Below, piece after piece: positions 1 through 33,017 of a stretch of DNA of 33,017 nucleotides. Where the stretch lies: assembly GCA_031282635.1 (NCBI GenBank), contig JAITDJ010000235.1, positions 1-33,017 on the forward strand, written 5' to 3'. How positions within the stretch are numbered: the stretch's first letter is position 1; every line of letters starts with the position of its first letter. This DNA comes from Clostridiales bacterium (GTDB lineage Bacteria; Bacillota; Clostridia; Lachnospirales; WQUN01). Under the pieces are notes generated by a model. That model did not search any database, had not been told where the DNA came from, and saw only the letters and a program-made list of their open reading frames with translations. Made by a program: the position numbers and the translations under genes.

Positions 1-3000
1 ACACTCCCGCTTCGCGTTAATGTAGTCAGCGCTCTGTACAACAAGATTCCTAGTCCTTCGGGCTCTACTCTTGTTTGGAGGTCCGATACGCCCGCTATCG
101 CCACGGTAAACGCTTCGGGCACGGTTACGGGCGTCAGTGATGGAATCGCTGAAATCACAGTAAGCGTCACCGCGAATAATGTAACCCGCTCGGCCACAGT
201 TAACATAAAAGTCGGAACCCTGAAAGCCGAGTTCCTGCAGCCGAGTATAAACTATAAACAGCTTACTGTGTTAAGCGTTCACGGATCAAACCGGATAGCT
301 AATGTTACAGCCGATTTATCCGCAATCGGCGGAAGTGACAGGGAAATTTTCCACTATGTACCCGGTAAAAATGAATTGACCGTAGGGCTCGCCGGCAGTG
401 ATTTCGGGCCTCTCACAAGTCGAACTGTGAATATTCCGGTTACTGTGACGCTTACCGACAATACGAGCAGAAATTTAACGGCCGCGCTGGAAATAGTTCC
501 CTACCAGACTTCCACGTTTGACTGGGACGAAGCCCGTATTTACTTCCTGCTGACAGATAGATTCGCCGGGCAGGATAAGCAAAATATTTACACCGGTCAG
601 ATTACGCCGTCTGACGAAACGTATACGTCGGGTACTATCGGTTTGAACCAATATCATGGCGGCGATATCGCCGGTTTGACTGCCAAGATACCATACCTGA
701 AAGATTTGGGCGTTAATACGGTCTGGATCACGCCGATTGTGGACAATATTGAATTTGACGTCGGCGGCGCTGTTAAAGATTCTTTCGGCTACGCGGGTTA
801 TTGGGCCAAAACATTCGAGGAACGCCTGAATTCGGCGCTGGAAGCGCAGCTGGGTTCCAAAGACGACTTGAGTTCGCTGATAACCGCCCTTCATAGCAAC
901 GGTATGAAGTTAATGGTGGATATTGTTATCAACCACGCCGGCTACGGAATGGATCAGGTTTGGGAACCCAACTGGGATACTGATGACAACGCGGCCTTAA
1001 GACCGACTATCGATCAAATGGGTGAATTTATACTGCCAGACGGCAGTTCCATGTTCAGAAGTATCGCAGAAGACAACGCCGACGGCGACAACCGGATCAA
1101 GTCCAGGCTTGTGGGGCTTCCCGATTTCAAGACGGAAAACTGGTACGTGCGCGACATGCTTGCCAAATGGCAGACTAAATGGACGACCAAATATGACATT
1201 GATTATTTCAGGGTAGACACCGTTAAGCATGTGGATAATGATACGTGGCGCGCGCTTAAAAACGCCGTTGTATCGAATAATCCAGACTTTAAGATGATAG
1301 GCGAACTGTACGCGGGTTCTGTGGACATTAAAGGCGCGGGTAATGAAGACGGCGGAACTTCGGAAGATTATCTCGCTATAGATCAGTTGGATTCACTGCT
1401 GGATTTTGATTTCAAGAATATCGCGCTGGGCTTTGTTACATGGAAGTCGCTGAAGACTATACAAGTCGCGAATGGCACAGAACAAATAAAGATTGAAAAT
1501 AGCGCTGGATCAAAAGTTAATGTTTCCGACATTATAGATGCTTTAAAACACAGAGAAGCATTTTTGGAGGCTAACCCTCTGTTAAGCATGGGTCAATTTT
1601 TATCCAGCCACGACGAGGACGGCTTCCTTACCAGGTTTGCTCCTGGCACCGCGGCGAAAGATAAACACTCCGAATTTATGAACGCGGCTTCGCTGTTAGT
1701 AACGTCCATGGGCCAGCCGGTCATATATTACGGCGAGGAATTAGGACAGTTCGGCAAGTATTCCAATAACAGCGCATCCAAATTTGACGACAACCGGTAT
1801 GATTTTAACTGGACCGCGCAAGGGGAAAACCCGATGATGCTGCAGCATTATAAAGCGCTGCTTAACTCGAGAGCGGATTACTCCAAAGCGTTTTCGAGGG
1901 GAGAAAGGCTGTATAATACGGATTACGGCAAGTATGTGAAGGACGGTGGAAGCGTACTTTCCTTTACGGCTGAGTACGATAATAATACCCCTGATGACAC
2001 GTCGGATGACGAAATTGTACTGGTCGCGATAAATCGCAGTGATGTGGAGCAGCCTATTAATTTTGACGGTACGCCGTTTGACGCCGGTTCCGCGCTGAAA
2101 GACATGTATGGGGAAAAAAGAGCTTCCTACGGCAATTATACGGCTAAAGGCGATTTGATTGTTGGAGCGGACGGCAATATTTCAGAAATTATCGTTCCGA
2201 AGAAATCCGATGGCGGAACCGTAATATATGTCTTAACAGATACCCTTAAGATAAAGGAAAAAGAATATATCCAGGTTAATAAGAGCGCTGATTATTCCGC
2301 GTGGAACGTATCTCGTACCGGCGGCGCTGAAACGGAAGTTACAGACGCCGCGTGGTCGATAGTCGCGCCGGCTTCATCAGGCGACTACGCATGGAGCCTT
2401 ACGCCAGAAGCAGATGTCGATATACTCCGACGGATTGACACAGTGACGAATACTTCTGTTGAAGCCGGAAAAATTAATAAATCGACAGGATTGTTTACTG
2501 CCGGTGAAATTCCTGGCCTGGAATTAACAATTACAGCGCAAAAAGGCGTACAACAAGCGGAATTCATAATTACAACTGTTGATTTGGAGATAGACGGCGA
2601 CAAAGTGCTGGCCGTAGATGATACCGGCGTTCATACTTATAATAAAAAAATAAAAACTTCTCAAACGATCCTCGATAGTTTGATGAGTAAAGCTGATGCG
2701 AGTGATTTGGATAGTAACGGCGACACAACTGAGAAACTCTATATCTTTAAATGGGAAATAACCGATGGCGACAGCATGGCCGAAATTGATTCGGAGACTG
2801 GAGAGCTTAAGCTCAAAGCCGGCGCCTCGCCCGGAACGGTGAACATCAAGGTTTCGATTCAGACGAATGTGACATCTGTATCACCGAATAAGCCGTTGGT
2901 GGATTATTCCGATATTTATGCGGAGTATACAATCAGCGTGTCTCCGTCCCAGTCAGAGAACACAGATATAAAAAGCGTAACGGTGGCGGATATCCCTGCT

Positions 3001-4203
3001 ACCCGTGTCGGGGATAACCAGTACAAGGTAACAGTACCGGCGGGAACTTCTGTGTCCGCGGGTTCTTTCACAGTTGCTTTGAAAGATACAAATGCGACCG
3101 TCGGCGCGGTAGAATACACCGCAGGCGATAACGGCGGCACGGGCGTCTTTAAAATAACAGCGCAAAACGGCCATACGGCGACCTACGCGGTAAATGTTAC
3201 CATCGCGCCGCAAGAAGGCGTAAAAACTACCAAACTTGCTCTGGCGCCGGACAGCGGATATACCATAGACGTGGTCAGAGGCTATCCGCAGCGGTTTGTG
3301 GTAACGATGACACCGGAATTTGAGAGTTTGACAAACTCTTATCTGTTCTGGACTTTAACCCTGAGCGGAGCGGAAACGGACATAGCGGATGTGGAATGGG
3401 ATCCGGACGGACGCGCCGCCGTTGTGACATCCAATATAATTAGTGGCAGCAAAAATGTGACGCTGCGCGTGAGAGATAGTGTAAGCAATAAAACGGCGGC
3501 TATTGTATTACACATCATAAGCGCGTCGGAAGTTGAAGAAGACACTTATAAAGTCCTCCCGGCAGGAGTGTCTATCAATCGGGATGGGGATCCGGTTGTA
3601 GGCGTCAGCACATTCAAGGCGGAGACTATTTATCCGATTAATACGCCCGAGGGCTTCCAGGCAGCGCCGCAGTTCGAATGGAAAACCACCCTCGGAGGCG
3701 ACGAAGAGGCCGCGAAGAAGGTCGCTGAGCTAGAAAACGCTGATACGGAGGAAGTCACTGTAACATCCAAGTTGGAAAGCGGCAGCAAAAACCTGACTCT
3801 TCGCCTGCGTGAACTGCTGACAGACAAAGTCGTGTCAATTGTAATACACATTCTAGGCGGTATACTGAATGAAGATGGGGCTGCTAAAATCCCGCCGACT
3901 GGTATAGCCTCCATTGAGCGTAACGAGGATACGCAGAATGGATTGCAATCATACACCGCCATATCATCCTATCCGGATCTTACGCCTGAAGGCGCTAAAA
4001 TGGCGCCATCGTATACCTGGAGTATTACAATCAGCAATGCGCTGGCTCCAGAAAATATCGTGACACTTGAAAACGAGAATGCGGATACTGTAATCGTTCA
4101 TTCACATATAACCAGCGGCACTAAAAAAGCAACATTACGTGTAACAGACTCCGTGAGCGGAAAAAGCAAATCTACTGTTATTACGCTTACTCCGGCCAGC
4201 TAA
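1..4203 (+). CDS. GH13 alpha-amylase-family glycosidase with N-terminal BIG2-like and C-terminal Ig/cadherin-like repeat domains (5' end outside window)
   Basis: Frame 1 is open from base 1 (TLPLRVNVVSALYNKIPSPSGSTLVWRSDTPAIATVNASGTVTGVSDGIAEITVSV = BIG2-like), so the listed start at 268 (GTG) is internal. GH13 motifs: DARIYFLLTDRF-like N-term, GVNTVWITPI, DIVINHAG, DYFRVDTVKHV (nucleophile Asp), MIGELYAG (acid/base Glu), LSSHDEDGFL. Confidence 0.9.
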   Translation, partial: TLPLRVNVVSALYNKIPSPSGSTLVWRSDTPAIATVNASGTVTGVSDGIAEITVSVTANNVTRSATVNIKVGTLKAEFLQPSINYKQLTVLSVHGSNRIANVTADLSAIGGSDREIFHYVPGKNELTVGLAGSDFGPLTSRTVNIPVTVTLTDNTSRNLTAALEIVPYQTSTFDWDEARIYFLLTDRFAGQDKQNIYTGQITPSDETYTSGTIGLNQYHGGDIAGLTAKIPYLKDLGVNTVWITPIVDNIEFDVGGAVKDSFGYAGYWAKTFEERLNSALEAQLGSKDDLSSLITALHSNGMKLMVDIVINHAGYGMDQVWEPNWDTDDNAALRPTIDQMGEFILPDGSSMFRSIAEDNADGDNRIKSRLVGLPDFKTENWYVRDMLAKWQTKWTTKYDIDYFRVDTVKHVDNDTWRALKNAVVSNNPDFKMIGELYAGSVDIKGAGNEDGGTSEDYLAIDQLDSLLDFDFKNIALGFVTWKSLKTIQVANGTEQIKIENSAGSKVNVSDIIDALKHREAFLEANPLLSMGQFLSSHDEDGFLTRFAPGTAAKDKHSEFMNAASLLVTSMGQPVIYYGEELGQFGKYSNNSASKFDDNRYDFNWTAQGENPMMLQHYKALLNSRADYSKAFSRGERLYNTDYGKYVKDGGSVLSFTAEYDNNTPDDTSDDEIVLVAINRSDVEQPINFDGTPFDAGSALKDMYGEKRASYGNYTAKGDLIVGADGNISEIIVPKKSDGGTVIYVLTDTLKIKEKEYIQVNKSADYSAWNVSRTGGAETEVTDAAWSIVAPASSGDYAWSLTPEADVDILRRIDTVTNTSVEAGKINKSTGLFTAGEIPGLELTITAQKGVQQAEFIITTVDLEIDGDKVLAVDDTGVHTYNKKIKTSQTILDSLMSKADASDLDSNGDTTEKLYIFKWEITDGDSMAEIDSETGELKLKAGASPGTVNIKVSIQTNVTSVSPNKPLVDYSDIYAEYTISVSPSQSENTDIKSVTVADIPATRVGDNQYKVTVPAGTSVSAGSFTVALKDTNATVGAVEYTAGDNGGTGVFKITAQNGHTATYAVNVTIAPQEGVKTTKLALAPDSGYTIDVVRGYPQRFVVTMTPEFESLTNSYLFWTLTLSGAETDIADVEWDPDGRAAVVTSNIISGSKNVTLRVRDSVSNKTAAIVLHIISASEVEEDTYKVLPAGVSINRDGDPVVGVSTFKAETIYPINTPEGFQAAPQFEWKTTLGGDEEAAKKVAELENADTEEVTVTSKLESGSKNLTLRLRELLTDKVVSIVIHILGGILNEDGAAKIPPTGIASIERNEDTQNGLQSYTAISSYPDLTPEGAKMAPSYTWSITISNALAPENIVTLENENADTVIVHSHITSGTKKATLRVTDSVSGKSKSTVITLTPAS

Positions 4204-4291
4204 ACCGTTCACTCGGTTACCCGTTTGGATCTGCGGATTCAGCGTCGCAAAGAGGCCTGAGACTGAAGCGAGACCAAATCCGGGACGCCAC

Positions 4292-4329
4292 ATCCGGGCA
4301 AGGCGCTGAAATTTACGCCCTGCCCGGAT
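4292..4329 (+). promoter_or_regulatory. Stem-loop in the 5' leader of the polysaccharide operon (or non-canonical terminator)
   Basis: ATCCGGGCAAGGCG-ctgaaattta-CGCCCTGCCCGGAT: 14-bp stem with one mismatch, 21 nt before the first EPS gene; no U-tract follows (ataagagggggg). Confidence 0.5.
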
Positions 4330-4350
4330 ATAAGAGGGGGGACAGACAGC

Positions 4351-5079
4351 ATGAGAAAAACATCTGCGATAGACCTTGCATACCTGTGGAAGCATTTACG
4401 GAAAAATTGGGCGGCTGTTTTCCTTAGCGCTGTTTTCGGGTTGGGAATTGCTTTTTGTATCACCAACTGGGTAATAGATAAAAAATACGTATCTGTTATT
4501 AAGTTATATGTTTACATTTCATCTGAAGACAGTTTACGTCTTTCGGACGAGGTAAGCGCGCTCACCTACGCGCAGAGGGTTGTAAACACATATATTCAGA
4601 TGCTTCGGACATATTCGTTCTATGAACGGGTTCAGGCAGCTGCCGGGTCATCCTATACGGCGGAAGAATTGGAAGGTATGATAAGCTTTTCATCGTTGAA
4701 CGGCACAGAAATTTTTTCTGCGGCAGTAATGGCGGAAAAGCCTGAAGACGCCCGGCGGATTGCACAGGCTATAGGGGAAATTGCCCCTGGTGTTATTTCA
4801 GGCATCAAGGAAACGGGAGAACTTAAAATAGTGGATCCTCCGCGTTTAAATCTCAAACCCGTATCGCCGAACTTAAAACTCAACTTAACGCTGGGTATTA
4901 TTTCGGGCTGTGTTATATCCTTCGGATTTTTGCTTTTGAAGGATCTCACAAACGCGAGAATCCAAAGCGCGGCGGAGTTGAATGAGAAATATGGATTATT
5001 TATATTAGCGGAGATTTCCGATATCGGAAAAGCCGGCCGAAAGAAACGCGCAAGCAAGTATCGGGGGCGGAAATTATGA
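4351..5079 (+). CDS. Wzz/YveK-type chain-length determinant, tyrosine kinase modulator
   Basis: Two TM segments flanking an extracytoplasmic domain; PPRLNLKPVSPNLKLNLTLGIISGCVISF Pro-rich + TM2; directly precedes the BY-kinase. Confidence 0.85.
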   Translation: MRKTSAIDLAYLWKHLRKNWAAVFLSAVFGLGIAFCITNWVIDKKYVSVIKLYVYISSEDSLRLSDEVSALTYAQRVVNTYIQMLRTYSFYERVQAAAGSSYTAEELEGMISFSSLNGTEIFSAAVMAEKPEDARRIAQAIGEIAPGVISGIKETGELKIVDPPRLNLKPVSPNLKLNLTLGIISGCVISFGFLLLKDLTNARIQSAAELNEKYGLFILAEISDIGKAGRKKRASKYRGRKL

Positions 5080-5771
5080 TATCTATCCTGAAAAGGGAAC
5101 CCTCTCCATCTATTGAAGATAGAGCCAAAAATAGCTTCAAACCGAACTTTGAATACGAGGAAGCATATAGAACCGCGCGGACCAACCTGATGTTCTCCAT
5201 TACAAAAAACGGGTGCAAAAAGGTGGCTGTAACCAGTTCCGAAAGTGGAGAGGGAAAAACGACCACAGCCGTCAATCTTGCGTATATGCTGGCTATCCAG
5301 ACGGATACAAAAGTCTTGCTGATCGACTGTGATCTGCGGAAGTCTCAAGTCCACGAATACTTTCAATACAAAAGTTCGCCTGGCCTTGCCGATTATCTTA
5401 TAAACGCGGCTGCTCTGGACGATTTATTCCGTCATGACAACGTGTCGGGTCTCTCCGTCGTCTGTGGAGGGCGGATACCGCCGAACCCCGGCGAGATACT
5501 GTCGAGCCCGATATTTGAATCGTTCCTGACGAAGATGGAAAACCAGTATAATTATATTCTTATTGATACGCCATCAGTTAACGCTGTTACGGACGGACTG
5601 TATGTGATCAAGCTATGCGACGGAGTGGTGCTGTCCGTTGTGCAGGGGATGTCGCTGCATGACGAATTCTCCAAAAGCCTGCATATTATTAACGGTGTGG
5701 GTACAAAAGTGTTGGGCGTTGTAATGCATGGCGTTGAGAAGAAACGAAATGGCGGTTATGCTTATGCGTAA
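5076..5771 (+). CDS. CpsD/CapB family BY-type tyrosine-protein kinase
   Basis: SSESGEGKTTTAVNLAYML (Walker A), VLLIDCDLRKSQVHEYF (Walker A'), YILIDTPSV (Walker B), C-terminal GGYAYA. Confidence 0.9.
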   Translation: MISILKREPSPSIEDRAKNSFKPNFEYEEAYRTARTNLMFSITKNGCKKVAVTSSESGEGKTTTAVNLAYMLAIQTDTKVLLIDCDLRKSQVHEYFQYKSSPGLADYLINAAALDDLFRHDNVSGLSVVCGGRIPPNPGEILSSPIFESFLTKMENQYNYILIDTPSVNAVTDGLYVIKLCDGVVLSVVQGMSLHDEFSKSLHIINGVGTKVLGVVMHGVEKKRNGGYAYA

Positions 5772-6909
5772 AAACAATTCTCATATATACAAGCCTAAAA
5801 TAACACATATTGCTGAAGCATACGGCGGAGGCGTATTTGCGGTTATAGCGGACATAATAAACAGGACGCGCGAGAATTTTGACATTACCGTGCTATACGG
5901 CAGAAGGTACAGCACTCCTGATAAGTTTGAACGCTATTTCACCGGTGATGTACGTTTTGTGGGGATCGAAAACTTCACAAGAGAGATTTCAATCAAAAAG
6001 GATATAAAAGCCCTTTTGGAAATAAAAGCGCGCTTAAAGGAGATTCAACCGGATATAATACATCTGCATTCCTCAAAAGCCGGCGCTTTGGGGCGTTTTG
6101 CGAGCGGCGCAATAGGACGGGTAATATACTCCCCCCACGGTTACGCGTTTCTGGACACTGAAACGGGTGCGCTTAAGCGCTGCCTTTATAAAGCCGTCGA
6201 AAAGATCTCCGCCTTGCGGAACAGCGTAGTTGTGGCCTGTTCGGAGGGCGAGTACAGGGAGGCTGTTAAACTTAGCCCGGAAGTCCGTCTTATCAGAAAT
6301 GGCATAGATATACGCCGGCTTGGCGCTGAGGTGAAGTGCTTACCCGACAGACCTTTTAACCCCGCATGTGTAAAATTTTGTACATGCGGCCGTATAACAG
6401 CTCAGAAGAACCCATCCTGCTTTAATATGATAGCGGAGAATTTTCCAAACTATCAGTTTACATGGATAGGCGACGGTGAACTACGCGGGCTGCTTACCGC
6501 CCCTAATATCCGCATAACCGGGTGGCAAAGCCGCGAGGGCGCCTTGGAATGCATGAATGATCATGACGTATTTCTTCTGCCATCATTCTTCGAGGGCCTC
6601 CCAATAGCGCTGCTGGAAGCTATGTTCCTGAAAAAACTGTGTATTGCCAGTGATACTATCGGGACAAACGACGTTATTATAAACTTGGAAAACGGTTATT
6701 TGTGCCGCGGAATAGACAGCTACCTGGACGCCATCCGGCATATTCTCGGAGGGTCGGATGCAGAGCGTATCCGTGTCCGCGCGCATGACAGCGTGACAAA
6801 AAATTTCAACGGGGCGATTATGGCTGAATCATACTGCAATTTATACGAGGAGCTTATGCTTGGGAGCGGCGAACCGCTTTTTACTTACGGCCTGGGTAGT
6901 TCCATATGA
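5728..6909 (+). CDS. Glycosyltransferase family 1/4 (real start likely one of the ATGs at 5752-5767)
   Basis: GT-B pattern: HIAEAYGGGVFAVI, IIHLHSSKAGALGR, SPHGYAFLD, VVACSEGE, RIRNGID-like, HDVFLLPSFFEGLPIALLEAMFL. Confidence 0.85.
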   Translation: MALRRNEMAVMLMRKNNSHIYKPKITHIAEAYGGGVFAVIADIINRTRENFDITVLYGRRYSTPDKFERYFTGDVRFVGIENFTREISIKKDIKALLEIKARLKEIQPDIIHLHSSKAGALGRFASGAIGRVIYSPHGYAFLDTETGALKRCLYKAVEKISALRNSVVVACSEGEYREAVKLSPEVRLIRNGIDIRRLGAEVKCLPDRPFNPACVKFCTCGRITAQKNPSCFNMIAENFPNYQFTWIGDGELRGLLTAPNIRITGWQSREGALECMNDHDVFLLPSFFEGLPIALLEAMFLKKLCIASDTIGTNDVIINLENGYLCRGIDSYLDAIRHILGGSDAERIRVRAHDSVTKNFNGAIMAESYCNLYEELMLGSGEPLFTYGLGSSI

Positions 6910-8066
6910 AATATACATACCTGGCGGTCTGCTATTTCCATGGTAATTACGGGAGTATATTGCAAGCGTTCGCCACACAGGAATATCTTAAGAAAGTCGG
7001 AATCGCCAACCGAACGATCTGTATAGACGGTCTGCAAGGGACTATAAAGAAAAGAAAGCTCATATTCTTTTTAACGCAAATCCTGAATAAAGATGTTTAT
7101 ATGGATAAATACCCGTATTTAAAGCTTTGGCTCAAGCGTAAAACAAACGTGGCGCTGAACCGAAATATTGCCATACGCAGAAGTATATTTAGGAGCTTCA
7201 TTGAGCAAAAATTCGATTTGACGCAAGCATTTGCGAGTTTTGAAGAATTGGAACGGGCGTGCGCGCGAGACTGCCGCTCCGTCTTGGTTGGAAGCGACCA
7301 GCTTTGGCTTCCAGCCAATATTGAAGCGGATTATTATACGTTATCTTTTGTTCCTGATACAGTCAGAAAACTGGCGTACGCCACAAGTTTTGGCGTTGCG
7401 GAACTTTCAGGACGGCAAGCTCGTAAGGCGGCGTCTTTTTTGCAAAGATTTTATGCTTTAAGTGTCCGGGAATTATCCGGACAGCGGATTGTTGAACGTT
7501 TAACAGGCGCCGCTCCTCCTGTCGTATGCGATCCTGTTCTGCTTTTTTCGGCGGATGAATGGGTGCAGTACTGTCCTTTGGAACGCAAATACAAGAATAA
7601 ATATATTTTATGTTATTTGCTTGGCGTCGAAGTGAGGCATTATGAATGGGTGAAAGCATTAAGCGCTGAGACGGGCTTCCCCGTAGTAGGTTTGATCAAT
7701 CTGGACGCGTATGTGCCTGAGGCTGAGAAGATCGCAGACTTCAAGCCATATGATATCAGCCCTTTTGATTTTATAGGCCTGATCCGCAATGCTGACTATG
7801 TTTGTACCGATTCTTATCACGCCGTCGCGTTTTCTCTGCTCTTTCATAAAAAGATGTTTGTTTTTAAACGTTTCGTAAAAGATTTCGCAATGTCAACAAA
7901 TTCGCGGCTGGAGTCCCTGTCTGCGACGCTGGGTATGGGAACTTTTACCTCCTGGCAGACGCCTTTACGCCGCGCCATAGACATATCTTATGATTATGAA
8001 GCCATAGACGGCGCGTTAGCCAGGTTCAGAGAATATTCTAAATACTTTTTGCAGCGGGCGCTCTAA
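6906..8066 (+). CDS. Polysaccharide pyruvyl transferase family protein
   Basis: MKYTYLAVCYFHGNYGSILQAFATQEYLKK; CRSVLVGSDQLWLP; ADYVCTDSYHAVAFSLLFHKKMFVF, typical of PSPT. Confidence 0.85.
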   Translation: MKYTYLAVCYFHGNYGSILQAFATQEYLKKVGIANRTICIDGLQGTIKKRKLIFFLTQILNKDVYMDKYPYLKLWLKRKTNVALNRNIAIRRSIFRSFIEQKFDLTQAFASFEELERACARDCRSVLVGSDQLWLPANIEADYYTLSFVPDTVRKLAYATSFGVAELSGRQARKAASFLQRFYALSVRELSGQRIVERLTGAAPPVVCDPVLLFSADEWVQYCPLERKYKNKYILCYLLGVEVRHYEWVKALSAETGFPVVGLINLDAYVPEAEKIADFKPYDISPFDFIGLIRNADYVCTDSYHAVAFSLLFHKKMFVFKRFVKDFAMSTNSRLESLSATLGMGTFTSWQTPLRRAIDISYDYEAIDGALARFREYSKYFLQRAL

Positions 8067-8106
8067 AGCCGGAGAGTGAAATGACTATAACTAATACCGA
8101 CTGGGC

Positions 8107-9204
8107 GTGAGCATTTTGGCATTAAAAAAAGAAGTTCTGTTGACGCTTTTTTTACCTGCAGTAATAGTCGGTAAGATTGTTCGCTGGAATTTTTCAGGTA
8201 GTCTTGTAGAAAATTCTCTTGGCCATGCATACCTGAACGATATCCTGTATGGTACTCCCGGCTTCTCCATCTGGAATTTCAGCTCGTCGTTATCCGTGTC
8301 TGACAATGTTATTTTTCTCTATAAGTTTCTGACAGTATTCGGGCTAAATACATACAACGATTTTGAAGCGTTAATCAGCGTTGTTTTTAATCTGCTTCTA
8401 TTCTTCATGCTTATACGTCTGAAAAACATAATTGATCCACCGCTTCTGATTTTTTCGCTGGTATCCGTCGTATTACTGAATATGTTCGCCTTTACCTTAG
8501 CTAAAGAACCTATACAGATGCTGCTCTTTACTTCCTATTGGCATATATTACAAAATAGCGCGAGTGTGAAAAAAAGAGGCGTTCTGATTATTGCAGTTGC
8601 AATTCTCTATATTTTATTACTGCGGGCGTATTACATCCTCATGATCATATTTTTTTTGTCGCTGCAAAGCCAAACATCAATTGGGCGAGATTCTGGGCCA
8701 GGGCATTGGTTCGCCGCACTGGCGGCGACAGCCTGTATTTTCTTCTGTATCCTGAAGATATCGGCTTTGTTAGCGCCTGACGTATACTCGACGCTGCAAT
8801 ATCTAAGAAGCGCCAAACGTATTGACGCGCACTTGTGGAATACAAGCATTAAACCGTTGTTTACCGCAGGCGGAGTAACCGACATATTGCTTACGCTGGA
8901 ATTTTTCAGTGTGCTGTTCCGTCTGCTTATCCCCTTGGAACTGCTCGTGATCACTACTCGCGTGAACTGGCTGCTAAAAATTATGTTTATTATGTATCAA
9001 TTGCTCGTCACGACGAAAGTCTGCGTAAATATAAAAGAGTTCAGGCGTCTGTCGAAAGAAAAGAAGATCGCGCTGAACTTATTCTTGGCGTTTTTATTTA
9101 TGAGTTCAGTCTTTGAGCCGGATTTTGGCAGTTTTGTGAGGCATGAATCTATCTGCTTCCCAGTATTGCTGCTGGTTTTTGATAAATCCGAAAATAATAT
9201 TTAG
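8107..9204 (+). CDS. Multi-spanning membrane protein, candidate EpsG/Wzy-like polysaccharide polymerase
   Basis: GTG start; many hydrophobic segments; position within EPS operon; only unassigned integral membrane protein there besides the flippase. Confidence 0.5.
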   Translation: MSILALKKEVLLTLFLPAVIVGKIVRWNFSGSLVENSLGHAYLNDILYGTPGFSIWNFSSSLSVSDNVIFLYKFLTVFGLNTYNDFEALISVVFNLLLFFMLIRLKNIIDPPLLIFSLVSVVLLNMFAFTLAKEPIQMLLFTSYWHILQNSASVKKRGVLIIAVAILYILLLRAYYILMIIFFLSLQSQTSIGRDSGPGHWFAALAATACIFFCILKISALLAPDVYSTLQYLRSAKRIDAHLWNTSIKPLFTAGGVTDILLTLEFFSVLFRLLIPLELLVITTRVNWLLKIMFIMYQLLVTTKVCVNIKEFRRLSKEKKIALNLFLAFLFMSSVFEPDFGSFVRHESICFPVLLLVFDKSENNI

Positions 9205-9212
9205 ACAGGAAA

Positions 9213-9908
9213 GTGACCATCATGGGCGGCACAGGATATCTGTCTTCATCGGATACTCGGACGGCGGTTAAACCCACATCCGATGGATCCGACAGGGATA
9301 AGTGTGTGTATATAATGGCAAAACGTTTGTTTGACATTATTTTTTCCCTGATCTCATTGAGTTTTTTATTGCCCTTTCTTGCGACTATCGCAATTGCTAT
9401 TATAATTGATGATTTTGGCGATCCTTTTTTTATTCAGAGTCGGGTTGGCAAAAACGGCGTAATATTTAACATGATAAAATTTCGAAGTATGTACAAAAAC
9501 GCAGAAATATTACGGCTATCCTTGGAACCCCAAAATCTGATCAAAGACGGGCCGATTTTCAAGATAAAGAATGACCCCAGGGTGACGCGTGTCGGCCGTA
9601 TTCTGCGTAAGACGTCCCTGGACGAACTGCCTCAGTTTATAAATATCCTGGCCGGTTCTATGTCCGTAGTCGGACCAAGACCGCTGATCCCGGATGAGCA
9701 GGCCAAATGTACCGCCGTCGAGGCGAACCGTCTGAACATCACCCCCGGCCTGACAGGCTTGTGGCAAGTGAGCGGCAGGAATGACACTACTTTTAGGGAA
9801 ATGATGGAATTTGACTTACAGTACCTGCATGAGCGATGTTTTTTTCTAGATATAAAAATCATATGGAAGACTGTTGGCGCTGTATTACAGTCTAAGGGGG
9901 CGTACTGA
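9213..9908 (+). CDS. Undecaprenyl-phosphate sugar phosphotransferase (initiating bacterial sugar transferase, short form)
   Basis: KRLFDIIFSLISLSFLLPF, MIKFRSMYKNAE, LRKTSLDELPQFINILAGSMSVVGPRPLIPDE, ITPGLTGLWQVSGRN, SKGAY terminus. Confidence 0.93.
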   Translation: MTIMGGTGYLSSSDTRTAVKPTSDGSDRDKCVYIMAKRLFDIIFSLISLSFLLPFLATIAIAIIIDDFGDPFFIQSRVGKNGVIFNMIKFRSMYKNAEILRLSLEPQNLIKDGPIFKIKNDPRVTRVGRILRKTSLDELPQFINILAGSMSVVGPRPLIPDEQAKCTAVEANRLNITPGLTGLWQVSGRNDTTFREMMEFDLQYLHERCFFLDIKIIWKTVGAVLQSKGAY

Positions 9909-11126
9909 ATAATCTCCGTCACTGAAAAAGAAAATTGCTGCGGATGCGGCGCTTGCGCCAGTGTTTGCCCCTCTGCGTGTATTAAAATGGAAGCCGATGT
10001 TGAAGGGTTTCTGTATCCGAATGCAGATAAAAAATTGTGCGCCGGCTGCGGCTTATGTGAAAAAAGCTGCCCCTGCGTAAGCACGGAACCGGAAAAGCAC
10101 TTTCCGCAAAAGGCGTTTATCGCCCAGCACACAGACAATACAATTTTACATGAAAGCACATCCGGCGGGGCTTTTACTGCGATAGCGCAACGCATACTGG
10201 CCGAAGGCGGCGTGGTTTTCGGCGCGGTATACGACAGGTCATTACATGTATTGCATGCATACGCAGAAACCGAAGACGGGATTTCCGCTTTCCGAAACAG
10301 TAAATATGCTCAGTCGGATTTGAATAATGCATTTTCTATGGTTCGAAAGTTTATAGAATCCGACCGGAGGGTATGTTTCAGTGGAACACCCTGCCAAATA
10401 GAAGGGCTGTTAAAATTTTTAGGCGGCGCTTGTCCCGGTCTGGTTACTGTGGATGTGGTCTGTCACGCTGTCCCGTCGCCACTGGTCTTCGAGAAATATA
10501 TCTCGTACATGTCGGAGAAACATGGTGCGCTGATAAAAGACGTCAAATTCCGTGATAAGAATCCATACGGCTATAAATACTCACAAATGGCTCACTATGG
10601 AAAAAATAAAGAGCTGCTTTATTACAGCGGAGTAGAAACTGATATTATGCTTCGGGCATTTTTTTCAAACATATGTGACAGACCGATTTGTTATGCCTGC
10701 AAATTCAAGAAAAGATACCGCGTCAGCGATTTTACAATTTGGGACTGCCCTGATCCAGGCCTTTATGACAAGAGTTTTGATAACGATGCCGGCGTCAGTA
10801 AAGTATTGCTGCATACAACGAAGGCAAGGGAGCTTTTCAGCGAAACGATGAATTTACGGAAGAAAGAAATCTCCGTTGACGCCGTCTGCGACAGCGATAA
10901 GCTGATGACGCAATCGGTTCGCGAAAACGCGCTCCGGCGCCGATTTTTAAAAGATTTATCCGTCAGATCCGCAAGAGAAGTATTTGAGAAATATTTTCCT
11001 GACAGCGTAAAGGTTAAAATGGAACGCGGTATACGTAAAACATGCCTGATCCTCGGGGTGTATAAGCCGATGCTCAAGTCTTTTAAGCGTGTTGGAAAGA
11101 TTGTGAAAAGGATGACGGCAACCTAA
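9909..11126 (+). CDS. 4Fe-4S ferredoxin / F420 hydrogenase-dehydrogenase beta subunit-like protein of polysaccharide loci
   Basis: Translating in frame upstream of the listed ATG (9987) gives IISVTEKENCCGCGACASVCPSACIKMEADVEGF...CAGCGLCEKSCPC: first ferredoxin motif lies before the ATG. AAGGGGG Shine-Dalgarno at ~9894-9900 is ~8 nt from ATA/ATC at 9909/9912. Confidence 0.85.
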   Translation: MISVTEKENCCGCGACASVCPSACIKMEADVEGFLYPNADKKLCAGCGLCEKSCPCVSTEPEKHFPQKAFIAQHTDNTILHESTSGGAFTAIAQRILAEGGVVFGAVYDRSLHVLHAYAETEDGISAFRNSKYAQSDLNNAFSMVRKFIESDRRVCFSGTPCQIEGLLKFLGGACPGLVTVDVVCHAVPSPLVFEKYISYMSEKHGALIKDVKFRDKNPYGYKYSQMAHYGKNKELLYYSGVETDIMLRAFFSNICDRPICYACKFKKRYRVSDFTIWDCPDPGLYDKSFDNDAGVSKVLLHTTKARELFSETMNLRKKEISVDAVCDSDKLMTQSVRENALRRRFLKDLSVRSAREVFEKYFPDSVKVKMERGIRKTCLILGVYKPMLKSFKRVGKIVKRMTAT

Positions 11127-11145
11127 ATCTAAAGGTGAAAATTTG

Positions 11146-12060
11146 ATGAAGAACATAATAGGTACACTATACGCTCCGTTGGTATCATGCGTTATTCCGA
11201 CGTACAAAAGATATAATATGTTATTGAGAGCAATTGACTCCGCCTTAAACCAGACATATCAGAATATTGAGATACTTGTGGTTGACGATAATAACCCTGA
11301 TGATGAATACAGCAAAAAGGTTAAAGAATTGGTAACAGGAATCCAAGATGCCCGAGTACGGCTTATTCGGCAAAAAAAACACATAAACGGAGCAGTTGCC
11401 CGTAATGTCGGCATACGTGAAGCATTGGGAAAATATGTCGCATTTTTAGATGATGACGATGAGTGGCTGCCTGAAAAAATAAAAAAACAGTTATTCGTAT
11501 TACGGTCTATGCCTGACTGCAGCGGTTGTACATGCCTATACATATACTCGCTGCAAGGCAGGGTGATACGGAAATGCCCGCCTTATTCAACTGACCGTTT
11601 ACAATTCAAGTTACTTATCCGAAACGTCCATACATTTACATCCACCCTATTGTTGGATCGCGCCGCGCTGTTGGAATCAGGCGGTTTCGCAGAGGAACTT
11701 TTGCGATATCAAGACGCGCAAATGCTAATCTGCTTTTTACGGAAGAATAAAATCACGGCGCTGCGCGAGCATTATGTAATTATTCATAAAGATTCGGCAA
11801 TAAATCGTATCGGATTAAGACAGCAAATTGAAATACAAGCAGTCTTTTTGGCCGCAATGAAGGATATTATAGGAACTTACAGCAAATCGGATCAGAAAAG
11901 AATATACGCGGCTTACAATTTTGAGTTGGCAATAAAAGCGGTAAAGGAAAAGAATATAATGTCTGCTTTAAGATATATAAAAAAAATAGGTTTTTACTAC
12001 CCCGCGATTATTGATTTTATCGTTCGCATAAATGATAATCGAAAAGCCCATCGGCTTTAG
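11146..12060 (+). CDS. Glycosyltransferase family 2
   Basis: VSCVIPTYKRYNMLLRAIDSALNQTYQNIEILVVDDNNPD, ARNVGIREALGKYVAFLDDDDEWLPEKI. Confidence 0.92.
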   Translation: MKNIIGTLYAPLVSCVIPTYKRYNMLLRAIDSALNQTYQNIEILVVDDNNPDDEYSKKVKELVTGIQDARVRLIRQKKHINGAVARNVGIREALGKYVAFLDDDDEWLPEKIKKQLFVLRSMPDCSGCTCLYIYSLQGRVIRKCPPYSTDRLQFKLLIRNVHTFTSTLLLDRAALLESGGFAEELLRYQDAQMLICFLRKNKITALREHYVIIHKDSAINRIGLRQQIEIQAVFLAAMKDIIGTYSKSDQKRIYAAYNFELAIKAVKEKNIMSALRYIKKIGFYYPAIIDFIVRINDNRKAHRL

Positions 12061-12093
12061 GGTATTTAAACTTCACTTGGATGAGGTAAAAAC

Positions 12094-14037
12094 ATGAAGC
12101 CATTAATAACTATCATAATTCCCATTTATAATGTTGAAAAATATCTGCGGAAATGCGTTGAAAGCGTATTGAACCAAACATACAGAAATCTTGAGGTAAT
12201 ATTGGCTGACGACGGAAGTAACGACGCCTGCGATTATATTTGTGACGAATATGCCCGGATTGATAAGAGGGTTACCGTTATACATAAACAAAACGGCGGG
12301 CTTTCCAGCGCCAGAAACGTCGGGCTTAACGTTGCCCAGGGTGAGTACATCGGCTTTGTGGACAGCGACGATTATATAGATGCGAACATGTATGAGAACT
12401 TGTATAGCGCATTATCCAAAACAGCTGCCGATATGGCGATCTGTAATTTCAAGCGGGTTGACGGCGACGGCGTAAGGGTATACGCAAAAAATGAAAAGCC
12501 GCCGCTTACAAATGCGATCTTGGTGGATTACTGTGAAATGATTCAATTGCTGTACAGATATCATGGCGTTGCAAACGCCTATAACAAGCTCTATAAAAAA
12601 AAATTGTTTGAGCGTATACGTTACCCGGACGGCAGACTCCATGAAGATGAATTTATTATACATCGCATATTACACCTGTGTGGAAGTATCGTAACTGTGC
12701 CTGATACCAGTTATTTTGCTTTATCTCGTAAAGGCAGCGTCATCTCGACCGGTTATTCCGATAAACGCTTTGAGGACAGATTGGCCGCATTTATGGACAG
12801 GGAGCAGTTTTTTAAGGATACCGGATATAGAAAATTGTGTAAATTTACGATGAGAAGTGTTTATGGTTTATTAATTGAAGCCATAGAGAGCGATTGGTAT
12901 CGCAATAACAAAAGAAATATAAAAAATGGACTTGCAGCCGGAACTGTCGTCAAACTGGCTCTGCACTTCGACTTAAGGGCGCTTAAACTGCTTTATGTTT
13001 TTAATAAGTATCCTATTGAAAAACTATTGACGTTTAAGTTCTATCTGTATTTTATGTTTAATTGTTTGAAAACGAAAAGTCCGCGGATTTTTCTCTTGGC
13101 GACCCCTACGCACGGTAACTTGGGCGATCACGCCATCACTTACGCGGAAAGAAAATTATTCAAAAAACTTGATTATCAAAAACGCTTAATTGAAGTTTCC
13201 CATGATGATTATCTGCGCAATGCTGCATGGCTGCAAACCAGAATAAAGCCGCTGGATATAATAACGATTGACGGCGGCGGGAATTTAGGCACTCTTTGGA
13301 AACATAACGACGATAAAATAACGGATATCATTACTCAATTCACGTGGAATAAAATTTTTATATTCCCGCAAACTTGCTTTTACCACCCGGGTGCGGGAAG
13401 CGCTGAACGACTTGAAAGAAATAAGCGGAAATACGCGGCATGCAAGGATTTGACCGTCTGTTTGCGAGACAAAATGTCATACGATTTCGCACGGGCTAAT
13501 TTCGATGGCGTAAAGCTTTTGTACGCGCCTGATATCGCCTTGTCGTTAAGCTGTTATATAAAAGGAAAACATTTAAATCGAAACGGCGTACTGCTGTGCC
13601 TGCGTTCAGACAGGGAAAAATCTTTGAGCGTATTGGCGCAAACGTCTATATCGGATTTTCTGATAAAAAATCAAATACCTTTTATAGAGGCGTCAACCGT
13701 GATAAAACGGCTGCTGCCTATATCATGCGCTAAACGAAAACGCGAGCTGTACCGTAAATGGCGCGAATTTAAGCGATCAAGGATTGTGGTTACGGACAGG
13801 CTTCACGGGCTGATTTTCGCAGCCATTACAGGAACACCTTGTATCGCGGTTGATAACGAAAGCGGCAAGATAAATGGCGCTTACCAGTGGATTAGCGGAC
13901 TGCGGTTTATACATTTTGCGGATCGTCCAGAATTGATAAACGCTGAGATAGCGGGTATGTACGGGGAAGCATTGGACTGCGGAAGGTTTGTATACCCTGA
14001 CACTGTAGAAAAGGAAATCAGAAATTGGCGCCTGTAA
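12094..14037 (+). CDS. Two-domain protein: glycosyltransferase family 2 fused to polysaccharide pyruvyl transferase-like domain
   Basis: N-term ITIIIPIYNVEKYLRKCVESVLNQTYRNLEVILADDGS...GYIGFVDSDDYID-like; C-term from ~13084 IFLLATPTHGNLGDHAITYAERKLF...TIDGGGNLGTLW...VVTDRLHGLIFAAITGTPCIAVDN. Confidence 0.88.
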   Translation: MKPLITIIIPIYNVEKYLRKCVESVLNQTYRNLEVILADDGSNDACDYICDEYARIDKRVTVIHKQNGGLSSARNVGLNVAQGEYIGFVDSDDYIDANMYENLYSALSKTAADMAICNFKRVDGDGVRVYAKNEKPPLTNAILVDYCEMIQLLYRYHGVANAYNKLYKKKLFERIRYPDGRLHEDEFIIHRILHLCGSIVTVPDTSYFALSRKGSVISTGYSDKRFEDRLAAFMDREQFFKDTGYRKLCKFTMRSVYGLLIEAIESDWYRNNKRNIKNGLAAGTVVKLALHFDLRALKLLYVFNKYPIEKLLTFKFYLYFMFNCLKTKSPRIFLLATPTHGNLGDHAITYAERKLFKKLDYQKRLIEVSHDDYLRNAAWLQTRIKPLDIITIDGGGNLGTLWKHNDDKITDIITQFTWNKIFIFPQTCFYHPGAGSAERLERNKRKYAACKDLTVCLRDKMSYDFARANFDGVKLLYAPDIALSLSCYIKGKHLNRNGVLLCLRSDREKSLSVLAQTSISDFLIKNQIPFIEASTVIKRLLPISCAKRKRELYRKWREFKRSRIVVTDRLHGLIFAAITGTPCIAVDNESGKINGAYQWISGLRFIHFADRPELINAEIAGMYGEALDCGRFVYPDTVEKEIRNWRL

Positions 14038-15572
14038 AAGCAATATCCGGCAGAGGAAAATTTATAATAAATTTATTTGCAAGCATCCTTGTATTTACCA
14101 CCAATGCCGCAGTCAATTTTCTCCTTACTCCTTATATTGTACACGCCATCGGTGTGGAAGCCAACGGTTTTGTGCAGTTGGCGGCGAACTTCACACAATA
14201 CATTTCACTGATCACAATCGCAGTTAGTTCCATGTCGGGCCGTTTCATTACAATAGCTATAGCAAAAGGCGATAAAGAAAAAGCTATAAGCTTCTATTCG
14301 TCAATATTTTGGGCTTATTTATTATTGTTCGGCGCTATGTTTATACCTTTTGCGGCTGCAACCGCAAAACTGGATTCGCTGATCCACATACCCGAGCGGC
14401 TTGTTTCTGAGGTTAAAGTTTTGTTTGGGTTCGGCTTCGTAAATTTTATAGCCGTGAACATAGTATCATTCTGGAATATTTCATTCTTTGTCTCAGATAA
14501 TCTGTATTTGCAGTATATAGGTAAAGCATCGACGGAACTGATTAAAGTCTTGCTGATAATATCACTGTTTTCAATGTTTACTCCAAGAATCTGGTATATG
14601 ACGGCCGCTCAGCTTATTGTGGTTCCTGTCAGTGTGTTATGGGGCATTTGGAATAAAAAAAGAGTATGCCCTGATTTAAAGGTAATAAACACACTTTTTT
14701 CGTTTGGAAGGCTGAAAGAAATTGTTGCGTCTGGTGTTTGGCGGAGTGTGCAGTCAGCGGGTGAGATGCTTCTCACAGGGCTCGATCTGCTTATATGCAA
14801 TCTATTTATAGGTTCGCCCGAAATGGGTATTCTAGCGCTGTCAAAGACCGTCCCCATGCTGGTGGCTAATTTAAACGCCCAAATTGTGTCGTCTTTCGCG
14901 CCGAAGCTGACAATCGATTACGCCAAAACACAAAAAGAATCCATTGCGCATGATTTACGGCGTTCATTTAAAATACTGGCGGTTGTCGGTACAATTCCGT
15001 TAGGCTGCCTAATTGTTTTTGGGAGTGAATTTTTTAGTTTATGGGTTCCGGGGCAGGATGCCGGAAAGCTGCAGATTTTATCTGTACTAACTTGTTTTCA
15101 GGTTGCTTTGTTGGCGGGAATCCAGCCTATCAGCAATATTTTCTCTACAGTCAATAAGGCAAAGCCGCAAGCTCTCAGTGTCCTTATAAGCGGTGTTATA
15201 AACGTCGTGATCGTGCTGGCCGCGCTGCGTTTCATAGAATACGGCGTCTATATTGTAGCGGGTACAAGCAGCATTATCGCGCTCGCACGCAATTTAATAT
15301 ATACCATACCCGCGTCTGCCGCTTATTTGGGTTTTCAGCGAAAACAGTTTTATATCGGCGTATTGTTTTCGGCTATCTGTATTTCCGTAGTCTTAATCGT
15401 CGGCGTAATCGTAAAGCTGATGCTAATACCGGACAATTGGGCGCGGTGGATTTTATCCTGCTGTATAACAGCAGGGCTGTCGCTGGCTGCAAACGCTCGC
15501 CTTATTTTGAGCGAACGCGAACGCGAAACGCTGCTTAGCCTGTTGAGCGGATTAATGAGAGGAAAGCTATGA
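14025..15572 (+). CDS. Oligosaccharide flippase (Wzx/MATE-like)
   Basis: TTG start overlapping the previous gene by 13 nt; ~12-14 TM profile; VNFLLTPYIVHAIGVEANGFVQLAANFTQYISLI. Confidence 0.85.
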   Translation: MAPVKAISGRGKFIINLFASILVFTTNAAVNFLLTPYIVHAIGVEANGFVQLAANFTQYISLITIAVSSMSGRFITIAIAKGDKEKAISFYSSIFWAYLLLFGAMFIPFAAATAKLDSLIHIPERLVSEVKVLFGFGFVNFIAVNIVSFWNISFFVSDNLYLQYIGKASTELIKVLLIISLFSMFTPRIWYMTAAQLIVVPVSVLWGIWNKKRVCPDLKVINTLFSFGRLKEIVASGVWRSVQSAGEMLLTGLDLLICNLFIGSPEMGILALSKTVPMLVANLNAQIVSSFAPKLTIDYAKTQKESIAHDLRRSFKILAVVGTIPLGCLIVFGSEFFSLWVPGQDAGKLQILSVLTCFQVALLAGIQPISNIFSTVNKAKPQALSVLISGVINVVIVLAALRFIEYGVYIVAGTSSIIALARNLIYTIPASAAYLGFQRKQFYIGVLFSAICISVVLIVGVIVKLMLIPDNWARWILSCCITAGLSLAANARLILSERERETLLSLLSGLMRGKL

Positions 15573-16645
15573 TAAAACGATTTATTGAATGCAAACTGCC
15601 ATATTATCATTGCAACTTAAAATGCGATTATTGCTATGTAATTCAGGAAAACAACAGAAATCGTGAGGAATCAGGGTTTATATACAGTGTTTCTGATATA
15701 AAAGCTGCAACTGCGAAAGAGCGATTTGAAGGCATGTGTTTTTTCTCCATATGCGCCGCCGGCGAAACGCTTGCACCGCCTGAAACCATACCTATCGCAA
15801 AAGCGTTATTGGAGAACGGGCATTTTGTAAATATAACGAACAACGGTACTATGATTGACCGGATAAAAGAACTATGTGAATTGCCAAAAGAACTTCGTAG
15901 GCGACTGCTGTTATCCTTCTCATTTCACTATTTGGAATTGGAAAAGTTTAGCTTGACCAATACATTTTTTGAGAATGTCGACGCAGTAAAAAGCGCCGCA
16001 ATTTCATTCTTTATACAGATGAACCTGTATGACGGTTATATCCCGTATATTGAAAACATCAAAAGGATATGTAAAGAAAGAGCCGGCGCCTACCCGCAAT
16101 GTCTGGTAACGCGCAGACGTACGCGCGAAGGTTATGCATTTCATTCAAATCTGCCGGCTGACGAATATATGGAATTCGGTCGACAGTTCTGTTCGCCGTT
16201 GTTTACATTTACAGCTGATAATTTCATGAAACGGCAAAAAGGATTTTGCTATGCGGGGGACTGGAGCTTTAGCCTGGATCTGGGTTCGGGTGTTATGAAA
16301 AGATGTTATCTCTTTGACAAGGGGCAGGACGTCTTCCGAAACCCATATGAATCAATTCGATTGCACGCGGTGGGCAGCCATTGTCCGTCTGCGTATTGTA
16401 TGAATGCGAGTCATTTTATTTCACAGGGCGTTATACCGGACGCGGGAGTCCCCTCATACGCGCGTTGCAGGGATCGGCCTGAAGCCGGGTGGTTTAACGA
16501 TACTGCACGTGAACTGCTGAATGGTAAGCTTTATAAATCGAATCATATGTATTCCCAAAGTAAAAAATTTTTTATAAACGCGATGGGTTACTTAGATATA
16601 AAGAATGAAATAAAACGAGCAGCCATATTATTGCCTCGCGTTTGA
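15569..16645 (+). CDS. Radical SAM protein, last gene of the polysaccharide operon
   Basis: CNLKCDYCY (CxxxCxxC), SICAAGETLAPPE (GGE-like), ITNNGT; C-terminal Cys cluster GFCYAGDWSFSLDLGSGVMKRCYLF...HCPSAYCMNASHF; 4-nt overlap with the flippase gene. Confidence 0.85.
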   Translation: MIKRFIECKLPYYHCNLKCDYCYVIQENNRNREESGFIYSVSDIKAATAKERFEGMCFFSICAAGETLAPPETIPIAKALLENGHFVNITNNGTMIDRIKELCELPKELRRRLLLSFSFHYLELEKFSLTNTFFENVDAVKSAAISFFIQMNLYDGYIPYIENIKRICKERAGAYPQCLVTRRRTREGYAFHSNLPADEYMEFGRQFCSPLFTFTADNFMKRQKGFCYAGDWSFSLDLGSGVMKRCYLFDKGQDVFRNPYESIRLHAVGSHCPSAYCMNASHFISQGVIPDAGVPSYARCRDRPEAGWFNDTARELLNGKLYKSNHMYSQSKKFFINAMGYLDIKNEIKRAAILLPRV

Positions 16646-16928
16646 TGTAATGACATAATGAACGCTTCAGGAAAAGAGTAACGCATGCGCTGACGCCAAA
16701 AAGGGGCTGCGCTGAAGCGCCCTTGTATACACAAAAGCAGTTTTTCGGCAGTTCAAAGAAAAATGCGAACACCTCGCGGGTGACTGCCACCTTCAAAGGG
16801 TTCGCATTAGTTCCTAATGGCAAAGTAACTATCTATTGATAAAATGCACCTCCGCCAAGCAAATCGTTAAAAATTGCACCGTTCTTGCACACCTCTTGAA
16901 TGGCAAAATAAAAGGGTTGAATCAATAG

Positions 16929-17382
16929 TCAACAGTTCCATTTACATTTTGCCGGATTCGGCTCGTTCTCCACCGCCACCGATTGCAGAGCGGCTGTATA
17001 GTCGCGCAGACCTCCTCTGCAATAGCCTCGTATTCTGCTTCGCTCGCGTCAAGCCCCAAGCGGTCATAGCCAACAGCGGCGGCTTGCGCCACAGAATTGT
17101 CGTCCAATTCACGAGCGGCGGCATGGCACTCGTTAAGAATGATGTTTTTGACATGAGACAGTTTGACCTTGCCGTCAATCCATGCACGGGTGGCGGCTAT
17201 CGCGTGGACGGGACGCTCGTCATTCGGATGATACTTGGAAACAAGGGGAGAATCTTCGTCTCGGCATAATCCAGCGTCCAGTTGGCAACCGTCGATTTGC
17301 TCTGAGTCTCAATGAGTCTCATGAGTGCAACAGTCAAAGGCGCGTCCGCTTTTCCATAGGTTTTGCGTAGATTCTTTGCCAT
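16929..17382 (-). pseudogene. Imm-5-like putative immunity protein, degraded (two frame changes, probable internal deletion)
   Basis: Conceptual pieces: MAKNLRKTYGKADAPLTVALMRLIETQSKSTVANWTLDYAETKILPLFPS / KYHPNDERPVHAIAATRAWIDGKVKLSHVKNIILNECHAAARELDDNSVAQAAAVGYDRLGLDASEAEYEAIAEEVCATIQPLCNR / VAVENEPNPAKCKWNC*. Confidence 0.75.
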
Positions 17383-17386
17383 ACTC

Positions 17387-17737
17387 TTAGCCTCCCAATT
17401 TCCGAATGGCTTCATCCTCGTCGGCTACAAAGTTCAGGTGCTTGCCGTTGTTGCACTCGTAGATGTAGTCGTGCAGCGGCTTGCTCGTGTATTCCGAAAA
17501 GTCTCCGATGATGGCGAGCCGGCAACGGTAGTTGACAAACTTCTGTACGACCTCTCCCGCCAAGCCTGTAGAAAGCCGGAAGAAGTGCTCACTGACGGCT
17601 TCCTTGTTGATGGCAAACTTTGTGACGTTCCGCTCATAGAAAAAAGAAACAATCAGGTCAAGCGCGGACTGCGCGTCGGTGATGAGGGGGGTGTCGCTGT
17701 GGATAACGGCGATGTCTTCGATAGTTGTTGTGGTCAT
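17387..17737 (-). CDS. DUF4180 domain-containing protein
   Basis: MTTTTIEDIAVIHSDTPLITDAQSALDLIVSFFYERNVTKFAINKEAVSEHFFRLSTGLAGEVVQKFVNYRCRLAIIGDFSEYTSKPLHDYIYECNNGKHLNFVADEDEAIRKL; start trimmed from the listed ORF. Confidence 0.75.
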   Translation of the reverse strand: MTTTTIEDIAVIHSDTPLITDAQSALDLIVSFFYERNVTKFAINKEAVSEHFFRLSTGLAGEVVQKFVNYRCRLAIIGDFSEYTSKPLHDYIYECNNGKHLNFVADEDEAIRKLGG

Positions 17738-17741
17738 AATC

Positions 17742-18005
17742 TCAATTCTTCCAATCCCACCAGTTAGTTTTGCCCTCCGGCAACTGCCTTTCGTAGTCGG
17801 CGTAATGAACCGCCAACCGATAGCAGTAGAGATCGTATCTGTCCACTTGTGTGCCTGTGGCAATACAGTCAGCAGTGTAGATGTCGTCGGGACGTTGTCC
17901 TTTCAGGTTCTCTATGGTCGGGAATTCCGCTCGTATCAGATGTTCTGTCATATTGGCTCCAATGCCGGAGATTCTTGTAATGTCTGGTTTCGAAGCCTTA
18001 CTCAT
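17742..18005 (-). CDS. Helix-hairpin-helix, Cdd1-like (pathogenicity locus) small protein
   Basis: MSKASKPDITRISGIGANMTEHLIRAEFPTIENLKGQRPDDIYTADCIATGTQVDRYDLYCYRLAVHYADY; ATG overlaps the stop of the RhuM remnant. Confidence 0.75.
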   Translation of the reverse strand: MSKASKPDITRISGIGANMTEHLIRAEFPTIENLKGQRPDDIYTADCIATGTQVDRYDLYCYRLAVHYADYERQLPEGKTNWWDWKN

Positions 18006-18744
18006 CCTTGTCTTCACCGCCTTTAAGGTACTTAGCCATCTCGCGGTCAAATTCGGAAATGTAGTCGGCATCCTGCCTGACGCGGAATTGCTCGTAAACG
18101 CCCCGGCTTTTTTCACTGCGTCATCGTGGGAAATACGCCCTTTACCTTCAATAACCTTACGGCGGTTGTTCGTAAGGAAGCGGTCGGTCTCACCGAGTCA
18201 GGTCACTGGTCTTGTTGTAGTCATAGCTGCATTGCTCAAAGATGCCCGCTATCTTCTGGTAGGCGCGGCGCTCGCTGGCGCGGATTTCGCGGATACGCTC
18301 CAGCAACTCCTCGAAATAGTCGTGTCCGAACGGTCTGCCGTTTTTCAACATCTCGTCGTTCAGAACAAAGCCTTTCTGAATGTATTCCTTGAGTGTCTTT
18401 ATCGCCCACTGCCGGAATCGCGTGGCTTTCTTGGAGTTCACACGATAGCCGACCGCGATGATGGCGTCGAGATTGTAGAAGTCCACGGAGCGCGTGACCT
18501 CACGGCTGCCCTCAGTTTGAACTATTTCCTTTTTGGAAAAAGTTGCTTCGCGTTCAAGTTCTTCTTCGTCGTAGATGTTCTTCAGGTGTTTAGCGATTGC
18601 CGGCACCTGCACATTGAAGAGTTGTTCTGCGATGGCCTTCTGCGTCATCCAGAACGTCTCGTCCTCGAAACGGACATTGACCGTGACCTTGCCGTCGTCG
18701 GTCTGGTATAGAATGATATTCCCTTCGTTACTTGGCATAGTCAC
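17998..18744 (-). pseudogene. RhuM family protein, disrupted
   Basis: Intact N-part MTMPSNEGNIILYQTDDGKVTVNVRFEDETFWMTQKAIAEQLFNVQVPAIAKHLKNIYDEEELE...GYRVNSKKATRFRQWAIKTLKEYIQKGFVLNDEML ends at SYDYNKTSDLTR*; C-part ETDRFLTNNRRKVIEGKGRISHDDAVKKA then, after another frame change, VYEQFRVRQDADYISEFDREMAKYLKGGEDKDE*. Confidence 0.8.
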
Positions 18745-18804
18745 CGGTCTCCTTTGTTTTTCTCTAAATTGCGTAAGCAGTCAGCGGCCTTATCCTCATA
18801 CCCC

Positions 18805-19437
18805 TCACCTCCCGCAAGTCCCGCCGAGCGGGCAGCCGTCGCACACAGGCTTCTTCCGGCAATGCTCCTTAGCGTTTATCACAATCTGCGCGTGGAAGCC
18901 GTTGTAGACATCCGCGCTCTGGGGCAAGTTGCTCTCAAAGTACGTCTTCACCGCCGTGTAGCCTTTGCCTGCCTCAATCGGATACCGGGCGCAGAGCCGG
19001 ACGGTGTAGGCGTCCACCACAAAGGTTGGGAAACCGAAAGCGTAGAGCAGTATTGAGTCTGCGGTTTCCTGCCCGACGCCCTTTGCAGCGAGCAGTTCGG
19101 CTCGCAGCTTTCCGAGCGGCTCTTTTTGCACGGTCGGCACATCGTAGCCGTACCAGGCGTACCAAGCCGTGACCGCTTTGAGGTAGCCCGCCTTCTGATT
19201 GAAGAAGCCCGCCGGACGGATTGTCTCTGCCAGTTCTGCGAGGTTGGCGTCTGCTATAGTTTCCGGGGAGAGTGTATCCCCGAAGTTGGCGATTGCCTTC
19301 TCGACGTTAGACCACGCCGTGTTCTGGGTCAGCACCGCGCCGACCATCACCTCGTAGGGCGTCCTTGCAGGCCACCAGTGTAGTTCGCCGTAATGGGCGA
19401 GGAGCGTTTCGTATATGGATAACAGCTTATCGCCCAT
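18805..19437 (-). CDS. Endonuclease III-like HhH-GPD DNA glycosylase
   Basis: VGAVLTQNTAWSNVEKAI, LLAAKGVGQETADSILLYAFGFPTFVVDAYTVRL, C-terminal cluster CRKKPVCDGCPLGGTC (4Fe-4S type). Confidence 0.88.
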   Translation of the reverse strand: MGDKLLSIYETLLAHYGELHWWPARTPYEVMVGAVLTQNTAWSNVEKAIANFGDTLSPETIADANLAELAETIRPAGFFNQKAGYLKAVTAWYAWYGYDVPTVQKEPLGKLRAELLAAKGVGQETADSILLYAFGFPTFVVDAYTVRLCARYPIEAGKGYTAVKTYFESNLPQSADVYNGFHAQIVINAKEHCRKKPVCDGCPLGGTCGR

Positions 19438-19449
19438 TGAGGTCTCCTC

Positions 19450-19539
19450 CTATAGCGCGCTTACAAAATCATCGCCCGCAATAATGATATGGTCGTCAAG
19501 TGGAATGCCCAATAATCTGTATTTCCCGGGGTAAATTGC
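19450..19539 (-). pseudogene. Possible C-terminal remnant of a RadC/JAB-domain protein
   Basis: Minus-strand translation AIYPGKYRLLGIPLDDHIIIAGDDFVSAL* resembles the RadC terminal LLGI.L.DHIIIG motif; no gene body upstream in frame. Confidence 0.35.
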
Positions 19540-19656
19540 TCTCCACAAACATATATTCGTTTGGAAATACAGAATTTCAATAAGCAAAAAAATGAATCTT
19601 TTCTAGTAAGGATATTGAAAATTTAAACAGAGCTTAACAAAAATTCAATTTCCGTG

Positions 19657-19746
19657 TTATAGTACTATAATAAATGATCAAAGTTATTATTCTGAAAATT
19701 TTATTAGTAGTTGTAATGCAATCCATATTGAGTTATAGTACTATAA
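19657..19746. promoter_or_regulatory. Pair of identical 14-bp perfect palindromes TTATAGTACTATAA (operator-like)
   Basis: Copies at 19657-19670 and 19733-19746, 76 bp apart; second extends to an 18-bp perfect palindrome AGTTATAGTACTATAACT (19731-19748). Confidence 0.55.
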
Positions 19747-19761
19747 CTAGATAAGTAATCA

Positions 19762-19981
19762 AGTAAACATATCACACACGTTTCAAACGAACGGAATGCT
19801 GATAGATGAGGAATGGGCTTCGTTTTTAGCGGAGAATAACTTTCTTACCGGTCCATCCATCGACGCGGGCAAAGATATTCATAACAGCCTGCGTGTTGGC
19901 GCGACTGGGGGCGGCACGCATCCGCGTGCGCTGAAAGCCGCGCTTATAAAACGTTTTTTAGTCACGCGCTTCCCCGGCTGA
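19762..19981 (+). pseudogene. Fragment of an anaerobic sulfatase maturase-like radical SAM protein
   Basis: VNISHTFQTNGMLIDEEWASFLAENNFLTGPSIDAGKDIHNSLRVGATGGGTHPRALKAAL resembles the AnSME internal segment QTNGTLI(D/N)DEW..F...NNFLVGISIDGP..IH...R....GGGT; lacks the CxxxCxxC N-term and all C-terminal parts. Confidence 0.65.
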
Positions 19982-20187
19982 AATGGGCAGCGCAACGTAT
20001 ATAAAGTCTAAATTATTATAGCGCCGCCACAGTAACACATATGGACACACTCTCATATTATACATAGGACAGCCTGAACCGAACCGCATGACATAAGATG
20101 ATTGCGGCTCAGACACGGTTACGGCCCAGACGGTTCAACGCAATGATCCCCTCCGACGTGTCGCGGGGGTCAGGAGAGGAGGAGTCC

Positions 20188-20511
20188 ATGCGCGATTATT
20201 GCTTTATAGACAGCCTGTCCAGGCATATAGGGCAGACGGTAACCATTTTCACCGCCAGCGGCGGCGTCTCCGGCGCCGGTTTTACCGGCGTGCTGGCGGG
20301 CGTTACCGATTGTTCGGTGAAACTGATTACAGCCATCGGCACCCCTCCCGCTTGCCCTTGCGGCGGCGATTGTACCGGGTGGGGGATAGGCGGACTGCTT
20401 GGCGGTTTATTTGGCGGGGGTTGTGACAACGCCTGTGGGAATTCATACTTTGGGGCGGTGACAGAGATCCCTGTCGATAGAATCGTCAGTTTTACGCACA
20501 GCACAATTTAA
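20188..20511 (+). CDS. Small Gly/Cys-rich protein of unknown function, possibly spore coat-related
   Basis: Strong SD (aggagaggaggag) before ATG 20188; MRDYCFIDSLSRHIGQTVTIFTASGGVSGAGFTGVLAGVTDCSVKLITAIG...PVDRIVSFTHSTI with GGLLGGLFGGGC insert. Confidence 0.6.
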   Translation: MRDYCFIDSLSRHIGQTVTIFTASGGVSGAGFTGVLAGVTDCSVKLITAIGTPPACPCGGDCTGWGIGGLLGGLFGGGCDNACGNSYFGAVTEIPVDRIVSFTHSTI

Positions 20512-20575
20512 GGTACAGATGATCTAAACCGCGAAAGCCAAACCCGTCTTACGGGTACGCAGTCTCTCCGCAACA

Positions 20576-20606
20576 ATGAAAAGCCCCGGATTTCGGGGCT
20601 TTTCAT
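20576..20606 (+). terminator. Rho-independent terminator-like hairpin
   Basis: ATGAAAAGCCCCG-gattt-CGGGGCTTTTCAT, 13-bp perfect stem. Confidence 0.85.
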
Positions 20607-20728
20607 TTGTAATAATTTGTGCAATATATGTAGAAAAAGATAAGAAATAATGAGTAAAATTGATTGTGCCCGAACATGTTATTCGATATAATAGCAATTG
20701 GCAAATATCGGGATACGGGAGGTATGGC

Positions 20729-21229
20729 ATGGGTGACGTGAATAAAATCCATGTAGAAATTTTTGGAGAGTTACTAACGTTGGTTTCCGATGAAGATGAG
20801 AAATACATAAAAGATCTGGCCGCTTATATTGATTCAAAGATTGACGATATAGCTCATCCGAATGCCAGAGCCGGCATGCATCCGACAACGTTGAGTCTCC
20901 TGGCGTCCGTTATTATTGCTGACGAATTGTTTAAGGAGCGCGGCAAGAACCAATCATTCAATAAAGACATGGAAGCGAACATAAAAGAAAACGAACGCCT
21001 GCAAACCCTGGTGGACGAACTGTGGCAGGCGCTGGAACAGACCTGGAACGATGTTAACGCGCAAAAAGAAGAGCTGGAACGCGCTCATGCGGAAACGGTT
21101 GAATACAAACTCGCGATGGAAAAGGCGCGAAATGAGCTTGCCGATTACATAGAGGCGTTTGATTCACCCGGCATTAAAGGAGTAATTACAACCGACTTGT
21201 CCCGGAAAAACATCAGGGAAGCGACTTGA
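20729..21229 (+). CDS. zapA: Cell division protein ZapA with extended coiled coil
   Basis: MGDVNKIHVEIFGELLTLVSDEDEKYIKDLAAYIDSKIDDI...LSLLASVIIADELFKER; SD gggagg; start trimmed from ORF start 20660. Confidence 0.82.
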   Translation: MGDVNKIHVEIFGELLTLVSDEDEKYIKDLAAYIDSKIDDIAHPNARAGMHPTTLSLLASVIIADELFKERGKNQSFNKDMEANIKENERLQTLVDELWQALEQTWNDVNAQKEELERAHAETVEYKLAMEKARNELADYIEAFDSPGIKGVITTDLSRKNIREAT

Positions 21230-21248
21230 TCGGGTTTGGCGGCGCGTT

Positions 21249-22574
21249 ATGATTCAGTTGATAATCAAACTAAGCAGATACCTGTTTGTCTTTTATATAA
21301 TGTACTTCCTTTGGCAGGGTTTTGTATACCTGTTGGATGAACGGGGCATAAAAATTTATAACCGCGCCGCTTCATCCGTAAAACAGCGCGTGTGCATTGT
21401 TCTATTCCATGTGACTGGATTTTTAATACTCGCATATCAACCTGGCCGTTACACATTTAATATACATACGCTTATAACGGGGTTGGGCGGTTTATCGTTT
21501 TTCATCGGTTCTATTCTGATTATTGAAATCTGTTTTCATAAAACATGCCCGCTCATATGGAATGGAATGCTCTTTTTACTGGACATCGGATTTGTCATGC
21601 TGCGGCGTTTGAACCCCGATATGGCGCAAAAACAATTAATCTATGCGTGCGTCGGCGTCTTGGCGGCCTTATTGGCGCCCGTGGCGTTTACGGCTGTGTC
21701 CCGGTTTAAAAAACTGGGGTATTTGTATTTAGTTATCTGCCTGTGCCTGCTTATACTGCCGTTTATTATTGGTGATCGCTCGAACGGCTCTCTCAATTGG
21801 ATAAGCATAAAGTCCATCCGTTTTCAGCCTTCTGAAATCGCGAAGTTCTTCTTTATCTTTTACTTATCCTCCGACTTGAGCGAACCCAGGTCCGCCGCCA
21901 AATTAATTCCGTCCGCGGCGGCGTCCTGCTGCTTTGCGCTCATTCTGGCGCTGCAGCGCGATTTGGGCGGCGCGTTAATCTTTTTTATGACTTATCTGGT
22001 TATAATTTATATAGCTACAGGCAAAGCGTACCTGTTTTTCTGCGGGCTTACTGCGGGCGCTTTTGCGTCGTTACTGGCATACCGTATATTTGCCCATGTT
22101 CAGACCCGTATACTGGCCTGGCTTAATCCGTGGTCCGATCCGTATGACAAAGGGCTTCAGATATTGCAGTCATTGTTCGCTATCGGAACATGGGGGCCGT
22201 TCGGCAGCGGCCTAACGAGAGGTGCGCCCGGCTTTGTACCTGTTGCCGTCAGTGACTTTATTTTTTCAGCTATCTGTGAAGAATTCGGCGGTTTGTTTGG
22301 GTTGGGCCTGATAGCTGTCTTTGTTATGATCTTTTATCGCGGCGTAAATATCGCGCTGCGTTCAGAAACTCCTTATTTCAGCCTGCTGGCCGCCGGATTT
22401 ACTAGTTTGTTCGCCTTTCAGACCTTTTTAATACTGGGCGGTGTAACTAAGTTTATACCTCTGACCGGAGTGACGCTGCCCTTTGTGAGCGCGGGCGGCA
22501 GTTCTGTGATTGTCAGCGTAATAATGATAAGCATACTGCAGAAAATAGCGGTTTCCAAGCATAAAGAGCGATGA
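21249..22574 (+). CDS. FtsW/RodA/SpoVE family SEDS protein
   Basis: RSNGSLNWISIKSIRFQPSEIAKFFFIFYLS, LQRDLGGALIFFMTYLVI, FVPVAVSDFIFSAICEEFGGLFGLG, FIPLTGVTLPFVSAGGSSVIVSVI. Confidence 0.93.
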   Translation: MIQLIIKLSRYLFVFYIMYFLWQGFVYLLDERGIKIYNRAASSVKQRVCIVLFHVTGFLILAYQPGRYTFNIHTLITGLGGLSFFIGSILIIEICFHKTCPLIWNGMLFLLDIGFVMLRRLNPDMAQKQLIYACVGVLAALLAPVAFTAVSRFKKLGYLYLVICLCLLILPFIIGDRSNGSLNWISIKSIRFQPSEIAKFFFIFYLSSDLSEPRSAAKLIPSAAASCCFALILALQRDLGGALIFFMTYLVIIYIATGKAYLFFCGLTAGAFASLLAYRIFAHVQTRILAWLNPWSDPYDKGLQILQSLFAIGTWGPFGSGLTRGAPGFVPVAVSDFIFSAICEEFGGLFGLGLIAVFVMIFYRGVNIALRSETPYFSLLAAGFTSLFAFQTFLILGGVTKFIPLTGVTLPFVSAGGSSVIVSVIMISILQKIAVSKHKER

Positions 22575-22642
22575 AGTTTTCCTGTATATTCCTTTCAGAT
22601 TTTGTTAATAATGTTTGTATAAGGATATGCGGGAGGATAAAA

Positions 22643-23353
22643 ATGAAAATTAAAGCAATTAGACGGGCTCTTTTATGTGGTCTGATATTTACGGCGGGCT
22701 GGGCGACAATGGTTTATTCGGAAACCGTTCAGTCGGACTTAGCCCGTTCTGTTATCCGTTTTCATGTGTTGGCAAACAGCGATTCCGATGAGGATCAAAG
22801 TCTTAAACTAAGTGTAAGGGATGAGGTTCTCTCGCGTTTAAAGACGGAACTGTCGTCCGCGCAATCCGTGGAGGAAACCCGCCGGATCATTAAATCCAAA
22901 CTGCCGGAGATTGAATCGGACGCCGCCGCGTTTGTGAAGACGCTCGGATATAATTACCCCGTAAAAGCCAGCCTATCTCGTGATTTCTTCCCGACCAAAA
23001 CATATGGAGATATTACATTCTTTCCAGGCGAATATGAGGCCTTGCGCGTGGTAATAGGCGAAGGCGGGGGGCGTAACTGGTGGTGCGTCATGTTCCCGCC
23101 GTTGTGTTTTGTCGACGTAAGCAAGGGAAAAGTGCCGGAGGAAAATAAACAGCAATTAAAAAGCGCGGTCGACAAGGAATACGCGCTGCTGTCTGATGAA
23201 ACGCGCGAAAAGAAGATAACCATAAATGTAAAGTTTAAGATCGTTGAGTGGTGGCAGAATCTGCTTCATAAAGATAAAGATAAGGATAAAAACAATGAGA
23301 AAAAGACCGATGGCTATGTGGTGAAAACCCCAGTGGGAGCGAAAGATAAATAG
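22643..23353 (+). CDS. spoIIR: Stage II sporulation protein R
   Basis: MKIKAIRRALLCGLIFTAGWATMVYSETVQSDLARSVIRFHVLANSDSDEDQSLKLSVRDEVLSRL; YPVKASLSRDFFPTKTYGDITFFPGEYEALRVVIGEGGGRNWWCVMFPPLCFVD; SD gggagg before ATG 22643. Confidence 0.92.
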   Translation: MKIKAIRRALLCGLIFTAGWATMVYSETVQSDLARSVIRFHVLANSDSDEDQSLKLSVRDEVLSRLKTELSSAQSVEETRRIIKSKLPEIESDAAAFVKTLGYNYPVKASLSRDFFPTKTYGDITFFPGEYEALRVVIGEGGGRNWWCVMFPPLCFVDVSKGKVPEENKQQLKSAVDKEYALLSDETREKKITINVKFKIVEWWQNLLHKDKDKDKNNEKKTDGYVVKTPVGAKDK

Positions 23354-23375
23354 CTGAATAATATAGCTTTAACAT

Positions 23376-23407
23376 AACACGGCTGTGAGCGCGCTCACAG
23401 CCGTGTT
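23376..23407. terminator. Bidirectional terminator, 32-bp perfect palindrome between convergent genes
   Basis: AACACGGCTGTGAGCG|CGCTCACAGCCGTGTT. Confidence 0.75.
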
Positions 23408-23418
23408 GCGTTGAAATG

Positions 23419-24699
23419 TCACGTCAGCTCCGCGATTCTTGTAACGGCCACAAATATTTCTGATAATTTATACCATGTCGCGTAATCCACAATACCGCTT
23501 TGAGGCAGGTTGAAAATACGCTGGAACGTCCGCACGGCTTCTGTGGTGGCATCGCCATATATGCCATCTACTTTTTGCTTCGGGATAGCCGGATAATTGT
23601 TGGATATGGCGTTGAGCTGTTCCTGAATTGTCCGTACCGGAGCGCCGCTCGAACCTTTCAGCTGCGCCGCGTTGGGATAAGACATCGGCGTTCCGTCTAC
23701 TTTCTGCGCCTGCGTGATATACACGTCTGAGCCATAGTAGTGCTTAAGTATATTCAAAGCCGTTTCGCCGCGATCCCCCAAATCTTTTGAACCCCACTGC
23801 GTCATCCACATCGGGCACTGCGAACGTTTCCCGTCGCAGTATTGGGCAAAAAGCGGCTGCTTGATATTTGGGCGGGTGATATAGCTGGTAAATATATCGT
23901 CAACAACCACGGAGATCTCCTCAAAGATATTCCGGCCGTAGTTAAACGCGTGGTCAAACTGCGTCGAGTTGGTTATCGTGAAACTGTAGCCCATGTTCCG
24001 GTACCATTCGGTATAAACGCGGTTCAGCGTAAACGATAGAATGGCCAGGATGTTGGCTCGGATAGTTTCCACCGGCCAGGTCGAATAGATTTCGCAGCTG
24101 GCCACGTTTTTAATATAATCCGTGAATGGAACCCAATAATTTTGAGCGGACGTGTTTGTGGGAACTCCGTTATGCACCACGACGGTTTGTGGTATTACCG
24201 GCTCCGGCAGAACGACGAACCCGCTGGACGGAGGCAGTTCTTTAACTTCGTCTTCCGGTATTTTAGGCGGGTAGTCGCCCCAAAGCACTTCCGGCTGGAT
24301 TATTATGGTATCCAGAGCTGGAGCGGGTTCGTCGAGCGGATACAGGCGGACATCCTGCAACGCCTTCGAGCCGGAAAATATCTGTACGCCTTCAATAGTC
24401 ACGCTGTCAAACCCATCCATTGAAACACGCAGATCATATTCGCTGTAGGGCTTGCCCCCGTTAGGATCCAGGGAATACTCAATCGGCGGCGCCGCCAGCT
24501 CTATCGTATCGGATTGTCCGGAATTGTCGGTTCGGAGTTCGTCCAGAATCATATCCGCCTCTCCGCGCGGCGTGATCGTAACGGTCGCGCCGGGCGCCGG
24601 CCTGCCTATATCTACTGCGTATACGCCGACCTTGAGGCTGCCTGTGTCAATCCCCAGCGAACGCGTCGGAAAGCGCCTGTAGTGAAAACTCATAGCCAT
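23419..24699 (-). CDS. sleC: SleC-like spore cortex-lytic protein (SpoIID-type domain + C-terminal peptidoglycan-binding domain)
   Basis: N-domain VGVYAVDIGRPAPGATVTI...VTIEGVQIF; SpoIID-like DYIKNVASCEIYSTWPVETIRANILAILSFTLNRVYTEWYRNMGYSFTITNSTQFDHAFNYGRNIFEEIS; C-x6-C (YCDGKRSQC); PG_binding_1 KVDGIYGDATTEAVRTFQRIFNLPQSGIVDYATWYKLSEIFVAVTRIAEL. Confidence 0.85.
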   Translation of the reverse strand: MAMSFHYRRFPTRSLGIDTGSLKVGVYAVDIGRPAPGATVTITPRGEADMILDELRTDNSGQSDTIELAAPPIEYSLDPNGGKPYSEYDLRVSMDGFDSVTIEGVQIFSGSKALQDVRLYPLDEPAPALDTIIIQPEVLWGDYPPKIPEDEVKELPPSSGFVVLPEPVIPQTVVVHNGVPTNTSAQNYWVPFTDYIKNVASCEIYSTWPVETIRANILAILSFTLNRVYTEWYRNMGYSFTITNSTQFDHAFNYGRNIFEEISVVVDDIFTSYITRPNIKQPLFAQYCDGKRSQCPMWMTQWGSKDLGDRGETALNILKHYYGSDVYITQAQKVDGTPMSYPNAAQLKGSSGAPVRTIQEQLNAISNNYPAIPKQKVDGIYGDATTEAVRTFQRIFNLPQSGIVDYATWYKLSEIFVAVTRIAELT

Positions 24700-24705
24700 T
24701 CACTC

Positions 24706-26430
24706 CTATAATGTTTGATACCTGACCAGCTCATCCATTGAACTGCGCAGGCAGAGAGCGCCAAAACCCCAGAGGGGGTTCGGGTATTCGAGGGCGGCCG
24801 TACGCGCGGCGCCGCTTTTCAGGAACGCTTTGACGCGCTGGTTATATAGGTAGATATCGTTGTTCTGTACTATTCCCCATTGCATCATCAAAGCGACCGC
24901 TCCGGTAACGAACGGCGCCGCTATGCTGGTGCCTGTATAACTGTCATACCCGCCGCCCATGCGCGCGGCCAATATACTTATGCCCGGAGCGACGATATCC
25001 GGCTTAATACCTGATAAACGCGTATAGCCCCTGCCGGAAAAATCCGCGACGCTGTTCAGCCGGTAATCATACGCCCCCACGCTGATCGCATTGGACGACG
25101 TCGCGGGCAGCGTGACTGTTGTGTATGGATCAGGCGTTGTAAAACGCGTGCCATCTGAGACCTCTTCTAAAACAGGCAGCCATATATCAAATTTACCCTC
25201 GACGCATATCCCTGACCTTATAACAATGCGCCATAAACCGACGGGGATAGAGCCCGTTACAGCTTTAACCTGAAAAAATATCTCCTGGTTTTCATTATAG
25301 TGCTTGGGCTGGCCGTACCGCGCGTATATGGCGATATCGCCGAAACGCATGGAACGAGCCGGGCTGACGGAGTCTATCGCCCCTGTTGATTGCTGATTGG
25401 GTATAATCAGTTCGACAGTCATATCGTCAACAAAATTTTTCCAGAACGTAATAAAAAAGGATTTAAGCCCTCCGGACGTGGTGAACTGGGCGTCAGATGT
25501 CTCATACGAGCCTATCGTCCCTTTGAAATGATGCCCGGCGGCGCCTTCATTCCCCGCGGCCACAATTATATTCGTCTTCCATTTCCGCGCCATTTCATTC
25601 ACATATGTTTCAAACAGCGATTCCCCGTCATGTGAGCCGTTGCTGGTGCCGTAACTGATATTGATCGCTATCGGCATATTCAGCGACATAGCCTTTTCAA
25701 TACAATATTTGACGGCGCGCATCAATTCAGTATCCCGCACGAAAGAGCGCTCGCCCGTACGTCCCAGGCGTACCGCTATGATGGACGCCTCGGGCGCGAC
25801 GCCCATATTCGCGCCTTTGCTCGCGCGGCCGTTTCCCGCGGCGACGCCCGCTACCGCTGTGCCATGTCCGATGCCGTCCAATTCCGGTATTACGGAAAAC
25901 GGCTGAATTTCTTTCAACGCGGCGTTCAGCGCCTCATTGTCATATTCCACGCCATGGTTAAAACCGTCGGGCGCTTTCCCTCCCCCTGCGGCGGATTGAT
26001 CCCAGATATACACTATACGGCTTGTGCCGTCCGGATTACGGAAGTCCGGATGGGTATAGTCAACGCCTGAATCTATTATGGCTACGATCACGCCTTTACC
26101 CGTTAAATTAAAGCTCAATTGGCTCTGCACGATGGATATGCAAGATCGTCCGACTGCGTTATTCAATGAATACGAGAGACTTTTAGGCATCTCAATATAT
26201 TCGATCTCGCTGTATCCGTTTAAAGCGGGGATTTTACCTTCATCCAGTGTGATAATGGCCAGAGTCTCAGTCAAAATTTCCACTTTGACGCCCAGTTCTG
26301 ACGCCAAGCGGGAAAGGTCGCCGCCGTACTTGACGATAACCTCCCATGTATTGTCAGTCTCGTTAAAACCCGCGCGCAGTTCACTGTCGTCATAAATCGC
26401 GTCATCCGTGTAAGACAAACTCATATACAT
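24706..26430 (-). CDS. Csp-like S8 (subtilisin) serine protease, germination-protease type
   Basis: IIDSGVDYTHPDF (Asp), GIGHGTAVAGVAAG (His), VAAGNEGAAGHH (oxyanion Asn), YTGTSIAAPFVTGAVALM (Ser); adjacent to sleC. Confidence 0.87.
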   Translation of the reverse strand: MYMSLSYTDDAIYDDSELRAGFNETDNTWEVIVKYGGDLSRLASELGVKVEILTETLAIITLDEGKIPALNGYSEIEYIEMPKSLSYSLNNAVGRSCISIVQSQLSFNLTGKGVIVAIIDSGVDYTHPDFRNPDGTSRIVYIWDQSAAGGGKAPDGFNHGVEYDNEALNAALKEIQPFSVIPELDGIGHGTAVAGVAAGNGRASKGANMGVAPEASIIAVRLGRTGERSFVRDTELMRAVKYCIEKAMSLNMPIAINISYGTSNGSHDGESLFETYVNEMARKWKTNIIVAAGNEGAAGHHFKGTIGSYETSDAQFTTSGGLKSFFITFWKNFVDDMTVELIIPNQQSTGAIDSVSPARSMRFGDIAIYARYGQPKHYNENQEIFFQVKAVTGSIPVGLWRIVIRSGICVEGKFDIWLPVLEEVSDGTRFTTPDPYTTVTLPATSSNAISVGAYDYRLNSVADFSGRGYTRLSGIKPDIVAPGISILAARMGGGYDSYTGTSIAAPFVTGAVALMMQWGIVQNNDIYLYNQRVKAFLKSGAARTAALEYPNPLWGFGALCLRSSMDELVRYQTL

Positions 26431-26540
26431 TCCCGCCTTTGCAAGTGTATACTCTATGTTATTCCCGTATGACTAAGCAGTGCATTGTCCTGTCACCAAA
26501 CGCCAAAAAAAAAATATACTGACTAGAGAAAGCATGAGGG

Positions 26541-29078
26541 GTGAAAAGGTTGGGTACAGGCCACTTAACTGTCAGTGTTTACACCGCGGATGAAGCTTTG
26601 CCTGTTAACTGCGCTCTGGTTTCGGTAATGGAGCCAAACGGTGAATTGCTGTATACCATAAATACAGACGATAGCGGCCAGACAGAAACCGTCGCGATAG
26701 AAGCGCCAAATAAATCACATACGCTCGATCCAAATGACGCGGGCCCGCACTACTCAAAAATTTATGTTCGCATTACCGCGCAGGGGTTCGAGGAAACCGT
26801 CATCCACGGGGTACACATTTATGATACATCCGTGTCGCTGCTGCCTGTCAAACTCATTCCACTGTCTATTGATCTCGACAGCCATGTTATCAACGATATA
26901 AGCATCCCGAAAAATTCTGTGGAATTGACGGCGGAGCGCGTGCAAGAAGGTCCGACGGATTATGTCAGTACGCAAGAAGATGTGGTTATACCCGATTATA
27001 TTATCATTCATCTGGGCGCCCCGGCGTCAAACGCTCAAAATGTGCGCGCGCGTTTTATCGACTACATCAAAAACGCAGCTTCTCACGAAGTGTATGACAC
27101 ATGGCCTGAAGACGCGTTGGAAGCAAATATTCTGTGTATAATCAGCTTCACGCTTAACCGGATTGGCAGCAAATGGTATACTGGCAGAGGATACAGCTTT
27201 GATATAACCAACAATACGCGATATGATCAGGCTTTTGTGTATAATGGCGATATCGGCGGGAATATTTCCAGAATCGTGGACAGGGTTTTCAATCAATACA
27301 TTCGATTACCGGGCCATAAAGAGCCATATTTTGCCGCGTATTGCAGTGACCCGCATTCAGAATGCCCCGGGCGGCTGTCGCAGTGGGGAACCGTGACCCT
27401 GGCCCAAAGCGGGATGGACGCCCTCCGCATTATCCGTGATTTTTACCCGGCGGACGCCGAGATTGCCCAAACATTTAATTTTGCCGGCATTTCCGTTCCA
27501 TACCCAGGACATGAACTGGACACAGGGTATGACAGCGCGGACGTCGGTACAATCAAATCATGGTTGAACCGTATAGGCGCCAATTTTCCCAATATACCTT
27601 CAATCTCAAATACGGACAATAATGTATTCGACGCGCAGACCGCCGAAGCCGTAAGGGCGTTTCAGCGGACGTTCAATCTGAATGCAAGCGGCGTGGCGGA
27701 TAAGGTCACCTGGTATAAGATAGCGCAGATCGATGGCGCCGTAAATCAACTGGACGAATTAGTTAACGAAAGCGAGTCTGTGGATATAGGCGCCGTTTTG
27801 CCTGCCGTCGCGCTCCGTGAAGGCGCCCGCGGTCCGGATGTGGCTGCGCTTCAATTTCTGCTGAATTATTTATCGGAATTTTATTACAGCATTCCGCCTG
27901 TTATTGAAAACGCTGTGTTTGACACGCGTACAAAGACATCCGTTGTGATGTTTCAAAACTTAATAGGCACGACAGCGGACGGCGTCGTAGGACCTATGAC
28001 ATGGCAGCTTATACTTAATGCCTACAAAGGCATAAAGCTGAATGTCGCGGTTCCGCAGGCAGCGGGCCCGGAACATGAATCCTCTCTGTATCCCGGCTGC
28101 CCTCTCAAAAATGGTAGCGGCGGGTCGGCGGTTCTGAGCCTGCAAAAGATGCTCAACCACTTATCCGAGTATTATCCCCAGATCCCCAAATTAGCGGAGG
28201 ATGGACGGTTCGGCAATTTAACGCGTTCAGCCGTATTCACATTCCAGAACATTTTCAGCCTGACAGCGGACGGCGTTGCTGACTCGGAAACATGGAGCGA
28301 ACTGATACGCCAATTGGATAAAGTGGGTGATTACAACGACGATTCAGGGTCGTACATCTTCCCTCAAAATGGTTTACCGGATGCAAATGAAAATAAAACA
28401 GAGTTATATGAAAATAAACCAGGGCCATATGAAAGCCTGTATGGAAGTTGGATGAACCCTATGTATAATGAGAATATAAGCGGCGGCGCGCCCGCGCAGA
28501 CTTGGCGGGATACAGATATATACAGTCAGGTGGAGGATTTGTTCGCATATCAGCGGCCATACCAGGCGCAGACGGATATCGCCGAGTCTTCCGCGCGGGA
28601 GCAGGCGGCGCGCCCTGCCCAAACAGCCGATGCACAACCCATTCAGACAGCAGATGCACAGCCCATTCAGACAGTAGTGCGCGCGCAGCCGGTATTACGA
28701 CCGGTTCAGACGGTTCAGACCGGGCTTAATCGGCCCGCGGAGCTGACTGTGCCGTATGGCCCCGCTTATCCGGTTGTTGTGGATCAGCCTGTGCCGTATG
28801 GCTCCGCTTATCCGGTTGCTGCAGATCAGCCTGTGCCGTATGGTCCCGCTTATCCGGTTGTTGCGGATCAGCCGGCGGCGCAAACCAGCCTGAACACGGC
28901 GGCTCACGGCATCGGTCCAACCGAGTGCGCGGCCTGCGCGGCCCGCGGGCAGGCGCCGCCCGCTGTGGCGTACAGCGGCGCCGCGGCGGTGAAGTCAAGC
29001 GGATTAACGATACCGGATTCCGTTTTTTATCTATTTTTACTGCGTCTATTGTATCTAAAACGCCATTGCTGTTATTAG
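26541..29078 (+). CDS. Extended SleC-like protein: SpoIID-type domain, three PG_binding_1 domains, Pro/Tyr/Gln repeat tail (start GTG 26541 or TTG 26550)
   Basis: TGHLTVSVYTADEALPVNCALVSV; DYIKNAASHEVYDTWPEDALEANILCIISFTLNRIGSKWYTGRGYSFDITNNTRYDQAFVYNGDIGGNIS; YCSDPHSEC; three PGB repeats (~27547-27717, ~27818-28020, ~28109-28310). Confidence 0.82.
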   Translation: MKRLGTGHLTVSVYTADEALPVNCALVSVMEPNGELLYTINTDDSGQTETVAIEAPNKSHTLDPNDAGPHYSKIYVRITAQGFEETVIHGVHIYDTSVSLLPVKLIPLSIDLDSHVINDISIPKNSVELTAERVQEGPTDYVSTQEDVVIPDYIIIHLGAPASNAQNVRARFIDYIKNAASHEVYDTWPEDALEANILCIISFTLNRIGSKWYTGRGYSFDITNNTRYDQAFVYNGDIGGNISRIVDRVFNQYIRLPGHKEPYFAAYCSDPHSECPGRLSQWGTVTLAQSGMDALRIIRDFYPADAEIAQTFNFAGISVPYPGHELDTGYDSADVGTIKSWLNRIGANFPNIPSISNTDNNVFDAQTAEAVRAFQRTFNLNASGVADKVTWYKIAQIDGAVNQLDELVNESESVDIGAVLPAVALREGARGPDVAALQFLLNYLSEFYYSIPPVIENAVFDTRTKTSVVMFQNLIGTTADGVVGPMTWQLILNAYKGIKLNVAVPQAAGPEHESSLYPGCPLKNGSGGSAVLSLQKMLNHLSEYYPQIPKLAEDGRFGNLTRSAVFTFQNIFSLTADGVADSETWSELIRQLDKVGDYNDDSGSYIFPQNGLPDANENKTELYENKPGPYESLYGSWMNPMYNENISGGAPAQTWRDTDIYSQVEDLFAYQRPYQAQTDIAESSAREQAARPAQTADAQPIQTADAQPIQTVVRAQPVLRPVQTVQTGLNRPAELTVPYGPAYPVVVDQPVPYGSAYPVAADQPVPYGPAYPVVADQPAAQTSLNTAAHGIGPTECAACAARGQAPPAVAYSGAAAVKSSGLTIPDSVFYLFLLRLLYLKRHCCY
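28620..28667 (+). repeat. 24-bp in-frame direct repeat (QTADAQPI x2)
   Basis: caaacagccgatgcacaacccatt / cagacagcagatgcacagcccatt. Confidence 0.8.
28749..28874 (+). repeat. Three tandem 42-bp in-frame repeats (VPYGPAYPVVVDQP-type, 14 aa)
   Basis: gtgccgtatggccccgcttatccggttgttgtggatcagcct at 28749, 28791 and 28833 with few substitutions. Confidence 0.92.
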
Positions 29079-29112
29079 CAAAAGGCCCCTGGAAAAATCC
29101 GGGGCCTTTTGC
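29078..29112 (+). terminator. Rho-independent terminator-like hairpin after the extended SleC-like gene
   Basis: GCAAAAGGCCCC-tggaaaaatcc-GGGGCCTTTTGC. Confidence 0.82.
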
Positions 29113-29206
29113 TGCGCGAACAGCCGCATAAAAGAATTTTACTTCCCGCTCAATTGACGCGGGCGTTCCATATACGGAACGCTTCTTTATGCGGAACGCG
29201 TCTTTG

Positions 29207-30931
29207 TTACGTACTTCTCAGGCTTAAAAACGAATTATACAGATTCAGGCGTCCGTAACCCCATTGATCGTTGGGATATTCGAGCCAAGTGTCACGCTCG
29301 CAGCCCTGAATCAATACAGAGCGCACATGATACGTATTCATGCTCACGGCATTCTCCAATATCAACCCCCATTCCAGGAGGAGCGCGCACGCGCCCGCGG
29401 TAATAGCCGCGGCGGCGCTTGTGCCGGACATAATGCCGTAGTCGCTGGGGAAAATACCGCCCACGTCCACGCCGGGGGCGGCGAGATCCGGGATCGCGGC
29501 GTGCAGGCGGGACGGCCCCCAGGATGAAAGCTCGTATAAACTATTGTCCCTGGTACTGTAGGCCCCGCAGGCGATTATTCCCACGGCCGTCGCGGGAACC
29601 GTTACCGTATAGTTGGGATCCGGGGTCAAAAAATCTATGCCGGAGCTTCCCATTCCGCTTATCGGAAGCCATATATGAAATACGCCGTCCAATATCAGCT
29701 CCCCGTAAAGCTGCAGCCGCCATATCCCGGGCGTTGGATCGCTGATGCGTATCACCGTCAGCTGCGCGCTGTTGCCGCTGTAAGGGAATCTATAGGTTAT
29801 CATTACCCGAGCGTTTTCCATTATAAGGCGGGTTGTGGTGGTTTCGCCCGATCGCGCGGGCACGCGGGAAATGCTCTCCCCTGTAGGCGATATCAGCGAC
29901 GCGGACAGGCGATCCGTAAGACTATTCCATATAGATAAATATACGGACTCTGTATTTTCGGAAGAGCGGAATTCCACTGTAGCCGTCGCGCCGGTCGCCT
30001 CAACCCTGCCGGTGGCATGGCGCTTTACGGCGGATTCGTTGCCTGCGGCGCAGCAAACCGAAACCCCGTTTATATAGGAGACCCCTGAAACAAAATCCTC
30101 AAGGGCGCTGAAACCGTCATGGCTGCCCAAATTAGTGCCTATACCGATGCAAATGGCGACAGGCCTGTTAAGTTCCTGCGCTTTTGTGATGATATAGTCT
30201 ATTCCCAGCATTAAGTCAACAGATTCATATACATCCTGATATTGGGAAGGCACCATATATAAGTCCCTATAATACGGGGATATTTCCTTTATCTTTACAA
30301 TAACGAACTCGGCGTCCGGGGCGGCGCCCGCGTACATACCCGGTTCGTGGCTGCCCGCCAGCGAAGCCAGAAAAGTCCCATGCCCGACGGTATCCCGATG
30401 CGGTACGACGCTGTAAGGGTCGTCGGACTTCAAGGCCTTATTTATATTGTTTGCGGTAAACTCGAACCCGAAGTTAAAGTCGAACGGCGCACCCATGCCG
30501 GTTATGGTCTGATCCCAGATGTTTCTGATTTTTGTTGTGCCGTCCTCCCAGCAAAACGCCGATTTAGTATAGTCAATACCTGTGTCTATAAACCCCAGCA
30601 GCACGCCGCCGCCGCGCAGACTCAGATAAGGCTGCTGCTGAACCGCGCTTATGCCGGCCGCGTTAAGATCAAACTGGGAGAAAAGGCCCATCGCCAAGGA
30701 ATAATTAATCGATTTATTGTTTCTGTATAATGGCTCAAGCAGATCGATTCGGATGTAAACGATTACAAAATTACCGCTCAGTTCTTTTCCCAGTCGTATA
30801 TTGGGCGTATCGCTTAAATCAAGATTAGCTAAGTCATTGCTGCGTAAAACAACGGCCGCGGTATATGGCGACAGAATAAATTCTTCTAACGATAGATCTT
30901 CAAATGATATGTCGTTCAAATCAACGCTCAT
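29207..30931 (-). CDS. Second Csp-like S8 (subtilisin) serine protease
   Basis: GFIDTGIDYTKSAF (Asp), DTVGHGTFLASLAG (His), CCAAGNESAVKRH (Asn), IMSGTSAAAAITAGACALLLEWG (Ser). Confidence 0.85.
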   Translation of the reverse strand: MSVDLNDISFEDLSLEEFILSPYTAAVVLRSNDLANLDLSDTPNIRLGKELSGNFVIVYIRIDLLEPLYRNNKSINYSLAMGLFSQFDLNAAGISAVQQQPYLSLRGGGVLLGFIDTGIDYTKSAFCWEDGTTKIRNIWDQTITGMGAPFDFNFGFEFTANNINKALKSDDPYSVVPHRDTVGHGTFLASLAGSHEPGMYAGAAPDAEFVIVKIKEISPYYRDLYMVPSQYQDVYESVDLMLGIDYIITKAQELNRPVAICIGIGTNLGSHDGFSALEDFVSGVSYINGVSVCCAAGNESAVKRHATGRVEATGATATVEFRSSENTESVYLSIWNSLTDRLSASLISPTGESISRVPARSGETTTTRLIMENARVMITYRFPYSGNSAQLTVIRISDPTPGIWRLQLYGELILDGVFHIWLPISGMGSSGIDFLTPDPNYTVTVPATAVGIIACGAYSTRDNSLYELSSWGPSRLHAAIPDLAAPGVDVGGIFPSDYGIMSGTSAAAAITAGACALLLEWGLILENAVSMNTYHVRSVLIQGCERDTWLEYPNDQWGYGRLNLYNSFLSLRST

Positions 30932-31002
30932 GCTATTCTCCTGTCTGTTTTTTTACTACAGTATATTCAACGGACATACAGGAGTAGCAGGTACATAAAA
31001 AA

Positions 31003-32322
31003 TCAACGAGTAAATTGGGCGAAGTTATAAAAAGCGTTTATTATCTCAAGGACATTCCTCGGCTGAACCGCGCCAAACGGTATATAATCACGGCCGTACA
31101 CAAAGAAGATGGTTGGATATGCGTATAACTGCCTTCCATTCAGGGCGTCTTTGCCGAACCAATCCCTGTCGCCGACGGTGCTGTTTAAGAAATCCGTAGC
31201 GTATACAATGGTTTGCGTCTGGCTTACAGCCAGCCAAATCATGGGTGTCAGAGCGCTGGATTCCGCGTTGCGGCTGTTGTAGCAGATATAAATAAACCTG
31301 TCATTGTTGTTATATTTGCGTATGGCGTCGTCCATTGATATTTCCCGCCAATACGGAGAAATGTCCGCTAAAGGCCCATCAAGTATTTTTTGCGGCATAT
31401 CGGCGCTGTCATTTACCTCGGTTGACCCGCGTGATACATCATAACGGAACGCCGCCATACAAAAATCAATAGATTGTATATCGCGCGGCTGAACTAGGGG
31501 TACAACCGCATGGGCGCGGCCGACAAAAAATAGCGACGGCTTTGATTTATCCGTGGTTTTATCTAAATATCCCCAAATAAAAGTCAAACTATTCCCAGTA
31601 TTATTATAAACAGAGCTGTCTGTATCGACGCCGTAAATCATTAAATTCTGACGCTCCGCCGCTTGCTGCGCCCATTGCAGAACCGCCATGGCGCTTTCCG
31701 ACAAATGCGAGTAGTAAAATAAAATGTATGGCGCGCCCTGATCGTACCAATTTTGCGCCCGGTTCGCGGATATCTCTTCAAAATACCGGTTCTTGTACAC
31801 GGGAGCGGGTGTGGGCGTCGGAGAAGCGGGCTGAGGCGCCGCCGCGCCGGATCGCGAACTAATATAAACAACGGAATTATTCGCATCCCAGGTCACTTCG
31901 ACGCCTAAACTCTCGGCAAGTCCGCGCAGCGGCGCATATGTCTGTCCGCCCGCCATAAACGGCGGCGCCTCCAAAACGTACGCCCACTGTGTTTCATATG
32001 AAAAACGGCCGGTTCCATCCGAACGGTACTGCCCGTAAAGCATATTTGGATCGCCTATGCGCATAATCACATAACGATCGCGAAAATAAACAGTGATTCG
32101 CTTTGCGCCGGCATCCCAGCCGACGGAAGCGCCTATGCTCTCCGATAAGCCCCTCACTGGCGCTATGATCCTCCCATTTATTATTTCAGTCTGTTTATCA
32201 AGATTTATCAATTTACCGTCAACCAGCACTTTGGCGTTGGCGGCGGCAGGCGTCTCAATCCCCGAAGCGAATGCACATACGGCTATTATTAATATTGATA
32301 CGGCCGCGAATCTTATCTTCAT
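31003..32322 (-). CDS. Secreted protein: copper amine oxidase N-terminal-type stalk domain plus thioredoxin-fold-like C-terminal region
   Basis: Signal peptide MKIRFAAVSILIIAVCAFASG; KVLVDGKLINLDKQTEIINGRIIAPVRGLSESIGASVGWDAGAKRITVYF and YAPLRGLAESLGVEVTWDANNSVVYIS; C-term cis-Pro-like KPSLFFVGRA and YPTIFFVYGRD. Confidence 0.75.
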   Translation of the reverse strand: MKIRFAAVSILIIAVCAFASGIETPAAANAKVLVDGKLINLDKQTEIINGRIIAPVRGLSESIGASVGWDAGAKRITVYFRDRYVIMRIGDPNMLYGQYRSDGTGRFSYETQWAYVLEAPPFMAGGQTYAPLRGLAESLGVEVTWDANNSVVYISSRSGAAAPQPASPTPTPAPVYKNRYFEEISANRAQNWYDQGAPYILFYYSHLSESAMAVLQWAQQAAERQNLMIYGVDTDSSVYNNTGNSLTFIWGYLDKTTDKSKPSLFFVGRAHAVVPLVQPRDIQSIDFCMAAFRYDVSRGSTEVNDSADMPQKILDGPLADISPYWREISMDDAIRKYNNNDRFIYICYNSRNAESSALTPMIWLAVSQTQTIVYATDFLNSTVGDRDWFGKDALNGRQLYAYPTIFFVYGRDYIPFGAVQPRNVLEIINAFYNFAQFTR

Positions 32323-32433
32323 TAACTTACTCCTCTGTATGAGGCGGTTGTTCTGTTAGTCTTTGCAAAGCGCCCGCCCCGTGGTATTATTATATAATCA
32401 ACGAAAAATCGTTTCAGTTTTGGGGAGAAAAAA

Positions 32434-33017
32434 ATGTTCCGCACGATTTTCGGTAAGCAGCTTACGTTGTATCTCAGCGTTCTGATTATAAGCTTCTTTG
32501 TACTGGGCACAGTGCTCTCCCAGGTTATCCGCCAATATCTCACTGAACAGCGCATTGAATTCTTACGAGACGCGGGCGGAAAAGTCAGCGAGGAACTGGG
32601 CAGGTGGTACGACTATGGTACGGTTGACGCTCAACAACTGGTAAATCAATATAAGAACATACAGCAGTACTTAAGCATCAGTGAAATTGTGCTGAATACA
32701 GATATGACTATATTCATACTCTCCGATGACATTACACTGGACAAATCACTGGTATTTAATCAGACCGAACTGGAACCTCTGCGCAGGGGCTCGCCTGTTG
32801 TGCTAAAGGACGGGCTGTCAGGCGTGTTTTCCAATCAATATTTAATAGTTGGATATCCTGTACGAAACAACGGCAATCTGGTGGCTTTCACGCTCTTAAT
32901 TTCATCTGTCGCGGATTTGGACAAAACCATTTGGGGTATGTACAAAGACATAGGGCTTTGTCTGTTGATCGCCGCGGCCATAGGTTTCATACTTACTTAT
33001 GTTTTAAGCAGGAATAT
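32434..33017 (+). CDS. Sensor histidine kinase N-terminal region (truncated by window edge)
   Basis: Open frame MFRTIFGKQLTLYLSVLIISFFVLGTVLSQVIRQYLTEQRIEFLRDAGGKVSEELGRW...GFILTYVLSRNI: TM - extracytoplasmic - TM layout; SD gggga; kinase domains would lie outside the window. Confidence 0.6.
   Translation, partial: MFRTIFGKQLTLYLSVLIISFFVLGTVLSQVIRQYLTEQRIEFLRDAGGKVSEELGRWYDYGTVDAQQLVNQYKNIQQYLSISEIVLNTDMTIFILSDDITLDKSLVFNQTELEPLRRGSPVVLKDGLSGVFSNQYLIVGYPVRNNGNLVAFTLLISSVADLDKTIWGMYKDIGLCLLIAAAIGFILTYVLSRN

What the first reader, a model, noticed from the sequence alone, without database searches (positions are those of the whole stretch)
26541..29078. SleC-like protein with triple peptidoglycan-binding domains, repetitive Pro/Tyr/Gln tail and Cys-rich hydrophobic C-terminus
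After the SpoIID-like domain there are three PG_binding_1 units instead of one. These are followed by a low-complexity linker (LYENKPGPYESLYG, QTADAQPI x2, VPYGPAYPVVVDQP x3) and an end containing CAAC and IPDSVFYLFLLRLLYLKRHCCY. The tail is unlike the single-PGB SleC at 23419. It suggests coat anchoring, Tyr/Cys crosslinking or a length-variable spacer.
Basis: partly seen in the sequence, partly recalled or inferred. Interest (0 to 1): 0.6.

Follow-up and report, generated by a model that had tools for sequence, protein, structure and literature searches.

The report
Spore-cortex enzyme with conserved C-terminal tether
This is a second, longer version of the enzyme that bacterial spores use to dissolve their inner wall when they wake; its odd, fast-changing tail ends in a short greasy, positively charged helix that recurs in many relatives and in some unrelated spore-type enzymes, so it looks like a real docking tag and not a sequencing error.

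Summary
In detail: one open frame, three PG_binding_1 domains, a repetitive Pro/Tyr/Gln linker, CAAC and a hydrophobic C-terminus. The start is better placed at TTG 26550. The protein is not a modified copy of the neighbouring single-PGB SleC. It is a distinct, old paralogue of the multi-PGB type already described as SleC2a/b in C. botulinum Group II (PMC5083711); canonical SleCs form a separate 100/100 clade.

The tail is not an artefact. The congeneric orthologue carries it in frame with dN/dS about 0.2, and it has four PGBs, so the window copy has one fewer. Of 142 multi-PGB SleCs, 53 have a tail of at least 20 aa, 37 (mostly Lachnospiraceae) carry LysM there and 52 have none. The linkers do not align across genera, yet CxC/CxxC recurs (17 vs 2.9 expected) and most tails end in a short hydrophobic, net-positive segment. 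The same ending occurs on multi-PGB amidases. A sigmaK-type promoter precedes the gene and most relatives. No signal peptide was seen.

Best reading: a late mother-cell zymogen held at the cortex/coat boundary by PGBs and by a flexible, Cys-bearing tether with a C-terminal docking helix. Docking is inferred.

The parts
26495..26521 (+). sigmaK-type promoter: AC (-35), N16, AATATACTG (-10)
   Evidence: Relaxed pattern AC-N15-17-[CA]ATAnnnT[AG] found upstream of 19 of 27 long sleC genes (1.2 expected from shuffles, maximum 4) and 9 of 16 in an independent set (0.85 expected). Not a mapped promoter.
26537..26543 (+). Ribosome binding site AGGGGTG
   Evidence: Sequence; same position in relatives
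26550..29078 (+). Multi-PGB SleC (SleC2-type), 842 aa from TTG
26550..26975 (+). N-terminal Ig-like domain, equivalent to the SleC pro-region
   Evidence: Aligned to 9h68; beta strands in the model
26976..27485 (+). SpoIID-like lytic transglycosylase domain; E183 (27087-27089) invariant
   Evidence: E183 invariant in 20/20; E in 140/140 proteins where the motif could be found. Catalytic role is inferred from the SpoIID family.
27534..27719 (+). PG_binding_1 domain 1
27828..28010 (+). PG_binding_1 domain 2
28122..28301 (+). PG_binding_1 domain 3 (a fourth, present in the G001 orthologue, is missing after it)
28329..29009 (+). Disordered linker of about 227 aa
   Evidence: AlphaFold pLDDT about 25 over residues 597-824
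28536..28562 (+). DLFAYQRPY, short linear motif DLxxYxxPY
   Evidence: Seven copies in five proteins of four genera of the same family
28623..28674 (+). 24-bp tandem repeat
28747..28873 (+). 42-bp tandem repeat x3 (VPYGPAYPVVVDQP)
   Evidence: one related unit in the orthologue
28926..28937 (+). CAAC (CxxC) in the linker
   Evidence: CVAC in the orthologue; CxC/CxxC in 17 of 53 tails vs 2.9 expected
29010..29075 (+). C-terminal module: hydrophobic helix with Lys/Arg/Cys end (PDSVFYLFLLRLLYLKRHCCY)
   Evidence: Helix 824-841, pLDDT 55-74; dN/dS about 0.2; recurrence
29080..29110 (+). Intrinsic-terminator-like hairpin aaaaggcccc..ggggcctttt right after the stop
   Evidence: Sequence
23419..24699 (-). 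Canonical single-PGB SleC (paralogue)
24706..26430 (-). CspB-like protease with prodomain, divergent from long sleC
   Evidence: same divergent order in G001, G015, G020
29207..30931 (-). Second Csp-family subtilase, convergent
   Evidence: beside the orthologue in G001 and beside the G024 long sleC

Best explanation
The gene encodes a SleC2-type zymogen: an N-terminal Ig-like pro-region, a SpoIID-like lytic transglycosylase domain and three peptidoglycan-binding domains. It is made late in the mother cell from a sigmaK-type promoter, without a signal peptide. After the folded part comes a roughly 230-residue disordered tether and a short hydrophobic, basic, Cys-bearing C-terminal helix. The helix docks the enzyme on the forespore surface (outer forespore membrane face or a coat protein), the Cys pairs may lock it there by disulfides, and the PGBs hold it to cortex peptidoglycan, so the enzyme sits at the cortex/coat boundary until a Csp protease activates it at germination. 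Shown here: the architecture, in-frame selection, recurrence of the C-terminal module and Cys pairs, the promoter motif and the csp neighbourhood. Inferred: the location, the docking partner, activation by Csp and cortex cleavage.
For: SleC homology and fold. Conserved Glu. Orthologue with the tail in frame, dN/dS about 0.2. Linker disordered, end helical. C-terminal module: mean net charge of the last 10 residues +2.3 vs -0.06 in soluble background proteins, and 21/43 vs 0/47 pass a joint hydrophobic and charge cut; Fisher p 3e-21 over tails vs their own shuffles (rows not phylogenetically independent). The same ending on Amidase_2 and Amidase_3 proteins with PGB repeats. LysM in the same place in Lachnospiraceae; the C-terminal LysM of SipL recruits it to the forespore by binding SpoIVA (PMC6436350). 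sigmaK-type promoter; C. difficile sleC is sigmaK-dependent (PMC3789822). Divergent csp gene in four genomes.
Against: No expression, localisation or binding data. The module is weak or absent in some tails (for example L047, L054 at the very end) and 52 of 142 multi-PGB SleCs have no tail, so it is not needed for the class. Clades are related, so the counts are not independent. Two amidases that end in PGBs lack the module, one of them with a sigmaK-like promoter.
Confidence: 0.5

Rival explanations
1. The C-terminal helix is a membrane anchor: a tail-anchored or monotopic segment inserted in the outer forespore membrane.
For: No signal peptide, hydrophobic segment at the extreme C-terminus, flanking basic residues.
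Against: Only 3 of 43 endings reach the usual 19-residue transmembrane threshold, and the median uncharged run is 8 residues, so a full span is unlikely; peripheral insertion remains possible.
Confidence: 0.2
2. The tail is a coat-crosslinking tether: Cys (and in this clade Tyr) residues bond the enzyme covalently to coat proteins, and the hydrophobic end only aids packing.
For: CxC/CxxC in 17 of 53 linkers vs 2.9 expected; Cys also at the very end in several; 19 Tyr in the window tail.
Against: About two thirds of tails lack the pair; several tails have no Cys at all; Tyr richness is limited to one clade.
Confidence: 0.15
3. The tail is a neutral, drifting low-complexity extension with no function beyond the PGBs.
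For: Repeats and composition are lineage-specific; many relatives have no tail.
Against: dN/dS about 0.2 in the C-terminal module, recurrence of the ending across genera and enzyme classes.
Confidence: 0.12
4. Frameshift, misassembly or chimaera after the third PGB.
For: The window copy lacks the fourth PGB of its orthologue.
Against: The G001 orthologue aligns through the whole tail in the same frame to the last residue; the terminator follows the stop.
Confidence: 0.02

Closest known systems
SleC2a/SleC2b of Clostridium botulinum Group II (PMC5083711)
   Same: SpoIID/LytB-type domain followed by several PGBs; second sleC-like gene beside a canonical SleC system
   Different: Described there with 4-5 PGBs (about 792 and 698 residues); no tail, Cys pair or C-terminal helix is reported in the passages read; not compared by sequence here
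Canonical SleC (C. difficile 9h68; C. perfringens SleC; window 23419-24699)
   Same: Ig-like pro-region, SpoIID-like domain, first PGB; sigmaK control in C. difficile
   Different: One PGB, no tail in 13 of 13 inspected; separate clade
Lachnospiraceae multi-PGB SleC with C-terminal LysM (seen here)
   Same: Core and two PGBs, extra C-terminal targeting-type domain
   Different: One to three LysM domains in place of the disordered tether and helix
SipL C-terminal LysM / SpoIVA docking (PMC6436350)
   Same: Works alike, if the docking idea is right: a C-terminal element recruits a mother-cell protein to the forespore
   Different: A folded LysM domain, no sequence relation to the helix

Membership tests
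SleC superfamily | Ig-like N-domain plus SpoIID-like domain homologous to SleC | tested here: met
   9h68 E 1e-67 over residues 6-404; Foldseek E 1.9e-34
SleC superfamily | Conserved catalytic-type Glu | tested here: met
   E183 invariant; catalysis itself not testable
SleC superfamily | Zymogen activated by Csp cleavage | not testable with these tools
   Only csp neighbours shown
Canonical SleC | Single PGB and membership of the canonical clade | tested here: not met
   Three PGBs; outside the 100/100 clade of single-PGB SleCs
SleC2-type (multi-PGB SleC) | SpoIID/LytB domain plus several PGBs beside a canonical SleC | tested here: met
   definition from PMC5083711. C. botulinum sequences were not compared, so common descent with SleC2a/b is not shown
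Tail-anchored membrane protein | C-terminal transmembrane span of about 19 residues | tested here: not met
   Window maximum KD19 1.41; 3 of 43 endings reach 1.6
LysM protein | LysM domain | tested here: not met
   No LysM in the window protein

The most novel reading that the evidence does not exclude
A portable C-terminal docking signal (disordered tether, Cys pair, short hydrophobic-basic helix) sorts several different mother-cell peptidoglycan hydrolases to the forespore surface in Lachnospirales-like bacteria, doing the job that LysM domains do in Lachnospiraceae.
Probability: 0.35. Interest if true: 0.7.

Novelty: new variant of a known kind. Interest (0 to 1): 0.5.

Why it matters
How cortex-lytic enzymes made in the mother cell are placed and kept at the cortex/coat boundary is poorly understood, mostly studied with canonical SleC in a few clostridia. 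A short, recurrent C-terminal element on a multi-PGB SleC and on unrelated amidases gives a concrete, testable candidate for a sorting signal, and the LysM versus helix swap between families suggests that both serve the same step.

Tried and rejected
Close-relative scan with the window protein alone found nothing in genome contigs. Searching relatives with the tail alone found it only in the congeneric orthologue; other hits were low-complexity noise, so the tail is conserved as features and not as alignable sequence. Hydrophobicity of the ending vs shuffles of the same tail is weak for Pro/hydrophobic-rich tails (23 of 53 below 0.05), which is why a background of other proteins was also used. 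Full transmembrane anchor rejected. Strict sigmaK consensus is rare (4 of 27, 0.2 expected; 1 of 16 in the second set), so the relaxed pattern carries the promoter claim, and it was relaxed after seeing the first sequences. The short-SleC promoter control gave no usable sequences. Another own-genome amidase (C206) has no such tail. Plasmid search added only distant multi-PGB proteins.

Full report
The open frame 26541-29078 is real. A ribosome site AGGGGTG at 26537-26543 and the start position of relatives place the start at TTG 26550. Pfam gives three PG_binding_1 domains and a weak SpoIID match; the protein matches the C. difficile SleC zymogen 9h68 over its first 400 residues by sequence and by fold. 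Tandem Repeats Finder confirms 42-bp x3, 24-bp x2.2 and 21-bp x2.3 arrays in the tail.

It is a paralogue and not a decorated copy of the neighbouring SleC. In a maximum-likelihood tree of the shared core, complete single-PGB SleCs, including window 23419-24699, form one clade (100/100), and the long protein lies elsewhere with long proteins of the same family (one apparent exception, L241, is a contig-edge fragment). Multi-PGB SleC has been described as SleC2a/b in C. botulinum Group II, with 4-5 PGBs and unknown function (PMC5083711). The host genome has another long copy (C141, four PGBs).

The tail is coding and selected. The congeneric orthologue G001:C130 aligns to the last residue in the same frame; dN/dS is about 0.2 in the folded domains and about 0.2 in the C-terminal 26 residues, higher (about 0.35) in the repeat region. 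The orthologue has a fourth PGB that the window copy lacks.

What recurs in the tail. Among 142 non-redundant multi-PGB SleCs with a complete 3' end, 53 have a tail of at least 20 residues, 37 have LysM domains instead and 52 have little or nothing; inspected canonical SleCs end just after the PGB (13 of 13). The linkers differ in composition between genera, but CxC/CxxC occurs in 17 of 53 (2.9 expected from shuffles, maximum 8). Leaving out ten tails that plainly lack the ending, the rest end in a segment rich in LIVMF (0.42 vs 0.31 in 47 soluble background proteins) with net charge +2.3 in the last ten residues (background -0.06); 21 of 43 vs 0 of 47 pass a joint cut. That exclusion was made by eye and inflates the contrast; relatedness inflates it further. 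A motif DLxxYxxPY recurs in five proteins of the window's family. AlphaFold predicts the folded part to residue 597, disorder to 824, then a helix 824-841 of moderate confidence. The segment is too short for a standard transmembrane span in 40 of 43.

The ending is not confined to SleC. Multi-PGB amidases of two different families (Amidase_2 in G000 and G001, Amidase_3 in G016 and G028) carry it, as do two small PGB proteins (L123, L138). Amidases ending in PGBs and CAP-domain proteins do not. That is four of six amidases inspected, so the claim of a portable module rests on few cases.

Expression. A sigmaK-like promoter (AC-N15-17-[CA]ATAnnnT[AG]) precedes 19 of 27 long sleC genes (1.2 expected) and 9 of 16 in a second set (0.85 expected). 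The pattern was relaxed from the published -35 AC and -10 CATA type; C. difficile sleC itself is sigmaK-dependent and csp genes sigmaE-dependent (PMC3789822). The canonical sleC and a CspB-like gene lie divergently upstream in G000, G015 and G020; in G001 the csp gene is there but the contig ends inside it.

Mechanism. Made late in the mother cell without a signal peptide, such an enzyme must be recruited to the forespore surface. In Lachnospiraceae the position is filled by LysM; SipL uses a C-terminal LysM to bind SpoIVA and reach the forespore (PMC6436350). By analogy the helix is most likely a docking element, the linker a tether, the Cys pair a possible lock, and the PGBs the cortex side. 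Location, partner, lock and activation are inference.

Noticed in passing
L221, L231, L235, L236, L237, L240, L245, L246, L248; L145-L153: In many Oscillospirales-like genomes and family f17 the Ig-like pro-region and the catalytic part of the multi-PGB SleC are two adjacent genes, split just before the conserved IPExITVHLG, often with a new ribosome site and ATG. The zymogen would be pre-cut at the domain border.
   Followed up: partly
L133-L137, L142, L156, L179-L201 and others: Lachnospiraceae multi-PGB SleCs carry one to three LysM domains at the C-terminus.
   Followed up: partly
L037:1239-3680 (G000:C141): Second long SleC of the same genome: four PGBs and a tail with about seven copies of a (N)NGNQVPVQYNN-type repeat.
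   Followed up: partly
L045:3529-8127 (-), L040:4226-7882: Long SleCs with 11 and 9 PGBs (1533 and 1219 aa); these 7.7-8.8 Mb genomes of one genus carry several long copies each.
   Followed up: no
L038:2214-3686 (-): Amidase_2 with three PGBs and the ending CNTVFLLAALFLLY, next to another Amidase_2 gene; its best sigmaK-like site is 111 bases upstream.
   Followed up: partly
window:24706-26430 and 29207-30931: Both Csp-family proteins appear by eye to keep Asp, His and Ser motifs; only the first has a detected CspB prodomain. No formal triad alignment was made.
   Followed up: no
L187, L191: MAGs labelled Muribaculaceae and Prevotella contain multi-PGB SleC contigs, probably mis-binned Clostridia.
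   Followed up: no
L123:2377-2781 (G018:C43): A 135-aa frame with one PGB ends in almost the same 20 residues as the long SleC of that genome; small gene or fragment.
   Followed up: no
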